The position numbers and the translations under genes were made by a program. 64,000 nt of DNA from Acididesulfobacillus acetoxydans. Its GTDB lineage: Bacteria > Bacillota > Desulfitobacteriia > Desulfitobacteriales > Desulfitobacteriaceae. Positions 1-64,000 of the stretch are shown here, piece by piece. Positions within the stretch are counted from its first letter, which is position 1. Every line of letters starts with the position of its first letter. The DNA lies in the NCBI RefSeq assembly GCF_902729405.1, contig NZ_LR746496.1, forward strand, positions 4,278,001 to 4,342,000, written 5' to 3'. The notes under the pieces were generated by a model. That model made no database searches. It saw only the letters and a program-made list of their open reading frames with translations, and was not told where the DNA came from.

Positions 1-2
1 GG

Positions 3-203
3 ATACCCCAGACCACACTGTACACTTGGAGAAGTAAAATCAATCAGCATGGAACTATCGCTTTTGTGGGAAGCGGACACAAGCGGCTAGACCCTAAAAC
101 CGCTGAAATACGGGCGATGGAGAAGAAGATCAAAGATCTTGAGGTCGCCAATGACATTTTCAAAAGGGCCTTAGGTTTTTTCGCCGAGAGCCAAAAGAAG
201 TAG
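3..203 (+). pseudogene. IS3-family transposase OrfA, C-terminal part cut by the window edge
   Basis: The frame runs open from the window edge to a TAG and ends in the OrfA-type leucine-zipper tail KKIKDLEVANDIFKRAL followed by AESQKK. OrfA of IS3 elements binds the inverted repeats and is joined to OrfB by a -1 frameshift. The A-rich stretch before the stop (ccaaaagaagtag), with the OrfB frame lying -1 to it, fits that arrangement. The N-terminal helix-turn-helix lies outside the window, so whether the gene is intact there is unknown. Confidence 0.8.
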
Positions 204-425
204 CTGCGCGAAACCTGTTTCAATTTATCGGGAGACTGAAAACCAAAGACAACCTAGGTTATAGTATAAAAAACCTGTGTAAGGCTTTACAGGTGAGTGC
301 AGCTGGGTATTACAAATGGTTGAACAGAGCATCCCGACCCTACAAATATGATGAGCTTTTGGCTAAAATCCGTCAGATTCGTGCAGACAACCCGGACTAT
401 GGCGCCTATCGAATCTACTTGCATT
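200..425 (+). pseudogene. IS3-family transposase OrfB, N-terminal fragment
   Basis: In the -1 frame relative to OrfA the sequence reads NLCKALQVSAAGYYKW and then a conserved stretch ending NPDYGAYRIY, which is the OrfB start before the DDE integrase core. Family similarity stops near position 425, just before a truncated group II intron on the other strand. The C-terminal end of OrfB reappears at 1640, so the transposase is split and dead. The catalytic DDE region is missing. Confidence 0.75.
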
Positions 426-485
426 TGCAGATCTTTCAGGGCTACACCGGAAGCTATTACCTTATTCCAAGCTTTGCAAAGTGCA

Positions 486-1286
486 TCATCGTAAGGGACT
501 AAGGGGCCCCCCTTGGGGTACGCCTTCCGGACTTTCTTCAAATAGTCCGTCCACCATAATCCCTGCTCTGAGGAATTTATGGATTAGGGATATGACTCGT
601 CCATCTTTGATGGTGTCTGAGAGGATTTGGATGAGTTTGCTTTGGTTGACCGTGTCAAAGTATTTCTCCAAGTCCATGTCCACGACGTAGACAAAGCCTT
701 CTGTGATATGCCTTTGACCTGCTCTTAGCGCGTCGTGAGCGCTTCGTTGAGGTCGGAACCCATAGCTGTTGTCTGAGAATTGCCTTTCGAAGATTGGCGA
801 AAGGACCTGGGTTATGGCCTGTTGGATCAGTCTGTCCACGACGGTAGGGATTCCCAGCTTTCTCATTTTCCCGTTCTCTTTGGGTATTTCTACCCTCCGT
901 ACGGGTTTCGGACGGTATTTCCCGTCCCAGAGGGCTTGCAAAAGTTCATCCTTGTGTCCTTTCAGGTAGGGTAGAAGTTCGTCCACCTGCATACCGTCGA
1001 TTCCACCCGCGCCTTTGTTCCCCTTCACTCTGTAGTAGGCTCGATTAAGGTTCTCGGCGCTGAGAATTTCCTCTAGCAGTTTCTCTGTCTGCTCGTCTGT
1101 GTTGGTGTTGTCGGTTTTGGTCATCCTGGGTGGCACGCACACTTCTGCATACTCTCTCTGTTCCGCAGATGACCTTTGCAGATAGTCTTTAAAGCAAAGT
1201 TGTCTGTGTTTTAAATTACCACCTTCGGTAACTTTCATTGACCCACACCTCCTTTGGTTCCGCCCTTCCGTCGGTGTCCGGGACAC
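486..1286 (-). pseudogene. Group II intron reverse transcriptase/maturase, 5' half
   Basis: The translation shows the intron RT N-terminus: NRAYYRVKGNKGAGGIDGM, a region ending PKENGKMRKLGIPTVVDRLIQQ, the catalytic-Asp motif YVVDMDLEKYFDTV, and GVPQGGPLSP. It stops directly after that motif, so the YADD catalytic box, the thumb/maturase domain and any HNH domain are missing. The first family-like residues (MTKTDNTNTDEQ) start at an internal Met, so the true start lies inside the open frame. Full-length homologues are about 400-600 residues; this is roughly half. Confidence 0.8.
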
Positions 1287-1639
1287 CTCTGTACTATGGC
1301 TTCTGCTGACTCCTCACGACAAATCTTGTTTCAACCGGGCTTCTTACTCCGTTTCCACCCGTCCGTGAGGCCTCCCACGGTAAGACGATTCACTTTCATT
1401 CCATGTCCCCGCAACATTTACGCTGACGTGTCCGTGTAGCTTTTGGGCTTCAACTTGTATGGCAGTCTTACCCCACATTTCGCGCCTAATATTGTTCGTG
1501 TTCCTCGGGCGGAACTTTGCCGCCGGCTTCCTTCAGATTCCATCTCGCAATGGACACCCTTGCCTTGAGCTAATGGTTGGTCGCTACATACCCCCATAAC
1601 GGACTTTCACCGTCAAGTTAATCGTCATGCGTGGCGCAC
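490..1639 (-). mobile_element. Truncated group II intron inserted in the IS3 transposase
   Basis: Read on the reverse strand, the element begins at 1639 with GTGCGCC, the GUGYG-type 5' end of bacterial group II introns. About 350 nt of ribozyme sequence follow, then a reverse transcriptase reading frame. The insertion point sits within OrfB, whose C-terminal codons resume at 1640. The 3' half is gone: the RT frame breaks near 495 and no domain V/VI hairpin is seen between there and the OrfB fragment, so the intron cannot splice as it stands. Confidence 0.75.
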
Positions 1640-1801
1640 CATGAATTTGGCAGTTACGCCGAAGCGTATGAGGTTATCGTTAACTATCTTGACTTCTATA
1701 ACAAACGCCGTTATCACGATAGCCTTTACGACCTGTCGCCTGAAGAATTCCAAGAGAAGCTCAGCAAAGGAGAAATCAAACGCTTTGTGGTGAAAGTTTA
1801 A
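1640..1801 (+). pseudogene. IS3-family transposase OrfB, C-terminal fragment
   Basis: The frame reads SYAEAYEVIVNYLDFYNKRR and then a stretch with YDLSPEEF before a TAA. This is the rve_3-type C-terminus of IS3 OrfB. It is the continuation of the fragment at 200-425 on the far side of the group II intron. The central DDE residues are in neither fragment, so sequence was lost besides the intron insertion. Confidence 0.75.
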
Positions 1802-2298
1802 GGGTGCCAATGTTGCAGCAGAGGGCAGCTTCCATCTGCGGATAAACCCTTGACAGCCGCTTGATTGCCCACAACGGCTGGAGGCCTTCAATGTCAAGGG
1901 CGGGCGTAAGCCCGGCAAAGCGGACCCTTTACATTGAGAGGCCGGAAGTTGTAAACTCGGCCAAGCGGTGTCAAGTGAGCTTATGCTAAGCTTTCTTGGA
2001 CAAAATCATAAAACTATGAAATCACGAGAATAAGGGAGTAGGGCTCTAAAACTAGGGTGTTGCCCCGATGACAAGTGATACAAAAAAGTACCCTGCACAA
2101 ATCCACAGGCGTTTCTCGCTTCTATTCTAGCGTGATCCTGGTAATAAGTTTTCCCCATCTCCAAGGACTGTTTGATTTTCTAAGCCTGAACGGAAAGTAT
2201 AAGTGAGATAAGGCAACTTAGGCTTCTGCCCCCACGGGATAAGGGCGACTTGCCCTTTCGGAGCAAGGCAGTCTTCTTTAGCACCAAGCCAAGTACCT
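1802..2298. other. Intergenic stretch downstream of IS3
   Basis: No gene is recognisable. The first part, up to about 1990, is GC-rich with short inverted segments, for example ttgaca near 1849 and tgtcaa near 1890. It probably contains the IS3 right end, but I cannot place the terminal inverted repeat because the left end is outside the window. The rest shows nothing I can name. Confidence 0.4.
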
Positions 2299-2905
2299 CT
2301 AAACAAGATTGTGCTCTTTCAGTTTCCGGTACATGGTTGCCCGGCTGACACCGAGTACTTTAGCTACCTTTTCTTTGTCCTGCGACGATGTCCCGAAATA
2401 TTCCAGGGCTTCCGCCAATACTTGATGCTCTACTTCCTTCATTTTCTGACGCAAACGCACTCCCACAGAAATACTGTTGTCAGTCTGATATTGGGACTGC
2501 CTGATTCTGGGTGGCAGACTGGCCGTTGAGACAATCTCTTCTGTTTCCATGTTACATGCGTATTCGACTGAGTTCTGCAATTCCCTGATGTTGCCCGGCC
2601 AAGGATAACCGTTCAACAGCTCCAAAGCTTCAGGGGAGAAGCCCCTAAACCGCTTGCCCAACAAGCGGTTGAATCGGACCAAGAAATGCTCCAGCAGAAC
2701 CGGGATATCCTCTTTACGTTCGCGCAAAGACGGCAACCGGAGCGGAATAACTTGTAATCGGTAGTATAAATCCTCCCGAAATTCGCCATCTGCCACAACC
2801 TTACTAAGATCTTTGTTAGTTGCTGCAATAATTCGTACATCCAAGTCAATACTGCGCACTCCTCCGACTCTCTCCAGACGTCTTTCCTGAAGGACTTTTC
2901 GTTCC
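2299..2905 (-). pseudogene. Sigma-54 enhancer-binding regulator, C-terminal remnant
   Basis: The readable part holds the end of the AAA+ domain (VRIIAATNKDLSKVV, then DLYYRLQVIPLRLPSLRER, then the WPGNIRELQN box) and a Fis-type helix-turn-helix at the C-terminus (VAKVLGVSRATMYRKLKEHN). In-frame similarity extends upstream only to QERRLERVGG, near 2905. Before that the frame has a stop and Walker A, GAFTGA and any sensor domain are missing. It would have been a regulator for a sigma-54 promoter. The neighbouring PrpD/nitrilase operon has such a promoter at 6391, so it may once have been its activator. Confidence 0.85.
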
Positions 2906-3180
2906 TGACTCGAATTACCCGATCAATCCAGCACTGTTTTGGCGCTCGCCTCGCTTTCTTAATGAGAACTATATGATCATACATTATTGCAAGAGTTGTT
3001 CCAAGTCAAATCGGAACGTTTCGGGAACATTGTAATATCCCATGGTTCCCAATTTTCCGACATCCCGACTAGAGGAAGTTCTTTTTGCCAGAGTTTTATT
3101 ACAAACTGTTTTTCTCACTATTGAGACGGACAAGGATGACATCCCCAGTCTAATTACCCGTATTCATCACACTTGGTTTC

Positions 3181-3214
3181 AATCAATACCTAATCTCAAT
3201 CAATACCTAATCTC
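3181..3214. repeat. 17-nt perfect tandem duplication at the end of the PrpD-like gene
   Basis: The unit aatcaatacctaatctc occurs twice back to back. The second copy runs into the TGA stop codon of the reverse-strand PrpD-like gene. The stretch from 2906 to 3180 holds no recognisable gene. Confidence 0.85.
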
Positions 3215-4559
3215 ATTGATGCGATGTTTTCTCATTTTTGATATAGCCCAGGACGCTCAGCAGAGTGGCAACATCTTTTGCCTTTTCCAGGCCCAACACG
3301 CCTGCTACAATAGCTTCTACACTTTCCCTGTCCAAGACATAACCTGCCAGCCAACGGAATTTATTTTCCAGACCCGCATTTCCCAAAGGATGGTCCGGAT
3401 CGCCCAATGCCGCCACTGGCCCAGAATTATACACTTGGCCATTGGAGAGCTTGATTTCCAGCTCACACATGCACTGGGCCGGAAATTCTTTTTCAAAGCG
3501 CTCATCAAAAGCTACCTCAACCAAGCTGACAATCCGATTGATTTCCGGATTGGCCAGGTTTTCTTCCAATACTTGACCAGGACCTACCTCTCCGGCCACC
3601 AAAGCTGCGGACACAGGATAGGTGATACTATATTGAGCCTCTTCGGTAGTCTCCGGCAAGTTGCGAGCTAAACGGGTTGCGGACTTAAAGGTGGATATCT
3701 TAACGCACCTAACTTCTTGAGCCACAAAACCATACTGACTGCGCAACTGCAAAGCCGCCCACACAGCTGGTTGTGCCCATCGGCAACAAGAATAGGGTTT
3801 AAAGTAGAGACCCATTATCTTGAATTCGTTGCCTAAACTGCCAACCAACTCGCGAAACGGCTCCATGCCAAAGATACTGCCAATACCCGTAAATCCTTGT
3901 TCTGCCAAGAGAGCCGAAACGACCCCGACCATGCTCCCCCACCCGATTCCATCCTTGGTCATGGCGGGAACATCTATGCAACGCATCATCTCCGAAATGG
4001 GGGCATGATATTCGGCTGTTCCCAAGGCTTGAATTGTTTGCTCCGCCGTCAATCCCATAGCCCGGGCAGCCCCAGCAGCCGCGCCCAGTGAGCCCCATGA
4101 TCCTGATCCGTGGTATTCCGCATGATAAGCATGCCACGCTATTCCCCCGCGAATCGCCATCTCATACCCAATCAACAAAGCCGTGAGAAACTCCTTGCCG
4201 CTAATATGACGTTGCTCCGCAGTTGCTAAAATCGCCGGCAAAACCGTTGCACCGGGGTGTCCTTTAATTAAACGATAGCCGTCGTCGATATCGAGAGCAT
4301 TGGCCATAAACGAATTAGCCAGGGTCGCTCCGGGAACACTTGCCTTTTTACCCCGTAAAATAATACTTGCTCCGTCACCCGGCCAAAATGATTCAACATG
4401 GTCCGCAATGATTTGGCCGACCTTAGTACTGCTCCCGGCGATGATCGCACCCAGAACATCCAAAGCACAATGTTTCACCTGTTCCTGCACCGTTGGCGGC
4501 ACATCTTCCCACTGGAGTTTGCGAATAAAGCGTATGACTTGTTCTTCGCCTGTTGCCAT
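3213..4559 (-). CDS. MmgE/PrpD family protein
   Basis: This is a 448-residue member of the MmgE/PrpD family, which includes 2-methylcitrate dehydratase and cis-aconitate decarboxylase. Those enzymes add or remove water, or decarboxylate, on tricarboxylic-acid-like substrates in the cytoplasm. The family core is visible: CALDVLGAIIAGSS near residue 31, NALDIDDGYRLIKGHPGATV near 87, and the region starting YFKPYSCCRWAQP mid-protein. I chose the ATG at 4559 because GAGGGGG lies just upstream; the open frame extends 15 codons further without a better site. It follows the double nitrilase by about 70 nt and is probably co-transcribed with it from the sigma-54 promoter at 6391. The true substrate cannot be read from sequence. 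Confidence 0.88.
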   Translation of the reverse strand: MATGEEQVIRFIRKLQWEDVPPTVQEQVKHCALDVLGAIIAGSSTKVGQIIADHVESFWPGDGASIILRGKKASVPGATLANSFMANALDIDDGYRLIKGHPGATVLPAILATAEQRHISGKEFLTALLIGYEMAIRGGIAWHAYHAEYHGSGSWGSLGAAAGAARAMGLTAEQTIQALGTAEYHAPISEMMRCIDVPAMTKDGIGWGSMVGVVSALLAEQGFTGIGSIFGMEPFRELVGSLGNEFKIMGLYFKPYSCCRWAQPAVWAALQLRSQYGFVAQEVRCVKISTFKSATRLARNLPETTEEAQYSITYPVSAALVAGEVGPGQVLEENLANPEINRIVSLVEVAFDERFEKEFPAQCMCELEIKLSNGQVYNSGPVAALGDPDHPLGNAGLENKFRWLAGYVLDRESVEAIVAGVLGLEKAKDVATLLSVLGYIKNEKTSHQ

Positions 4560-4628
4560 AGAGATTTCCCCCTCATAATAATCGATTCCTTTACTTTTGA
4601 ACATTTGCTTTGGTTCATTAGGGCCAAA

Positions 4629-6350
4629 TCATCCGGGCAAAAGCAAAGGATAATATGTTTGATCCGCACGCCGACAGGCCATAAAATTGTCTTGGTTGTA
4701 CCAATGTTCGGGGCGTGTCTGTACTTTCGTCACCAAGACACCTTCCTCGCCAGAGGTCAACAACATATGCTGATCTAGACCATAAATAGGGTCAATACCG
4801 TAGATGCCGCTCAGCCCCTGGTAACCTGGTGATCCTCCGACATAGTTGGCCACTGCCAGATAGAAGCAATTGTCCCGTGCGCGGCTATCCCAGTAAATCA
4901 TGCCTCTCCCGGAATAAGGATGAACTTCCGGACTAACCCCTATCAGGCTAGGTTGCTCGCCTGCCCAAGCCGATGGCATCACCACCAAATCAGCCCGTTT
5001 GACGGCCAAAATAGTGGCAACCTCCGGAAACTCAGAATCGCAACCAATGGCCAATCCCACCTTGCCCAAACCGTCCACTTCCACCACCTGGAAGTCTTGA
5101 CCCGCTGTGGCCCAGGCAGAATCCGCCAGGCTCAGATGTGTTTTCCGGTATTTCGCCAGCACCTTTCCATCCCGGCCCAAAAATACCGCTGTATTATAAA
5201 AGCGGTCGTCTTGCACCTCAACCAAGCCAAACACAACGTTAGCCTGATAAGACTCAGCCAACTCTGAGGCAAAAACCATATTTTTTCCCCACGACGCTTC
5301 ATCCTCAACCGGTTCAGCCAAATGGTCGGCCAGTTCCCTATCTACAAGCGCCGGCGGCCCACAGAAACTCAATTCGGGCAAGACAATCAGGTCAAGCTTT
5401 CGCTTGACGCTTTGGACCTGTTGCTCAGCCTGTGCCATGAGTCTGGTCACGGTCTCCATGCTGACCTGGGGACTGTCTAAAACCGGCTCATACTGGCAAA
5501 CCGCCGCGACCAGGTCGTGAGAAATGTCATTTTTCCGCTGGTTCCACGGTGCAATGTGCAGAGCCAAGTCACGGTACAATTCCGGGCGGCGCCTATCCAA
5601 CAATTGCCGGCGCCGGTGGCGAAACGCTCCCGGATCAATCAGTGCCCGAACAATTTCCTCTCCTTTGGTGCTCCCCTCGGTCAGCAACCGCCCGCTGGGA
5701 TCCCATATAGCACTGGCACCTTTCATGGCGTGCTCAAACTCCTGATCGGAGCGGTTAGCACTTACTACATACAAGCCGTTTTCCGCGGCACGGGTTTGCA
5801 AATTGGCCAACGCCCCGCCCGAAGAATTCGTTAAGAAGGCCACGATGTCCGCATCTTGGAGGGCTGCCAGGCGAAAAGTTTCAAAGAAATAAGCATCCAT
5901 ACAAATTATCATTGCCAAGCGACCAATCTTGGTAGCAAACATCGGGATACCCAAGTTCCCCCAAACCGCCCAATGCATTTCATTTTCCCACAGGTGGGTT
6001 TTACGGTACTTTCCGATGTAGCCTTGAGGTCCCACCAAGACGGCCGAGTTGTAATAGAGGCCGGTGTTCCGGTCCACTTCAGGTAACCCAAGCACCAGAT
6101 AACAACCATACTGCCGGGCTAACCGTCCAAATAGGTCTGTCAGTGCTCCCGGCACAACAACGGTATATTGGCTAACTTCTGCCCGATCCTGAAAGTGATA
6201 CCCCGTCAAGGCCATCTCCGGCGTTACGATCAGCTTGGCCCCAGCCTGAGCAGCCTGTTCGGCCATAGCGTAGAGTCGCTCTACATTTTTATCAAATTCA
6301 TGCCAGATTGGATTAAACTGCAAAGCTGCTGCCAAAAATGCTTGGTTCAT
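4629..6350 (-). CDS. Tandem carbon-nitrogen hydrolase (two nitrilase domains)
   Basis: At 573 residues this is about twice the usual 260-320 of a nitrilase-superfamily enzyme, and it holds two complete domains. Domain 1 (about 1-270) has Glu45 in TPEMALTGY, Lys117 in YRKTHL and Cys150 in IICMDAYFFE. Domain 2 (about 280-560) has Glu326 in LPELSFCG, Lys403 in YRKTHL and Cys437 in IGCDSEFPE. Both Glu-Lys-Cys triads are therefore intact. Such enzymes cleave amide, ureido or nitrile C-N bonds in the cytoplasm. It is the first gene of an operon with the PrpD-like gene, behind a -24/-12 promoter, which suggests catabolism of a nitrogen-containing compound. The substrate is unknown. Confidence 0.88.
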   Translation of the reverse strand: MNQAFLAAALQFNPIWHEFDKNVERLYAMAEQAAQAGAKLIVTPEMALTGYHFQDRAEVSQYTVVVPGALTDLFGRLARQYGCYLVLGLPEVDRNTGLYYNSAVLVGPQGYIGKYRKTHLWENEMHWAVWGNLGIPMFATKIGRLAMIICMDAYFFETFRLAALQDADIVAFLTNSSGGALANLQTRAAENGLYVVSANRSDQEFEHAMKGASAIWDPSGRLLTEGSTKGEEIVRALIDPGAFRHRRRQLLDRRRPELYRDLALHIAPWNQRKNDISHDLVAAVCQYEPVLDSPQVSMETVTRLMAQAEQQVQSVKRKLDLIVLPELSFCGPPALVDRELADHLAEPVEDEASWGKNMVFASELAESYQANVVFGLVEVQDDRFYNTAVFLGRDGKVLAKYRKTHLSLADSAWATAGQDFQVVEVDGLGKVGLAIGCDSEFPEVATILAVKRADLVVMPSAWAGEQPSLIGVSPEVHPYSGRGMIYWDSRARDNCFYLAVANYVGGSPGYQGLSGIYGIDPIYGLDQHMLLTSGEEGVLVTKVQTRPEHWYNQDNFMACRRADQTYYPLLLPG

Positions 6351-6390
6351 GATCTACACCTCCGCAAACAATTCAGTCGCTCATTTTCTT

Positions 6391-6406
6391 TGCAATTCTT
6401 GTACCA
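6391..6406 (-). promoter_or_regulatory. Sigma-54 (-24/-12) promoter for the nitrilase/PrpD operon
   Basis: On the reverse strand the sequence TGGTAC-AAGAA-TTGCA matches the TGGCAC-N5-TTGCA consensus, with the invariant GG and GC 10 nt apart. It lies 41 nt upstream of the nitrilase ATG. Genes for sigma-54-type regulators flank the operon on both sides (2299-2905, decayed; 7257-8159, degenerate). Confidence 0.75.
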
Positions 6407-6534
6407 CTTCCTACAGTCCTGTCCAAATTCTAGCGAAGCTTCGCCTCAAACCGACGAGACCAGTAGATAGGTTGTGGACAGTACCAGCCTAGGGAAAAGC
6501 CCTATGGGGTTGTCTAAAAAAGAACTATTTGTCC

Positions 6535-7255
6535 CAAAGGCAATATGAACCGTCCCATACATCTTGTGTGCTTTCCAATGTTACGGATAAGATTCTCCCT
6601 GAAGTAAACGAGTGGCAGAAGCGGCTGCTGGAGTCGGTTTACCCGGTCATCTACTTTAACGGGATCGTCTTCAAAAGCCGCATGAACAGCCAGATCATCA
6701 ACAAATGCGTCTATTCGGTGCTGGGCATTGACATGAACGGCCGAAGGGCATCCTTGGCATGTGGATTAGCGAAAACGAAAGCGCAAGCTTTTACGCTCCT
6801 CTCTGCTCCGACCTGACAAAACGCCGCGTACAGGACATCTTTATCGCCTATCGCCTGCCATGACAACCTGAAAGGGCTTGCAGAAGCATAAATGCGGTTT
6901 TTCCGAAGACGAAGCAGCAACTTTGCATCGTCCATCAGATAATCCATAATTCCACAAAATTCGTGCAATGCAAAGGCAGAAAGCAAATCTGCGCTGACCT
7001 GAAGAAAACTTAGGGTGCGGTAAATTTAGACGATGCGGAGTATGCAAAGGAAGAATTCAGGGAAAAATGGGACAGGAAATATCCGTCCATTCCGCGATCC
7101 TGGGATGCGAATTGGGCAGGAACTCACCAGGTTTTTCAGCTATCCGCAGCAGATCTGGCATTTGATTTATACGACAAATGCAGTGGAGGCGTATCACAGG
7201 ATGGTGCGGAAATTTACAGTAGAGCTCTCTTCTCATGTCCATCCACGGAAGTTAT
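6535..7255 (+). pseudogene. IS256-family transposase relic
   Basis: Several frames on the plus strand carry consecutive pieces of an IS256 mutator-type transposase: VTDKILPEVNEWQKRLLESV, YPVIYFNGIVFKSR, VLGIDMNGR, GMWISENESASFYAPLCSDL, then KEEFREKWDRKYPSI and IWHLIYTTNAVEAYHRMVRK. At least four frameshifts or internal losses separate them. The start and the final residues are missing, so nothing functional is made. It lies between the nitrilase operon and the AAA+ regulator. Confidence 0.85.
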
Positions 7256-7256
7256 A

Positions 7257-8159
7257 CTAATTATTGACGTTATAACGCTTAACTTTGTTGTACAGTGTAG
7301 CCAAAGAAATATTTAAAGCCCTGGCTGCCCGTCTTTTGCCCTCCAAGGTTGTCCCATAGCGACTGAGCGCACGGCGCAAGAGTAGTTCCTCCATGCGATT
7401 CAAGGGCATGACATCAGGATTTTGCAAAAATTGATCCACCCCCTGACCGATCGACTCGGCGAGATGCCTGCGCCCAATGAAAGATTCTGCCGTTAAAATC
7501 ATCGCCCGCATCAGAGATTGCCGCAGCTCTTCCACATTACCCGGCCAGCGGTAAGACATAAACACCTCTTCCGCTTGAGGAGTCAAACCTTGTACCGACT
7601 TACGCAATCGTTGGTTGAATTCTCGAATATAATGCGCAGTTAAAGCCATGATATCGTCCCGGCGTTGACGGAGCGGCGAAATGTAAATTTCCCATTCTGT
7701 GGCGTAACGATAGAGTTCTGCGTCGATTGTTTTCTCATACATGAGTAGATGGATATTCTGCGAAGAACCCAGTAGAACACGAACCCCTTCCGCTTCAGCC
7801 GCCAGACAAAACCGGTGCAGCCGGGCTTGTTCGTCCATCGTTAAGCTCGCTATCTCCCGGAAATACAGAGTACCGCCCTTCAAGAACCTTAACTTTGTTT
7901 CTACATTTTCCAGACTCAAAATATCTCTAATTCCTTCGTCAAAATCACAGTCCACCTGCAAAAATGGTTTCCCCAGACGAGAACTCTCGTGATGAAGATA
8001 CGTCGCCATGAGAAGTTTGCCAACCCCAATCTCTCCTTGAAACAGAACCGGGCTGTTTTCACGGGCTGCCTTGCAACACATCTTTACGGCCTGGCGGATA
8101 TCCTTGCTGCTTCCAACAATCACAGGTTGAATCAAATGTGAAACTACACATGTATCCAT
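7257..8159 (-). CDS. Degenerate AAA+/Fis-type regulator lacking the GAFTGA loop
   Basis: About 300 residues with the layout of an enhancer-binding protein without an N-terminal sensor: AAA+ domain (about 15-235), WPGNVEELRQ box, Fis-type HTH at the C-terminus (RAARALNISLATLYNKVKRY). Walker A reads GEIGVGK near residue 46. The sigma-54-contact motif GAFTGA is absent, replaced by a shortened region around DILSLENVE. Walker B reads LYFREI, with Arg where Asp is expected. It therefore probably cannot open a sigma-54 promoter and may act as a repressor or be decaying. I prefer the ATG at 8159, nine nt after GGGGGAGG, over the ATG at 8168. Its likely target is the nearby nitrilase operon. Confidence 0.8.
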   Translation of the reverse strand: MDTCVVSHLIQPVIVGSSKDIRQAVKMCCKAARENSPVLFQGEIGVGKLLMATYLHHESSRLGKPFLQVDCDFDEGIRDILSLENVETKLRFLKGGTLYFREIASLTMDEQARLHRFCLAAEAEGVRVLLGSSQNIHLLMYEKTIDAELYRYATEWEIYISPLRQRRDDIMALTAHYIREFNQRLRKSVQGLTPQAEEVFMSYRWPGNVEELRQSLMRAMILTAESFIGRRHLAESIGQGVDQFLQNPDVMPLNRMEELLLRRALSRYGTTLEGKRRAARALNISLATLYNKVKRYNVNN

Positions 8160-8168
8160 CCTTTCCAT

Positions 8169-9026
8169 CCTCCCCCGATCATTCTGCTCCTAACACCTGT
8201 AACCAATTCTATTGTATACTATAACAGTGGAAACTCAAAGAAGAATTTGCGTGTTACAGTGAACCCGTTCGGCTATGCTGAACATCGGGACATACAACAT
8301 TAAAAACCCGTTACAACGGGTTACCTATCGCGATATGAGTACGCACCCCCCAAGCACAATATGTCAACCCGACAAGTGCTGGCAGAATTGACACAAAACG
8401 AAAATGGATGTTGCTGTAGAAGGCCATGCAGACGACAAGCCATGTGATACTGTTACTGACGCTCTTTAATATCCATAGGGTTATCGAGGTCGGAAATGGT
8501 TCCCGACACACACTCGAAAGGGTACCTGAGATGATGGATACATCACCCATCCGATAATCCTGGCATATTTCTAAATGTTAAAAATGTCAAGTAGGTTGCC
8601 CTCGCTCTATGCTGTGGAAGATGTGTGTTTACTCGTCTGACAGGCGGACCCAACCCGGTTGAAAGAAACGCTTTGTGGAGAGCTTTTCCGTCGTCCACCG
8701 CCTGCATCTAACAAGGGCAACATAAACCGGTCAGCAGCAAGCTCCCGGCTCTTTTTTACCGAATATGCCATGTAAACGACAGACGGACGAACGCATCCAG
8801 GAATCCCGGTCAGTCCATCCGTTAAATTACGGACAATTTACGCCATCAATCCACGGACACTGTGCGGCGGCAGTAACACTTTTTGAACAGAAATTCAATG
8901 ATCTCTTCCTGTGATTCCTTTTCCTTGTCTCCGTTATGAGCGGGTGTCAGCAAACTACTGGAATATCTCAAACGAAAGGGGGAAAGCTAACACGAGGAAC
9001 CAGTACAATAACGGAGAGTGAGAACG
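8169..9026. other. Long intergenic region with a doubtful small ORF
   Basis: No recognised gene. A reverse-strand frame at 8311-8550 could encode 79 residues with two hydrophobic stretches (ITWLVVCMAFYSN and ILPALVGLTYCAWG). It looks like a fragment of a membrane protein, but I see no ribosome site or family motif. A small hairpin, aacccgttacaacgggtt, covers its stop codon near 8304-8321. Confidence 0.35.
8854..8880. repeat. Imperfect 27-nt direct repeat, copy 1 (before the DUF3231 gene)
   Basis: This stretch, beginning cggacactgtgcggcggcag, reappears in the same orientation at 10209-10235 with four mismatches. The two copies bracket the DUF3231 gene and its surroundings, as expected for an inserted or duplicated cassette. 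Confidence 0.6.
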
Positions 9027-10094
9027 GTGAACAATCTCGAACAAGGGATCAACGGCACGGCGGCGAAGGCGCCCTACCACGCCATTCAACACAACCCGGA
9101 AAATATTCAGCTCACAGCGGCGGAAATCGGTCAACTGTGGACCATGTATTTGGCAGAAAGTATGGGAGCCTGCATGCTGCCCTACTTTGCGGCCACATCG
9201 AAAGACCCCGATATCCATGCGGTCTTACAGTTCGCGTTGGATGCCTCGGCCCGTCACGTTCAAACGATAACCGCTATCTTTGAGGCGGCTTATTTCCCCA
9301 TCCCCCATGGCTTTAGAGACGAGGATTTTGACGTGTCGGCCAAACCGCTTTATTCCGAGACGTTTATGCTCCTTTATACCACTCTAATGGCCAAGTACGC
9401 TATCCTGGGTTTTGGCCTCGCCTATACCAGTTCATCCCGTCCCGACGTGAGACAGTTCTTCGAGGGCTGTTTAAATGATTCGACGGCGATCAGCAAAAAG
9501 GGCCATGCCGTACTCCTGGCCAAAGGACTCCTTCCGAGAGCCGCCTATGTACCCATCCCCGACCGGGTCGAATATACTCATGACGTACAGGGTTTTTATA
9601 AGGGTTTAATCGGGGATAAAAGACCCCTCAATGCCCTGGAAATAGACCATCTTTTCGTCAATATTATCTCCAGATCTTTGAGAAATACCTTAACGACCGG
9701 CTTCGAACAGACCACAAAATCTAAATTGATTAAAGATTATTTGTCTCGCGGCCGCCTCATAAATGATAAACAGATCGACATCCTCTCTCAACTCTTGGAA
9801 GATGCCGACCTGTCCACCCTGCCAAACTACGACCACCTCGTCACAGAGTCCCTTGAGTCTCCTTTCAGTGACAAATTAATCCTGTTCCACTTTACGACGA
9901 TGACGGCTAATGCTATCGCGGCCGGAGGACTTGCTTTGTCGAACAGCACCCGGAGTGACATTATCTTGACCTTCGGCCGTTTTATCGCCGAACTGGGCGA
10001 CTTGGCTAAAGACGGCGTCAACCTGATGATTAAGCAAGGCTGGCTGGAAAGGGTTCCCGAAGCCGCGAATCGCAAAGAGCTGAGCACGCAATAA
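9027..10094 (+). CDS. DUF3231 family protein
   Basis: A 355-residue DUF3231 protein made of two similar alpha-helical halves (about 20-175 and 200-345). Each resembles a ferritin-like/CotF-type four-helix unit: LTAAEIGQLWTMYLAESMGA opens the first half and LNALEIDHLFVNIISRSLRN the second. The family is common in spore formers and is often linked to spore coats; the biochemical role is unknown. I choose the GTG at 9027 because CGGAG at 9012-9016 is correctly spaced; a GTG at 9018 lies too close to it. There is no operon partner and the gene sits between copies of a 27-nt repeat. The reading frame is intact. Confidence 0.8.
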   Translation: MNNLEQGINGTAAKAPYHAIQHNPENIQLTAAEIGQLWTMYLAESMGACMLPYFAATSKDPDIHAVLQFALDASARHVQTITAIFEAAYFPIPHGFRDEDFDVSAKPLYSETFMLLYTTLMAKYAILGFGLAYTSSSRPDVRQFFEGCLNDSTAISKKGHAVLLAKGLLPRAAYVPIPDRVEYTHDVQGFYKGLIGDKRPLNALEIDHLFVNIISRSLRNTLTTGFEQTTKSKLIKDYLSRGRLINDKQIDILSQLLEDADLSTLPNYDHLVTESLESPFSDKLILFHFTTMTANAIAAGGLALSNSTRSDIILTFGRFIAELGDLAKDGVNLMIKQGWLERVPEAANRKELSTQ

Positions 10095-10208
10095 TAGCTG
10101 CCGTCTCTGCATCGAGACTATGGCCCACCCGGATCTGCCTCGCCCTCCCTCTCAACCAGCCTCTAACCCTGTTCCCTATTTACTAGCTCCAATAGTCTTC
10201 TTAGGCTT

Positions 10209-10235
10209 CGGACATTATGCAGCGGCAGTAACCCT
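10209..10235. repeat. Imperfect 27-nt direct repeat, copy 2 (after the DUF3231 gene)
   Basis: Second copy of the repeat at 8854, in the same orientation, beginning cggacattatgcagcggcag. It lies about 115 nt after the DUF3231 stop codon. Confidence 0.6.
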
Positions 10236-10267
10236 GAATCGATAGCGCTTGTTGCAAAGTAGGGTGT

Positions 10268-10906
10268 CTAGCTACCCTTGCGTTTCTGAATCACAACTCT
10301 TTCGCCAAATTCTCCGTAGAAGTGATAACCGGAGCCCGCCTCAGCAAGAATATCCAAAAGCCCATCGGGACGGGTTACGACCGTCCCACCCAGAAGGTTT
10401 ACCCCCCGCTGAAAGAATGCCTCTGGAAGCATACTCGCTGTCGGTCCCACCACCACAATGTCGGCCTCCGGCTTGGTCAGCTTTAGTAAATCCTCCAGCG
10501 TATCATTGATTAGCGTGGTACCCGTGATGACAACGAGGTCAGCTGTAGGTAATACTTCCGGAGCCCGGTCCGTCGCTTTATAGAACGGCAATTCATCAGC
10601 TTTGAGGGTGACCGGGTCCATCTCCAAGATACAAAATTTATTCTTGCCTTTTTTGACCCTCTTTATAATTGGAGTCAAAGCACCCACGATTACAGTATAC
10701 CCTTCTTCAGGAAGGGTCAGCGTCTCGAACGCATCGACTCCATTTTTAATTACGTAGTCGAGTGGTGGCCGCAACTGCCAGCAGGTGGCAGACAACGCGT
10801 TGAGCACAGCAATTCCTAAAGCCTTTTTTAAGACTTTCCCCATGAACATTTCTTCAATAAAGTCAAGGACCTTTTTCCCTTTAAGTTGTCCCGATAAAGG
10901 CATCAT
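10268..10906 (-). CDS. DUF364 protein, putative heavy-metal chelation domain
   Basis: A 212-residue protein with a Rossmann-like DUF364 core: VIVGALTPIIKRVKKGKNKF, ADLVVITGTTLINDTLEDLL and VVGPTASMLPEAFFQRGVN. DUF364 is linked to metal handling, but no reaction is established. The N-terminal DUF4213 part seen in the paralogue at 38950 is shorter here, so the protein may be N-terminally trimmed. It lies 73 nt after the ECF S-component gene on the same strand and closes the riboswitch-led corrinoid locus. A small perfect hairpin (GTTCAGC-TAAA-GCTGAAC on the reverse strand, about 10931-10948) lies just upstream and lacks a T-run. Confidence 0.78.
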   Translation of the reverse strand: MMPLSGQLKGKKVLDFIEEMFMGKVLKKALGIAVLNALSATCWQLRPPLDYVIKNGVDAFETLTLPEEGYTVIVGALTPIIKRVKKGKNKFCILEMDPVTLKADELPFYKATDRAPEVLPTADLVVITGTTLINDTLEDLLKLTKPEADIVVVGPTASMLPEAFFQRGVNLLGGTVVTRPDGLLDILAEAGSGYHFYGEFGERVVIQKRKGS

Positions 10907-10979
10907 CCGTGTCCCCCACCGAAGACTCGATGTTCAGCTTTAGCTGAACGAGTTCACTGGTTCCTTTGCACTCTTCTCT

Positions 10980-11804
10980 TCACTCCAGCAAACCATATTT
11001 TACTTTGATCCGGTTCAGCTTTTTAAGCCACGGCTTAGCAAGTAATAAAATAAAAAGTACAGTTGATAAGGCATTCGTAAAATCAAGCCAGAAGCTAGAG
11101 ATATAGGCGGCTGCAACAGCTGCCCAGGTTATCGGCTGGACAAAGGCAACAATAAACCAGATATTCATAACCCAACCAAAGGCAAAGCCGGTCAAAAAAC
11201 CATAGATTGATAAAACTAAGACGCTTTTTGACCCTCCCTTGCTCAACATTCCCGCCCCAAAGCCAATCATTCCCCAACAGAACATTTGCCAGGGAGTCCA
11301 CGGTCCTTGGCCCAAAAACAAATTAGAAGCTACCGCTGCCACCGCCCCTGTCAAAAATCCGGCTTCAGGGCCAAAGGCTACGGCAGCAATAATCACAATC
11401 GCCGAAGTCGGTTTAAAATCCGGGACAGGCGCAAACACTACCCGTCCTAAAGCAGCCAGTGTCGCCATGACAGCGATTATCACCAACTCTCTGGCCTGGG
11501 GCTTGCGTCGTTCAAATCTTAGAAAAAAAGGCACCGTAGTCACAATGATAAGCAAAACACTTAATAGCCCGTAATTGCCATTCCCCACCAGAGCACTTAT
11601 GATCAATAATACCGGTATCAGAACAACCAAGCCTTTTCTAACCAGCTTGAGGCGTGTATTTGTCTCAGTTTTCCGGCTTGTGTTAATCATACTCTCTTGC
11701 GTATGCGGGTTTTTCTTAATGTTCGTGTCTATGCTCTTTAAACCGGCGCTTACATCAATATTCGTACTTGCCCTCGGAGTTAGCGGCTCAGATTCATCTG
11801 ACAT
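10980..11804 (-). CDS. ECF transporter substrate-binding (S) component
   Basis: A 274-residue membrane protein. The first 60 or so residues are hydrophilic and cytoplasmic, followed by six or seven hydrophobic helices. The region RELVIIAVMATLAALGRVVF, then PDFKPTSAIVIIAAVAFGPE and GFLTGAVAAVASNLFLGQGP, is the ECF S-component fold that delivers a vitamin or metal to the EcfT/EcfAA' motor. Its first 25 nt overlap the end of the EcfAA' gene, so the two are translationally linked. Because the operon starts at a cobalamin riboswitch and contains transcobalamin-like proteins, I infer a corrinoid substrate. The sequence alone does not identify the ligand. The long N-terminal extension is unusual. 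Confidence 0.82.
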   Translation of the reverse strand: MSDESEPLTPRASTNIDVSAGLKSIDTNIKKNPHTQESMINTSRKTETNTRLKLVRKGLVVLIPVLLIISALVGNGNYGLLSVLLIIVTTVPFFLRFERRKPQARELVIIAVMATLAALGRVVFAPVPDFKPTSAIVIIAAVAFGPEAGFLTGAVAAVASNLFLGQGPWTPWQMFCWGMIGFGAGMLSKGGSKSVLVLSIYGFLTGFAFGWVMNIWFIVAFVQPITWAAVAAAYISSFWLDFTNALSTVLFILLLAKPWLKKLNRIKVKYGLLE

Positions 11805-13495
11805 AGCTCAATCACATCCTTACACGTTACAGCTTTCGGAAACATCCCTCTGGCCATACGGTTGGCAGCAGTCGTATAAAAACTATTACCGGCAAAAAAT
11901 TCACTGGCAGGGCCTGTTGAGACATTATCCCCGTCAAAAATCATGGTGCAGGTGTCGGCATGTTCCGCGGCAAATTCCAGATCATGGGACACCAGAATCA
12001 CTGCTACTCCCTTTCGACAGAGATTCTGGAAAATTTGCGCCAATATTTCTTTGGAATGGGCATCAAGTCCTTTGGTTGGCTCATCCAGCAAGATCACTCG
12101 CGGTTTTAGGAGCAGCAGCTTGGCTAAAGCGACTTTTTGCTGCTCTCCGCCGCTTAGGTCATACGGATGATGGAGCAAGAGATCTTCCACACCCAGTTCT
12201 ACCGCTATACCGGCGAGTTCCCCGCGGAAAGTATCCTGATCCGGATTCAACAAGTGAGCCGTTTCTTCCAGCTCCTCCCTAACCGTGTCATGAACAAACA
12301 AAGCTTGGGGATCTTGCGGTAAGAGAACAAGATTATGGTGGTATAACTCACCTGCCTTAAATTCTCTTATTTTCCTGCCGTTAATAAGAACCTGCCCCCG
12401 GTATGGTTTTAACAGCCCCGCTATGACTCTTAACAAGGTCGACTTGCCGGCACCGTTGCCACCCAGAACGCCCAAGACCTCACCCGGAAAGGCTTGAAGC
12501 GACAGTCCTCTTAATATATCACCACCCTCTCTTTCATACCTGAACCAAACCTGCTTGACTTCCACCGCCGGTTTAAGCCGAAGATTGAAGTTCGGGCTCC
12601 GAGGTCCGAAGTCTGATTTACGGTCTAATCCCTTTTTCAGTTCCCTGGCCGGGTTCCTTTTACTGAACGGCAGGAGTTCATTTAACCAGGTACGCCCTTC
12701 CCGTACTGTTAACGGGCAGCTTCCCTTTCTAATTGCGCTGTAAATTCGGACAGGGGAAGGCAGTCCTATATATATAACCTGTCTGTTCTCACTTTCCAGT
12801 AGTTCAACAATTTTTCCAGGTTCACCGGCTTCGAGAATCCGGCCCTCATCCATCACCACCACCTGATCAGCCATGGGGAAGACCTCCTCCAGCCTGTGTT
12901 CGCTCAAAAGCACCGTTACTCCCACATCCCGGTTGATCTTACGGATGATATCCAAGAATCCCTGGGCAGCGATAGGGTCAAGCTGGGCTGTAGGCTCATC
13001 CAACAGTAACATCCTGGGTTGCATCGCCATTACCGCCGCCAAATTCAGCAACTGCTTCTGCCCCCCCGACAGCTCAGACACCGGCTTTCTAAACCAGCCG
13101 TCAATGCCAAAAAAGCTGGCCATTTCCGCCACTTTACGCCGGATTTCCGGAGTACTTAAACCTAGATTTTCCAACCCGAAAGCCATTTCATGCCAAACCA
13201 TATCCGTCACAATCTGAGTATCTGGGTTTTGCCTGACGAAGCCAATTTCCGAAGCGGCAGTTAACAAAGGCAATTCTTCCAATAACTTGCCAGCATAATA
13301 AATTGCCCCGCTCTTCTGACCGTGCGGAGCTAACTCCCGCTTCAGATGGCGTAATAGTGTGGTTTTGCCGCATCCGGATACCCCGCAGATCACGACCATT
13401 TCTCCCTCTTCAACTACCAGCGAAATATTAGCCAAGGCTCTGCCGGAGGCATTGGGATAGGTAAAGTTCAAGTTTTCTATTTGCAGAAATGCCAT
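11780..13495 (-). CDS. ECF transporter fused double ATPase (EcfA-EcfA')
   Basis: At 571 residues, two full ABC ATPase domains lie in one chain. Domain 1 has Walker A GVSGCGKTT, signature LSGGQKQLL and Walker B MLLLDEPTAQLD. Domain 2 has GGNGAGKSTL, LSGGEQQKVAL and VILLDEPTKGLD. A linker of about 70 residues (roughly 240-310) joins them. Most ECF modules use two separate ATPase genes, so this is the fused type. It hydrolyses ATP at the inner membrane face and drives EcfT. The gene overlaps EcfT by 19 nt upstream and EcfS by 25 nt downstream. Both sites look catalytically complete. Confidence 0.92.
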   Translation of the reverse strand: MAFLQIENLNFTYPNASGRALANISLVVEEGEMVVICGVSGCGKTTLLRHLKRELAPHGQKSGAIYYAGKLLEELPLLTAASEIGFVRQNPDTQIVTDMVWHEMAFGLENLGLSTPEIRRKVAEMASFFGIDGWFRKPVSELSGGQKQLLNLAAVMAMQPRMLLLDEPTAQLDPIAAQGFLDIIRKINRDVGVTVLLSEHRLEEVFPMADQVVVMDEGRILEAGEPGKIVELLESENRQVIYIGLPSPVRIYSAIRKGSCPLTVREGRTWLNELLPFSKRNPARELKKGLDRKSDFGPRSPNFNLRLKPAVEVKQVWFRYEREGGDILRGLSLQAFPGEVLGVLGGNGAGKSTLLRVIAGLLKPYRGQVLINGRKIREFKAGELYHHNLVLLPQDPQALFVHDTVREELEETAHLLNPDQDTFRGELAGIAVELGVEDLLLHHPYDLSGGEQQKVALAKLLLLKPRVILLDEPTKGLDAHSKEILAQIFQNLCRKGVAVILVSHDLEFAAEHADTCTMIFDGDNVSTGPASEFFAGNSFYTTAANRMARGMFPKAVTCKDVIELCQMNLSR

Positions 13496-14355
13496 TTTAG
13501 ATTCTCCCTAAATTCAATTAACACCGGCAAAAAGGCATATGCTCCAAATGCCGTATACAAACACAGTGCCAGCCCGGAAATTTTCAGCGGGGCCAGCACA
13601 GGATAAAAACGCATTACACCATAACCCAAGAAATACCCTGTCAGGCATATTCCGGCCAAGCCTAACACCACGGCCAGGATCACCCCATCCCGTGCATCAA
13701 ATTTGAACAAAGAAAAGGTGGTTCTGTTTTTCACTCCATAACCCCTGGCTTTCATGGAATCGGCCGTTTCCATCCCATCTTCCATAGCCCAGCTCAGCAG
13801 AATTGAAGTAATGCGCATACTTTTTCGCAAACGCTGAACTAGATTTCCTGTACGGGCATCCAGGCCGATAGCTTGTTGGGCAGATGCAACCGCTTTCAAC
13901 TGAACTTTTAGGTTAGGGATCATCCGGAGAGTCATCGTAATCAGCAAAGCCACTGTCGGAGCAAATCCGGCAAACAAATACAAAAACTTATCCGAAGTCA
14001 TAACTTTACTATAGCAAGAAAACCAAAGCGCCACCGCAACAAGAGAAGCGGCCATACACAAGCCGTAGGTAACGGCCTCCAAGGTAACAGGATTATCGCG
14101 CAAGTAAAACAGCACGGTTTTTCCCCGGTGATTAAACAGAGGATTGGCAAGGGCAATCAGCAAAAACATGGGAAAGTACAATTTTACACCGGATTTTACT
14201 CCTTGACCGCCAGACAAAAGCCAAGAAAGAAACAAAGCACCGCTTAAGGAAATTCCAACAAAAACAGGGTGCTGAAATAAAATCGTGAAAATAATTATAA
14301 AGGCAAAAAATGTAAAACTAACAGCAGGATGAATGGCCGAAAATGCTCTTACCAC
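13477..14355 (-). CDS. ECF transporter transmembrane (T) component
   Basis: A 292-residue protein of the EcfT/CbiQ family with five to six hydrophobic helices. The coupling helices carry the two family motifs that bind the ATPases: AQQAIGLDARTGN and SMKARGYGVKNRT (Ala-Arg-Gly). It links the EcfAA' ATPase to S components. It appears to start at GTG (14355), seven nt after AAAGGAT, 13 nt downstream of the DUF4430 lipoprotein gene. The nearby CbiM has no cbiQ or cbiO of its own in this window, so it might borrow this T/A pair; that is inference. Confidence 0.88.
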   Translation of the reverse strand: MVRAFSAIHPAVSFTFFAFIIIFTILFQHPVFVGISLSGALFLSWLLSGGQGVKSGVKLYFPMFLLIALANPLFNHRGKTVLFYLRDNPVTLEAVTYGLCMAASLVAVALWFSCYSKVMTSDKFLYLFAGFAPTVALLITMTLRMIPNLKVQLKAVASAQQAIGLDARTGNLVQRLRKSMRITSILLSWAMEDGMETADSMKARGYGVKNRTTFSLFKFDARDGVILAVVLGLAGICLTGYFLGYGVMRFYPVLAPLKISGLALCLYTAFGAYAFLPVLIEFRENLKWHFCK

Positions 14356-14368
14356 GCTTTATCCTTTC

Positions 14369-15187
14369 TCACTTTTTAACCGGAAACGAATTCTGACCCA
14401 AATCTTTTCCCAAATCACAGGTATATAGCCAGTCGATAACGTCCCCGCTTTTTAATTTATAGATCCCACAACTGGAGTTGGAAGGCTGTTTATTGACAAA
14501 ATACAGCCAACCGCTCAATGGTCCCGCGTCAAATTCATAAAGGCTATTGATCCCTTGAACATAAGTAGTGCCTTGAAAACCTTCATATTCCATGGGAATT
14601 TTGTGTGCGCGTGTCACTTGTTTCAGAACGTCAATAACGGTTTCCCCATCGGTTATTTCCACCGTGGTTGGAGGTAAAATGACGCCATTAACCGGTACAA
14701 CTCCCTGGAATTTTTCCTGACTGGCCAATCCTTTGTTTACCGCTGTCTGACAGCTGATGGAAATAGTAACCGTTGGCTTGACGGGACCAGACGGCTGGGC
14801 AACACCAGGCTGCCGACTGACGCCGGCAGCGATCATGCCTGATGCTTGGGATGAAGCGGGTGCCTGGCCCGCACCGGAGGTGACTGATGATGACTGAGAA
14901 TTAGTTGAAGGAGCAGAAGCAGAATTGGCAGCGACTGTCTGCTCCGATGTCTTCTTCTCAGGACTCTTGGCAGCATTTGAAGCACTTGGTGCTCCGGCCT
15001 GCCCTCCAGACGCCTTGCTCACCTGTGAAGTCCCGGAATCGGCGATTGCCGCTCCCCTGTCGACTATCTCACCGGATGCAGCACTACTGTTAGACAAACC
15101 GGTACTCTTGTTGGCCGTTCCGCAACCCGTAACAAGCAACATCGTCAGAATACCAAAGAGCAGTAAAAGTACTCCTTTTTTTTTCAA
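14369..15187 (-). CDS. DUF4430 (transcobalamin-like) lipoprotein
   Basis: A 272-residue lipoprotein. The signal peptide ends in a lipobox LVTGC at about residue 18-22, so the protein is anchored on the outer face of the membrane. A Ser/Ala/Gln-rich low-complexity linker of about 110 residues follows. The C-terminal domain (about 150-270) is DUF4430, the fold of the beta-domain of transcobalamin/intrinsic factor: VIDVLKQVTRAHKIPMEYEG, GPLSGWLYFVNKQPSN and GDVIDWLYTCDLGKDLG. It begins at TTG (15187), correctly spaced from GGGGGG. It could hand corrinoid from the big surface protein to the ECF importer. That function is inferred from fold, operon and riboswitch. Confidence 0.85.
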   Translation of the reverse strand: MKKKGVLLLLFGILTMLLVTGCGTANKSTGLSNSSAASGEIVDRGAAIADSGTSQVSKASGGQAGAPSASNAAKSPEKKTSEQTVAANSASAPSTNSQSSSVTSGAGQAPASSQASGMIAAGVSRQPGVAQPSGPVKPTVTISISCQTAVNKGLASQEKFQGVVPVNGVILPPTTVEITDGETVIDVLKQVTRAHKIPMEYEGFQGTTYVQGINSLYEFDAGPLSGWLYFVNKQPSNSSCGIYKLKSGDVIDWLYTCDLGKDLGQNSFPVKK

Positions 15188-15232
15188 GATTGATCCCCCC
15201 GTAGATACGTTTGCCCTTACAGAATCGCGGTT

Positions 15233-18200
15233 TCAATCTCCGACATTAACCGAAGATGTCGGAACAGTTTGGGTTTTCCCGGAACGAAAATCATATAAGG
15301 AACTCATTCCGTCCTTTAATCTTTCATAAGCAGCCAAGGCAAGCAGCGCTTGTTCGGAAGCAGTACTATCCGAATTTCCAGTTAAGAGATGTTTAAAACC
15401 GCCATCTGCAGCTCTAAACTGGAGTAGAGCACTTAATAAGCTATTATTATTTTTAATGAACATGGGATTGGTGTCAATATCCATTCCTAGCGAAGACAAA
15501 GCGATAATTACTTGACTTATGCTTTCACTGTTCTCGATGCCCCCAGATTTGAATCCTCCCTTCGAGTCCTGCAAGGCCGCTAAACAAGCGACCGCCTTCT
15601 TAACGGCAACCTGCACCTCCGGATGGCTGTTTGTATTGAAAGGGGCTAAAGCCTGAAGGGCCATCGCCGTAATATCCGGATCGCTTGCACCGGTTCCGTC
15701 CAGGGAAAAGCCGCCATCGGGCAACTGCTTATCCAGAATAATCTTTAACAGTTTATCCGGCGTCCATGGAGCGTTCGAAGGCAAATTATAATCACCGCTG
15801 TCCAGAGCAATCAGGGCAAAAATCGGTCCATTGATGCCCTGGGCTTCCACATTGGGATAATTGGCTATCTCGGCAATCAAGTCCTTGCCAGCAAAATTGC
15901 GAGGATCCCCTCCGGCTGCCCCTACAGCCAAGCTTATTCTGGCCAAGTCGGTCACTTTCTGTGTAACGGAGTTCCAATCTTGGGCAATGTACTTCTCGTT
16001 TTCCGCCAGATAAGAGGGCAAGCCTTCGTAGCGGTTCAGTCGCCCCAGTCCGACGGTGGGCCAATTGTAGACTGTTGGATTAATGATTTCACCAGGAGCC
16101 GCTTGTGTAAAAGCCCTTTGGATATCGGCCTTTTCCCAGGCTACTAAACCATTGATGGTTTCATCCACCTCTTGGCGTGATATAACCCCTTCCTGGGGCT
16201 GGGCTAAGTCGGGAACCAGAGCCCGTATCTTGTTCTCTTGATCCGTGCTGATAACTCCTTCTCCTCCCACAATGACCAGATCCGAGATTGCTCCTTTGTG
16301 GGCCGTTAGGAAACCCGAAGTAGCTTCCGGGACGGTATTATCAACCATAATAACCGGAGAGAAGGAATGCGCAGCCAAATTCCCGGCGGTTAAGGCATCG
16401 GCAAAATCCAGACCTGTTACCACATAAACCTGATCCGTATCAAGCTTCAGCCCTTGGGCTATAGCCGCGGCAGTCGCATAGCGGTCACTGCCGCCGTAAC
16501 GTACCACTCCCGGCAAACGTTGAGTGATTTCTGCCGGCACGACGGAACTCCCTCCTACCACAAGGGTAGAATTAACTTTTTGCGCAGCCAGGGCCTGAAC
16601 GGTAGGATCAGGGAGAACCGTTCTTTTCGTAAAAAGAATCGGGATTCCTTTGTAGGCCGCATAACTGGATACCGCCAGAGCGTCCGCATAATCGTCACCG
16701 TTGGCAAGTATGGCCTGACCTGTGGTACCGAGGGCGCCAGCTATCAGTCCAGCCGTGCTATATCGGTCCGGCCCGCCGTAGCGCAACACGTTATCCGTTC
16801 CATAGGTTTTTTCCATCTCAGCTTGGATAGCTTGGGAAATGACGGCTGTACCTCCGATTAAGGTAATCTTTTTGGGCTTGAGTTTTTGTATTTCTGCCAA
16901 GGTTGACGGATTAATAGTATCTGCCTCTGTTAAGAGGATAGGGGCGTTGAGTTTAAAAGCCAGGGGAACGGCAGCCAGGGCATCGGGAAAGGCATAGGCA
17001 TTAACCAGAACCACATTGTCTGCCCCGGCTTTCCAGCCCTGTGCCGCAACCGCATCGGCTGTTAGGAACCGATCAGTGCCCGCCAGACGCCTAGGTAAAC
17101 TAGAACTATCTGCCATTACGGCATACGTAGAAAGGTGATAAGTAGGCACGGATATGGTCTTGGTGATCGGATCAAAAACACCGCCTAACTTGACCCAATC
17201 GTTTTTGGCCGTATCCCACCAATAGATGGCCAGTTGTTGGGTCGTGATCCCATTGGGAAGATCGCCTGAAACGACTGGGAAACTAATGATAACGGGAGCT
17301 TTAAACTGAACGGAATGTTCCGGAACCGCGCCGGTCGAGTTTTCAATGCCAAACTGGCGCTGGTATTTAAGAGGATCCAGTACTATGGCGCCTGTATCAG
17401 CCTGAGGTGGGGTCGTCACCTTGCCTATCTCGACAGTGAATTTAACCGGAGCGCTCTGATTATTTAATGCTCCCGGCGGCACTCTCAGCTGAACTCCGTC
17501 CACTGCCCGCAGGACCACCTGCCCGGCAGCCGCCGGATTTACTGCGGGAGTGTTTTCCGGCAGGCTAGCCCCGGCCTGCTGCTGGGCCGTGACATTATTT
17601 AAGACCGCCAAAGCTGCCTGATTCCTTTGGCTGTTTGATTCGGTTGAGCCAACCGGATTCGTCTTTGCTGGCTGTGATGGATTTGAGCCGCTGCTGGTAA
17701 CGGGGGTTGTGGTTCCACCTCCGGTACCAGGGGTTATCGTTGCACTGCCGGTGCCCGTTCCTGGATTATTGTACCCCGGTACCCCTAGGTCTTGGCCCAA
17801 ATTAGTTGTATAGCGCCAAGCTACAACATCGCCGTTTTTCAAAGCAGCTGCCGCTGCACTTACGCTTCCATAAACTCCGTTTACGGAAAACATCCAACCA
17901 CTTAAGGGGCCGTCAGTCCCTGCCTTTAGGCCACTAATTCCGCTGACATAAATGGAAGATCCTGAGCCGCTAACAGTCACCTGCGCCTGGCCGAGCTTCC
18001 TGACCAGAACGGAATAAGCTGTATCCCCACTTTCCAAGGGAACAGTTGTCGGCGAGAGTAAAACTTGGCCGTTCTTTCCGGTAACCGATAAAGTGATATT
18101 GTTTTGGATAGGGGGCAGTGAAGAACCTCCACCAGCGGCCGGCGTCGTGTCGGACACAGCTATCTGTAAAGTTTGAGGATTCCCGGCGCTGAAATTGAAA

Positions 18201-19633
18201 GTCAGAGTGGTTGTCCCTATCGGCTGTTGGGCCAGGTAGCTTTTGCTGATGGTTACAGTACTCCCATTAGCCGCTATCGAATAGTCGCTTCCTTCCGTCA
18301 ATAAAGTCGTGCCATTGGCTATATTGGTTAAACTCTCACTTCCGTAAACAGCCATTGTTACGGATATATCGGCTTGGTTAGCGGGATTCTTGTCAAAAGC
18401 AGCCGTCACCGGCGCAATAGTGCTGTTGTTCTCCTGGGGATTGCTTTCTTGTAACCGCTGCCAAACCGATTTTTTGGCGCATAGATCACCAAGGGCAATC
18501 AAGGATTGATAGGTGGCCATAGCGTCAGTTTTTCCAGGATTGTATGGAGAATAAAACGACCCGTCGCTTAACTGAAAACTAAGCAGGTCATCCAGCATTG
18601 TTTTCCCGTTCTTTTGCCAGCCAGCTGATAAAGGATCGGCGCCGACAGCTACCAAACCTGAAATGACCGTAGCATCACTATTGGGATTGTCGCTTCCCCA
18701 AGAGGCAAATCCTCCCGTAGCCTGTTGTATCTTCTTAAGGTAAGCTTCCGCTTTCTGGATAGCAACGGTTACACCGGCTGTCGTCTGATGGTTGGCCAGA
18801 GCTAACAGGGCCATTCCTGTATCATCCGGATCACTGGTATTGTAATCTTTTGAATAGAAAAAGCCTCCATCGAGATTTTGATAGGTCAACAAATTGGCAA
18901 CCGCTTTCTCTTGGTCATACGGTGTTTTTCCCGCATCCAGAGCTACCATCGCCCAGCTTTGGTCGTCTGAACTTGGGCCATAGGAACCTGGAAACGCGCC
19001 TGTACTGCTATCCTGTTTGGCCTTCAGTTCCGCTAAGAAGTTGCTCGGATTCACTCCCTTGGCCAAACTTCCCAAGATATTTCCATAAAGGCTGGCTTTA
19101 CTGCTGTCCCAATTCGTTTTAGTGCTATCTCCGGCACCCCAGAGTCCTACCATATCCCACCAAGATGTAGCATTACTATAATTTTGGCTTTTATAATAAT
19201 TTAGTACTTTCGTTAAACTCTTTAAATAAGCCGGCGCCGTGTCGGACACAACTATCTGTAAAGTTTGAGGATTCCCGGCACTGAAGTTGAAAGTCAGAGT
19301 GGTTGTCCCTATCGGCTGTTGGGCCAGGTAGCTTTTGCTGATGGTTACGGTACTCCCATTAGCCGCTATCGAATAGTCGCTTCCTGCCGTCAATAAAATC
19401 CCGCCATTGGCTATATTGGTTAAGGTCTCGCTTCCGTAAACAGCCATTACTACGGATATATCGGCTTGGTTAGCGGGATTCTTGTCAAAAGCAGCCGTCA
19501 CCGGCGTAATAGTGCTGTTCTGATTTGGTGCCGCATAAACTGGTTTCGCAAAAGGAGTCTGCACAACCAGCATGGACAGCGCCATAACAGCTATCAAAAG
19601 CCATGAATATAGATTTCGGAAGCTTTTTCTCAT
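15233..19633 (-). CDS. Giant secreted surface protein with terpenoid-cyclase-like, DUF4430, X2 and CWB2 domains
   Basis: A 1467-residue exported protein. The signal peptide (about 1-35) ends near AKPVYA. Then come an X2-type Ig-like domain (about 40-125, ITPVTAAFDKNPANQADISV); an alpha/alpha-barrel of prenyltransferase/terpenoid-cyclase repeats (about 130-395, DDTGMALLALANHQT); a near-copy of the X2 domain (about 405-500); DUF4430 (about 515-615, GPLSGWMFSVNGVYG); a Thr/Gly/Ser linker; a ZU5-like region (about 700-840); three CWB2 wall-anchoring repeats (about 850-1150, RYGGPDRYSTA, RYGGSDRYATA); and a second alpha/alpha-barrel (about 1180-1460). Barrel plus DUF4430 is the domain pair of human intrinsic factor and transcobalamin. 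ATG 19633 is preceded by GGAGAAAGGG. Predicted role: wall-bound corrinoid capture. Confidence 0.85.
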   Translation of the reverse strand: MRKSFRNLYSWLLIAVMALSMLVVQTPFAKPVYAAPNQNSTITPVTAAFDKNPANQADISVVMAVYGSETLTNIANGGILLTAGSDYSIAANGSTVTISKSYLAQQPIGTTTLTFNFSAGNPQTLQIVVSDTAPAYLKSLTKVLNYYKSQNYSNATSWWDMVGLWGAGDSTKTNWDSSKASLYGNILGSLAKGVNPSNFLAELKAKQDSSTGAFPGSYGPSSDDQSWAMVALDAGKTPYDQEKAVANLLTYQNLDGGFFYSKDYNTSDPDDTGMALLALANHQTTAGVTVAIQKAEAYLKKIQQATGGFASWGSDNPNSDATVISGLVAVGADPLSAGWQKNGKTMLDDLLSFQLSDGSFYSPYNPGKTDAMATYQSLIALGDLCAKKSVWQRLQESNPQENNSTIAPVTAAFDKNPANQADISVTMAVYGSESLTNIANGTTLLTEGSDYSIAANGSTVTISKSYLAQQPIGTTTLTFNFSAGNPQTLQIAVSDTTPAAGGGSSLPPIQNNITLSVTGKNGQVLLSPTTVPLESGDTAYSVLVRKLGQAQVTVSGSGSSIYVSGISGLKAGTDGPLSGWMFSVNGVYGSVSAAAAALKNGDVVAWRYTTNLGQDLGVPGYNNPGTGTGSATITPGTGGGTTTPVTSSGSNPSQPAKTNPVGSTESNSQRNQAALAVLNNVTAQQQAGASLPENTPAVNPAAAGQVVLRAVDGVQLRVPPGALNNQSAPVKFTVEIGKVTTPPQADTGAIVLDPLKYQRQFGIENSTGAVPEHSVQFKAPVIISFPVVSGDLPNGITTQQLAIYWWDTAKNDWVKLGGVFDPITKTISVPTYHLSTYAVMADSSSLPRRLAGTDRFLTADAVAAQGWKAGADNVVLVNAYAFPDALAAVPLAFKLNAPILLTEADTINPSTLAEIQKLKPKKITLIGGTAVISQAIQAEMEKTYGTDNVLRYGGPDRYSTAGLIAGALGTTGQAILANGDDYADALAVSSYAAYKGIPILFTKRTVLPDPTVQALAAQKVNSTLVVGGSSVVPAEITQRLPGVVRYGGSDRYATAAAIAQGLKLDTDQVYVVTGLDFADALTAGNLAAHSFSPVIMVDNTVPEATSGFLTAHKGAISDLVIVGGEGVISTDQENKIRALVPDLAQPQEGVISRQEVDETINGLVAWEKADIQRAFTQAAPGEIINPTVYNWPTVGLGRLNRYEGLPSYLAENEKYIAQDWNSVTQKVTDLARISLAVGAAGGDPRNFAGKDLIAEIANYPNVEAQGINGPIFALIALDSGDYNLPSNAPWTPDKLLKIILDKQLPDGGFSLDGTGASDPDITAMALQALAPFNTNSHPEVQVAVKKAVACLAALQDSKGGFKSGGIENSESISQVIIALSSLGMDIDTNPMFIKNNNSLLSALLQFRAADGGFKHLLTGNSDSTASEQALLALAAYERLKDGMSSLYDFRSGKTQTVPTSSVNVGD

Positions 19634-19734
19634 TGTATTCGTCCCTTTCTCCTTACTAAAAAATAGCAAATATCCCCCTGAGCTGTTTTCATTTTTCAAA
19701 AGGCTATGACTTATCCCAGTGTCTTTGTCAACCC

Positions 19735-19823
19735 GAAGACCGTAGGCAGGAGCGTGAACCGCACTCTCAGCTCCATTTCCCCGAAATATTTACGCCGATT
19801 TGTAGTTAATCATCATGCGTGGA
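19735..19823 (-). mobile_element. Group II intron relic inside the riboswitch leader
   Basis: Read on the reverse strand, this stretch opens at about 19823 with GTGCTCCACGCATGATGATT, nearly the same as the 5' end of the group II intron at 1639 (GTGCGCCACGCATGACGATT). It continues with GGCGTAAATATTTCGGGGAAATGG, shortened here in citing, which resembles a second intron segment near 1400. Only about 90 nt remain, between the riboswitch terminator and the big surface-protein gene. Confidence 0.6.
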
Positions 19824-19827
19824 GCAC

Positions 19828-19864
19828 TCAAAAAACCCTCTACAGAATGCCTGTAAAGGGTTTT
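19828..19864 (-). terminator. Rho-independent terminator of the cobalamin riboswitch
   Basis: On the reverse strand a hairpin (AAAACCCTTTACAG-loop-CTGTAGAGGGTTTT) is followed by TTG. It lies about 75 nt after the riboswitch core and about 195 nt before the surface-protein start. It is the likely expression platform that stops transcription when cobalamin is bound. Confidence 0.75.
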
Positions 19865-19939
19865 GCCTTGCTCGCCTAGCCGGATCGTTGGTCACCCGAC
19901 AAAAGCAACACCTCCCTATCTTCGTAGGTATCTGTGCTG

Positions 19940-20125
19940 TTCCGGAGCGAGCAGGTCTCCTGGCTTAAGTTCATCGCTGCCTTACGTCTTCCCGGTTTTA
20001 CCCAGTGACACTATGTAAGGCCGCTCACTATCACAGTGGCGGGACCGCGTCAGATTTTAACTGACTTCCCTTTTTCAATACTTTCCCCTTGAGAAAGTAT
20101 ACTCGCGCCGCATCTATTGAGTTTT
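19940..20125 (-). ncRNA. Cobalamin riboswitch (AdoCbl-type)
   Basis: The reverse strand holds the conserved cobalamin-riboswitch blocks in order: GGGAAGTCAGTTAAAATCTG, ACGCGGTCCCGCCACTGTGA, CCGGGAAGAC and the B12-box GCAGCGATGAACTTAAGCC with AGGAGACCTGC. It precedes the surface protein, DUF4430 lipoprotein and ECF genes on the same strand and is followed by a terminator hairpin. Such elements switch genes off when cobalamin is plentiful, so the whole downstream locus is probably induced by cobalamin shortage. Confidence 0.95.
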
Positions 20126-20533
20126 CGTACTTTTAGGTTAACACAGTGGCACAGGGCTTGTCAATCCTCACCTTGTGTTCCTGTGTTCCCGAAGTGTTTG
20201 TCACATGATCGAAACATTGTCAGAGCTTCAAGAAGGGCCGCCCGAGAACCAACATTGTGAGCATCGTCTCTCATGCGATCATGCGGTCCTAACAGGCGGC
20301 AATACATAATGAAGAGAAGGTATATTATTAGATTCTGCCAAGTGAATCTAATAACCAAAGTAAGAAAGTATTGAGCACTGAGAATCGCCACTGTAAACCC
20401 TCGGTATGTCCCGTTGGGGTCTAAACAGAAAAACAAAAGCCCATGAAAATTCATTCCGCATCCTGACGCCGTAAGACCTCCATGGCCTCTTCCTTCTGCT
20501 TGATTCTATTCGCTTTTTTGCCGGATATCCGGC
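20126..20533. other. Gap between CbiM and the cobalamin riboswitch
   Basis: No convincing gene. A reverse-strand frame at 20161-20454 (97 codons) has no usable ribosome site and no family motif that I recognise. Its C-terminal reading, with SRAALLEALTMFRSC, may be a translated repeat rather than a protein. Confidence 0.4.
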
Positions 20534-21571
20534 TCATCTGTTTGCACTTACTTCTCCGTGCCCGGATTTACGGACAAAATGTTGAACAATAAAAGCAATC
20601 AGCCCGATTAAAAGTAAACCCACAAAGGCGGACAAAAGATAACCCAAGGCTTGCTGCCAGAACGTATGGTCATATCCGGCAATACCATAGCCTTTGAGCA
20701 AAGCGTGTTTCCAGAAATCACCGAATTTTTGCATCCCGGCGGGCACAAATCCTAATTTTTCCTTTAAATCTTTTCCACCCCATTCGCCCCAGGCAGTTCC
20801 CGAAGCCAAAAGCCCCAAGGGAGTGAACACGGCAATAACCAATAAGCCAATAACATACTTCCTCAGCCGCAACGCCGGGCTTGTGCTTTCGCGGTTATTT
20901 CTCAATTCCAACATAGCCGGGTTAGAACGTTGCAGATAGGCAAGAACCATGGTGGTAACCACAGCCTCCACCGGCCCGGCTATCGTCGCATGCGCAAAAA
21001 GCATGGCCGGTACAGCCACATTCAAGCCATAAGGGCTGTAGAGCGGAGTCCCGTTGGCGGTATGGAAAAGAAGCGGCTGCAAGCCAAATTCTGTTCCGGC
21101 ACAAACAGCCGCGACACACAAGCCGATGTAGCCGCCGATGGCAGCACCCACTAAACGGCGTTTTGACGAAATCTCGCTCTTACCGGCGATTAAACGGTAA
21201 ATGGCGTAACTCAGGAACGGCAGCACAATGGCCATGTTGAAGATGTTTGCCCCTAAGGCCAAAATACCCCCATCCCCGAAAAAGATCGCCTGTATCACTA
21301 AGGCAATAGATACACCAATAGCCGCTGTCCATGGACCAAACAAAATAGCCAGCAACGAGCCGCCCACCGCATGTGCTGTCGTCCCATCGGGAATAGGAAC
21401 ATTGAACATCATCAGCGTAAAACAAAAGGCCGCACCCACAGACAGTAGAGGAATGTTCTTAACACTCAGTGTTTTAGAAGTCTTCTTAGCCGCAATGCCC
21501 AAGACAGAGGCGCTCACAATCCCCATCAGCGCATCGGTTTGCGGACTTAAGTATCCGTCCGGAATATGCAT
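20534..21571 (-). CDS. cbiM: Cobalt/nickel ECF transporter component CbiM with C-terminal PDGLE-type domain
   Basis: A 345-residue protein beginning MHIPDGYLSP. The N-terminal Met-His-Ile is the metal-binding start of CbiM/NikM; the initiator Met is needed for the His2 site. CbiM features follow: VPIPDGTTAHAVGGSLLAIL, LFGPWTAAIGVSIALVIQAI and FGDGGILALGANIFNMA. After about residue 225 a PDGLE/CbiN-like extension follows (VFTPLGLLASGTAWGEWG) with a final membrane helix. CbiM binds Co2+ or Ni2+ outside the membrane and needs CbiQ and CbiO or shared ECF subunits; neither cbiQ nor cbiO is adjacent. GAGGGAGGGA precedes the ATG. A structured leader with a terminator lies upstream. Cobalt is the likelier metal, given the B12 locus downstream. 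Confidence 0.92.
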   Translation of the reverse strand: MHIPDGYLSPQTDALMGIVSASVLGIAAKKTSKTLSVKNIPLLSVGAAFCFTLMMFNVPIPDGTTAHAVGGSLLAILFGPWTAAIGVSIALVIQAIFFGDGGILALGANIFNMAIVLPFLSYAIYRLIAGKSEISSKRRLVGAAIGGYIGLCVAAVCAGTEFGLQPLLFHTANGTPLYSPYGLNVAVPAMLFAHATIAGPVEAVVTTMVLAYLQRSNPAMLELRNNRESTSPALRLRKYVIGLLVIAVFTPLGLLASGTAWGEWGGKDLKEKLGFVPAGMQKFGDFWKHALLKGYGIAGYDHTFWQQALGYLLSAFVGLLLIGLIAFIVQHFVRKSGHGEVSANR

Positions 21572-21675
21572 GGACTGGTCCCTCCCTCATTAATTAGCCA
21601 ATTTTGTTAATACCGATTTGTTCATGCCGATTTATGTCTTTACTGGAAATTACACATGCCTTACCCTCCTCTCCT

Positions 21676-21863
21676 AAAAAAGAAAAGACCATAGAGAGAC
21701 CCGTAATTAAGTCGGACCTCCATGGCCTTTTTTAAATCTTTAATTTTGGAAACAAACTGACTTTGAGGCTGGCACAACCGCTGTGCTAATCGAGAATGCC
21801 GATCGCATTTTCTTCAGGTGCCTCACCCGTTAATTAGGTATTCGACACAGTCACCAGAATACC
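21676..21863 (-). ncRNA. Structured leader with terminator upstream of cbiM (candidate metal riboswitch)
   Basis: On the reverse strand: hairpin GGTATTC/GAATACC (21837-21863); a closing stem TGAGGC/GCCTCA (21820-21825 with 21764-21769) enclosing two hairpins (AATGC-GATCG-GCATT and GCACA-GCGGT-TGTGC); then a long hairpin (GGCCATGGAGG.../CTCTATGGTC) and TTTTCTTTTTT ending at 21676, a clear terminator. The piece GGGTGAGGCACCT resembles the 5' signature of the M-box (AGGTGAGGCTCCT), but later M-box blocks are not visible. The layout is that of a transcription-attenuating riboswitch for a metal transporter; the class is unresolved. Confidence 0.6.
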
Positions 21864-22053
21864 TTCTTGATCCTGAACATATTTTTATTTTATTTTTAGG
21901 CAATGAGTCTGAAGAATCCGTTACACCTTACTTGGCACTTATTTTTACGGTTTTCCGTGAATTAGTTTAATACCGTAAAAATTGTCAAAGACTGTTATGC
22001 TATGGGGGTAAAGGCCTCATCCATCCCCCATTCCAATAAAGGAGTATTCGTCC

Positions 22054-22441
22054 ATGCCTAATCTAGACATTCCGGAAAATATCATTTCCGCCCTAGCCTC
22101 CAGCCGACAAGCTTACGAGGAGGGGATAGTCCATTATCGCGCGCAAACGGTCCAAAGACGGCTCAATAATGTCCTGTGACTGTCATTGCCTTTCTTATGG
22201 CGATCACACAGGAGCCTGCAGACACATTGTGGCCGTTTTTAAAAACCGCCCAGAATCAGCTCGCTTCTCAAGCCTCCGCCCCGGATCAGAAGATCCTTTG
22301 TTCTTGCGAGACGTCACACGTATATACATGCCTGCATTTTACCACACGTCAGACAGGTCTCCAAGCAGTAATAAGGGATATCCACAACTTATCCACAGAA
22401 TCGCGTGCCTACGCATTTTCGCTGTTTTTGCCTGTGGGTAA
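22054..22441 (+). pseudogene. SWIM zinc-finger protein fragment (frameshifted)
   Basis: AAAGGAGT precedes an ATG at 22054. The frame reads MPNLDIPENIISALASSRQA and so on for 41 codons, then stops. An overlapping frame from 22169 carries CDCHCLSYGDHTGACRHIVA, the CxC-xn-CxH signature of a SWIM finger as found at the N-terminus of SNF2-type helicases. After about 22230 the similarity ends. It looks like the start of a SWIM-domain helicase gene broken by a frameshift and truncated. Confidence 0.65.
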
Positions 22442-22463
22442 GCCCTGAAACCCGCATGAATAA

Positions 22464-22489
22464 AGGCATCCATTTTTTAACGGATGCCT
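22464..22489. repeat. Dispersed hairpin repeat, copy 1 of 3
   Basis: The stem aggcatcc/ggatgcct with a T-rich loop (attttttaac). The same hairpin occurs at 30059-30084 and 55169-55194. Copies 1 and 3 also share about 30 nt of flanking sequence (aatcc...aaaa...gccaaagccg type), so this is a repeat family and not a chance terminator. Confidence 0.7.
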
Positions 22490-22534
22490 AAATCCACGAA
22501 AACCTGTCGAAGCCGAGCTCCCCAGGCCCAGGGA

Positions 22535-22861
22535 TTCCTTACCTAGCCCCGGCTCGACCGTCTCGACCGTCTCCGGCCAGGCTGCAACTCATAGCGCAGT
22601 CTCGCCCGATGCACACGCCACCTCGGCCTAATCAAATACCGGCTGTCGCTTGGGTATTCGAAAATGAGTCTGCTCCTCGGTCTCAGGCCCTTTTCTGACC
22701 GCCTCGCGACGTGTCAGATAACCTAACTCTGGACTGGACGGATCGAGGGTCCGACTCTCCAGTGAGCCCCCAGAGTGTCCTCGGATCTTGGCCTCGTTCC
22801 AGTGTAAGGACTGGAACGAGGCCAACACCTCCACTTAACGAATTAGGGCTGCGAGTCGCCC
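22535..22861 (+). ncRNA. Orphan copy of the IS110-linked noncoding module (candidate bridge RNA)
   Basis: About 325 nt, from ttccttacctagccccggct to ggctgcgagtcgccc, are repeated with high identity at 34369-34680, where the module sits directly in front of an IS110-type transposase. It contains a perfect hairpin, CCTCGTTCCAGT-GTAAGG-ACTGGAACGAGG (22792-22821), and other short inverted segments, but no convincing ORF. IS110 elements carry a structured noncoding end of this size that encodes the bridge RNA. Here no transposase is adjacent. Confidence 0.5.
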
Positions 22862-23390
22862 GATAGAACCGAAACAACTACCGACGATTCACCCAAATGA
22901 AAGAGCCAGAGCGCCACAACACCCTAGCTGTCATCTTTAGCCCTTGTATCTTAGTGGATAGGCGTACAGCACCGGTACCCACACCTACTACGCCTACCAC
23001 AAATTACTAGCTCCCCTTCCACAAATTATCTAAACCGACGTTTTCCAGTCACACGGAGGGTTGCACACCGGAACATGTTTTTCACCTAGTTTTACCCATA
23101 AACATGTTCCCCTGTGCGAGGAACATGTTCCGGCGGACGAGCTTATGCGGCAAAAGCATAAAATCGTCTTATACATTTCCTTATAACCACATCTCGCAGT
23201 CCTCTTGAAACACCCCCACAAACCATGAGACCCGCTCGTAGAGCGGGTCTTAGCTATTCATATTTTCGAGACATGTTACGCTTTCCACGTGCCCGGAGAC
23301 GTCGATAGAGCTATAAATTCCCTGTAACTTGCTTACAATTAAGTAACACCTACGTACTTTAATGTTACCTCATTGAAAGCTTGAAGGTTG
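22862..23390. other. Noncoding stretch with operator-like palindromes
   Basis: No gene is recognised. Three GGAACATGTTCC-type sites lie at 23070-23081, 23099-23110 and 23120-23131. A hairpin AGACCCGCTC-GTA-GAGCGGGTCT at 23228-23250 probably ends the DedA transcript coming from the reverse strand. Confidence 0.55.
23070..23131. promoter_or_regulatory. Cluster of three GGAACATGTTCC-type palindromes
   Basis: Sites read GGAACATGTTTT, TAAACATGTTCC and the perfect GGAACATGTTCC, spaced 29 and 21 nt apart. Such clusters are typical binding sites for a dimeric regulator. No coding start lies close on either strand, so the target is not evident. Confidence 0.5.
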
Positions 23391-24665
23391 TTAGCGTGGT
23401 GGCTGAAGACGAAATTCGTAGATAAAAAGGCATATGATGGCCAGAAGTCCACTGACTGTCAAACTCATAACCATGGTGCTTGGTGGATGAATTCTCAGAT
23501 AAATAGGGCTTAAAGCTAAGAAAAGCAAGAGGAAACACTCTACTATGAGAATAAGGAACTGAGTCATCCTCCTCTTATGTCGCCCTAGAATGTAACCGAG
23601 TACCGCATAAAAGGACAGAGCCGCAATAAGAAATCCCTGGCTTGGAGCCTGAAACGGTATGAGATTCTCAAAAATACTGAAACTATAGCCTTTGAAAATT
23701 AAACGAAACAGATAATCGATAAGAGTACCCCCAACCCAAGCAAGTGCCAGCGGAAGCACATGTGTCCAGCGTTTTGTCGTGAACCGGAGTGCCATAACAA
23801 CTATGACAAAGACAACCAGAATGAACAGGTGAGTCCCTATGGCATTGATCTTTTGCATAAACGACACTAGAAAAAGCGGTGTAGAACCTGCTAACCAATT
23901 AGCCACGAGACCATCAAATTGGCCGACTTCATGAGCAACAAAATCTTGAATTAAGCCCATTAACACAATAAACAGTACCAAAAAGAGCAGACCACCGATG
24001 GTAACAAATAAACGGCGTTTGCCCAGTGACATATAACGTTCTGGTAAGCGTTGCAATTGACTGTAAAGCAAAGAACCTAAACGTTCGTGATTTTTATACA
24101 GAAGATAGATCGCCAAGAGCAATACTGCCGCAGTAATTCCTAAAAGCAGAGCATACCGATGAATAATAGGGAGAATAGCTTCCCAACGACTTCCTAATAG
24201 CCGTCCTAAACTAACCCAAACAGTAACCCACAAAATAGCTCCAAGATAAGCAAAAAATGCGAAACTCTTGTACCTCAAACGGCTCAATCCTGCAATGTAA
24301 CCAGATAGGTGGCGGACCCCCGGAATAAAATAACCAATCGTTAATAATTTGCCGCCGTGCCGGTGATACCAATTTAAAACCTTATCCAGACGAGCGCTTC
24401 CCGCGTGTTTTTTCAGGTGAATTAATACTCTTTGCTGGAACAATCTTCCCAGAAAATAGGCAACGGTAATCCCACTTATACTACCGCTTGCTGCAGCCAA
24501 CACTGCTAATACAGGGTTAAGTTTACCTTCATAGGTCAAGAAACCGATGAACACCATTAAAGTCTCATCTGGAATAGGAATTCCTAAAATCGAAATCCCC
24601 AAAATTGCATATAAACCCAGATATCCATATTGGGTGACGCAAGAAATAAGATGTGCGGAACTCAT
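23391..24665 (-). CDS. DedA-family protein fused to a degenerate PAP2-like domain
   Basis: At 424 residues this is twice the size of a DedA protein. Residues about 1-200 are DedA/SNARE-associated: GIPIPDETLMVFIGFLTYEG, GYFIPGVRHLSGYIAGLSR and WVTVWVSLGRLLG. Residues about 210-420 resemble a PAP2 phosphatase with five more helices, but the catalytic motifs are eroded. KX6RP is not found, PSGH reads PSQG, and SRxxxxxHxxxD reads SPIYLRIHPPST, keeping His but not Asp. Fusions of this type occur in bacteria and DedA proteins act as lipid flippases; the PAP2 half here is probably not a phosphatase. It is a single-gene unit next to a phospholipase pseudogene. Confidence 0.82.
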   Translation of the reverse strand: MSSAHLISCVTQYGYLGLYAILGISILGIPIPDETLMVFIGFLTYEGKLNPVLAVLAAASGSISGITVAYFLGRLFQQRVLIHLKKHAGSARLDKVLNWYHRHGGKLLTIGYFIPGVRHLSGYIAGLSRLRYKSFAFFAYLGAILWVTVWVSLGRLLGSRWEAILPIIHRYALLLGITAAVLLLAIYLLYKNHERLGSLLYSQLQRLPERYMSLGKRRLFVTIGGLLFLVLFIVLMGLIQDFVAHEVGQFDGLVANWLAGSTPLFLVSFMQKINAIGTHLFILVVFVIVVMALRFTTKRWTHVLPLALAWVGGTLIDYLFRLIFKGYSFSIFENLIPFQAPSQGFLIAALSFYAVLGYILGRHKRRMTQFLILIVECFLLLFLALSPIYLRIHPPSTMVMSLTVSGLLAIICLFIYEFRLQPPR

Positions 24666-24789
24666 AGATACTCCTTTCTGCCCGGAACATCAAATAATGT
24701 ATAGGATTCCACCCCAACGATTTCTTAGTCCCAGTCAGTAGTTAAGAAAACCCTAAAATAAAGACCTACGCCAAAAAAAACAATGGCAT

Positions 24790-25565
24790 TTAGAGTACCA
24801 ACTCTTCAGCTTCAGTTTGCTTTAAACAGTTTACTTCGCTCAAAATATTAGCCCAGGATGTTTTGGTAGTATTTACGCAGGCATGCTGTAATACCGTTTT
24901 GGAAAACTCCCAAAAACCGGCTGTCGTATAAATAGTAAGGGGTAGGAGTTTCCTAGCAGCTTCAAAGTAGCTTCCTTCGTTGCACCCTTTCCCTTTCGAA
25001 ACCAGGGGATAGTAGGTCAAAGCTCTCGCGACATTGTGCCTAATCCATTCACTGGGTTCCGCAAAAGGCAAATAAATCCCATGCTCTAAGGCAGTGAGGA
25101 GATGCAGGTTTTTGCCTGTCCATTTTTCAAATTCCTTATGTCCGTCAAAAACTGCTCCCACCGCGTGATGTGATGTCTTGTACCAGGTGCACAGCTGCCC
25201 CCAAGTAGAACATAGCTTTGGTTATATCTTGTTGGCAGGTGGTGACGGCTTTGTCAAAATAATACTGGCACTCCGTTTCAGCTCCGGGCCTGAAGCTGTT
25301 TAGAAGCAAAAAAATAATGGCAGACATTTCTCCAACCCTGGTCAGCCCAAAACGAGCCTTTTCTAAGCCATCGATCGAAGGGACGGAAATAGGCTTCCAC
25401 ATCATCTTTGCCGTCTTGGCAAAGAATATCGTAAGCTTGTTGCAAACAGTAAACGTGTGTTTGACTGGGAGCATCCATGAAAAACTGCAAAGGCATGACT
25501 GGCGTCATTAAAGCCTTTGAAACAATGTTCACAGTCTGTCGAGACACTATCCCCAAATAAGACAC
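24790..25565 (-). pseudogene. Zinc-dependent phospholipase C-like protein, frameshifted
   Basis: Three successive frames together give a zinc-dependent phospholipase C/S1-P1-type protein: SYLGIVSRQTVNIVSKALMT, then YFDKAVTTCQQDITKAMFYL and GAAVHLVQDIT, then SHHAVGAVFDGHKEFEKW and a C-terminal part with LLPLTIYTTAGFWEFS. The zinc ligand region HLVQDxTxxHHAVG is cut by a one-base shift near 25165. Another shift lies near 25300-25400. Translation probably began at GTG 25565 or the TTG nine nt on, after AGGAGGTG. Such enzymes are normally secreted, but no signal peptide is evident. The gene is inactive as sequenced. Confidence 0.7.
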
Positions 25566-26043
25566 CTCCTACTCCTCATGCTTCTCCTTAACTGCAAGCA
25601 AACACCATTGTTCTAGAATTTATAGCTTGTCCAAAAGACTAATCGCAGCTGCAAATCGTCCGAATCCGTAATGAAAGGTAAAACCCTTTACGAACCTTTG
25701 CCACTTCTCTCGCCTATAAAATAAGGACGATTTTTTATCCACAAAAGTTCACAGGTTGTCTTCAAATAGGCCTCTTCGAAATATCTACTGGAATTTTTTA
25801 GATAGATGAACTATGGTTGATTTCTCTCGTCTATACTATTGAGGATATTTCTTTAAACCGCTGCTGTGTGGAAGAAATGAACGAAAATAAACCACGTTTG
25901 AGGGAGGAAACAATGATTCTGCTGCAGAAACCCCTATTTTTGCCTTTAACGGGCTGCATATAGTGGGACGTATTGACATGAACCACTAGATATAGCGTGT
26001 AACATCGCAAAATGGTACTTTCTGCACTGGAATCAACAATAGA
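25566..26043. other. Intergenic region upstream of the PAP2 remnant
   Basis: No gene recognised. A 16-codon frame (MILLQKPLFLPLTGCI) at 25914-25964 follows a good GAGGGAGGA site, and could be a leader peptide or chance. I see no terminator-like hairpin between it and the PAP2 remnant. Confidence 0.35.
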
Positions 26044-26343
26044 ATGAATTCATTTGATCTCTTTGGTTATCATCTCATCAACCACTGGGCCGGGCATCAT
26101 CCAGTATTGGACAAAATGATGGCATTTTTAGCTCAGTATGCTTTAGAGCTATATGTCGTGTTATTTGTTCTGGCTTGGTTTACGCTGCCTAAATCGGATT
26201 CGGGCAAACGTCACTCTCTGGTTGTAGCAGGATTTTCGGGTGTATTGGCCTTGGCTTTTAACGCCGTAATCGGTCATTTTTTCTTCCGTCCACGCCCTTT
26301 TGCTGTTTTACCAAAAGGAACATTTACCCAGCTCATTCCCCAT
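26044..26343 (+). pseudogene. PAP2/BcrC-type undecaprenyl-diphosphatase, truncated
   Basis: The first hundred residues match a BcrC/YbjG-type phosphatase: FDLFGYHLINHWAGHHPVLD, VGHFFFRPRPF-like sequence with the RP of the KX6RP motif, and LPKGTFTQLIPH. The expected continuation with PSDH and the C-terminal His motif is lost, and unrelated repeat sequence starts near 26344. It would have recycled the undecaprenyl carrier. It is now a fragment. Confidence 0.7.
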
Positions 26344-27011
26344 TCGTTACGTCCTCATAAATTGAAAACAGGATTTCAGGAAAACCTGCCGGTCGAAGTA
26401 CCTCAACCCCGACCGGCATTTCAATTAGCCCAACGCCTCCCGCACCTCAACCCACGCACTAAATATTTGTTCATCAACCGCTTCCAGCAACGTTTCCCTG
26501 CGGCTTAGCGTTTCCAAAATTCGTCAAACCTTTGTTTCAGGCCATTCGGTATTTCGTTGACCTTATCGTGCTCCAGCCTTTTCTTTCGGACTTCCTCCAT
26601 CTCAGCCGACAGGCTGACAATATCCTTTCAAACCCGCTGATAGCAAGGGCTTCAGCGTATAGCTCAATCGACGTCAACGTGAGGTGTCCGTGGAAACATA
26701 TCCGTTTCTTTCTCAAGTCTCCCGCGACGTGGGCTAACGAGATCGTCATCGCTATTCATCTCAAAGCGGAGCAAAACCCTCCGCGCTACGTTAACTCAGC
26801 TTTTCGACATTCTCCCCCATATTCCTGCCAATAACCCAGGAAGATTTGTACCTTCACACCATTCCTCACGGGGACCCGTCCCACGCAAGCGGCGGGTTCT
26901 GTGCATACGACACCTCTCGCAGATAAAAAATTGAAACCTATTCCGCAACCCCGCAATGTGCAGTAACCTGTGCACGAGGTTGTCTGGATGTCAACCAGAG
27001 CCGCCAACCCG
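26344..27011 (-). other. Unidentified degenerate coding remnants
   Basis: On the reverse strand a charged stretch reads LSAEMEEVRKKRLEHDKVNE followed by IPNGLKQRFDEFWKR. After a one-base shift it continues LSRRETLLEAVDEQIFSAW. This looks like the C-terminal coiled-coil of a mobile-element or plasmid protein, but I cannot name a family. A palindromic segment (gaaaacaggatttcaggaaaacctg, about 26363-26387) lies at its edge. The region adjoins the 315-bp repeat. Confidence 0.35.
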
Positions 27012-27326
27012 GTTCAATGCTCGCCAACGGTCCTTCGGCACCCTCTCGGGGTAGAAAGGCCACCTTCGGCGACCCCACCCCCACTGCAAATTTCCTGCAC
27101 CGGCTCACAATTTTTCCTTCTTTCGGATCTTTTCTGTATACCTGTTCCAGCGAAGCGTCGAGCACCGCAGCTATCTTGGCAATTCCACCGGGTTTCCCGT
27201 GCTCCAAATCTCGGGGCTTACCGGTGAAATGGAAAACGGCAGACTTAAAGCCCACCGTTTCACCATACAAGCCGCAGCAAGCGTTGGGTCGCTCTTCAGC
27301 GTTGCCCGATTTATGCTGCAATTAAA
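27012..27326. repeat. About 315-bp direct repeat, copy 1
   Basis: From gttcaatgctcgccaacggt to the final caattaaa this sequence is repeated in the same orientation at 30696-31008, with a few substitutions and one small gap near 27080. On the reverse strand both copies conserve a frame with GGIAKIAAVLDASLEQVYRK, which could be an eroded helix-turn-helix. Both copies lie at the breakpoint of another gene (PAP2 region, IS1182), so this is probably a mobile or recombination-linked sequence. Confidence 0.75.
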
Positions 27327-27447
27327 TTGTTGACAAAGTATTGGATGGTTATTGCCATTTACTACCCACTAAATTACACAACCTATGCTCGGTCGCGACC
27401 GAAACTTCAGTAATATGTGACAGCAAGCAAACGGTCGGCTCTCTAAC

Positions 27448-27582
27448 TAGATTCCCCTGAAAAAGTCCCTATTTTATAACATCCAGCCAATGCCTCCGTT
27501 GCTAAACCCTTTATTCATGCGAGTTGGGTTGGATATCTGTGGCAGAGATTTCTTCGAATTAGCAGTTTTTCAGGGGAATCTA
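27448..27582. mobile_element. Small element bounded by perfect 17-bp inverted repeats
   Basis: tagattcccctgaaaaa at 27448-27464 is exactly inverted at 27566-27582. The 101 nt between them has no ORF. The layout is that of a MITE or a solo pair of IS ends. Confidence 0.6.
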
Positions 27583-27974
27583 ACTAATCTCTGCAGTGAC
27601 TCCTGCATCCCCCAGCCCTTCTGACAGGTCGTTGCCATTAAGCGTAAATTGGAGAACCCATAAAGACCCTCAGAATTATATTCTTGAGCAGATTCCATCG
27701 GCGAAAAAGGATCTTTGAGAACCGCTAGATGAGCGAAGGTACCCAGAACGTGTATTTCAAAAAATTCTTGACAAGAAGTGTCACTCCATGGTTTATAATC
27801 GTTAGTAACTAAGATCAGAAGATTTTTTTGTAAAGGATGATTTTAGCGCAGAAAGTACCGGTTTGCGTTCTGACGACGATATTCAGCGGCTCACTGTAAG
27901 CCGCTGCCCTACCTCCGGCCGATTCCAAAGCAAAGAAAGTGGTTTCTGCAGCAGAATGAAAGGACTTACTAAGA
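27583..27974. other. Intergenic region before the HAD pseudogene
   Basis: No gene recognised. A TTGACA near 27769 with a TATAAT about 20 nt on could be a weak sigma-A promoter reading towards the HAD gene. Confidence 0.3.
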
Positions 27975-28726
27975 ATGGTTTTATTAAATTGTGGCACTAC
28001 AAGAGTGGAGTGCCACGGAGTGATTTTTGACAAGGATGGCACACTCATAGATTCACTAAAGATATGGCCGGAGCTTATCCGCCACCGTGTAGAAATCTTA
28101 CAGAGAAAGCTGAACCTCGCACCGGAAATAGGCCGCCTGATAGAACGAGTCATGGGCCTCAAAGAAAATGGCAAGATAACTTTACGCAGTGTAATTGTTA
28201 TAGGAACCCGGGAACAGACTGCGGCGGCAGTCAACGCTGTCCTCTACCTGTACCTGGGCTTACCCTGGGATATTGGACTGGCGGCAATCCTGGAAGCTTT
28301 TGCCGAGGCCGACGTTGAGATGGGCCTGGCGGCCCAGGCCCTACCCGTAGCCGGAACGTTAGAAATGCTTTCCGCTTTACGGAAAGCGGGGATCGCGTTA
28401 GCGGTGGCAACCAACGACTCCCTCTTTCAACAAAGGCTTTGTTGAAAGAGGCCGGAATGGACATCTTTATCTCTGCTTACGCCTGTCGCGACGAAGTCAG
28501 GGAAGGCAAGCCTGCCCCAGATCTTTTCTTGCTCGCTTGCGAGCGTTTAGGATTGGAACCCAAAGAATGCCTTGCGGTCGGCGATTCACTGTTGGACGTG
28601 AAGATGGGCAACGCCGGAGGGGCAGGGCTTACGGTCGGGGTGCTGACCGGTGCCTCCACGGTTGAGGATCTGAACGGCCACGCGGATATAATTCTCAAGA
28701 GAGTTAGTGAGGTACGTCCCGCTTGA
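27975..28726 (+). pseudogene. HAD-family hydrolase (phosphoglycolate-phosphatase-like), frameshifted
   Basis: Motif I is GVIFDKDGTLIDSL with both Asp residues, motif II is AVATND, and motifs III/IV are in the second frame: REGKPAPDLFLLACERLGL and CLAVGDSLLDVKMGNAGG. Together these make a HAD-IA phosphatase. The reading frame changes by -1 near 28425-28440, between AVATNDSL and STKALLKEAGM. All catalytic motifs survive, so the shift may be recent or a sequencing error. The start is uncertain because no strong ribosome site precedes the ATG. It lies just upstream of the SAM riboswitch unit. Confidence 0.75.
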
Positions 28727-28781
28727 CTTGGCTCAACTCTTCAACTCTTTTCTGGCGACTGGCTCACAGGTCAACTCCTAC

Positions 28782-28811
28782 TTGACAGATGCCCATTTAA
28801 CGGCGTAGTAT
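28782..28811 (+). promoter_or_regulatory. Sigma-A promoter for the SAM riboswitch transcript
   Basis: TTGACA (28782-28787), 18-bp spacer, TAGTAT (28806-28811). It lies about 30 nt before the riboswitch aptamer. Confidence 0.55.
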
Positions 28812-28841
28812 ATTAACAATACAACGATATAAATGAATAAT

Positions 28842-28939
28842 TCTCATCCAGAGTGGTGGAGGGACTGGCCCGATGAAACCCAGCAACCGGCCTTGAGGCA
28901 GTGGTGCTAATTCCTGCAGGATGTTCCTGGAAGATGAGT
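28842..28939 (+). ncRNA. SAM-I (S-box) riboswitch
   Basis: The conserved S-box blocks are present in order: CTCATCCAGAGTGGTGGAGG, GACTGGCCCGATGAAACCC, GCAACCGGCC, GGTGCTAATTCCTGCAGG and TGGAAGATGAG. It lies about 95 nt upstream of homoserine dehydrogenase and should turn that gene off when S-adenosylmethionine is plentiful. Confidence 0.96.
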
Positions 28940-28959
28940 TGAGCCAAGGGCTGTCTGTT

Positions 28960-28988
28960 AACTCTTCCTGGATAAGGAAGAGTTTTTT
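28960..28988 (+). terminator. Terminator of the SAM riboswitch
   Basis: AACTCTTCCTGGATAAGGAAGAGTTTTTTG forms an 8-9 bp stem followed by TTTTTT. It is the expression platform of the riboswitch. Confidence 0.85.
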
Positions 28989-29032
28989 GTTGTTCTAAAA
29001 ATACTCTCTGAAAAAGAGGAGGAGGCAGAAAG

Positions 29033-30016
29033 TTGAGAAATGCTGATGTACGCGTGGGGCTACTGGGATTTGGAACTGTAGGGCAGGGACTTGTACAAGG
29101 GATTAATTTGCAGAGTAAGGAGATTAGTCGTCGAATTGGTGCCCCGTTGAAGATTGAAAGGGCCTTGGTTCAAGATGTTAAAAAGAAAAGACCCGTTAGT
29201 TTACCTGAATTATCCACTGATGCTCGCGATATTTTGGAAGATCCTGAAATAGATATTGTGGTGGAAGTCATGGGGGGAGAACATCCTGCCTATGCTTATG
29301 TGAAGCAGGCCTTGGAGCAAAGGAAACAGGTTGTCACAGCCAACAAGCTATTGCTTGCTTTACACGGCCTAGAGTTCAAAGCTCTGGCCCGCTTAACTGG
29401 GACCGGACTACTTTATGAAGGAAGCGTTTTGGGTGGAATTCCAATTTTGCGCACAATTCAACGGGGGCTTTGCGGAGATCGCGTTGAACAAATTGAAGGG
29501 ATTTTTAATGGCACCACAAACTTTATTTTAAGTCGGATGTATGATTTGGGTGAAGACTATCTGACGGCACTTCGTCTTGCCCAAGAAGCCGGGTATGCCG
29601 AAGCAGATCCCACAATGGATGTGAGCGGTTTCGATGCGGCCTGCAAATTGGTAATTCTCTCTCGAGAGTGTTTTAAGGTGGACGTTTGCCTTGAAGATGT
29701 GACGATTTCAGGAATCGAACACCTGGATAAACGACAAATTGCTCGGGAGAAAAAGTTGGGACGTATTCCCAAATTGATTGCCCGAGCTAAACCGCAAAAA
29801 GCGGCAATCAGAGTCGGAGTCGAATGGTTGCCCGATACAGATTTGTTAAGTCGAGTTGCGGGGGTCCAAAACGCGCTCTCTTTACGAACGCTGATAGTGG
29901 GTGAACTTTTCTGGAGAGGTCCTGGGGCAGGTGGATTGGCCACTGGGGGAGCGGTTTTGGCAGATGTTATGGAGGCAGCGGAGCGAGTTCTCATGGAACG
30001 CGATGAAACCTTTTAG
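29033..30016 (+). CDS. hom: Homoserine dehydrogenase, short form without ACT domain
   Basis: A 327-residue NAD(P)-dependent homoserine dehydrogenase, which reduces aspartate semialdehyde to homoserine for methionine and threonine. The dinucleotide site is VGLLGFGTVGQGL (about 8-20). The family signature follows at GIFNGTTNFILSRM and the active-site region at AGYAEADPTMDVSGFDAACK, with catalytic Asp and Lys. Classical bacterial enzymes are about 430 residues with a C-terminal ACT domain; this one lacks ACT, so threonine feedback is unlikely. It starts at TTG 29033, eight nt after GAGGAGG. The SAM-I riboswitch upstream shows it is controlled as a methionine gene. It appears to be transcribed alone. 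Confidence 0.93.
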   Translation: MRNADVRVGLLGFGTVGQGLVQGINLQSKEISRRIGAPLKIERALVQDVKKKRPVSLPELSTDARDILEDPEIDIVVEVMGGEHPAYAYVKQALEQRKQVVTANKLLLALHGLEFKALARLTGTGLLYEGSVLGGIPILRTIQRGLCGDRVEQIEGIFNGTTNFILSRMYDLGEDYLTALRLAQEAGYAEADPTMDVSGFDAACKLVILSRECFKVDVCLEDVTISGIEHLDKRQIAREKKLGRIPKLIARAKPQKAAIRVGVEWLPDTDLLSRVAGVQNALSLRTLIVGELFWRGPGAGGLATGGAVLADVMEAAERVLMERDETF

Positions 30017-30058
30017 TCCCAGATAAGTTTGAGCCTTATTGTGAAAAACAAAAGCAAA

Positions 30059-30084
30059 AGGCATCCGTTAAAAAATGGATGCCT
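30059..30084. repeat. Dispersed hairpin repeat, copy 2 of 3 (acts as terminator of the hom gene)
   Basis: aggcatcc-gttaaaaaat-ggatgcct followed by TTTGTT. Same hairpin as at 22464 and 55169, here in inverted loop orientation relative to copy 1. It could terminate the homoserine dehydrogenase transcript. Confidence 0.65.
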
Positions 30085-30327
30085 TTGTTCAACTCCCATG
30101 TAACAACAAAGATTCATAAGAAAGGCCAGCCCGTTCAAAAAAAGACATTCTGGCCAATCTATTCCCCATACGCCACTCACCTCAAAAGGACTATACCACC
30201 ATCAAACCCGCTGATAGCGAGGTCACTGAAAAAGTCAAAGAAGCCATTGCCTAAAAAGCAGTGGCTTCTTGTCTCGAAAAATGGGATAATTGAAGAGTGA
30301 AGAACGACTTAAAAGAGGGCTTGGGAA

Positions 30328-30695
30328 ATGTTGCGGACAGACAATCAGATGAAATTATCAGAATATGGAAATCTATACGATGTCGTGGTGCCAAAGGATA
30401 ATCTGCTCAGGAAAATCAAAGAAAACATAGATTTCGGCTTTGTAAATCCAATGTTAAAGAAACAATACTGTGAAGCTTTTGGCAGACCGGCGAAAGAGCC
30501 GGAGATGATGTTCAAGATCATGTTCTTAAAGCGCATGTACGATATGTCTGATGAGATATTGGTGGACAATTTGGGCTATAATATGGCATTCAAATACTTT
30601 ATCGGTCTTGATCCCGAAGATGATACGATAGATCCGAGTCTGCTCACAAAATTCCGCAAGACACGTATTACCGAAGACATCTTAGAGGAAATGCT
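30328..30695 (+). pseudogene. IS1182-family transposase, N-terminal fragment
   Basis: GGGCTTGGGAA precedes the ATG. The product has the DUF772-type N-terminus: DVVVPKDNLLRKIKENIDFG, then CEAFGRPAKEPEMMFKIMFL and DPEDDTIDPSLLTKFRK. Similarity to IS1182 transposases ends at EDILEEML, where the 315-bp repeat (30696-31008) begins. The DDE catalytic domain is lost, so the element cannot move by itself. Confidence 0.8.
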
Positions 30696-31008
30696 GTTCA
30701 ATGCTCCCCAACGGTCCTTCGGCACCCTCTCCGGGTAGAAAGGCTACCTTCGGTGACCCCACCATTTCGAATTTTCCCGCACCGGCTCACAATTTTTCCT
30801 TCCTTCGGATCTTTTCTGTATACCTGTTCCAGCGACGCGTCGAGCACCGCAGCTATCTTGGCAATTCCACCGGGTTTCCCGTGCTCCAAATCTCGGGACT
30901 TACTGGTGAAATGGAAAACGGTAGACTTAAAGCCCACCGTTTCACCATACAAGCCGCAGCAAGCGTTGGGTCGCTCCTCAGCGTTGCCCGATTTATGCTG
31001 CAATTAAA
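30696..31008. repeat. About 315-bp direct repeat, copy 2
   Basis: Same sequence and orientation as 27012-27326. Here it truncates an IS1182 transposase on its left and ends eight nt before the stop codon of the radical SAM gene on its right. Confidence 0.75.
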
Positions 31009-31015
31009 CTAATAG

Positions 31016-32050
31016 TCAGGGAACAATCGTAAATCCCAGCTCCTGATACTGTTTTTTCAACACATCCATAGTATTCCGGAACTCCATGTCGCCCTGATAT
31101 TGGAATCCGTCTTCCGGTGCGCCTTTTTTCCAGTTAGGAGTACGATTGATATGCACTCCTCCAACTTTATTGCCAGTGCCGGCCATCAGCGGCGTTGGAT
31201 AATCATGCGGGCTCCATCCCGCCGCAGAGCTAATATCGATATCTCTTAATACCAGGCGCATGACAGCGATCAGTCTTGCCGCTTCCCAGGCAGAACAGGC
31301 GGGAAATCCCTCCATCGGGATGCCTTTGAAAGGCATAAACTTGGTAACATAGACTCGCCTCAGGTGTTCGTATTGCCTAATTTGAAAAATGAAGTCGACA
31401 TAATCCTGATACTTGGTTTCTTCGGGACTTAAGCCAGCCATGATTCCCGTGTGCAACTCCAGGCCAGCCTCCCCGATCCGATTCGCAAACCGTTTTTTGG
31501 CCTCCAGATCGTCACCCGGCTTGGTCCTGCGAAAAACATCGGGATTCACAGTCTCAAAGACAGAGCTAACCAGGAAAACACCTAGTTTTTTCAACTCCTT
31601 GAGGGTTTCCAGCGACATGGCCGCTCCGCAGTTAACCTGGATAGCCAGATCGTCAAAGCCGGCATCCCTGATCGCCTGTACGATGTGCAGGACATCGCGG
31701 CCTTCGCTGCCCAGAGTGGTACCACCGCTCAGATGAAACTCCCTGATGCCATGCTGCTTGATGTAGGCTGTACCTTTCAAGATCTCCTCAATACTTAGCG
31801 GCTTCAGTCCGTTTTCCCGCCAGTAGGGGCAGTACAGACAGAGCGGCCTCAAGTTGCACCTGAGTACCCTGGCAATACCAGCGCTCCATCTAAAGATGTT
31901 GCCCCGCGAATGCTCACGAACGAACCTGGCCGTCTTCAGCAGCTCTTCAGCTTTTTCCTCGTCCTCTGTCTTCTGGAACAGATACAGGGCTTCCTCCGGT
32001 TTAATTACTTCCGTCCTGCTCTTGTGCAAAATTTCTTCAAAACGACTCAT
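31016..32050 (-). CDS. HmdB/BioB-like radical SAM protein
   Basis: A 344-residue radical SAM enzyme. The cluster-binding motif reads CNLRPLCLYC (about residue 69-78), Cys-X5-Cys-X2-Cys, which differs from the usual CX3CX2C and is the spacing known from HmdB, a protein linked to FeGP-cofactor synthesis. Further blocks fit the BioB/HydE/PylB barrel: FHLSGGTTLGSEGRDVL, QVNCGAAMSLETLKEL, ELHTGIMAGLSPEET and VTKFMPFKGIPMEGFP. The gene's ATG overlaps the TGA of the upstream BtuF-like gene by four nt (ATGA), so the two are translationally coupled. The product is unknown; this could be assembly of a metallo- or organo-cofactor. The reading frame is complete. Confidence 0.85.
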   Translation of the reverse strand: MSRFEEILHKSRTEVIKPEEALYLFQKTEDEEKAEELLKTARFVREHSRGNIFRWSAGIARVLRCNLRPLCLYCPYWRENGLKPLSIEEILKGTAYIKQHGIREFHLSGGTTLGSEGRDVLHIVQAIRDAGFDDLAIQVNCGAAMSLETLKELKKLGVFLVSSVFETVNPDVFRRTKPGDDLEAKKRFANRIGEAGLELHTGIMAGLSPEETKYQDYVDFIFQIRQYEHLRRVYVTKFMPFKGIPMEGFPACSAWEAARLIAVMRLVLRDIDISSAAGWSPHDYPTPLMAGTGNKVGGVHINRTPNWKKGAPEDGFQYQGDMEFRNTMDVLKKQYQELGFTIVP

Positions 32051-33117
32051 TGTTGCACCACCTCATTAATCTCCGCAGGAGTAATTTGATAGTTAAAGAA
32101 TAGCTGGTAGAATTGTTTCATTTGTCGGTCGAAAGACGTCATGTTGTTGGGATGAAGCAGGATGTCCTGTGTCCAGACCAAGCCCATGATCGCCGAAATC
32201 CCATCCGTATTGCCGTAGCGCGGCCTGACATAAACCCGGTTGTTTTTCACGGCACTGATGCATTGCCAGCCGGGACCGGTCATAATCTGCTGCTTTTCTG
32301 CTTCGCTTCCGGTCAAGATGACCTGGGGATTCCATTTGATCACTTGTTCCATGGAGACGGGAGTGTTTTCATTGTTAGACCCCGGAAGGCTGTCTCCAAC
32401 ATTGAGTCCACCAGCCGTATCAATAATCGATGCCATAATCGATTGCGGGTCGGGGGTAGTTAAGATCTCCTTGTTGGCATAATACACGCGTAGCTTTTGA
32501 CTTTGGGGAATCTTAGACGCGATGTTTTTTACTGACTGTAGAGTATTTACCCAGTAATCAGCCAGTTTGTTCGCCTCAGTCTCGTTACCAACGATTTGGC
32601 CGATCATCCGAATCGAAGGTGGATAGTCCTGCAATGCATCTTTTGCAAAGCAAATAACAGGTTTCCCGATCTGATTAGCAAACTGGTTCAGTTTCGGATG
32701 GCGCACAATCGTGATCACTACATCGGGGTTTAGGGTGATAATCTGTTCCGGGTCAACCCCACTGAAGAAAACTCCTGTCACTGGCAATTTCCGCAGCTTA
32801 GCCACATCTGCAGCGGAAAAACATTGCATGCTGCCGGGCTTCAGATACTCTTGATTAAACAGCTTGTCCACACTGACCAACTTATTCGGCGCCAATCTCC
32901 AAAGCAGGTAGGTGGCGACGGGATGCAGGGCCAGAATATGTTGCACGTTTTTAGGTACCGTCACGTGGCGACCCGCCATATCCGTGATGGTATGATGCGT
33001 TGCGCTGACCTGGCTATTGGCCGCAAAAGAACCATTCCTACTGCATCCGGTAAGAACCAGAATCAGCAGGACCACCAAAGCCACACATAAAATAGAGTAG
33101 TTTTCCTTCTTTTTCAT
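32047..33117 (-). CDS. BtuF/FepB-type ABC transporter substrate-binding lipoprotein
   Basis: A 356-residue periplasmic-binding-protein homologue of the class III (FhuD/BtuF) fold. It has a lipoprotein signal with lipobox LVLTGC near residue 20-25, so it is tethered outside the membrane. The domain shows TDMAGRHVTVPKNVQHILAL, EQIITLNPDVVITIVR and EQVIKWNPQVILTGSEAEKQ, typical for binders of iron-siderophores, haem or cobalamin. The ATG at 33117 is preceded by AGAGGA. No permease or ATPase gene is adjacent, so it must serve a distant transporter. Coupling to the radical SAM gene suggests that the imported ligand and the enzyme's product are related. Confidence 0.85.
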   Translation of the reverse strand: MKKKENYSILCVALVVLLILVLTGCSRNGSFAANSQVSATHHTITDMAGRHVTVPKNVQHILALHPVATYLLWRLAPNKLVSVDKLFNQEYLKPGSMQCFSAADVAKLRKLPVTGVFFSGVDPEQIITLNPDVVITIVRHPKLNQFANQIGKPVICFAKDALQDYPPSIRMIGQIVGNETEANKLADYWVNTLQSVKNIASKIPQSQKLRVYYANKEILTTPDPQSIMASIIDTAGGLNVGDSLPGSNNENTPVSMEQVIKWNPQVILTGSEAEKQQIMTGPGWQCISAVKNNRVYVRPRYGNTDGISAIMGLVWTQDILLHPNNMTSFDRQMKQFYQLFFNYQITPAEINEVVQQ

Positions 33118-33621
33118 AATCATTCCTCTCGTTTCGCTCAAGGCAAAAACGTAACAAAACGCATTGGTATTGAGCTGTTTTTACTACTCTCCCGTCATAT
33201 GGATAACGGTTAATTACAATTCGCTGGATAGTGAGCAGGCCGCTTCAGTATTGGGATAACAGCGCTTTTATATGTGTTTTATCCACGGATTATTGTTCAC
33301 CTCCATTATCTGTTCCGCTTAATTAGATACCTGTTCTCCAGTCCCTTCTGAGGGCTTGGTTGCGTTCGGCAACCACGCTGGTCTCCTAGACTCCAGCATT
33401 TGTCTTAAACACTAAACCACCCTTAACCGATCATCCTACCAGCAGAGGCATACACGTTTCCCACCCACCCGACTAAGCCACTGATCGAAACAGCAGCTCC
33501 CGCGCACCTCAAAGGGAAAGAAAGAACAAAAGCTGGCCACGGTTAAAAGTAGGAGGTCTCCGCCTTTTGCTCTTTGCTTTCTCCAACACACATTCACCTC
33601 CCTCCTCTTTGGGCAATTAAA
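33118..33621. other. Long leader upstream of the BtuF-like gene
   Basis: No known gene. On the reverse strand a second good ribosome site, GAGGAGGGAGG near 33600, precedes a 26-codon frame. A hairpin GGTTGCCGAACGCAACC is near 33360. No riboswitch class that I know fits. Confidence 0.4.
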
Positions 33622-33673
33622 CTAAAAAGCGACACCACTACAAAAAGAGTGGTATCGCTAAAAATACTACCAT
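33622..33673 (-). promoter_or_regulatory. Leader peptide overlapping a terminator hairpin
   Basis: On the reverse strand AAAGGAGGT is followed by ATG and 11 codons (MVVFLAIPLFL, 33638-33673). The coding part is also one arm of the hairpin AGCGATACCACT-CTTTTTGT-AGTGGTGTCGCT followed by TTTTTAGTTT (to 33622). A translated short ORF inside a terminator is the layout of an attenuator. It lies about 500 nt upstream of the BtuF-like gene. Confidence 0.55.
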
Positions 33674-33914
33674 GAACTTACCACCTCCTTTTCAAACGTG
33701 AAGGCATATCCGTTTCCAGACATACCCTGAGGGCTATGCGCCCTGGCCGGTTACCGTAGAATTAACTTTAGGTGAACTCGGCTCGGAGTGAAACCTATTC
33801 AGTTGTCCCGCCACGAAAAAATACGAAGCAATCTCCAGCTAACTAAGCCTATCATAAGCCAACTACAAACCGCTGTCAACTCCGTTATTTACCCAACGGC
33901 CGGTCGGAGTATTG

Positions 33915-34300
33915 GTAGGCGCGCCCTGATACTTTCTTGGGAATCCACCGTACGAGTAGGCACCTCTCACGGGATGCCAGCCCTCGTTGTCGCCGGACGT
34001 GCAGTTTTTCCGCGTCCGGCGGCCCCGATGCTATCCCCTAGCGAGGAGACTCGAAGAGCTTGAGCTGTTGGTGCTCACCCTTCTCTGCCCGGCTTCCGGT
34101 CACGACAGTCCGGTACCTGCTGGCAGGTTCTGGTCGTTTTCCTACTGAAGGTTTGACCTGGCCCGCCTATTGCTCCGTCGAAGCGCTCATCGGTGTCGTC
34201 CTTCCCTGGTATATCCAGGTACTATGACGGCGCTGACTCCTCCTGCGGCATGTGGTTTCCCTATAACCTGCTCCTAGTCGGAGAGCCGTAGGAGGTCTCA
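33915..34300 (-). mobile_element. Group II intron relic with domain V
   Basis: On the reverse strand GGAGGAGTCAGCGCCGTCATAG near 34240 (cited in part) matches the segment before the RT of the intron at 1250-1330. It is followed by a truncated RT start (MSASTEQ, stop). Near 33991-34021 comes a domain-V-like hairpin, CGCCGGACGCGG-AAAAA-CTGCACGTCCGGCG, then a domain-VI-like stem and TACTCGTACGG. Almost all the RT is deleted. It lies directly upstream of the IS110-linked module. Confidence 0.6.
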
Positions 34301-34368
34301 TTCGGTAACCCTCTTTCGTTGTTCAGAGCCTCCCCATGCCTAAGCACTTATGTACATCTCCCCATGGG

Positions 34369-34680
34369 TTCCTTACCTAGCCCCGGCTCGACCGTCTCCG
34401 GCCAGGCTGCAACTCATAGCGCAGTCTCGCCTGACCACCTCGGCCTAATCCAATACCGGCTGTCGCTTGGGTATTCGAAAACGGGTCTGCTCCTCGGCCT
34501 CAGGCCCTTTTCTGACCGCCTCGCGGCGTGTCAGATAACCTAACTCTGGACTGGACGGTTCGAGGGTCCGACTCTCCAGTGAGCCCCCAGAGTATCCTCG
34601 GATCTTGGCCTCGTTCCAGTGTAAGGACTGGAACGGGAGGACAACACCTCCACTAAACGAAATGGGGCTGCGAATCGCCC
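34369..34680 (+). ncRNA. IS110-linked noncoding module (candidate bridge RNA) before the transposase
   Basis: About 310 nt shared with 22535-22861, ending ggctgcgaatcgccc at 34680, where the truncated transposase frame starts. The hairpin CGTTCCAGT-GTAAGG-ACTGGAACG is conserved while its outer base pairs change. The motif agggctgcgag recurs right after the transposase stop (35956-35966), which may mark an element end. Size, position and structure fit the noncoding end of IS110 elements. Confidence 0.55.
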
Positions 34681-35958
34681 ACTATCCGACGCCAACATTA
34701 CCTCTCACATCTTAAATCCCTTACACGCTAAAGCCATCCCCGGTAAGAAGACCGATCAGACAGACGCGCAACGCATTGCCTATTTATCCATGCATAACCT
34801 GGTCCGCCCCAGCTATATTCCTGAACCGATTATTATGAATCTGCGTTTACTAACCCGCCAACGCTGGGCGGTCGTGAGTTCTCTGCGTCGTACCAAGAAC
34901 ACCATTACCCGTACTTTGGATGAGTGCAACATCAAATTCAGTCTCGTTGCCACGGATTTATTCGGGGTATCCGGCCGCCTCGTGCTGACAGCTTTGCTGA
35001 AAGAGCAAGCGCCCGATCCCTTCCTCTTGGCTAATTTTGCGAAAGGTAAACTCCGTAAGAAGATCCCTCTTCTTTGTGAGGCTTTAACAGGACATCTCTC
35101 TGATGAGCACCGCTTTATCTTGGGCCTTCTTTTAGACGATTTATCCCATATTGAACAGGAGCTTCTCCTGCTTGACGCCAGGATTAACGCCTATGTCTCG
35201 GTTCACGGGCTGCTACCTTGGCTGAATATCCTGCTCTCAATACCCGGAGTGAAAAGACTTTCGGCGATTAATATTCTCGCAGAGATAGGTACGGATCTCT
35301 CCTCTTTCCCCGATACGGCTCACTTTGCTTCTTGGATCGCTCTTTGTCCGGGTAACAACATAAGTGCCGGCAAGGCAAAGTCGGCCGCTATCCGTAAGGC
35401 GAACCGCTATCTGCGCTCCGCTTTGGTCCAGGTCGCTTGGGCCGTGCCCGCCAGAAGAACTCTCCCTTGGCGAATTACTTCCAGTCCGTAAGACGGCGGC
35501 GCGGTACGAATAAGGCCCTCATTGCCCTCGCTCATAAGCTTGTTCGTATCATTTACACGCTCTTTACTCGCCAAGAGAAGTTTGACTTTACCAAGCTTCT
35601 TTCTTCGCCTGTTTCCTCAGCACCTGCCCCCGAGACGCCCGCTCAACCGTTACCCGAAATGAGTGAGTTATCCTCGAATCTAGCGCTAATGGTCAATCTG
35701 GGTGAAGACAACGACCTGCCGGAAGCCTTTCCTACAGAAATTGGCTCCGCTTCATCCTCCCTGGAGACCCTTTCCCCTCCCCCAAATCCTTCTCCCTCTA
35801 TCTCTCAAGAGGTTCTTGAAAGTAGTCGCACTAATTCAGTACTGGCTCCTAAGAAACGGCACTCGGTCAAAACTTCCGCCAAGGAAGAACGCCCCACGAC
35901 CACGGAGCCAGTCGCTCGCCGCCGGGGACGCCCTCGTAAACAGCAAACCGAGACCTAG
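34681..35958 (+). pseudogene. IS110-family transposase, N-terminally truncated and frameshifted, with AT-hook tail
   Basis: The open frame starts mid-protein with KTDQTDAQRIAYLSMHNLVR, the second half of the DEDD RuvC-like domain. The transposase_20 domain follows (SIPGVKRLSAINILAEIGTD, CPGNNISAGKAKSAA with the catalytic Ser). The first Asp and Glu of DEDD are missing. Near 35445 a frameshift separates it from KALIALAHKLVRIIYTLFTR and a Pro/Ser-rich tail of about 110 residues ending RRRGRPRKQ, a canonical AT-hook. IS110 transposases normally lack such a tail. The TAG is followed at once by ggctgcgag. Confidence 0.8.
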
Positions 35959-36178
35959 GGCTGCGAGCAAGCTTAACGAATTCTAAGACTCAATGGGACC
36001 CGAAGCCAATCGGAATCCTAGCTTTGCTATGCCTATTTTCGGTTTGCAATTTCTTTAATTCGCCTCCGCTCTCGGTTTTCCTCCCTGGTTTGGCTCTGCC
36101 CTCAGGAATTTTCACGCGTAACCCCACCCCTTTGTCTCCTAAGAGTATTCTATTTTCAAGCCAATCCGTTCCGATACT

Positions 36179-36970
36179 TCATGGGCCTGGACGAGATCGT
36201 TCATGTTGAGCGTGATATTGGACTTCGATCAGCTTGTAGCGTCCCGAACTTCTCCCTATTAGACTTTGGACTTGCAAAACAACGGGGTCGTTGATCATGG
36301 TTTCTCTGATCCTGTCAAGGGGGTCGTTGATCATGGTTTCTCTGATCCTGTCAAGGGTGTCCTTGTCCAGAGAAATGTCCAGGAGGACTTTGACGGCATC
36401 AAGAATAACCTTTCCCCCCGCGCGGACAATGAAGAGCACGATAAGGATAGCCGCCACTCTGTCCAGCCTGATTCCAAAATAGTTGGACAGGAGGGCAATC
36501 AGGACCACACCATTACTCATGACGTCAGCCAGAAAATGTCTGGAATCCGCGCTTAGGCCCGGCGATCCTGTTTCTTTGCCAACTTTCCGCTCGTAGCGGG
36601 AAAAGCTGTAAATAACGGCGATCACCAGGCACAGGCCGGCAATATTCCACCCACTGTTCTTCAGCGCCTGACCCGCACTTTGAAACACTTCTTTGGCAAT
36701 CCCGTACCCCGCGAAAATAATCATGATGCCGACAAGGGCCGAGACTAAATTTTCCACTTTATAAAGGCCGTAGGGAAACCGGGGGGTCTTGCGGTTGGCT
36801 AATTTGAGACCGGCGAAAACAGTCAGCGATGCCACTACATCTGTCAGCGAGTGCAAGGCTTCCGCCTTTAAGGCAATACTCCCGGAATAAAGAGCTAATC
36901 CGTACTTGACGGCGAAGGCAAAGCTATTGATGATAAAGGCGGTAACCGCTGTCTTCTCAACCTTTTTCAT
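36179..36970 (-). pseudogene. Cation diffusion facilitator with internal duplication and C-terminal frameshift
   Basis: A CDF transporter exporting divalent metals (Zn, Fe, Co or Mn) by proton antiport. Six helices are visible. The metal-site helices read FAVKYGLALYSGSIALKAEALHSLTDV in part and DSRHFLADVMSNGVV, with His and Asp ligands. ATG 36970 follows GGGGGAGG. Two oddities: a 36-nt tandem duplication repeats the 12-residue unit DRIRETMINDPL, and near 36225 the frame shifts. The sequence in the other frame (NITLNMNDLVQAHEVSERIG) gives the expected cytoplasmic C-terminal domain. The membrane part could still be made, but dimerisation would be altered. Confidence 0.8.
36285..36356. repeat. 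36-bp perfect tandem duplication inside the CDF gene
   Basis: gggtcgttgatcatggtttc and the next 16 nt occur twice with period 36 (36285-36320 and 36321-36356). The duplication keeps the frame. Confidence 0.9.
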
Positions 36971-37050
36971 ACCCCTCCCCCTTTCGGCCCGCACGGTACC
37001 CGACTGGTTCGAAATGGGAACAGCCGGGAGCCGCAATCAGGCGAACCTTC

Positions 37051-37856
37051 TTAAAGGTTTGCTTCTGTTTTTTCCGCCATCTTGACAAGATGATCGGCAG
37101 CTGCGGCAAGATACTCCTGGTCCATATTTTCAATTTCTCCTCGGTCGCAGAGTTCAGCCACTCTGGGATCGATCGGCATTTTGCCCAGAACCTCCGTTCC
37201 CAGCTCAGCCGCAATCGTTTCAATATGACTTTCCCCAAACATCTTGATCTCTTGGCCGCAATCCGGACAACGCAGATAGCTCATGTTTTCAATGATCCCC
37301 AGCACGGGAATATCCATGGATTTCGCCATGTTGTACGCCTTGCGCACAATGAGATGGACTAGATCCTGCGGAGAGGCGACCACAATGACCCCGTCCAGCG
37401 GCAGGGACTGAAAGACTGTCAAGGGCACGTCTCCGGTCCCCGGCGGCATATCGAGAAAGAGAAAATCAAGATCCCCCAAATCACCTCTGACCAAAACTGT
37501 TTAACCGTTCCGGAGAGGATGGGTCCGCGCCAAATCACAGGCATATCGTCTCTTTCCAGGAGAAGATTCACCGAGACTATGCGGATGCCGTCCCGGGATT
37601 GCACGGGCACAAGGCCGTATTGGTTCCCCGCTGCCTTGCTGGTAATACCAAACATTTTCGGGATCGAAGGTCCCGTGACATCGGCATCCAAGATCCCGAC
37701 ACGAAAGCCCTTCCTCTGGGTCAGCACGGCCAGCATGGAAGTGACGAGGGATTTACCGACGCCTCCCTTGCCGCTGACAATGCCGATGACACGATGAATC
37801 GAATTCATTTCATGAGTCTTTACTTTAAAATCCGGGGTTTCTCCTTGCTTATCCAT
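37051..37856 (-). pseudogene. Mrp/NBP35-type P-loop ATPase with a one-base frameshift
   Basis: Mrp proteins carry Fe-S clusters to target enzymes. The P-loop is VSGKGGVGKSLV, and further blocks are ILDADVTGPSIPKMFG, MPPGTGDVPLTVFQ and IIENMSYLRCPDCG with the CxxC that can bind a bridging cluster. The frame breaks near 37462: VIWG continues as ILIF in one frame and as DLDFLFLDMPPGTGD in the other. One missing G in the run TGGGGGATC explains it. All functional motifs survive, so this may be a sequencing error. ATG 37856 is nine nt after AAGGAG. Confidence 0.85.
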
Positions 37857-37921
37857 TTCAGCCATCTCCTTAGTTCCTTGACATATTCTGTCTTAATCTT
37901 GCCACATTCCGTCTTGCGGCG

Positions 37922-38857
37922 TTACCATTTGCGCACGAGATAACTTTTTCCTTCATGGGTTAGCCTTTTTACCAGACCTTCGCCCAGCAATTTGTCAACA
38001 ACCTCCGGCCCGGATTGGCGCCGTTTAAGCAGCACTGCAATCACGTCTTCCCGCACCGGATGGACTGCGGTAATACTCAAAATGTCTGCCACAGGATCTT
38101 CTGTCAAACAAAAATTGACCCCTTCATCTCCGCTTATGCACTCGACCGGTGCTTTAGATTGGTTTTCAAAGATCCGGACGGCAGCCCGCAAACTGTCATC
38201 CTTAGGCCTTCGTATTTCTTTTTCCGCCGGTGGTCTGGTCGGCACTAAAATATAGGCCTTGGCCGGTCTTATTTTAGAGAGGTAAGCCGCTGTTTGGCAC
38301 AAGCATTTTTCATCGTCGTTGAGCCCTTCCACAAGCATCGTTTCCGTAACCAGAGTGCCTTTGAAAATGCGGGCGAAGTCAATGATACCATGCAAGATAT
38401 CCCTAAGGTCGAGATAACCATAAGGCCGATCCACTGTGCGCCATTTGTTAATATCGACGGAATCCACCTTAAGCGACACCCAATCCGCAAGTAACAGATC
38501 ATCTTTGACATCATCCCGCCAAATCAAGGAGGCATTGGAAATCACGGCGATTTTGCGGCCCGATCGTCTGAACAGTTCTATCGTTTTTCCCAAGTTCCCG
38601 TCCAGGGTGGGTTCCCCGTCGCCGACGAACGTGACATAGTCGATTGTTTGCCCTAAGGTCTTCAGCTGCGCGATCTTCGGCTCCGCTTCCCGCCATAGCT
38701 CCTCCGGTTCGAAGAAGGTACTTCGCGCCATTTGCATCTTATCGGTCCTTCCCAGCTGGCAATAGACGCAGGAGTAAGAACAGTGTTTGGGCGGAACGTT
38801 GTTGACGCCGAGGCTTTGACCCAAACGTCTGGAAGGAACCGGACCAAAAATTCTCAT
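37922..38857 (-). CDS. Radical SAM protein of the Fe-S oxidoreductase (wybutosine-synthase-like) group
   Basis: A 311-residue radical SAM protein from the ATG at 38857 (MRIFGPVPSRRLG). The motif CSYSCVYC at about residues 28-35 binds the 4Fe-4S/SAM cluster. FVGDGEPTLD is the GGE-type SAM motif and SLKVDSVDINKWRTVDRP the substrate-side region of this COG0731-like family. A winged-helix-like C-terminus (VDKLLGEGLVKRLTHEGKSY) follows. The family occurs widely next to metal and cofactor genes in anaerobes; its reaction is not known. Neighbours on the same strand are Mrp (downstream) and DUF364 (upstream). Confidence 0.83.
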   Translation of the reverse strand: MRIFGPVPSRRLGQSLGVNNVPPKHCSYSCVYCQLGRTDKMQMARSTFFEPEELWREAEPKIAQLKTLGQTIDYVTFVGDGEPTLDGNLGKTIELFRRSGRKIAVISNASLIWRDDVKDDLLLADWVSLKVDSVDINKWRTVDRPYGYLDLRDILHGIIDFARIFKGTLVTETMLVEGLNDDEKCLCQTAAYLSKIRPAKAYILVPTRPPAEKEIRRPKDDSLRAAVRIFENQSKAPVECISGDEGVNFCLTEDPVADILSITAVHPVREDVIAVLLKRRQSGPEVVDKLLGEGLVKRLTHEGKSYLVRKW

Positions 38858-38949
38858 CTCGCAGACACCCCTTCCTCTCATGGCTCTAGAACTCACTCTA
38901 TTTTTACATCGGCCCTATGGAGCGCTCGAAACTCACCTAGGCACGGCAA

Positions 38950-39753
38950 TCACAAAGTATCCATCCGCCCTTGAAACGGCACCCCGGCAGGGACCCTGAC
39001 CGATATTTTCTGACCGTATTGGATGAGCTGCCTTATACCGGCGCACTGGCTGATCCCACTTAAGATAGCCTCCCCATGAGCCGGTAGCCATCGGGTTCCG
39101 GATAACATCGTAACTCTGGAACCTTTAAAGGCTTCAGGGTATAACGGGGTGCTGGAGCCCACCATCACGACATCCCGAGCGGCACTGCAATAGCTTAAAA
39201 CATCTTCCAGCGTCCTATTAATAAGCGATGTACTACTAACAAACACCACCTGGCAGGCTGGCAAAAGTCTCGGCTCAGCGCTTTCCGGGTAAATCTCATC
39301 CCTGACATCCTCACCCCGCTCAAAAATTAGGAGATGTCGAGCTTTGCTTTTTAAGCCGGAAACCAGCGGCCCAATATGACCAATCATTCCAACCGCATCC
39401 GTAGGCCGCACGTCGACCGAAAAAACCGCATCGTTTTCTCGAAAACCCTCGTCTTTTTTCAGATGGTTGAAATCGGCGACGGAGTTCAGCACCGCTAATC
39501 CCAGGGCAGTCGTTATGACGTTTTTACCCCGCACCCCCCAGCCGGCTATTTCGGCGGCAGACCTTCCCACCATTTCTCCGCTCTCCTTCAGGGCTGAGCA
39601 GGTGTGCAGAGTTTCTTTTCTCAACACATACGTCACGCCAATCGAACCATCATCCAGTTCGACCCCCATGAGCCCCAGGCCGATTCTCACTTCTCTGACT
39701 TTCTTCTCCGCGAGTCTGGGAAGCGCCAAATCATAAATGCGTTCCAAGAACAT
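38950..39753 (-). CDS. DUF4213/DUF364 protein, putative heavy-metal chelation domain
   Basis: About 267 residues. The N-terminal DUF4213 part (RIGLGLMGVELDDGSIGVTY; AEIAGWGVRGKNVITTALG) and the Rossmann-like DUF364 part (AVGMIGHIGPLVSGLKSKA, VVFVSSTSLINRTLEDVLSY, MVGSSTPLYPEAFKGS) are both complete. It is the full-length counterpart of the protein at 10268. The family is associated with metal or metallocofactor handling without a proven activity. AGGAGGG precedes two Met codons; the one at 39753 has the better spacing. It belongs to the group of Fe-S and cofactor genes from 37 to 45 kb. Confidence 0.82.
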   Translation of the reverse strand: MFLERIYDLALPRLAEKKVREVRIGLGLMGVELDDGSIGVTYVLRKETLHTCSALKESGEMVGRSAAEIAGWGVRGKNVITTALGLAVLNSVADFNHLKKDEGFRENDAVFSVDVRPTDAVGMIGHIGPLVSGLKSKARHLLIFERGEDVRDEIYPESAEPRLLPACQVVFVSSTSLINRTLEDVLSYCSAARDVVMVGSSTPLYPEAFKGSRVTMLSGTRWLPAHGEAILSGISQCAGIRQLIQYGQKISVRVPAGVPFQGRMDTL

Positions 39754-39857
39754 AAGCATAGGCCCTCCTGTCCTTTTGGATCATCTCCTTACTCAAGTCC
39801 CCAGGGTTCCTCCACCCATCTCGCAACTCCACTTACACTTGCCTTCTCTATCCCTCT

Positions 39858-40196
39858 CTAGTGCTGTTCATGGCGGAACCTTCTCCCTCTTCCCTGGCGT
39901 TCTCCAGGATGCCCCGAAATTTCGTAATTTCCGCCTTCAATGCGAATTATCTTTCCCCGGACAAGCGCGTCTGCCAGCTTTTGTCGGGCCGCATTGATAA
40001 TTCTTTGAAAGGTTCCCCTGGATATCCCCATGCTATCCGCGCACGCGTCCTGCTCCATACCCTCCAAGTCAGAAAGCCGTATCGCTTCAATTTCCTCGAC
40101 GGTCAGGATAACCTCTTCGCGATTCTCAAGATGCGGATAAAACGTTTGGTTAACAGGGATAAACTCAACCCTTCGGCATTTTATGGGTCTAGACAT
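39858..40196 (-). CDS. DUF134 family DNA-binding protein
   Basis: A 112-residue DUF134 protein, MSRPIKCRRVEFIPVNQTFY at the start, followed by a sigma-region-4-like helix-turn-helix (LTVEEIEAIRLSDLEGMEQD, MGISRGTFQRIINAARQKLA). The family is predicted to regulate transcription and is usually found beside NifX-type and MinD/Mrp-type genes, exactly as here. The C-terminal part is short and basic. An imperfect palindrome around catgcatatgagcatg lies upstream at about 40212. It is the best local candidate for the factor that recognises the GGCATATGCC operators at 42359, 43040 and 43234, but that is inference. Confidence 0.85.
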   Translation of the reverse strand: MSRPIKCRRVEFIPVNQTFYPHLENREEVILTVEEIEAIRLSDLEGMEQDACADSMGISRGTFQRIINAARQKLADALVRGKIIRIEGGNYEISGHPGERQGRGRRFRHEQH

Positions 40197-40358
40197 CCTC
40201 TCACCTCAATACCTCATGCATATGAGCATGACCCTGTTACGGAGCAGTGCCCTAGGGAGAGCCTACCTCTTCGGGTAAGCCCTCCGTAAACACTAACGCA
40301 AACGTTGCCCAGGCTCTTCCTCCAGGCCCTTCCTTATGTTTTCAGTTAAACCTCAGAT

Positions 40359-40760
40359 TTAAACTTCCTTACCCAATTCTTCCCCCGGTTGACAAACAAA
40401 AACCTTCTCCACATGTAACAGAACCGCTGCCTGTGCTTGTAAACCGGGCATCTTTTCCTTAACCCAGGTTTCGGCTTCGTCGAACACTTTTCCCGATGTT
40501 GACCGGGTAGTCTTCCCCTTAATTTGATACGCTTGCCCGGCTTTCAGATCCCATACACAAACGGCCATCTGTGGATTGGAGGTCAAATTACCCCTGGTCT
40601 TGTTCATAAAATTATCGACGATTAACAGGTTGTTTTCATCATAGACCTTTACAAATGTCATGGGCACAACATTCGGTGTTCCGTCCGGATTTGCTGTAGC
40701 TATCGGAAAAACTTCTTGTTTGGCAATTAGTTCTTGTACGGCCGTACTTAATTTTGACAT
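40359..40760 (-). CDS. Pyridoxamine 5'-phosphate oxidase-like FMN-binding protein
   Basis: A 133-residue split-barrel flavin-binding protein of the PNPOx-like superfamily. AKQEVFPIATANPDGTPNVV and VPMTFVKVYDENNLLIVDNF are the typical first strands, then NKTRGNLTSNPQMAVCVWDL. Members bind FMN or F420 and reduce diverse substrates in the cytoplasm; the reaction here is unknown. It is shorter than true pyridoxamine-phosphate oxidase (about 210 residues) and lacks its substrate loops. It is transcribed with the reverse-strand cluster and apparently monocistronic. Confidence 0.8.
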   Translation of the reverse strand: MSKLSTAVQELIAKQEVFPIATANPDGTPNVVPMTFVKVYDENNLLIVDNFMNKTRGNLTSNPQMAVCVWDLKAGQAYQIKGKTTRSTSGKVFDEAETWVKEKMPGLQAQAAVLLHVEKVFVCQPGEELGKEV

Positions 40761-41112
40761 CCTGCATTATCCTTTCTTGTCGCTTGAGTTTACTCTACCT
40801 TTACCATCCATCTTTAGCGTCCGACCTGTGGGTACGTTCCTTTGCGCTCGGACGTCTTCCGTAGAAGGCATGCTCAAGACCGGCACTCCTCCCCGGTACA
40901 CACGTCTGCTCTCACCCGAACGCCACCGCCTGATACCCGGCACGATGTTTACCCGGGGACTGCCAAGGCTGTCCCGACCACTTTTCCTACCCGCCGGCTG
41001 TCCAGATCCCGCTTCTCAGGAAAAACCGCCCCGGTCTCCACGCCGAAATTCGCATTTCCAACATCACCTCCTTTCACGTTTCGGGTGGGACCTGCGAACT
41101 CTTGGCTTTCGT
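40761..41112. other. GC-rich intergenic stretch
   Basis: No gene recognised on either strand. A reverse-strand AAAGGAGGTG near 41075 is followed by a 22-codon frame (MRISAWRPGRFFLRSGIWTA and two Gly), which looks like a chance ORF or the start of something deleted. Confidence 0.4.
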
Positions 41113-41514
41113 TCACTCACCAGCTTCGTTCATCTTCCTGTAGTAGTCCTCAATCGCGCCTCTTAGCCCCTTCACAGCCAAGAGCGAGCAATGCTTCTTA
41201 CGTTCCGGCAGTCCGCCCAAAGCTTCTATAACATCGTCATCCGTAATTTCCAGCGCTTCCTCCAAGGCTTTACCCTTAGCCAGCTCACTGGTCACACTGC
41301 TTGTGCTGATGGCCCCGGCACATCCGAAAACGAGATAACTGATCGCCTCGATCCTCCCGTCCCTTACTTTAAGATAAACCGTCACCGAGTCTCCGCAACT
41401 GGGATCGCCGATGGTACTCTCCCCGTCGGCGTTGTTCATTCTCCCTACATTTCGTGGGCAGATGAAATGATCCAGAACCTTATCCGTGTAGATTCCTGTC
41501 GGCACGACATTCAC
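41113..41514 (-). CDS. NifU/IscU-type Fe-S cluster scaffold
   Basis: A 133-residue NifU_N domain protein. The three scaffold cysteines appear in GDPSCGDSVTVYL, FGCAGAISTSSV and KKHCSLLAVKG, with the Asp next to the first Cys. Such proteins assemble 2Fe-2S or 4Fe-4S clusters donated by a cysteine desulfurase and pass them on. No desulfurase gene is in view. The predicted start is GTG 41514 after CGGGGGAA. It lies among genes for Fe-S ATPases and the NifX-like protein and probably supplies the clusters of the Hdr/Flx complex nearby. Confidence 0.9.
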   Translation of the reverse strand: MNVVPTGIYTDKVLDHFICPRNVGRMNNADGESTIGDPSCGDSVTVYLKVRDGRIEAISYLVFGCAGAISTSSVTSELAKGKALEEALEITDDDVIEALGGLPERKKHCSLLAVKGLRGAIEDYYRKMNEAGE

Positions 41515-41629
41515 TTCCCCCGAATAGAATAGCGCGGGAAAACTGTTGTGGCTCTAAGATAGTCCAATATCTTTCAAAAGGAGGCAGGCAGGAATTTCTC
41601 CTGCCCACCGGCTTAGGTAGGTATTCGCC

Positions 41630-41953
41630 TTATTCGGCCTTGGCCTCCACCTTTGCCAACTGCTGTTTCACCCACTGCAGCTGTTTCTCTAGGAGCTCGG
41701 CCTGTTTGCCCAGAATCTCCTGCTCGTTTCCCTGGCTTGCATAGGCTCCGCCCAAGGCAGAGAATCCTGTGCCCGCCCAACCGGGCAGACCAGAAAAACG
41801 GCTCATTCTGAAGCCCCGTCCTCTGCCAAAGTTCCTCCCGTAACCCGGCAGGGGACTGAGGAAACCCGATGTCGCAAAGCCTGAGCAAAATCCGGCCCTT
41901 CTGCCTGTGAGCGGCCCCATTCCCATTGGACCCGTTCCATCTCCTCCTGGCAT
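41630..41953 (-). CDS. DUF5320 Gly/Met/Phe-rich protein
   Basis: A 107-residue protein starting MPGGDGTGPMGMGPLTGRRA, the DUF5320 signature. A glycine-rich middle (GYGRNFGRGRGF) and a C-terminal coiled coil (ILGKQAELLEKQLQWVKQQL) follow. The ATG at 41953 follows AGAGGAGGTGATAAGC. DUF5320 proteins accompany NifX/MinD gene sets in many anaerobes; the function is unknown. It lies 48 nt after the MG-repeat protein gene at 42002-42304 and is probably expressed from the GGCATATGCC promoter at 42377-42405. Confidence 0.8.
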   Translation of the reverse strand: MPGGDGTGPMGMGPLTGRRAGFCSGFATSGFLSPLPGYGRNFGRGRGFRMSRFSGLPGWAGTGFSALGGAYASQGNEQEILGKQAELLEKQLQWVKQQLAKVEAKAE

Positions 41954-42001
41954 GCTTATCACCTCCTCTCTGCTTGTTGTGCGCATACAAGCCACCCAAG
42001 G

Positions 42002-42304
42002 TTATCCTCTGATCATGACTGTCCCACACTGAGGACATTTCAAAGACCTGCACGGACTGCCTAACTGATGAGATACTTTCGTCCCGCATTGCGGGCAGAT
42101 ACAATCTCCGGCAGGACCCGCGCCGAAACTGTTGTTGCCAAGCCCCCCTTTTCCTTGGCCCATACCTTGGCCCATGCCTTGGCCCATACCTTTCCCCATG
42201 CCTTGGCCCATACCTTTCCCCATGCCTTGGCCCATACCTCTTCCCATACCTTGACCCTGTCCGCCGCCTTGATTCCGAGGCCCGATTCTGTCTCTATTTG
42301 GCAT
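42002..42304 (-). CDS. Met/Gly-repeat protein with a C-terminal zinc ribbon
   Basis: A 100-residue protein from MPNRDRIGP. The centre is nine or so repeats of GQGMGKGM-type units, encoded by an 18-24 nt tandem DNA repeat (about 42160-42255). The C-terminus holds two CPQCG motifs (CICPQCGTKV and LKCPQCGTVM), a zinc- or iron-binding ribbon. The Met-rich repeat could bind soft metals such as copper. The start at 42304 is preceded by GAGAAGGG. It is the first gene behind promoter/operator site A. The product resembles the DUF5320-associated proteins, but the exact family is uncertain. Confidence 0.75.
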   Translation of the reverse strand: MPNRDRIGPRNQGGGQGQGMGRGMGQGMGKGMGQGMGKGMGQGMGQGMGQGKGGLGNNSFGAGPAGDCICPQCGTKVSHQLGSPCRSLKCPQCGTVMIRG

Positions 42305-42358
42305 AACACATAACCCTTCTCTCGTCAAAATGACTACTACTTCGCGGAACTTGTTCTT

Positions 42359-42405
42359 GGCATATGCCCATAACTCATTCTAAGCTCATTTCGACCATAT
42401 GTCAA
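42359..42405 (-). promoter_or_regulatory. Promoter/operator A (TTGACA-17-TAGAAT plus GGCATATGCC)
   Basis: Reverse strand: TTGACA at 42405-42400, a 17-nt spacer, TAGAAT at 42382-42377, then the palindrome GGCATATGCC at 42368-42359, close to the expected +1. Same layout as sites at 43040, 43198 and 57403. It drives the MG-repeat and DUF5320 genes. A palindrome over the start point suggests repression. Confidence 0.8.
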
Positions 42406-42502
42406 TAACCTTTGACTCCTGATCAGCTTTTTTATCCAGACCTCCTAGGTGTAACCCTGCCACACGCAGCCCGACCCTCTGAATGACTCTCTCGCTTCCG
42501 CT

Positions 42503-42874
42503 TTAAGTATTAAACAGAACTATGAAAACCTTGTCTCCCTCTTTTCTTCCTTTCAGCAATTCGCAGTGTCGCAAAATTGCAAGTTGTTTTTCCAGTTCCC
42601 AATCCGGCACGTTAAAATGCCTCATGAGCTCCTGTCTTGTCGACTTACCCACTCCTTTTATATAGTCGTAGATATCTTTTTGAAGCTCCGTAAGTCCCTG
42701 CGTACCTGTCTCGCCCAAATGCTCCCGATGCTTTTGGGCCAAATGTACAGCCGCCACATCACAGGATTTAGGAGGCTGCAAAGCTCCGACATAGCAATCC
42801 TCACAAAGCGCTTTTCCACGGTAATTGTAAACTTCTCCTTCGTTCAGAGAAGCTCCACATCTTTCACAATTCAC
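42503..42874 (-). CDS. Zinc-finger/winged-helix protein of unknown function
   Basis: About 123 residues. The N-terminus is a zinc-binding knuckle pair, CERCGASLNEGEVYNYRGKA, then CEDCYVGAL. The C-terminal half (about 60-123) looks like a winged helix: LTELQKDIYDYIKGVGKSTR and QELMRHFNVPDWELEKQLAI. It could be a redox- or metal-sensing regulator. I take GTG 42874 as start because AGAGGCGG lies eight nt upstream; the open frame goes on 12 codons further without a better site. It stands behind promoter/operator site B and may itself act on the regulon. Confidence 0.65.
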   Translation of the reverse strand: MNCERCGASLNEGEVYNYRGKALCEDCYVGALQPPKSCDVAAVHLAQKHREHLGETGTQGLTELQKDIYDYIKGVGKSTRQELMRHFNVPDWELEKQLAILRHCELLKGRKEGDKVFIVLFNT

Positions 42875-43039
42875 TTTTGATACCGCCTCTCTGCCAGCTA
42901 ATCGTTGCAAGTGTCTCCGCTGTTACCCGTTTACTTGAGCGAATACGACGCATCGCCTTACGCCCAACCCACTGACACCCACACCCACTGAACCCCCACA
43001 GTCGTCTCCTCACTTCGAATCTTTCCTTCTTTTGTTATT

Positions 43040-43086
43040 GGCATATGCCTATAACTGATTCTAGTCTTGTTTCAAACTTATGTCAA
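43040..43086 (-). promoter_or_regulatory. Promoter/operator B
   Basis: Reverse strand: TTGACA at 43086-43081, a 17-nt spacer, TAGAAT at 43063-43058, GGCATATGCC at 43049-43040. It reads towards the zinc-finger/winged-helix gene. It is divergent from site C, which lies about 110 nt away. Confidence 0.8.
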
Positions 43087-43197
43087 TAACTATCTTCGGA
43101 AATAATTTACCGCGATTTAAGAATGACAGAATGGCCTCGATTCGAAAGGACAATCTCCGGCTAGGAGCTGAAGTACATATTTTTCCGAATAATATTA

Positions 43198-43243
43198 TTG
43201 ACATCTGTTCAATATATGGCTAGAATTCATTATGGCATACGCC
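43198..43243 (+). promoter_or_regulatory. Promoter/operator C
   Basis: Plus strand: TTGACA 43198-43203, 17 nt, TAGAAT 43221-43226, GGCATACGCC 43234-43243 (one mismatch to the perfect palindrome). It lies 31 nt before the NifX-like start and drives that gene and the two MinD-type ATPases. Confidence 0.8.
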
Positions 43244-43274
43244 AATACTAGAATAGGGAAAGGAAGATAATTCT

Positions 43275-43640
43275 ATGAAAATCGCAGTTTCGTCAACTGG
43301 CACTACCCTCGAAAGTACCATGGATCAAAGATTTGGCAGAGCGGCTAACTTCGTTGTTGTGGATACCGAGACGATGGATTTCGAATCGCTTAATAATGGT
43401 GCAGCCGCTTCAGGCGGAGGAGCCGGGATTTCCGCAGCCCAGACAGTTGTGGACAAGGGTGTCGGGGCCATAATTACAGGTAATATAGGGCCGAATGCCA
43501 TGAATGTTTTACAAGCAGCCCAGGTTGACATATTCAGGGGCTCTCCTGTATCGGTAAAAGAAAATATCGCCAAGCATCAAAAAGGCTTACTGGAGAGAAT
43601 TGATACCTCGGTGGCTGCCCATTCCGGTATGGGGCGTTAG
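43275..43640 (+). CDS. NifX/NifB-type dinitrogenase iron-molybdenum cofactor-binding family protein
   Basis: A 121-residue single-domain protein with the Nitro_FeMo-Co fold: MKIAVSSTGTTLESTMDQRF, then GRAANFVVVD and NIGPNAMNVLQAAQVDIFRG. In nitrogenase systems such domains hold FeMo-co or its precursor. In anaerobes without nitrogenase, homologues (MTH1175-like) are linked to Fe-S and MinD-type ATPases, and there the ligand is unknown. AAAGGAAG precedes the ATG. It is first in an operon with two ATPases 11 nt downstream, under operator site C. No nif structural gene is in the window. Confidence 0.9.
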   Translation: MKIAVSSTGTTLESTMDQRFGRAANFVVVDTETMDFESLNNGAAASGGGAGISAAQTVVDKGVGAIITGNIGPNAMNVLQAAQVDIFRGSPVSVKENIAKHQKGLLERIDTSVAAHSGMGR

Positions 43641-43651
43641 AGGAAAGCAAA

Positions 43652-44476
43652 ATGAAAATTGCGGTGTTAAGCGGCAAAGGTGGTACAGGCAAGACAACTG
43701 TCGCCACAAGCCTAGCCCAGTCTCTTCCGGAATGCCAGTATATTGATTGCGATGTTGAGGAGCCCAATGGGGCAATCTTTTTAAATCCCGATCTTTCCCA
43801 GAAATTCCCGGTGCAAGTTCTTGTGCCCCAGGTGGATGATAACAAGTGCAACAAATGCGGGGAGTGTGCAAAAGCCTGCCAGTTTCACGCCATTGCCGTA
43901 GTCAAAAATAAGGTGCTTGTATTCCCGGAAATATGCCACCATTGCGGGGCCTGCATCATTGCCTGTCCGCGAGAGGCGGTTTCGGAAACGAAACGGACAA
44001 TTGGGTTTGTGGAAACAAGCCGCCGGGGCCATTTCCTCCAGGGAAAATTGAACATTGGGGAACCGATCAGTGTACCGATCATCCAAGACCTGAAAAGACG
44101 TATGCATGAAGGGATTCCAGTTATTCTGGACTGTTCGCCGGGAGCGTCCTGTACCGTCGTCCAATCCATTGAAGGGTGTGATTACTGCATCCTTGTCACG
44201 GAACCCACCCCCTTTGGGCTGCATGACCTGAAGATTGCCGTCCAGGTTGTTAAGAAGATGGGTATCCCCTTTGGGGTCGTTATTAACAAGGCCACGTCGG
44301 ACAATACGAGCATTCAGGACTGCTGCCGGGAAAGCCAGATTGAAGTGCTGCTGGAAATTCCTTTTTCCAAGGAGATAGCCGAAGGATATTCCCGGGGGCT
44401 GTTGCCTGTGCAGAACGAATTATGGAAAGACAAGTTTCGTAAACTCTATAAGGAAGTAAAGAAGGTACAGGCATGA
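43652..44476 (+). CDS. MinD-superfamily P-loop ATPase with inserted ferredoxin domain (1)
   Basis: A 274-residue member of COG1149. The P-loop is SGKGGTGKTTVATSLA with the deviant Walker Lys, then DCDVEEPNGAIFL. A two-cluster ferredoxin insert follows at about residues 63-112: CNKCGECAKACQF and CHHCGACIIACP. The ATPase core resumes with DCSPGASCTVV and VINKATSD. Such proteins are thought to load or insert Fe-S clusters or electrons into a partner using ATP. It is co-transcribed with the NifX-like gene and overlaps the next ATPase by four nt (ATGA). Confidence 0.9.
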   Translation: MKIAVLSGKGGTGKTTVATSLAQSLPECQYIDCDVEEPNGAIFLNPDLSQKFPVQVLVPQVDDNKCNKCGECAKACQFHAIAVVKNKVLVFPEICHHCGACIIACPREAVSETKRTIGFVETSRRGHFLQGKLNIGEPISVPIIQDLKRRMHEGIPVILDCSPGASCTVVQSIEGCDYCILVTEPTPFGLHDLKIAVQVVKKMGIPFGVVINKATSDNTSIQDCCRESQIEVLLEIPFSKEIAEGYSRGLLPVQNELWKDKFRKLYKEVKKVQA

Positions 44477-45345
44477 AACAGATAGCGTTTGTCAGCGGCA
44501 AGGGTGGGACAGGCAAAAGCACCCTGGTGTCGTCCCTAAGCATCTTGGTGCAGGACAAAATGCTTGCCGATTGCGACGTGGACGCACCCAACCTCCATAT
44601 TTTACTTAACGGAAAGACATTGAAACAGGAAGACTATTTTGGGGCCAAAGAGGCGGTCATTGATTCATCAACCTGTCTAAAGTGCGGGATCTGCCGGGAA
44701 ACATGCAGGTTTGGCGCAATCAGTGAACAATTAGAAATCATCCCCATGAAATGTGAAGGTTGCGGCGCTTGCTTACTGATCTGTCCCGCGCAGGCGATTT
44801 CTCTTGCGGAGGCAAAAACCGGCCAAACCTATGTTTCAGAGACCGCACGAGGAACCTTTTCCCACGCTCTCTTGGATATCGGGGCGGAGGGCTCTGGAAA
44901 GCTCGTTACTGAAGTCAGAAAAAACACTTTTAATTTTGAGGAGAATGAAAAGTGGCTGCTGATTGACGGTTCACCCGGGATAGGCTGTGTGGTTATTGCC
45001 TCAATTATCGGCACAGATGCCGTGGTGGCAATATCGGAACCGACTAAATCCGGTCAGAGCGATCTGGAAAGAGTATTGGCGGTGGCGCGGCATTTTGAGA
45101 TTCCAGCCTTTGTCTGTATCAATAAATACGACCTGAACCCAGAGATAACTTCCCAAATTGAAAGTTACTGTGCCAATAACGATTTTCCGGTGATCGGTCG
45201 GATACCCTTTGATCCGGATGTTATGAAAGCTTTGCAGAGGTTTAAAACGCCGGTGGAAACGGGGAACCCTAGGGTTACGGAGGAAATCACCGGGATCTGG
45301 ATAAGGCTGACGGAGGAATTAGCTAAGCCGACTGCCAAGCAGTGA
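44473..45345 (+). CDS. MinD-superfamily P-loop ATPase with inserted ferredoxin domain (2)
   Basis: A 290-residue paralogue of the preceding gene: P-loop SGKGGTGKSTLVSSLS, DCDVDAPNLHILL, ferredoxin insert CLKCGICRETCRF and CEGCGACLLICP, then DGSPGIGCVVIAS and INKYDLNPEIT. Both members carry complete nucleotide and cluster motifs and probably form a heterodimer, as such pairs are always adjacent. The start codon overlaps the stop of gene 1. A terminator hairpin follows at 45471. Confidence 0.9.
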   Translation: MKQIAFVSGKGGTGKSTLVSSLSILVQDKMLADCDVDAPNLHILLNGKTLKQEDYFGAKEAVIDSSTCLKCGICRETCRFGAISEQLEIIPMKCEGCGACLLICPAQAISLAEAKTGQTYVSETARGTFSHALLDIGAEGSGKLVTEVRKNTFNFEENEKWLLIDGSPGIGCVVIASIIGTDAVVAISEPTKSGQSDLERVLAVARHFEIPAFVCINKYDLNPEITSQIESYCANNDFPVIGRIPFDPDVMKALQRFKTPVETGNPRVTEEITGIWIRLTEELAKPTAKQ

Positions 45346-45470
45346 ACTCGTTCTGCTCAAGTTGTGATTTCATAAGCTTGAAAAAGGCAGGCTTGAAGGG
45401 GGAGAAAACGTTTGCAAACCCGGATCAGGGAAAGGGTATGGCGTGGAAAAGGATGGATCTGTGGTAATAA

Positions 45471-45494
45471 GAAGGAACCGCTTCCGGTTCCTTC
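45471..45494. terminator. Terminator between the NifX/MinD operon and the Flx operon
   Basis: GAAGGAACCG-CTTC-CGGTTCCTTC-type stem followed by TTTGTTTCT on the plus strand. It ends the ATPase operon and may also serve the converging Hdr/Flx operon. Confidence 0.75.
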
Positions 45495-45575
45495 TTTGTT
45501 TCTGCTACCGCCGGCCGTCGTGCTGGGATCACCGAATAGCAAGGCCTTATCTAACTTTGGACACCGCGAAGAGGT

Positions 45576-46451
45576 TTAATATTCTGCCGGGAGTTCTTCT
45601 AATTCCTTGAGGCTAAACACCGGGCCGTCTTTGCAAACAAATTTAGATCCGATATTACATCGGCCGCACATGCCAATCCCACATTTCATTTTCATTTCCA
45701 GGGAAGTGTAGATGTCGTCCGGCGTAAAGCCAATCTTTTTTAATACTGGGATCGTGAATTTAATCATGACCGGCGGACCACACACCAAAGCAACCGTATT
45801 TGAAGCTTCTTTAACAACTTGTTCGGTTACCGCCGGTACAAAACCAACTATCCCGTTCCAGCCTTCAACACCTCTATCGATTGTAAGCTTTAAGTCAAGA
45901 TCATCGCGTTTTGACCATTCGCTTAATTCGGCTTTATACAACAACTGGTCAGGATTTCTTGCCCCATAGACAACTGTTATATTCTTAAACAGTTTGCGAT
46001 TTTCCGGGTCAAGTGCATAGTAAAGAAATGACCTAAGCGTTGTAAAAGCAAACCCTCCACTGATAATAACCAGGTTTTTATTGACTAATTTTTCAATAGG
46101 CCAACTATTTCCCAGCGGACCTCTTAATCCTATCACATCTCCCTTTTCTAACATGTGAAGGGAGGACGTCACCTGCCCAAGTTTCTTTACAGTGAAACTA
46201 ACTACTCCCTTTTCCGTCGGCGAACTGGCAATTCCGAAAGGAGCTTCTCCTACCCCAAAGACACTAACCTCGGCAAATTGTCCGGGAATATAAGTGAACG
46301 ATTTTTCTTCCTCGGGGTTAAGAAAATTCAGGATGAAGGTTTTTAAATCTTTTTCCGGATTTTCTATGATTACATCTTTTATCTTCATTCGGTAAGGAAC
46401 ATATGGATTAACTTGATTATGGTTATGGCCGGATTCACAGCTGCAGGTCAT
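45576..46451 (-). CDS. flxA: FlxA-like FAD/NAD(P)-binding oxidoreductase subunit
   Basis: A 291-residue flavoprotein of the ferredoxin-reductase type (AsrB, PyrK, sulfhydrogenase gamma group). The FAD domain ends GDVIGLRGPLGNSWPIEKL and the NAD(P) domain starts NLVIISGGFAFTTLRSFLYY. The C-terminus has a 2Fe-2S motif, CGIGMCGRCNIGSKFVC. In Flx-Hdr systems this subunit oxidises NAD(P)H and feeds electrons to FlxBCD and HdrA. It is the last gene of the operon and overlaps FlxB by 17 nt. A sulfite-reductase AsrB role is the main alternative; no AsrC is present, which argues against it. Confidence 0.85.
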   Translation of the reverse strand: MTCSCESGHNHNQVNPYVPYRMKIKDVIIENPEKDLKTFILNFLNPEEEKSFTYIPGQFAEVSVFGVGEAPFGIASSPTEKGVVSFTVKKLGQVTSSLHMLEKGDVIGLRGPLGNSWPIEKLVNKNLVIISGGFAFTTLRSFLYYALDPENRKLFKNITVVYGARNPDQLLYKAELSEWSKRDDLDLKLTIDRGVEGWNGIVGFVPAVTEQVVKEASNTVALVCGPPVMIKFTIPVLKKIGFTPDDIYTSLEMKMKCGIGMCGRCNIGSKFVCKDGPVFSLKELEELPAEY

Positions 46452-47466
46452 CTTTCCACACCCCCAATAACTTTAGAGCTTCTCTCACATCGAAATTCAC
46501 GGGACATTCCGCCACACACCGTCCACAGCCAACACAGGCGATCACGCCATAGTTTTGGGGGAAATAATTGAACTTGTGCATGATTCTTTGCCGGATTCGT
46601 TCTTTACCGGTCGGACGCGGATTATGGCCTGAACCATGCAGAGTGAAAGAACTATACATGCAACTATCCCAGCTCCTGACCCTCTTTCCTTCCGAGTCCA
46701 AGGTCATTTCGCTGATATCAAAACAATGACAAGTCGGACACAGATACGTGCAAATCCCACAGTTAAGACACTTCTGATACAATTTCTCCCAAACAGAATC
46801 GTTAAAATCAGGCATGTTATTTAAAGCTAGGGACCTAAATTCAGCTTCATTTAAACGGGCCGGATTACCATTTAGCTCGTCAAATATCTTTTGTTCCTTT
46901 GACTCGGCGGGAGTAAACGGGGCTTGTTCAAGGATTTCTAAGCCTGTATCGCTACCAGATTGGGCAAGGTACCTATCTTCAAATTCCACTAATAATATAT
47001 CCGAGCCTTCCGATGATAAGGGATTAATCCCTATATTTTGGCAAAAACAGGTTGGCCCGAGCTCCCGGCAGCCAAGCGAGATGATTAGCGTATTTTTACG
47101 CCGTTGACAATAATAAGGGTCTTTATATTTTTCTCCGTCGAAAACGTTATCTAAAAGTTTGATACTCTTGGCATCACATGGCCTCACCCCAAAGAGGATT
47201 AAAGGTTCTGTCCGAGATGTTTCCTCCACTATCTCGCCTGATTTTTCTTTCTCTACTCGATAGCGGATTAAAGTTTCCCATTGGGGGAAGAACACATCTT
47301 TGACAGGTTTCAGGGTATTGGTATACTCTCTTAAATCCAGCTCGTCACCCACCCAGGGCAGGAAAAGATATCCCTCCTCCTTACGCGTTGGGACAAGTAC
47401 TTTTTTGCCTTCGCGCTGTTTTTTTAACCACGATAAAAAATCATCTTTCCTTATTTGATAAATCAT
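46435..47466 (-). CDS. flxB: FlxB-like 4Fe-4S dicluster protein (AsrA-like)
   Basis: A 343-residue protein. The N-terminal half is the AsrA/HydB-type domain: LILFGVRPCDAKSIKLLDNV, TLIISLGCRELGPTCFCQNI. The C-terminal half has two 4Fe-4S sites, CLNCGICTYLCPTCHC and CVGCGRCVAECPVNFD. It should relay electrons from FlxA to the other iron-sulfur subunits. It overlaps FlxA at its 3' end and FlxC at its 5' end (four nt, ATGA). All cysteines expected for two clusters are present. Confidence 0.85.
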   Translation of the reverse strand: MIYQIRKDDFLSWLKKQREGKKVLVPTRKEEGYLFLPWVGDELDLREYTNTLKPVKDVFFPQWETLIRYRVEKEKSGEIVEETSRTEPLILFGVRPCDAKSIKLLDNVFDGEKYKDPYYCQRRKNTLIISLGCRELGPTCFCQNIGINPLSSEGSDILLVEFEDRYLAQSGSDTGLEILEQAPFTPAESKEQKIFDELNGNPARLNEAEFRSLALNNMPDFNDSVWEKLYQKCLNCGICTYLCPTCHCFDISEMTLDSEGKRVRSWDSCMYSSFTLHGSGHNPRPTGKERIRQRIMHKFNYFPQNYGVIACVGCGRCVAECPVNFDVREALKLLGVWKDDLQL

Positions 47467-48320
47467 TCGTGCCCGCCTCCTTTAGCCAAGAAAGGTTGAG
47501 GGTCATCATATTGATAGGTGTTTAGGGGCAGGATCTGATCCTCTTTTAATCCGGCTTCAAACTGATAGAGACTTCCAACCTCCATCAGCAGTTTGTGATT
47601 AAGCAAACGTAAGTTTACTCCCATCGGACAGGCCCTCTGGCAAGATCCACAGTCTACACAGCGTCCGGCCACATGCAAAGCCCTTATTAAGTGAAAGATC
47701 AAATTATCACCAATATCAGTTGTTTTTCCTATCCATTGAGGCAAACTTTTCTCGGCAAAGCATTCCTTACAATAACAGGCAGGGCAGACATTGCGGCAAG
47801 CATAACAACGTATGCATTTTGACACTTCACCATAAACGTAGGCTTTACGTTCCTCCGCCGAAAGTTTCTCGAATTCCAAAACATCATCATATCTCCGCTC
47901 GGCGATGGTACTTACTTCTCGAATCTCTGAGCCGTCTTCGATTAATTCATCATAAATTACCGGAACCTTCACTTGGCAGCCGGCACAACTCGCGGACAAT
48001 GGACAGGCGGCCCCTATGATATAAAGATTCTCTCTCTTTATCTGATTTTCCGTAATCAGATTGACAAGGGAACGGCTGTCGCACCCTTTGACGATAATGG
48101 CCGCTTTGCGCTTTTCCTTCAACACGTATTTAGCGAGATTGAGTGAACAGCCATTGTCCCAAACAAGGGATTCACAATCCTCTTTAGCGCTTATAAAGGA
48201 GGGGGTGCTTTTACCCGGCACGGTCCCCGCGGCAAAACCGATAACGACTTCTACCTTGCCATCTTCTAAGAGCCGGCGAGCTTTCTCTTGAATCTTGCTC
48301 AGGGTATTTGTATCAGTCAT
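47463..48320 (-). CDS. flxC: FlxC-like 4Fe-4S protein
   Basis: About 285 residues from the ATG at 48320; the frame extends 11 codons further without a better ribosome site. It combines a domain with GCDSRSLVNLITENQIKREN and CPLSASCAGCQVKV, as in F420-dehydrogenase beta-like subunits, with ferredoxin motifs CIRCYACRNVCPACYCKEC and CVDCGSCQRACPMGVN. In Flx-Hdr systems FlxC is the second ferredoxin-like relay. It overlaps the MvhD-like gene by eight nt and FlxB by four nt. Confidence 0.8.
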   Translation of the reverse strand: MTDTNTLSKIQEKARRLLEDGKVEVVIGFAAGTVPGKSTPSFISAKEDCESLVWDNGCSLNLAKYVLKEKRKAAIIVKGCDSRSLVNLITENQIKRENLYIIGAACPLSASCAGCQVKVPVIYDELIEDGSEIREVSTIAERRYDDVLEFEKLSAEERKAYVYGEVSKCIRCYACRNVCPACYCKECFAEKSLPQWIGKTTDIGDNLIFHLIRALHVAGRCVDCGSCQRACPMGVNLRLLNHKLLMEVGSLYQFEAGLKEDQILPLNTYQYDDPQPFLAKGGGHE

Positions 48321-48756
48321 CAACAACACTCCCCCATCGATCCCAGACTCCAAGTTTGCTTACTTGATCGGTTAGTGTATTTATCCTCGCGGCAAATCGA
48401 TTTCCTTCCGCGGCGGAAATCCAATCAAACTGCACACGTTCAGGCTCAACTCCGACAAAATCCAGCAGTGACTTTAAGAGGGAAAATTTACGTCTGGCTA
48501 CGAGGTTACCGCTGGTATAATGACAGTCTCCGGGATGACAACCTGATGTGAGCACCGCGTCGGCATTCTTAAGGGCAATCAGGATAAAGAGAGGATCCAC
48601 TCTCCCGGAACACGGTACTCTTACAACTCTAATATTTGGCGGATACTGGAACCGGCTAATTCCGGCAAGATCCGCTCCGGCATAGCTGCACCAATTGCAC
48701 AGAAACGCGACAATTTTACGATCGTCCTTAGCGTCCATCTCGTCCTTAGCGTTCAT
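48313..48756 (-). CDS. MvhD/FlxD-type iron-sulfur subunit
   Basis: A 147-residue protein with the methyl-viologen-reducing hydrogenase delta domain. Cysteines in FLCNWCSYAGADLAG, VRVPCSGRVDPLFIL and SGCHPGDCHYTSGN bind a 2Fe-2S cluster. MvhD docks onto HdrA and delivers electrons from the hydrogenase, formate dehydrogenase or, as here, the Flx module. The first residues repeat MNAKDEMDAKDD, a small duplication. It lies 12 nt downstream of the HdrA fusion. Confidence 0.92.
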   Translation of the reverse strand: MNAKDEMDAKDDRKIVAFLCNWCSYAGADLAGISRFQYPPNIRVVRVPCSGRVDPLFILIALKNADAVLTSGCHPGDCHYTSGNLVARRKFSLLKSLLDFVGVEPERVQFDWISAAEGNRFAARINTLTDQVSKLGVWDRWGSVVDD

Positions 48757-48768
48757 CTCATTCTCACC

Positions 48769-51700
48769 TCAATTCATTTGTCTTAGCATCGCCACAATTT
48801 GCTCGCTCTTAAAGCCCCTTACGTCAATCGCGCCTGAGCGGCAAGATGCAGCACAAGCTCCACAGCCCTTACACAGTGTCGGATTCACCTTGGCGACCTT
48901 CTCGTTTTGATCAACCGCAACCGCTTTAGCCGGACAAATACTTTCACAAGTTCCACAACCGGTGCAATATAAAGGATTGACCTCGGCCGTTAATCCTCCG
49001 GCCGCAAGCGACTTCTTATTAAGAATGGTACAAGCCCGGGCGGCGGCGGCTTTTGCTTGAGTCATGGCCTCAGCAAGAGGTTTGGGCCCATGCGCTAAAC
49101 CGCATAAGAACACTCCATCCGTGCTAAAATCTACGGGGCGCAGCTTCATATGGGCTTCAAGGAAAAACCCGTCTTCATTAAGCGGTACTTTAAGGGCTTT
49201 CGATAAGTCCAAGTTATCCGCAGCGACTGTAGCCGCCGCCAGACTCACAAGGGAGGCCTCAATCTCTATTTCTTCACCGAGAATTGGATCTTCACAGGTA
49301 ACAAAGATTTTGTCCCCTTCCCGGCGAAGCTCGGGCAGGTGGTCTTCGTCATAACGAATAAAAATTACCCCTTTCCGGCGAGCCAACCGATAAAATTCTT
49401 CTTGATAACCATACGTCCTCATATCTCTATAGAGGACAAACACGTTGATATTGGGATTAATCTCTTTGGCTCTCAAAGCAATTTGAACCGTCTGTGAGCA
49501 ACAGACCTTACTGCAATAAGGATGCTCCAGATTGCGTGATCCTACACAATTTATAAGAACTAAATTAGTCACCTTTTGGAATTCATCGGCATGCTCTCCT
49601 ATTATCTCTTCTACTTCTAGGTGAGTTTTCACCAAAGGACTCTGACCATATAAATATTCTTTAGGCCGATATTCTTTGGCCCCGGTAGCGACGATGACAA
49701 CTCCATGATTCAATACCTCTTGCTTGGCACCGGTTTCGATTGTCGTTTTAAAGTTTCCGACAAAACCGGCGACTTCTTTGATGATGGTATTGAGGAAAAC
49801 TTGAATCAAGGGATTGTTCATTACTTGTGAGCGTAAATTACTTATTTCTTCTCTAATGGACTCGCCTAAATGGTTAAACTGAAGTTTATTGGCTAGCCCG
49901 CCAAGAGCACCCTTTCGTTCAACTAAATAAACCTCATAATTCTGCGTGGCAAGGGCGAGGGCAACCGTCATTCCTGCCGCACCGCCCCCTATAACCAGAG
50001 CTTTGGGCTCGACAGGCACACTTAAGGCTTCGATTGGCTCTAACAACCGGGATTTCGCAACCGCCATTTTAACCAAGTCGATGGCTTTGAGCGTCGCTTT
50101 TTCTGGTTCATGCATATGCACCCACGAACATTGATCCCGTATATTAGCCATTTCAAACAGGTAAGGATTGAGTTCAGCTTCTCTTAACGTCTCCCGGAAA
50201 AGCGCTTCATGGGTACGTGGACTGCATGAGGCGACAACCACGCGATTAAGCCCTTTTTCTTTAATGAGCTCTTTAATCTTGATTTGGGTATCTTGTGAAC
50301 AGGTATACAGATTATCTTCAGCATAAACCACATTAGGAAGGGTTTTAGCCATTTCAACCACACGTTTGACATTGACCACGCTGCTAATATTAATTCCGCA
50401 GTGACAAATGAATACCCCAATTCGTGGTTTTAAACCGAATACGTCTCGTTCGGGCGGATAAGTCTTGACCTTAACTAAGGAATTTTTGGCGCTGGATAAC
50501 AGTCCTGAAGCCTCGCTTGCCGCGGCGCAAGCTTCAGTGACCGTTTCGGGGATATCCTTCGGACCTCCAAATGCACCCGCTACGAAGATCCCTTCCCGAG
50601 TTGTTCTAATCGGGGATGATCCATAAGTCTTAGCAAATCCGTAGTCGTTTAAGTCAAATGAAGCGGTCTTTGCCAGCTTATTACTATCTTCAGCTGCACA
50701 TAGCCCAACTGACAGTACAACGAGATCAAATTCTTCATAGGAAATTTTTCCATTCTCTTGGGCATACCGCAAACGAAGATTTTGCGTATCGGAAACTTCT
50801 TCAACAGCATAGATGCGGGATCGAATAAAGTGGACACCTTTCTTTTTAGCATTCTGATAATACTTTTCGAAGTCCTTGCCATAACTCCGCATATCCATAT
50901 AAAAGATGGTTGTATCCAGGGGATAAGGACTGTGCTCTTTGGCGATAACCGCTTCCTTAATCGCATACATACAGCAGACACTCGAACAATAAGGTTTATC
51001 ATCTTTAAGCGTACGGGAACCCGCACATTGAATCCAGGCAATCTTTAGCGGTTCTTTCTTGTCCGAAGGACGAACCAGGTGTCCCCCAAACGGGCCTGAG
51101 GCGCTGAGCAACCGTTCAAACTGGGTACTCGTTACCACATTGGTATAGGCATCATAGCCAAAATTCTTCAGCTTTTCGGCCGGAAACTCACTAAAGCCGG
51201 GAGCATACAAGATAGCTCCCACCTTAATATCCAAGGTTTTCTCAACGTCGAAGTGATTAATACAATCCGCTTTACACACCTTTACACACTGCATACATTC
51301 CGAACATGGTCCACAATTAAGACAACGACCGGCTTCCCTCTGCGCTTCTTCCGGCTTCAAGCCTTCAACATATTCCGCAAAGTCTTTAATTCGGTCCGCC
51401 GGATTCTTTGCACCCGGCACTGCCCTTTTAACTTCAACCAAATTCTTGGGAAGCGGCTTTTGTTCCAGGGGTTGGGGGCGCTTGGGACGGTTGCCGGCCA
51501 AATCCTCGCCCTCTAGATAACGTTCAATGGATATTGCCGCTTCCTTGCCCTCGGCAACCGCTTGAATCGCAATTCCCGGTCCCGTACGGATTTCACCGCC
51601 GGCAAAAACCCCGGGAATTGAAGTTGCCAATGTGACCGGATCCGTGGCAATGGTCCCTTGTTTGGTGCGTTCAAGAGTTAAGGGTAAATACGAAAGGTCC

Positions 51701-53184
51701 GGCATCTGCCCTACAGCCGTGATCACCATATCCACAGGGATAAATTGCTCTGAGTTAGGTTTAGGCTCCGGACGACGTCTGCCCGTTGCGTCGGGTTCTG
51801 TTAAACGCATCTCGATACAGGTCATGCCTATAAGCGTTTCTCCCTCTTGGGTAAACGAGGTCGGGGTCAAGAGGAATTTAAATTGGATACCTTCTTCGAT
51901 TGCCGCGTTTATCTCTTCATCACGGGCCGGCATCTCTTCGCGCGAACGCCGATAATACACTGTTACTTCCTCAGCGCCAAGACGCAAGGCCGAGCGAGCC
52001 GCATCCATCGCGACATCGCCGCCGCCAATAACCGCCACTTTCTTGCCAACATCGAGGGTTTCGCCTAAATTAACCCTCCGTAAAAACTCAACTCCGCTAA
52101 AAACTCCCCCTCCTTGTTCTCCCGGAATATTTAAGCTTCTATTTTGATGAGCGCCCGTTGCCAAAAAAACTGCTTCATACCCTTGATTTTGTAAGTCTTT
52201 AATGGTCAAATCCGCTCCCAGGGGGGCGTTTGTCTTAATTTCTACTCCGGCGGACGTCAAGTAAGAAATTTCCTTGTCCAGCACCCGGCGAGGCAAACGA
52301 TAATCCGGAATACCGACGGCAAGCATTCCACCGGCCACCGGCAATGCTTCAAAAATGCTGATCGCATAACCCTTTTTGACCAACTCATAAGCAGCACTTA
52401 ATCCGGCCGGTCCTGACCCGATAATTGCCACCTTGCCTTTTTTCCGTTCAGGAAGAACGAGTAATGGACGCTGCACATTATCGCCCAGAAAACGTTTTAT
52501 AGCGGCGATACTCACTGCTCCTTCCGCTTGCCCCCGACTGCATTTGGACTCACAAGGATGAGGGCAAATCCTGCCTATGGTTGCCGGAAACAAAAGGTCG
52601 TCATAAACAATTTGCGCGGCTTCATCGAACTTGCCTTGTGACGTCAAGGCGACATACCCTTGAGCGTTAACCCCCGCCGGACAAGCCCCTTTACACGGCG
52701 CCGGACCCTTCTTATCAATAGCATAAGCATTAGGATTGGCCTGCGCGTATTTCTTATAAATTGCTTTGCGCAAAGACAAGCCCTTTTCAAACTCATTTTC
52801 AACCTCAACCGGACAAACGTTGGCACATTCTCCGCAACCGGTACATTTGTCGATATCTATAAATCGAGGTTGCTGTTTAACCCTGACCTCAAAGTTACCG
52901 CTAACACCATCGACGTGTTCAACTTCTGTGTTAGTCAATATCTCAATATTCAAATGGCGGCCACATTCCACCAGTTTCGGGGAAAGAATACACATTGAAC
53001 AATCATTCGTGGGAAATGTTTTATCAAGGGCAGGCATTGTTCCGCCAATTGCTGATGATTTCTCAACGAGGTAAACTTTATAACCCATCTCCGCCAAATC
53101 CAGCGAGGATTCGATGCCGGCTATTCCTCCGCCGACGACCATAACGGCGCCGATGACTTTGTTTGAGCCTTCACTCTGCTTCAT
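48769..53184 (-). CDS. hdrA: HdrA-GltD-HdrA fusion flavoprotein (electron-bifurcating heterodisulfide reductase A type)
   Basis: At 1471 residues this is much larger than usual HdrA (650-1000). Order: HdrA-like FAD site (VVGGGIAGIESSLDLAEMGY) and ferredoxin CTGCGECANVCPVE; a GltD-like NADPH module (CKGACPAGVNAQGY, GSGPAGLSAAYELVKKGY, GGGDVAMDAARSALRLG); ferredoxin CLNCGPCSECMQCVKVC; HdrA block CAGSR...CSSVCCMYA; a second HdrA with CHCGIN, FAD site GGGAAGMTVALALA, CVGSRNLEHPYCSKVCC and two C-terminal 4Fe-4S sites (CTGCGTCESICP, CKGCGACAASCRSGA). HdrA splits electrons from one donor between ferredoxin and a disulfide. The GltD insert offers a second NAD(P)H entry besides FlxA. It lies directly after the HdrD-like gene. 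Confidence 0.9.
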   Translation of the reverse strand: MKQSEGSNKVIGAVMVVGGGIAGIESSLDLAEMGYKVYLVEKSSAIGGTMPALDKTFPTNDCSMCILSPKLVECGRHLNIEILTNTEVEHVDGVSGNFEVRVKQQPRFIDIDKCTGCGECANVCPVEVENEFEKGLSLRKAIYKKYAQANPNAYAIDKKGPAPCKGACPAGVNAQGYVALTSQGKFDEAAQIVYDDLLFPATIGRICPHPCESKCSRGQAEGAVSIAAIKRFLGDNVQRPLLVLPERKKGKVAIIGSGPAGLSAAYELVKKGYAISIFEALPVAGGMLAVGIPDYRLPRRVLDKEISYLTSAGVEIKTNAPLGADLTIKDLQNQGYEAVFLATGAHQNRSLNIPGEQGGGVFSGVEFLRRVNLGETLDVGKKVAVIGGGDVAMDAARSALRLGAEEVTVYYRRSREEMPARDEEINAAIEEGIQFKFLLTPTSFTQEGETLIGMTCIEMRLTEPDATGRRRPEPKPNSEQFIPVDMVITAVGQMPDLSYLPLTLERTKQGTIATDPVTLATSIPGVFAGGEIRTGPGIAIQAVAEGKEAAISIERYLEGEDLAGNRPKRPQPLEQKPLPKNLVEVKRAVPGAKNPADRIKDFAEYVEGLKPEEAQREAGRCLNCGPCSECMQCVKVCKADCINHFDVEKTLDIKVGAILYAPGFSEFPAEKLKNFGYDAYTNVVTSTQFERLLSASGPFGGHLVRPSDKKEPLKIAWIQCAGSRTLKDDKPYCSSVCCMYAIKEAVIAKEHSPYPLDTTIFYMDMRSYGKDFEKYYQNAKKKGVHFIRSRIYAVEEVSDTQNLRLRYAQENGKISYEEFDLVVLSVGLCAAEDSNKLAKTASFDLNDYGFAKTYGSSPIRTTREGIFVAGAFGGPKDIPETVTEACAAASEASGLLSSAKNSLVKVKTYPPERDVFGLKPRIGVFICHCGINISSVVNVKRVVEMAKTLPNVVYAEDNLYTCSQDTQIKIKELIKEKGLNRVVVASCSPRTHEALFRETLREAELNPYLFEMANIRDQCSWVHMHEPEKATLKAIDLVKMAVAKSRLLEPIEALSVPVEPKALVIGGGAAGMTVALALATQNYEVYLVERKGALGGLANKLQFNHLGESIREEISNLRSQVMNNPLIQVFLNTIIKEVAGFVGNFKTTIETGAKQEVLNHGVVIVATGAKEYRPKEYLYGQSPLVKTHLEVEEIIGEHADEFQKVTNLVLINCVGSRNLEHPYCSKVCCSQTVQIALRAKEINPNINVFVLYRDMRTYGYQEEFYRLARRKGVIFIRYDEDHLPELRREGDKIFVTCEDPILGEEIEIEASLVSLAAATVAADNLDLSKALKVPLNEDGFFLEAHMKLRPVDFSTDGVFLCGLAHGPKPLAEAMTQAKAAAARACTILNKKSLAAGGLTAEVNPLYCTGCGTCESICPAKAVAVDQNEKVAKVNPTLCKGCGACAASCRSGAIDVRGFKSEQIVAMLRQMN

Positions 53185-54429
53185 TTACTTCACCCCCTCT
53201 ATTTCCTGATCTAAGATTAGGGCTTGTGCGACTAATGAACATATATGCGTCAGCTTAATCCCGAGTTTAAACGTCTTACTGATATCCGCAAGCTGGTCAA
53301 AGCAGTTGTGACAAGGAACAATGAGTTTTGAGGTCCCCGTTTTCTTCATCTGCTCTGCTTTCAAACTTCCTTTCTTAATTCTAATTTCACGCAACCCTCT
53401 ATCATTTTCCATTGATAAAGCGCCTCCGCCACCGCCGCAACAGATGGCATACTCCCGGTTAGGCCACATTTCTACCAGGTCAATCCCTAAATATCTGAGT
53501 ATTTCACGGGGTTCCTCAATGATCCCCGTTTTACGCGCTAAATTGCAAGGATCATGGTAAGTGTACTTATCCTTAAATAAATCCGACCTTACTCTTATCT
53601 TTCCTGTTTTCAGGTAGTCAAGAACGATCTGTATAATACTTTTCACGGGATAAGAACGGTTTAGCCAAACTTCCCCTCCCCAAACCTGTGACCGTATCGC
53701 GTGACCACATTCTGTGACGACCAGGGTTTTACACTTTAATCGTGCCATGGCGTCGGCAACCATTCCTACAATCTTGGTGGAATCATCATCCCGCCCACTA
53801 AAAAGAGCTAAATTTGTCGCATCCCAGCCTACACTGCTCATGGTCCAGTTCGCTTTGGCCGCATAGAAGATCTTCGCGGTATTAAGAATATCTAGGGGAT
53901 AAAACTTTGCTTCCCGTGAATTGATAACATAGAGAATATCAGCCCCGACTTTATCGATCGGGATTTTGGCATTGGGGTCTTTAACGTTTGCTTGAAGCTC
54001 TTCCTCCAACCAGACAATCGTGTCAAGATAATCCTCTTGAGTCATACCTTGTTGATTACCTGTTTCGATGTGTAAATCAGCTACACTCTGTATGTGACCC
54101 GGTGCTTGCAGGCCAAAATTACCCCGTATCGTTCTGACAATACCGGCAATGTCCACCTTCATTGGACAAAGCATGGTACAACGCTCACACATAGTGCAAT
54201 ACCAGATTAACGGATCATTTAAAACCTCCTCTTTTAAGCCCAACAGAACCTTGCGCATGAACTTGCGGGGATCCATATTTTCGAGAATATCAGTATAGAG
54301 GCATCCTGCCGTACACATCCCACAGCTTAAGCAATTTGTGAAATCCAGAGTATCGTTTACCGTGGCAAAAGCGTCGGCAATCTCTTGCCTGAACTGAAGA
54401 TCAAAGTTTTTGGCTTCCACCTTTGACAT
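53185..54429 (-). CDS. HdrD/DsrK-like protein (HdrC ferredoxin plus one CCG domain)
   Basis: A 414-residue protein. The N-terminal ferredoxin-like part has CLSCGMCTAGCLYTD and CTMCERCTMLCPMKVD. The C-terminal half has a single CCG domain, HDPCNLARKTG, CCGGGGGALS and CHNCFDQLA, which in HdrB/HdrD binds the noncubane cluster that cleaves a disulfide. One CCG domain joined to HdrC is the DsrK/HdrD layout; DsrK is the partner of DsrC. The immediate upstream gene is DsrC-like, 14 nt away, which supports this. It starts at ATG 54429 after GGGGGGAGAG. It is probably a membrane-independent catalytic subunit, since no DsrM is present. Confidence 0.88.
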   Translation of the reverse strand: MSKVEAKNFDLQFRQEIADAFATVNDTLDFTNCLSCGMCTAGCLYTDILENMDPRKFMRKVLLGLKEEVLNDPLIWYCTMCERCTMLCPMKVDIAGIVRTIRGNFGLQAPGHIQSVADLHIETGNQQGMTQEDYLDTIVWLEEELQANVKDPNAKIPIDKVGADILYVINSREAKFYPLDILNTAKIFYAAKANWTMSSVGWDATNLALFSGRDDDSTKIVGMVADAMARLKCKTLVVTECGHAIRSQVWGGEVWLNRSYPVKSIIQIVLDYLKTGKIRVRSDLFKDKYTYHDPCNLARKTGIIEEPREILRYLGIDLVEMWPNREYAICCGGGGGALSMENDRGLREIRIKKGSLKAEQMKKTGTSKLIVPCHNCFDQLADISKTFKLGIKLTHICSLVAQALILDQEIEGVK

Positions 54430-54443
54430 ACTCTCCCCCCTCC

Positions 54444-54791
54444 CTAACAACATTCAAATGACCCGAAAGGAATTCCTAAGACAGTGCTGACGATACCGTC
54501 GATAACGAAGATCGTATGGGCCCAATCTGTATACAGATTAAAGAAAGCACTCAAGGTTAATCCCGTCAGTTCACAAATTTCTTTTACCGAAGGCGCCCGT
54601 TCTCTCTCCAAGTAAGATGTTCGTACAGCCGCCATCACTTTTCGATGTTCCGAAGTAATTACCGCGATTCCCTCCTTGACCAGGATCTTAGAAATCATCT
54701 CATCCCAAATGTTTTCATCCTTAACACAAACGGGTCCCAGCGAAAGATAATGTCGGCGCACCGCGGAACTAAGAATCGAGAATCTGCTCAT
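54444..54791 (-). CDS. DsrC/TusE-like small protein ending in Cys-Cys (copy 1)
   Basis: A 115-residue protein. EGIAVITSEHRKVMAAVRTS and ERAPSVKEICELTGL resemble the DsrC/TusE core, and the final helix leads to FGSFECC. In DsrC two C-terminal cysteines, about ten residues apart, carry sulfur and are read by DsrK. Here they are adjacent, Cys114-Cys115, with further Cys22 and Cys73. It is the first gene of the Hdr/Flx operon. The ATG at 54791 follows AAAGGGGGGG. A near-identical copy lies at 56848. Family assignment rests on my reading of a diverged sequence. Confidence 0.65.
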   Translation of the reverse strand: MSRFSILSSAVRRHYLSLGPVCVKDENIWDEMISKILVKEGIAVITSEHRKVMAAVRTSYLERERAPSVKEICELTGLTLSAFFNLYTDWAHTIFVIDGIVSTVLGIPFGSFECC

Positions 54792-54852
54792 ATTTTCCCC
54801 CCCCTTTCCCTTATTTTTGGTCCCTTGATCTTTGTTCTTGCTTTTAAATAAT

Positions 54853-54868
54853 TGCAAGTTCCGTACCA
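54853..54868 (-). promoter_or_regulatory. Sigma-54 (-24/-12) promoter of the DsrC-like/Hdr/Flx operon
   Basis: Reverse strand TGGTAC-GGAAC-TTGCA, with GG and GC 10 nt apart, 61 nt before the DsrC-like ATG. The PAS sigma-54 activator gene is upstream at 55232. The same box precedes the second DsrC-like gene at 57253. Confidence 0.8.
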
Positions 54869-54869
54869 A

Positions 54870-54907
54870 TAAAAAAAGAAAACCCGGATTCCTTTGTTAT
54901 CCGGGTT
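54870..54907 (-). terminator. Terminator immediately before the sigma-54 promoter (operon 1)
   Basis: Reverse strand AACCCGGATAACAAAGGAATCCGGGTT followed by TTCTTTTTTT, a strong rho-independent signal. It shields the sigma-54 promoter from upstream transcription or acts as an attenuator. Its copy is at 57281. Confidence 0.8.
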
Positions 54908-55231
54908 AGTGCTCCCTAACATTCCCTTAAGCGTATCGATTATGACGATTATATTCCCACTGCTGGTTCTTCTTTACTCACTTGCTCGTTTCATAACCCA
55001 TTTGCTCTTTCGTTTCGTTAATTCCACCCTTGGAAGGACCTTTTCTTCCCGCTCAAGATCTCCCTGACCCCCAAGAAGGAAATCCCTGGCCCGGCAGCAT
55101 ACCGAACATCCAAAGAAATCGAAAAGAAGAGCGGCAGCCTAGGGACAGCCGGTTTTTCATATAAACAAAGGCACCCATATTTTGACGGATGCCTGAATCC
55201 CGAAAAATTTGCCAAAGCCGCTCACAAAAAC
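54908..55231. other. Intergenic stretch between the DsrC-like operon and the regulator
   Basis: Contains a segment (aatataatcg-cataatcga type, about 54935-54960) also found upstream of the second DsrC-like gene near 57335, and the third hairpin repeat at 55169-55194. No gene is seen. Confidence 0.6.
55169..55194. repeat. Dispersed hairpin repeat, copy 3 of 3
   Basis: aggcaccc-atattttgac-ggatgcct, one mismatch in the stem; followed by a flank similar to that of copy 1 at 22464. It lies after the regulator gene and could serve as its terminator. Confidence 0.65.
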
Positions 55232-56545
55232 CTAAATTTTGTACTCACGTATCTTATTATATAATGTCTTACGGGCGATTCCAAGCAACTTCGCGGCTTT
55301 TTGTTTATTTCCGCCACATTGTTCAAGAATCACTTCAATATGATGTTTTTCCCAATCTTTAAGATAAGAAAGCTCCGTAATTATCTTGCTCTGCTCAAAC
55401 ATATCGGGCGGTAAATCCCTAAGAAGTACATAGTCCCCTCGTCCTCGAATAAACGCATATTCGATGGCATTTTCCAATTCGCGAATATTCCCCGGATAAT
55501 TATACTGCATCAGAAAATCAAGTGCGTCCCGAGCCATCCCTTTTTTAGGAGTTTGAAAATACGCATTGAATCTATGGATAAAGTGGTCTATTAATAAAGG
55601 GATGTCATTCTGCCTCTCCCGCAGCGGAGGAAGTTTAATGGGAAAGACATTTAAGCGATAGAAGAGATCCGATCGAAAGCGACCATTCTTTATATCCTCA
55701 ACCAAATTACGGTTGGTCGCCGCGATAACCCGTGTGTCTACTTTATTGGTTTTTTTACCGCCAACGCGTTCGAATTCTCCCTCTTGCAATACTCTTAATA
55801 ACTTAGACTGAACTTCGAGCGAAATTTCTCCAATCTCATCTAAGAAAATGGTGCCTTTGTCCGCAAGTTCGAAACGTCCTTGGTGGGTCGTACTTGCTCC
55901 AGTAAAGGCGCCGCGTTCATGCCCAAATAATTCAGATTCCACAAGAGTTGAGGACAATGTTGCGGTATTCACCTTTACGAAGGGCTTATCCCTTCTATTA
56001 CTCAAGTAATGAATTGCCTGGGCAACTAACTCCTTACCCGTGCCACTTTCTCCCATGATAAGAACGCTCGAATGATGAGGTGCCACGGCTTCGATCAGTT
56101 CATAAATTTCTTGCATTTTATGATCTTTACCAACAATATTCTGAAATACGTCTCGTTTATATGCTCTTTGACGGGCACTGGCTATTTCTCTTTGGTCGGA
56201 AAGAATCTCAAATCCTCCGATAATATGGCCATCCTTATTTAATAGGGGCATAACTGAGATTTCTACGGGAATAGGAAAGCCATCTCTATTAATAATCATT
56301 ACATCAGTCGAATAGCCTTTTTCTCCGTCCCTAACGACATTGCGCATCAGACAGTTCTCACCACAGCAATGCGAACCTTTAAGTAGTTGGTAACACTTTT
56401 TACCTATAGCTTCATCGCCTAAATAACCCGTTATTTTTTCCGCAGCCCTATTAAAAGTCGTAATGTTCATTTCTGTGTCCACAGTAAAAACACCCTCGGA
56501 TATGCTATTAAGTATACCCTCAAAATCAATCGATTTCGGATTCAT
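55232..56545 (-). CDS. PAS-domain sigma-54-dependent activator
   Basis: About 437 residues with an N-terminal PAS domain (about 5-130), AAA+ domain (about 145-385) and Fis-type HTH (KAAKLLGIARKTLYNKIREY). All sigma-54 motifs are present: GESGTGKELVAQ, ELFGHERGAFTGAS, GTIFLDEIGEI and DLFYRLNVFPIKLPPLRER. The PAS domain contains a Cys-rich loop, CYQLLKGSHCCGENCLMRN, which could sense redox state or a metal. I choose ATG 56545 after AGGGGG; the frame is open 32 codons upstream. It sits between the two DsrC-like genes, each with a sigma-54 promoter, and so probably activates both. It is catalytically complete, unlike the two other regulators in the window. Confidence 0.93.
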   Translation of the reverse strand: MNPKSIDFEGILNSISEGVFTVDTEMNITTFNRAAEKITGYLGDEAIGKKCYQLLKGSHCCGENCLMRNVVRDGEKGYSTDVMIINRDGFPIPVEISVMPLLNKDGHIIGGFEILSDQREIASARQRAYKRDVFQNIVGKDHKMQEIYELIEAVAPHHSSVLIMGESGTGKELVAQAIHYLSNRRDKPFVKVNTATLSSTLVESELFGHERGAFTGASTTHQGRFELADKGTIFLDEIGEISLEVQSKLLRVLQEGEFERVGGKKTNKVDTRVIAATNRNLVEDIKNGRFRSDLFYRLNVFPIKLPPLRERQNDIPLLIDHFIHRFNAYFQTPKKGMARDALDFLMQYNYPGNIRELENAIEYAFIRGRGDYVLLRDLPPDMFEQSKIITELSYLKDWEKHHIEVILEQCGGNKQKAAKLLGIARKTLYNKIREYKI

Positions 56546-56847
56546 ATTTATTGAACCCCCTGATGACACCATCCTTGTAATGCTCTTTATCATTGCCATC
56601 AATCTTTCCCACCGTTCTCTATATAGAAGATAACCGGTCATTCCTCCAAGCCGTTGCCGCCGTTCGACGCAATGCCTGAAGGACGAGTGGATGCCTTAGT
56701 TTGTATGGACAGTTGTTTCGGCTTCCGCACTCCCTGGCTCTGACCTCTCTTTGCGGTGTCACCCGACCGTTCCTTCCTTCGAAAGTTCACAGGCGCAGAA
56801 TGTGCCTCAAGCCTGTTCCGCATAAGGGCTTGAGGCACCTCCCCCTC

Positions 56848-57195
56848 CTAGCAACATTCAAATGACCCGAAAGGAATTCCTAAGACAGTACTGACGATGC
56901 CGTCGATAACGAAGATCGTATGGGCCCAATCTGTATACAGACGAAAGAAGGCACTCAAGGTTAATCCCGTCAGTTCACAAATTTCTTTTACCGAAGGGGC
57001 CCCTCCTCTCTCCAAGTAAGATTTCCGCACAGCCGCCATCACTTTGCGATGCTCCGAAGTGATTACCGCTATTCCTTCTTTGTCAAGGATTTTAGTAATC
57101 ATCTCATCCCAAATGTTTTCATCCTCAACGCAAACAGCTCCCAGTGAAAGATAATGTCGACGCACTGCAGAACCAAGGATAGAGAATCTGCTCAT
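56848..57195 (-). CDS. DsrC/TusE-like small protein ending in Cys-Cys (copy 2)
   Basis: A 115-residue near-duplicate of the protein at 54444 (differences mainly at positions 8, 20, 24, 34, 38, 58 and 64-66), with the same FGSFECC end and Cys22/Cys73. It is preceded by its own sigma-54 box, terminator and, unlike copy 1, the GGCATATGCC promoter/operator at 57403. It is a single-gene unit. The duplicated leader shows that gene and control region were copied together. Two differently controlled copies suggest two supplies of the same carrier. Confidence 0.65.
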   Translation of the reverse strand: MSRFSILGSAVRRHYLSLGAVCVEDENIWDEMITKILDKEGIAVITSEHRKVMAAVRKSYLERGGAPSVKEICELTGLTLSAFFRLYTDWAHTIFVIDGIVSTVLGIPFGSFECC

Positions 57196-57252
57196 ACTTT
57201 CCCCCCTTTCTCATCTGGGTCCCTAGATCTTTGTTCTTGCTATCCTAAAAAT

Positions 57253-57268
57253 TGCAAGTTCCATACCA
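57253..57268 (-). promoter_or_regulatory. Sigma-54 (-24/-12) promoter of DsrC-like copy 2
   Basis: Reverse strand TGGTAT-GGAAC-TTGCA, GG and GC 10 nt apart, 57 nt before the ATG. Same position and surroundings as the box at 54853. Confidence 0.78.
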
Positions 57269-57280
57269 ATAGAAAAGGAA

Positions 57281-57306
57281 ACCCGGATTCCCTTTATTAT
57301 CCGGGC
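57281..57306 (-). terminator. Terminator/attenuator in the leader of DsrC-like copy 2
   Basis: Reverse strand GCCCGGATAATAAAGGGAATCCGGGT followed by TTCCTTTTC. It lies between the GGCATATGCC promoter and the sigma-54 box, so sigma-A transcripts must pass it to reach the gene. Confidence 0.72.
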
Positions 57307-57402
57307 TGTTGCTTGAAACAGTGCCTCGCGCCTGTCGATTATGGCGATTATATTCCCAACACTGTTTCTTTTTTACTCACCCTTATCGCCTTTCACTTAA
57401 TT

Positions 57403-57449
57403 GGCATATGCCACTAACTAATTCTAGGCTCATTCCGAACCTATGTCAA
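57403..57449 (-). promoter_or_regulatory. Promoter/operator D before DsrC-like copy 2
   Basis: Reverse strand TTGACA at 57449-57444, 17 nt, TAGAAT at 57426-57421, GGCATATGCC at 57412-57403. It matches sites A-C of the NifX/MinD region. It lies about 210 nt before the DsrC-like start. Confidence 0.8.
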
Positions 57450-57548
57450 TAATTCAGATGGCAAACAATCCCTTAATCAGCAGCAGGGCCTAGCGCCCCT
57501 CTGCGACAATTTGTAATACATTTACCTTGACGTTTACGTCAACTGGTG

Positions 57549-58658
57549 TCAGAATATTCTTATCTGGTGCTGAGCAGCAATCGGCGCCCCTATGACACTC
57601 CACAACCGCAAAGCAGGCCCCAAAAAATCCGACAGGAAGATCCCCAGGATTAGCGCCGTAAGCATGGGCAGGAAGTTGTTCCGGTAAAGACGCTCCGGCA
57701 CCTTAAAGGCGCGGGCAAAGACGACCCGGGTTAAAATGACGGCATAGGTGGAGAAACGCTGAGCGATAAAGTAAGCGGCCCAGCCAAAGATGAGCCAGCA
57801 CTTTTCTTTAAGTGTCGCTTTGTGCCAGGTGGAGCCAATGAGCAGGATTCCCAAAGCGAGAATGTAGAGCTGATTGGGCTGATGAAAGCTGGGCGAAAGC
57901 CATTCACTGATGACGAGATTTGCCGGGGTGAGCTGGCGACTTAAAAAGTGAAGCAAGGCCAAGGGATCGGGTCGCACACAGAGGGCGGCCAGCGAGGCCA
58001 GGGCAAGGCCGGTGTACTCTTTGGCTTTTTTCCAGGCAAAGAGCATTTCCAGGCCGATGAGTCCCAACCAGAGGACGGCTGAGCCGTGCATGTTGTTCCA
58101 GAGAATGAGAACCGGCAGGAAAAGCCAGAGAGGACGTTTTGTCCCTTCTGCGCGGGCTTTTTCTATGGCCAGAAGTGCCCAGGCAAAGAAGAGGTAGGAT
58201 ACAAGTTGGGGTCTGGCCTGAGTTTCGGTAATCCAAGCAAACCCACTGAGAATCGCTACAAGAATGGCCACGGAGGTCGGCTGGAGGGTACGCGCATACC
58301 GCCAGAGACTGAATGTGAGTCCTTCCATGATTGCGACGGCAAAGAGGCGTATGCCGAACCAGCCGAAGTGGAGATAGACAAAAGCGGAGACGAGATCCCA
58401 GAGCCATTCTCCGTCTCCCCAGGGATGTCCCGGTGTCTTCCAGGTCCAGGTGTCGGTCAGTGGAATGCTATGCGTGCGCAGGATCTGGAGGCCATTTAAG
58501 GTGTGCCAGGATACATCGGTCTGCCAGCCGACAGTTCCCACGGCCCGGTAAAAGATAAGGCCCGTGGCAATGAGTGTGAGAATCCCTGCCGCCGCACGCA
58601 GAGCCTGCGCTTGTTTTTCTGTGACCGGTATGCGCATCCCATCTAGGGATTTGAGCAT
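57549..58658 (-). CDS. Polytopic membrane protein, glycosyltransferase-like
   Basis: About 369 residues with ten or so hydrophobic helices. The first extracytoplasmic loop has WQTDVSWHTLNGLQILRTHS and DTWTWKTPGHPWGDGEWLWD. An acidic/aromatic first loop and this helix pattern recall GT-C-type glycosyltransferases of the DUF2723/PMT kind, but no specific signature can be cited, so the assignment is open. ATG 58658 follows AGAAGGTGAAG. It lies downstream of a terminator and apparently forms its own unit. No sugar-pathway genes are near. Confidence 0.6.
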   Translation of the reverse strand: MLKSLDGMRIPVTEKQAQALRAAAGILTLIATGLIFYRAVGTVGWQTDVSWHTLNGLQILRTHSIPLTDTWTWKTPGHPWGDGEWLWDLVSAFVYLHFGWFGIRLFAVAIMEGLTFSLWRYARTLQPTSVAILVAILSGFAWITETQARPQLVSYLFFAWALLAIEKARAEGTKRPLWLFLPVLILWNNMHGSAVLWLGLIGLEMLFAWKKAKEYTGLALASLAALCVRPDPLALLHFLSRQLTPANLVISEWLSPSFHQPNQLYILALGILLIGSTWHKATLKEKCWLIFGWAAYFIAQRFSTYAVILTRVVFARAFKVPERLYRNNFLPMLTALILGIFLSDFLGPALRLWSVIGAPIAAQHQIRIF

Positions 58659-58701
58659 GTCTTCACCTTCTTTCTTTTGTTTGGTTCTTTGTTTTTGGCG
58701 C

Positions 58702-58731
58702 AAAAAAAATAAGCCTCTACTCTTAGAGGCT
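58702..58731 (-). terminator. Terminator of the YhaM-like operon
   Basis: Reverse strand AGCCTCTAAGAGTAGAGGCT followed by TATTTTTTTTG. It lies about 210 nt after the YhaM-like stop and just before the membrane-protein gene. Confidence 0.8.
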
Positions 58732-58943
58732 CAACTCCGCACCCTGCTTTGGCACGAAGCGGATCGGGCGTTCCACCGACGGCACGCGTCGGAGATGATC
58801 CGGCTCGGGGACCCAGGGGAAAGGAGGTCCAACCTAATTCCCTTTTCTAAGATTATTTTACTGCGAATTTCGGCCTCTGTCAACCGTTTATGGCCGCATT
58901 TCACGATGCAGCGGTCGCTATAATCGTTTTTATGATATTTTCT

Positions 58944-59858
58944 CTAAATACCTAAAGCTAACGACCGTTTCATTTGTTTTCCGTTGCTTCTGTTGTTTAG
59001 CCGGGCCGGTACAAAATCGAACATCCGCGCGTCGATCATGTCCAGGTGGTGCAAAAGTTCCGCCTCCTTGAACATGGGCCGCTTCGGACTGCCCCACTCG
59101 GGGATCTCATGGTGCGAGAGGATCATGTGCTGCAAGAGCAACTTCTTTTCCGCATCCAGGCTGCTTAGATGCTCCAGCTCGATGAGGCCCAGGGGGATGT
59201 GCCCCAGCATTTCCCCCTCAAGGGTGTACTCTGTGCCCAGGCCGGTTGCGTCTGTGCTGAGTTCGTGGACCTTGCCGATGTCGTGCAAGATGATTCCTGC
59301 GTACAGAAGATCCGTGTTGCACGGATAAACAGTCGTTAGCTTCTCAGCGGCAAGGAGCATGGTACTGATATGCTGCAAGAGGCCGCCTTGGTACGAGTGA
59401 TGATATGTCTTGGCCGCCGGATGGCTCAGGAGTGGGTCTTTGTACTTTTGGAGCACCATTTGGATCGCCGCGTGCAGCTGTTCATCTCGGATGGCATTTG
59501 CAAAACGGCTAACCGTGGTCCACATCTCCTGCGCAGGAATCGGGGCCTTGGGGATTATTTTCTGCGGATCGTATCCGTCGGGCTTTTCTGCCTTGCGAAG
59601 TTTGTTGAGATTGAGTTGTTTCGTCCCTTTGTACTCCTGGACCAGCGCTTCGATTTTAACGATATCCCCCCGCTTCGGCCTATCCCCAAAGAGACATTTC
59701 TCAATGTCCCAGACTTTGGCGTTGATTTGGCCGCTGATATCGACCAGGATGAGATCAAGGTATTTTTTCTTGGCCTCGCGGGTTTCCTTTTCCGCTATGT
59801 CTTTAACGGCAAAAAAACCGGTAATGTGTTGTTGATCTGTTTGCAGGTCCTTAATCAT
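58944..59858 (-). CDS. YhaM-like 3'-5' exoribonuclease (OB-fold plus HD domain)
   Basis: A 304-residue protein with an N-terminal OB-fold (TGFFAVKDIAEKETREAKKK, NAKVWDIEKCL) and a C-terminal HD phosphohydrolase domain: HHSYQGGLLQHISTM, IILHDIGKVHEL and MILSHHEIPEWGSPKRPM. This is the CBF1/YhaM layout, a Gram-positive 3'-5' exonuclease acting on RNA and ssDNA. All HD metal ligands are present. ATG 59858 follows AAAGGAAG. It overlaps the upstream unknown gene by eight nt, so the two are translationally coupled. Confidence 0.88.
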   Translation of the reverse strand: MIKDLQTDQQHITGFFAVKDIAEKETREAKKKYLDLILVDISGQINAKVWDIEKCLFGDRPKRGDIVKIEALVQEYKGTKQLNLNKLRKAEKPDGYDPQKIIPKAPIPAQEMWTTVSRFANAIRDEQLHAAIQMVLQKYKDPLLSHPAAKTYHHSYQGGLLQHISTMLLAAEKLTTVYPCNTDLLYAGIILHDIGKVHELSTDATGLGTEYTLEGEMLGHIPLGLIELEHLSSLDAEKKLLLQHMILSHHEIPEWGSPKRPMFKEAELLHHLDMIDARMFDFVPARLNNRSNGKQMKRSLALGI

Positions 59859-60942
59859 TTGTGCTTCCTTTCTCCAGCAATCCCGGAAGAACCAGTTGGC
59901 GGCAGTCCGGACCAACCTCGAAGGGCAATGTTTTATCCGCTATCACAGTTTTTTGGACATTCCACTCAGCTGAGTTTTTCGCAAGCACTATCAGGCTTTT
60001 TTCCATGCTGTTCGGGACTAACGGATTGAGCCAAAACAGAAGACTTGTTTGGAGCGTGCCTCCGGCATACAGGGCTGCGGCTATCATGTCTATGTCTCCA
60101 CTTCTCGGCCAGTAACTGTAGTAGGAAATGACGGCTTGTTTTTCGGAATCGACGGAACATCCACCGCTCAAGAGATCGGTCGGCGCTATTTCTTCCATGA
60201 AAAAATCCCGCATGATCACAAGTGGATCTTGTTTTCCCACAAGTATTCTTAGGGGAGTGTGCCACTGGGTTGCGCCTAGCAGTGTTGTCCGCATTTGTCT
60301 CAGATACTCCGCATACAAGTCCGCACATATCTTTGCTTTAAGGTTCTGGAGCCGTACGGGATCATCTTCTTTCTCCCGGACCGCAGTTAAGCATTCTTCG
60401 AGTTTTTGTACGGCATCGTCAAGGGCTATCCACATCGAGAATGGAAAAAACTCTACGTTTAGGGTACTGCCGGGAATCCGTTTGAGCTGTGCCGCTACTT
60501 GTTTGGATGCGTCCCATGCCGCGCGGTTCGGCCACCAGCAGAGTTCTTTTTCCGCACTGAGTTTCGTTTCCCATTTTCTTACCGTGGAACGCTTTTTGCT
60601 GTATTTGTCCGATAGACACGCGGCGACGATGAGGTCTCCCTTCTCCCATATGGCAACTGTGCGAGGAATCTTTCGCCCCTGCTTTTTGGCCGGAAAGATA
60701 TACCATCGGAGTTCGGCAAAATCCTCCATTACATCTTCGAGATTAGCGGTCGTCTTCTCTTTGTCTAGTGTTGCGAGCAAAGCTTTCCAGCTACCACAAC
60801 GCATCTGTTCTGCCAGCAGAGTGAAAGCTACGAAGGTGCCTTGCAGGTGGTCCATGATGAGAGCAAACGATTTTGTTGTACCCCCCCCACTTTGACGCTG
60901 GTACTTAACGGAATATTGTTCGCTTTCGCTGAATGAGTCCAT
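59851..60942 (-). CDS. Unknown protein coupled to the YhaM-like nuclease
   Basis: A 363-residue soluble protein; I recognise no family. It is rich in Trp and charged residues, has no signal peptide or membrane helix, and shows a middle region with KLEECLTAVREKEDDPVRLQ that may be a coiled coil. The C-terminal third (DIDMIAAALYAGGTLQTSLL and SLIVLAKNSAEWNVQKTV) looks alpha/beta. It overlaps the nuclease gene by eight nt, so a joint role in nucleic-acid handling is possible; it might be plasmid- or phage-derived. A run of eight C bases near 60881 (plus strand) lies in its N-terminal codons and could be a frameshift-prone site. Confidence 0.6.
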   Translation of the reverse strand: MDSFSESEQYSVKYQRQSGGGTTKSFALIMDHLQGTFVAFTLLAEQMRCGSWKALLATLDKEKTTANLEDVMEDFAELRWYIFPAKKQGRKIPRTVAIWEKGDLIVAACLSDKYSKKRSTVRKWETKLSAEKELCWWPNRAAWDASKQVAAQLKRIPGSTLNVEFFPFSMWIALDDAVQKLEECLTAVREKEDDPVRLQNLKAKICADLYAEYLRQMRTTLLGATQWHTPLRILVGKQDPLVIMRDFFMEEIAPTDLLSGGCSVDSEKQAVISYYSYWPRSGDIDMIAAALYAGGTLQTSLLFWLNPLVPNSMEKSLIVLAKNSAEWNVQKTVIADKTLPFEVGPDCRQLVLPGLLEKGSTND

Positions 60943-61231
60943 GTGTATAAATCCGCCTTTCTGCGAAAGGCACCGATGGGGTTATGAAACAAAAACCCAT
61001 CATCCTTTCACTCTTTTTGTGCTATCCTCCTCTTGTAGGTCGCTGGTATACTACAGAACCCGAGGAGGTGAGTGGCGGGGCTGTATAGCGGCAACCCCGT
61101 ATGTGTATATGGTGTCGGTCATCCGTTAAGGCATCAATGAATGGCGCAAAACAGTAGCCCGTAAACTTATCTCTTCCGAAGTTGACTCGATTTCGCCGGA
61201 TGACCAGTCCCTGCCATCCCTACAAGTATTT
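60943..61231 (+). other. Noncoding region upstream of the intact IS110 transposase
   Basis: About 290 nt without a proper gene. It has a hairpin GATGGGGTT/AACCCATC near 60973-61001, GAGGAGGTGAGTGGCGGGGC with an inverted gggg/cccc stem (61063-61098), and a short frame (NEWRKTVARKLISSEVDSIS) that is probably the broken end of a flanking gene. In the IS110 group the bridge RNA is encoded at this position, but I cannot outline its fold. Confidence 0.4.
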
Positions 61232-61249
61232 TTGCTGGAGGTACTTCTT

Positions 61250-62503
61250 TTGTTCAAAATCTTTCGTAAAAACTGCTGTGGACTTAATGTCCACAAAACC
61301 TGGATCTATGCCTGCATCGGTATTACTGATACAAATGGCCGTACTGAGTATAAGCAAGCTCGCTTCTCTTCCTTTTCCAAGGGCCTTAGAGAGTTGGCTG
61401 ATTGGCTTGCGAAATTCTCCTGTATCGAAGTTTGTATGGAATCTGCCGGCAAGTTTTGGATTCTCGTATTCAACATCCTTGAAAAAACCTGTTTTGTTAC
61501 CCTGGCACATCCCAAGTACACAAAACCTCAAAAAGGAAACAAAACGGATCGCAAAGATACCAAATGGATCTGTGACCTCTTTATGTGCGATATGATCAAA
61601 CCCAGCTTTATCCCTTCTCCTGTAATCAGGCATCTCCGTGACCTGATGCGTTACCGCTTCAAGATCACAAATATGCTGACTGGCGAGAAGAACCGTGCCC
61701 AGAACTGCCTGACTGTTTCCAACTTAAAGCTTGATGATGTCTTCAGTGATGTCTTTGGAAAGTCTGCCAGATCTATCACTACCTACATACTTGACCATCC
61801 CGGTGAACCCTTTGATGTCGCTCCCTTTGTCAATGGACGCTGCAAAACCCCTATCGAAGAGATCCAGGATGCCGTTGATGGTGCGATTTCTCCCGAGCAG
61901 GCTGTCAAGCTGCGTCAATGTCTCGCACACATTGATGAACTTGAAAACCACAAAAGGGAAATCGAGCAGGAAATACTTTTACTTGTACAACCTTTTTCAG
62001 CCATTCTAGATTTACTTCGTACCATTCCCGGGCTCAATTCCAATCCGATGACTGCCATTGCCATTCTCTCTGAGATTGGTCCGGACATGTCCGTGTTTCC
62101 GTCATCTAAGAATCTTGTTTCCTGGGCTGGATGCTGTCCACGCAATGATCAAAGTGGAGGAAAAGTAAAATCCACCCGTATATCTCGTGCCGGCTGTTAT
62201 TTGAAACCTCTTCTTGTTCAGGTTGCAAATGCACTTCTCAAGTCTAAGAAACACCCTGAATTCAAAGAGAAGTATCACAGAATCAAGACCCGCCGGGGTC
62301 ACAAAAAGGCTATCATCGCTGTCTGCAAGATGCTCTTGACCGCTATCTGGAATATCTTGAATAAGCTGGAGCCATATACCCCCGAAGGCTTTCTGGAGCA
62401 CCGCCCTGTCAATGAATCTAAGGTTCTTACAAAGGCGCAGGCTCTGGAACTTCTCAGGAAAAGAGGTTACACAATAACAGACGAATCTCCCGTAATCGTT
62501 TAA
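61250..62503 (+). CDS. IS110-family transposase (complete)
   Basis: A 417-residue DEDD transposase. The RuvC-like domain has GLNVHKTWIYACIG, VCMESAGKFWILV and KTDRKDTKWICDL. The C-terminal transposase_20 domain has TIPGLNSNPMTAIAILSEIG and CCPRNDQSGGKVKST with the catalytic Ser region. The first catalytic Asp (normally GxDVHK) reads Asn here, so activity is in doubt unless this is natural in its subgroup. TTG 61250 is seven nt after GGAGGT; an upstream TTG at 61232 is also in frame. The frame is intact, so this is the only full-length transposase in the window. It excises and inserts with a guide RNA. Confidence 0.88.
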   Translation: MFKIFRKNCCGLNVHKTWIYACIGITDTNGRTEYKQARFSSFSKGLRELADWLAKFSCIEVCMESAGKFWILVFNILEKTCFVTLAHPKYTKPQKGNKTDRKDTKWICDLFMCDMIKPSFIPSPVIRHLRDLMRYRFKITNMLTGEKNRAQNCLTVSNLKLDDVFSDVFGKSARSITTYILDHPGEPFDVAPFVNGRCKTPIEEIQDAVDGAISPEQAVKLRQCLAHIDELENHKREIEQEILLLVQPFSAILDLLRTIPGLNSNPMTAIAILSEIGPDMSVFPSSKNLVSWAGCCPRNDQSGGKVKSTRISRAGCYLKPLLVQVANALLKSKKHPEFKEKYHRIKTRRGHKKAIIAVCKMLLTAIWNILNKLEPYTPEGFLEHRPVNESKVLTKAQALELLRKRGYTITDESPVIV

Positions 62504-62986
62504 TCCTAAAACTCCCAATGTTATTTTTTGCCATCCACAAAATGTGAATGGTTTGTTTGCTGTACGCTTTTTACTCCCTAGCCACTACCTCTTTGTTTCA
62601 AACTTTTTCCTCTTCCTTTCTTTTGCCTCATGGTATGCGCGTGCCCCTTTTCGGCTGAAAAAGGGTAAACGAAAGGAAGCCACCTTGAATTAAGCGGCTT
62701 CCATGTGTTTCCATTGATTTGGGGTAGGCTTCGCCCCCCTTGTTTAAGTCTATTTTATCGCGATTTCGGGCGATTTACAAGGCTCTTTCCGGGGGGATTG
62801 CGAAAAATATTTTTGGGGCAGTGCTCTTGGGACGCGCTCCCGGCCCCGGAATGAATCCCGGGATTTCCCCGCGCGCGTTCTATAGCATACCACAAACTTG
62901 CTCTTTGTCCTAGCTTTTCCAACGACTGGCTGCCGGTATCGCCTATCGGTTTGAACGAGTGTTTGTTTTGCGTTCCTTGCCTCCTG
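62504..62986. other. Intergenic region after IS110
   Basis: No gene recognised. Two hairpins are visible: CCCTTTTC-ggctg-AAAAAGGG near 62646-62666 and GGAAGCC-accttgaattaagc-GGCTTCC at 62675-62702. GC-rich inverted segments lie near 62830-62870. Confidence 0.45.
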
Positions 62987-63162
62987 TTGCATAACGGCTT
63001 GATTTTGCGGTATAATATGGGCAAAGAGAACGCGAGATACGGTCAATATCCCGCGTCTCCCCGTACAACGAAACCGCAGGATGTGCGGCCTATAGGTGGC
63101 ACTAAAAGCAAAGTAGCTTCCGTGCAAGGGATGGGCTACTTTTGCTTTTCTCTAAAGTCTTT
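62987..63162 (+). ncRNA. Candidate antitoxin RNA with its promoter
   Basis: TTGCAT (62987-62992), 18-nt spacer and a perfect TATAAT (63011-63016) start a plus-strand transcript near 63023. It ends at the hairpin AAAAGCAAAGTAGC/GCTACTTTTGCTTTT (about 63107-63150) followed by TCT. The RNA's 3' part is complementary to the last codons and 3' end of the toxin gene at 63136-63234. This 3'-overlap arrangement is known from type I systems such as TxpA/RatA and BsrG/SR4. Confidence 0.65.
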
Positions 63163-63234
63163 AGCAAATTTGAGTATGGACAAGACCAACGCCGCAAACG
63201 ATATTGCGAGCGTCAGCACTTGATATACGCTCAT
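63136..63234 (-). CDS. Small holin-like hydrophobic peptide, putative type I toxin
   Basis: A 32-residue peptide, MSVYQVLTLAISFAALVLSI then LKFAKDFREKQK: one membrane helix followed by a basic tail. This is the pattern of the 'putative holin-like toxin' family of Firmicutes. GGGGGTG lies seven nt before the ATG at 63234. It is too short to be called by most gene finders. The convergent RNA described above overlaps its end, and the shared bidirectional hairpin (about 63107-63150) terminates both transcripts. The toxin would act by damaging the cell's own membrane. Confidence 0.75.
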   Translation of the reverse strand: MSVYQVLTLAISFAALVLSILKFAKDFREKQK

Positions 63235-63572
63235 TGCTTAGCACCCCCTATCCTCTCAAGTTACCTTGGAAGATGAGGGGCACTATCCAGGGAGAAAAGC
63301 CGCCCACCCTGCACCTATTTCGCTGTACTTGTCTCTATTTTACCATATTTAGCCGTATTTTGCCAATGAGAAACGTCCTTCTCACGCGATTGCGTCGGGA
63401 GGACGTTTTCCGTTTTCTTGTGCAGCATTGAACTTCTCCACGACTGGAATCGCGGGATTTAGATACCTTGCAACCCCATCCGCTTCAATCAAAGCTATTC
63501 CGTCCTGCTAAATCGGGTGCCTTCGCTATCCGGACGATCGCATCTGAATTAAAACTTGAGGAGGTAAAGGTT
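63235..63572. other. Intergenic region before the last gene
   Basis: No gene recognised. A short inverted segment (aaacgtccttctcacg...cgggaggacgtttt, about 63370-63408) may terminate something or form a small RNA. Confidence 0.4.
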
Positions 63573-63893
63573 ATGCCTGAGCCATCTATACCTGAAGAGT
63601 CGTCCGAGAAGCGGCTCTTAGAGAAGTTTTTGGTGAGCACGGGCTTTTATGATTTGCTCCCATTGGCTTTGGAGGTAGCCCGGCGTTTTGGCTATGATCC
63701 CAGCGAAATGATCGAAGCCGTCTGCAAAGTCAGCGACAAGTTCTCCCAGTATCTCCCCGTTCAAAACAGAACGGCCTGGTTCCAGAAGGTTTTTGAGGAA
63801 AAGCTCCGGGAAGCCAAAGGAGACATCTTGACCTTTAATGCGCAGCAACGCTTTTCTGCAAGCCGAAAAACTCCAAAAGACCTGACAGACTGA
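63573..63893 (+). CDS. Small acidic/alpha-helical protein of unknown function
   Basis: A 106-residue soluble protein from ATG 63573, which follows GAGGAGGTAAAGGTT; the open frame extends 35 codons further upstream without such a site. It begins MPEPSIPEESSEKRLLEKFL and continues with helical segments (EVARRFGYDPSEMIEAVCKV, WFQKVFEEKLREAKGD). I recognise no family. The basic C-terminus ends SRKTPKDLTD. It might belong to the same accessory block as the unknown gene at 59851. No regulatory site is evident. Confidence 0.6.
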   Translation: MPEPSIPEESSEKRLLEKFLVSTGFYDLLPLALEVARRFGYDPSEMIEAVCKVSDKFSQYLPVQNRTAWFQKVFEEKLREAKGDILTFNAQQRFSASRKTPKDLTD

Positions 63894-64000
63894 CAGGCTG
63901 ATGGACAGAGACCCTTGTCCATTTCGAGCTTCAAGCGCCATCGCCAGTGGCGGTGCTTCCAAACAAAGCGTGGATTTATCGCCATTGGCGACAATTTTAA

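Follow-up and report, generated by a model that had tools for sequence, protein, structure and literature searches.

The radical SAM enzyme and the class III substrate-binding lipoprotein studied here, whose genes are translationally coupled, lie behind a molybdenum cofactor (Moco) riboswitch, and the system they form is very probably tied to molybdenum. We tentatively favour, with a probability of roughly 40%, a module that would be switched on when Moco is scarce, would import an organic molybdenum complex and would act on the ligand of that complex through an HcgA-like radical enzyme. The earlier note on this DNA included neither the riboswitch nor a second operon of the same genome with a paralogous enzyme. 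Positions without a locus name refer to the window, that is, the whole stretch of 64,000 nucleotides that was analysed (Table 1).

Results

The two genes share a stop/start ATGA, and a GAGGTGG Shine-Dalgarno sequence stands just 5' of the second gene of the pair, that of the radical SAM enzyme. The enzyme carries its motif as C65-NLRPL-C71-LY-C74, so that the CX5CX2C spacing (CNLRPLCLYC) and the overlap with a class III lipoprotein, which the earlier note had pointed out, are both confirmed from sequence; the three motif cysteines are invariant in 25/25 aligned family members. Pfam recognises Radical_SAM (PF04055, E 7.8e-16) in the enzyme and Peripla_BP_2 (PF01497, E 6.9e-23) in the lipoprotein, whose lipobox cysteine is C25 (LTGC). 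No permease or ATPase adjoins the pair, which is flanked downstream by a truncated insertion-sequence region and upstream by the riboswitch leader.

The pair is not restricted to its own genome. CEB3 (Peptococcaceae), the nearest relative, has an orthologous pair with the same overlap (identity 89% and 83%), and the -3 gap between the two genes is found both there and in the distant genome G353, where lipoprotein and radical SAM genes again overlap by ATGA (L076 8467-9561 / 9558-10613). Because of this ortholog pair and of the recurrence in a distant genome, the pairing with overlap is not a matter of chance.

Several other elements were seen in the vicinity of the pair or elsewhere in its genome. 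Near-identical ORFs (MQHKSGNAEERPNACCGLYGE...) at 26938-27321 and 30698-31003, the latter separating the pair from a transposase-like fragment (30328-30738), are repeated, probably mobile sequence. A SAM riboswitch at 28841-28940 (+) lies just 5' of a homoserine-dehydrogenase-like ORF (29033-30016). In the same genome, L003 1501-1596 (C1:4435492-4435587) encodes, with no full ORF, a fragment of 32 residues that shares 84% identity with the window enzyme over its residues 135-166, an apparent gene remnant.

Table 1. Positions of the main features in the window and at related loci.
Feature	Position	Strand	Basis or contig
Radical SAM enzyme, HmdB/HcgA-like, clade A, 344 aa	31016..32050	(-)	Pfam Radical_SAM, TIGR03957
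CX5CX2C [4Fe-4S] motif, CNLRPLCLYC	31829..31858	(-)	from translation
ATGA stop/start overlap, lipoprotein gene/radical SAM gene	32047..32050	(-)	sequence
Class III (BtuF/MolA-type) substrate-binding lipoprotein, 356 aa	32047..33117	(-)	Pfam PF01497, lipobox LTGC
Intrinsic terminator (expression platform), directly 3' of aptamer	33624..33659	(-)	hairpin + T-run
Molybdenum cofactor riboswitch aptamer RF01055, P3 stem present	33669..33800	(-)	cmscan
G353 operon: lipoprotein, radical SAM (ATGA overlap), FecCD permease, ATPase	L076 8467-12472	(+)	contig 31
G431 CX5CX2C HmdB-like enzyme in nickel operon	L075 4005-5048	(-)	contig 252
Nitrogenase-like genes (divergent; NifE/N/BchB-like or NifHDK-like)	L086 2828-5466; L082 11849-14322; L012 537-4262; L083 17295-19299		

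The enzyme is HmdB-like, as had been noticed from its sequence. Its best NCBIfam match is TIGR03957 (HmdB/HcgA; 130.6 bits, E 6.9e-38), which leads the other matches by about 70 bits, PylB being next with 58, and the same family is the nearest curated one for 25/25 members scored individually. The cut-off of TIGR03957, 320.9 bits, is reached by 0/25 of these members, which score about 90-222 bits (the highest 221.8 bits, E 1.2e-65). Membership of PylB, HydE or BioB is rejected (51-58 bits, other motif spacing), and a tree, built without true HcgA sequences, splits the CX5 group from PylB at 100/100 support. In the structure comparison proposed in the earlier note, the AF2 model (pLDDT 92.1) has BioB (E 5.4e-19), HydE and PylB as its top Foldseek matches. 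With HcgA/HmdB, the radical SAM enzyme that forms the FeGP pyridinol, the family members share the CX5CX2C motif and a fold of the BioB/HydE/PylB type; they differ from it in the lower score, in the absence of hmd from the family genomes, and in being tied to class III importers and to the Moco riboswitch. Hmd itself (PF03201) was found in 0/46 family genomes, M. jannaschii serving as a positive control. On both counts, score and Hmd, the connection to the FeGP cofactor that the earlier note had drawn is not supported.

The riboswitch lies ~550 bases upstream of the lipoprotein gene, on the same strand. Its cmscan score is 70.6 bits (E 5.2e-15; gathering score 36), the match covering the full model, 1-135, and a P3 hairpin, AGGGC/GCCCU, can be read from the alignment. 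The terminator that follows consists of the hairpin AGCGATACCACTC..TAGTGGTGTCGCT and a T-run (-19.6 kcal/mol). Copies of the motif that bear P3 go with molybdenum and those lacking it with tungsten, and the E. coli motif is an OFF switch when Moco is made (PMC2408646). With P3 present, tungsten in place of molybdenum is disfavoured. Because a P3-type Moco riboswitch and an intrinsic terminator precede the genes, read-through would be expected only at low Moco. The aptamer is kept in CEB3 and followed there by a comparable hairpin, as it is in the second operon of the window genome (hereafter operon 2). Between terminator and lipoprotein start, the leader in the window (33120-33530) is ~300 bases longer than in CEB3.

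This arrangement is recurrent. The window genome has five copies of RF01055, standing before genes for ModA, a MoeA-like protein, PII with MoaA, the window pair and operon 2. RF01055 is found upstream on the same strand at 16/21 family loci with an intact gene, the outliers G353 and G431 being excluded (window, L007, L009/L078, L010, L012, L073, L074, L077, L079, L081-L082-L088, L083, L084, L085, L086, L103 and L104). We estimate the chance of a same-strand copy within 10 kb upstream of a random gene of the window genome at ~0.5% (5 copies in 4.5 Mb). The contigs of the other five loci (L011, L069, L080, L087, L102) stop close to the operon; at L069, ~1.2 kb of upstream sequence contain no riboswitch. 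At L079, two tandem Moco riboswitches (19040-19170 and 19451-19584, both (-)) lie upstream of one HmdB-like operon. In the Moco riboswitch regulon described by Regulski 2008, RF01055 with a P3 stem likewise precedes genes for molybdenum transport and for the synthesis of Moco. As the word 'radical' is absent from its main text, the paper names no radical SAM enzyme there as a target (PMC2408646).

Matches of the lipoprotein among PDB sequences include MolA (3psa, E 3e-12), and its model (pLDDT 82.1) has 4pag, 4ovk and 3psa as the top three of Foldseek (MolA: Foldseek E 3.7e-20, 21% identity). Iron and siderophore binders come close behind and, because they score similarly, the fold does not settle the ligand. 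A vitamin B12 role is disfavoured: the BtuF model gives 31.5 bits against a cut-off of 234, and the leader holds a Moco, not a cobalamin, riboswitch. The class III molybdate importer MolBC-A (HI1470-1472) resembles the window system in its class III binding-protein fold and its molybdenum-linked regulation, whereas the window lipoprotein is ~21% identical to MolA, stands apart from a permease and ATPase, and is paired with a radical SAM enzyme. We know of no radical SAM partner of MolBC-A.

A binding lipoprotein is the direct same-strand neighbour of 21/27 enzymes. Among the 16 pairs with the lipoprotein upstream, the distances between enzymes follow those between lipoproteins (Mantel r 0.77, 0/5000 permutations as high). 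When 46 lipoproteins from these loci are placed in a tree, the eight whose genes immediately precede that of a clade A (window-type) enzyme group in an exclusive 100/100 clade, and two encoded downstream of clade A enzymes fall outside it. The coupling to a BtuF-type lipoprotein described in the earlier note is real and conserved and, judged by sequence, the two proteins are co-diversifying, as would be expected if both saw the same small molecule; in part, this could instead reflect the common history that adjacent genes have.

The distribution of the enzyme family is sporadic and accessory: it occurs in 10/83 genomes of the class, 7/398 sampled in the phylum, 6/63 in the class of G096 and 1/154 in that of G353. 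Seven related loci came from the genome collection. Operon 2, which runs from C1:635226 onwards, is complete and encodes a FecCD permease, a lipoprotein, TrmO, DUF364, an ATPase, a CX5CX2C enzyme 37% identical to that of the window, a further lipoprotein, a ModA-like binding protein and a second DUF364. Because it encodes a permease and an ATPase, the window pair can borrow them, and may in fact use them. The claim that the pair comes without permease or ATPase holds only locally, since operon 2 and most related operons supply both.

The recurrent partners in the operons are class III permeases and ATPases, several binding proteins, FmdE, DUF364, TrmO, MoeA, ModA and ModD, together with UbiE-type and dimerising O-methyltransferase-type enzymes; ModABC is also among the genes of related operons. 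Many of these labels are putative: they rest on BLASTP to reference proteins whose names we assigned by their sequence, a part of them checked against Pfam or NCBIfam. The fullest case is that of Desulfosporosinus BRH_c37, in which a superlocus of ~40 kb holds three HmdB-like enzymes, five riboswitch copies and two modABC sets, as well as modD, FmdE, DUF364, TrmO and class III importers. Genes for nitrogenase-like proteins belong to the operon itself at two loci, L086 and L082, and adjoin it at two others, L012 and L083; all of the component 1 nitrogenase-like proteins tested score below the curated nitrogenase cut-offs. No exporter was recognised in the operon maps, in which part of the ORFs were domain-searched. 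At L015 10001-10572 (Desulfosporosinus SRJS8), a match to enzyme residues 154-343 only is possibly a decayed copy, placed between mod-type and nitrogenase-type genes. We found no description of HmdB-like enzymes in molybdenum operons in the open-licence papers that were searched.

Two distant CX5CX2C relatives, in G353 and G431, stand where no Moco riboswitch was found. The first belongs to a minimal operon of lipoprotein, radical SAM enzyme, permease and ATPase. The second is encoded with LarB (174 bits, against a cut-off of 175), LarE, LarC1/C2, CbiM/CbiO-like transport and a NikA/CntA-like binding protein; this nickel-pincer (LarBCE)/Nik uptake operon, like the window system, combines metal uptake with a CX5CX2C HmdB-like enzyme, but it differs in its metal, nickel rather than molybdenum, in the type of its binding protein and in having no Moco riboswitch. 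Both outliers suggest a wider metal-linked enzyme lineage.

Discussion

In the reading that we favour, low Moco would permit transcription through the terminator and expression of the pair. The lipoprotein would capture organic or otherwise ligated molybdenum and pass it to a class III permease and ATPase, those of operon 2, and a 5'-deoxyadenosyl radical generated by the HcgA-like enzyme, encoded on the same message, would then, we infer, attack the imported ligand. Molybdenum would thereby be freed for Moco synthesis, MoeA being sometimes encoded in the same operons, and where a genome has two or three enzyme/lipoprotein pairs, each could serve different ligands. The proposal of the earlier note, that something is imported and then modified, is thus retained as the favoured idea without the link to FeGP, the object now being a molybdenum ligand.

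Import followed by processing would be the molybdenum counterpart of the anaerobic heme uptake operons with HutW/ChuW/HmuW, in which the genes of a metal-complex importer are likewise accompanied by one for a metal-freeing radical SAM enzyme. One study describes HmuW, in the heme uptake operon of Fusobacterium, as opening the imported porphyrin and freeing its iron (PMC10404700). The analogy concerns only how the systems would work: HmuW belongs to the class C radical SAM methyltransferases and acts on heme, whereas the window enzyme is HmdB-like and presumably molybdenum-regulated, and its best 25 NCBIfam matches, headed by HmdB/PylB/BioB/HydE, include no HutW/ChuW/HmuW family. The system is best described as a metal importer that has a radical SAM enzyme of its own as partner.

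Besides the precedent of HmuW, import and processing of a molybdenum complex is supported by the frequency of the riboswitch among related loci and in the window genome itself, its P3 stem, the molybdenum superlocus of BRH_c37, the likeness of the lipoprotein to MolA, the co-diversification, the minimal operon of G353 and the lack of a recognised exporter. Other observations pull in the opposite direction. HcgA, the nearest characterised relative, makes a ligand and does not break one (PMC10100467); the methyltransferases and nitrogenase-like proteins of several operons would suit biosynthesis equally; the molybdate that MolA takes is free and bound with low affinity (PMC4031551), so that the lipoprotein may need no organic ligand; the related enzymes of G353 and G431 lack the riboswitch; and the Mantel test only partly separates pairing from shared species history.

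The main rival is the synthesis of a chelator, because HcgA makes a pyridinol and methyltransferases are encoded in several operons. Here the HcgA-like enzyme would make a heterocyclic, pyridinol-like ligand that is methylated by the methyltransferases of the operons and exported, binds molybdenum and returns via the class III importer. Such a route would parallel the formation by HcgA, from a substrate still open as of a 2022 paper, of 6-carboxymethyl-5-methyl-4-hydroxy-2-pyridinol, which is then C-methylated (PMC10100467). It would also agree with the methyltransferase genes in many of the operons and with the distant family member in a nickel uptake/nickel-pincer operon with its NikA/CntA-like binding protein. 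However, it would call for an exporter, and none was recognised in the operons, and methyltransferases are missing from the window pair and from the operon of G353; we regard chelator synthesis as rather unlikely.

We consider it improbable that the enzyme builds or modifies an intracellular molybdenum or organometallic cofactor, perhaps for nitrogenase-like proteins, with the importer supplying molybdenum or a precursor. The functions of HmdB, of HydE and of the Lar-linked homologue are all tied to metal cofactors, and nitrogenase-like subunits are found in or next to several operons, but we saw none encoded in the two operons of the window genome, and clade A has a single conserved and dedicated partner, a lipoprotein outside the cell. 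A plain molybdate importer, with a lipoprotein that binds molybdate in the manner of MolA and a radical SAM enzyme that is a loosely associated passenger unrelated to transport, would explain the similarity to MolA; that the two genes stay adjacent, are translationally coupled and co-diversify across families makes it a poor candidate. Finally, a role in FeGP cofactor or [Fe]-hydrogenase biosynthesis, suggested by the motif and the TIGR03957 match, is rejected given the scores of all members below the cut-off, the lack of Hmd in the family genomes and the predicted control by a Moco riboswitch.

To our knowledge, how anaerobes acquire molybdenum when it is scarce or complexed is poorly understood. 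The occurrence of the pair under a Moco riboswitch, here and in other anaerobes, points to an undescribed route to obtain or process this metal. Through the riboswitch, an enzyme family known from one methanogen cofactor pathway is now linked to molybdenum acquisition, which names the class of ligand to seek, and its relatives in bacteria, outside the methanogens, open another way to the substrate of HcgA. That the same lineage also occurs in a nickel operon suggests that HcgA-like chemistry is used more widely in the handling of metals. It is quite possible that the HcgA-type radical SAM family serves metal acquisition outside methanogens, each enzyme making or dismantling a ligand for a co-evolving lipoprotein, with molybdenum as the metal here and nickel in the Lar-linked branch. 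If this is true, anaerobes would possess a dedicated, so far undescribed chemistry for the uptake of molybdenum complexes.
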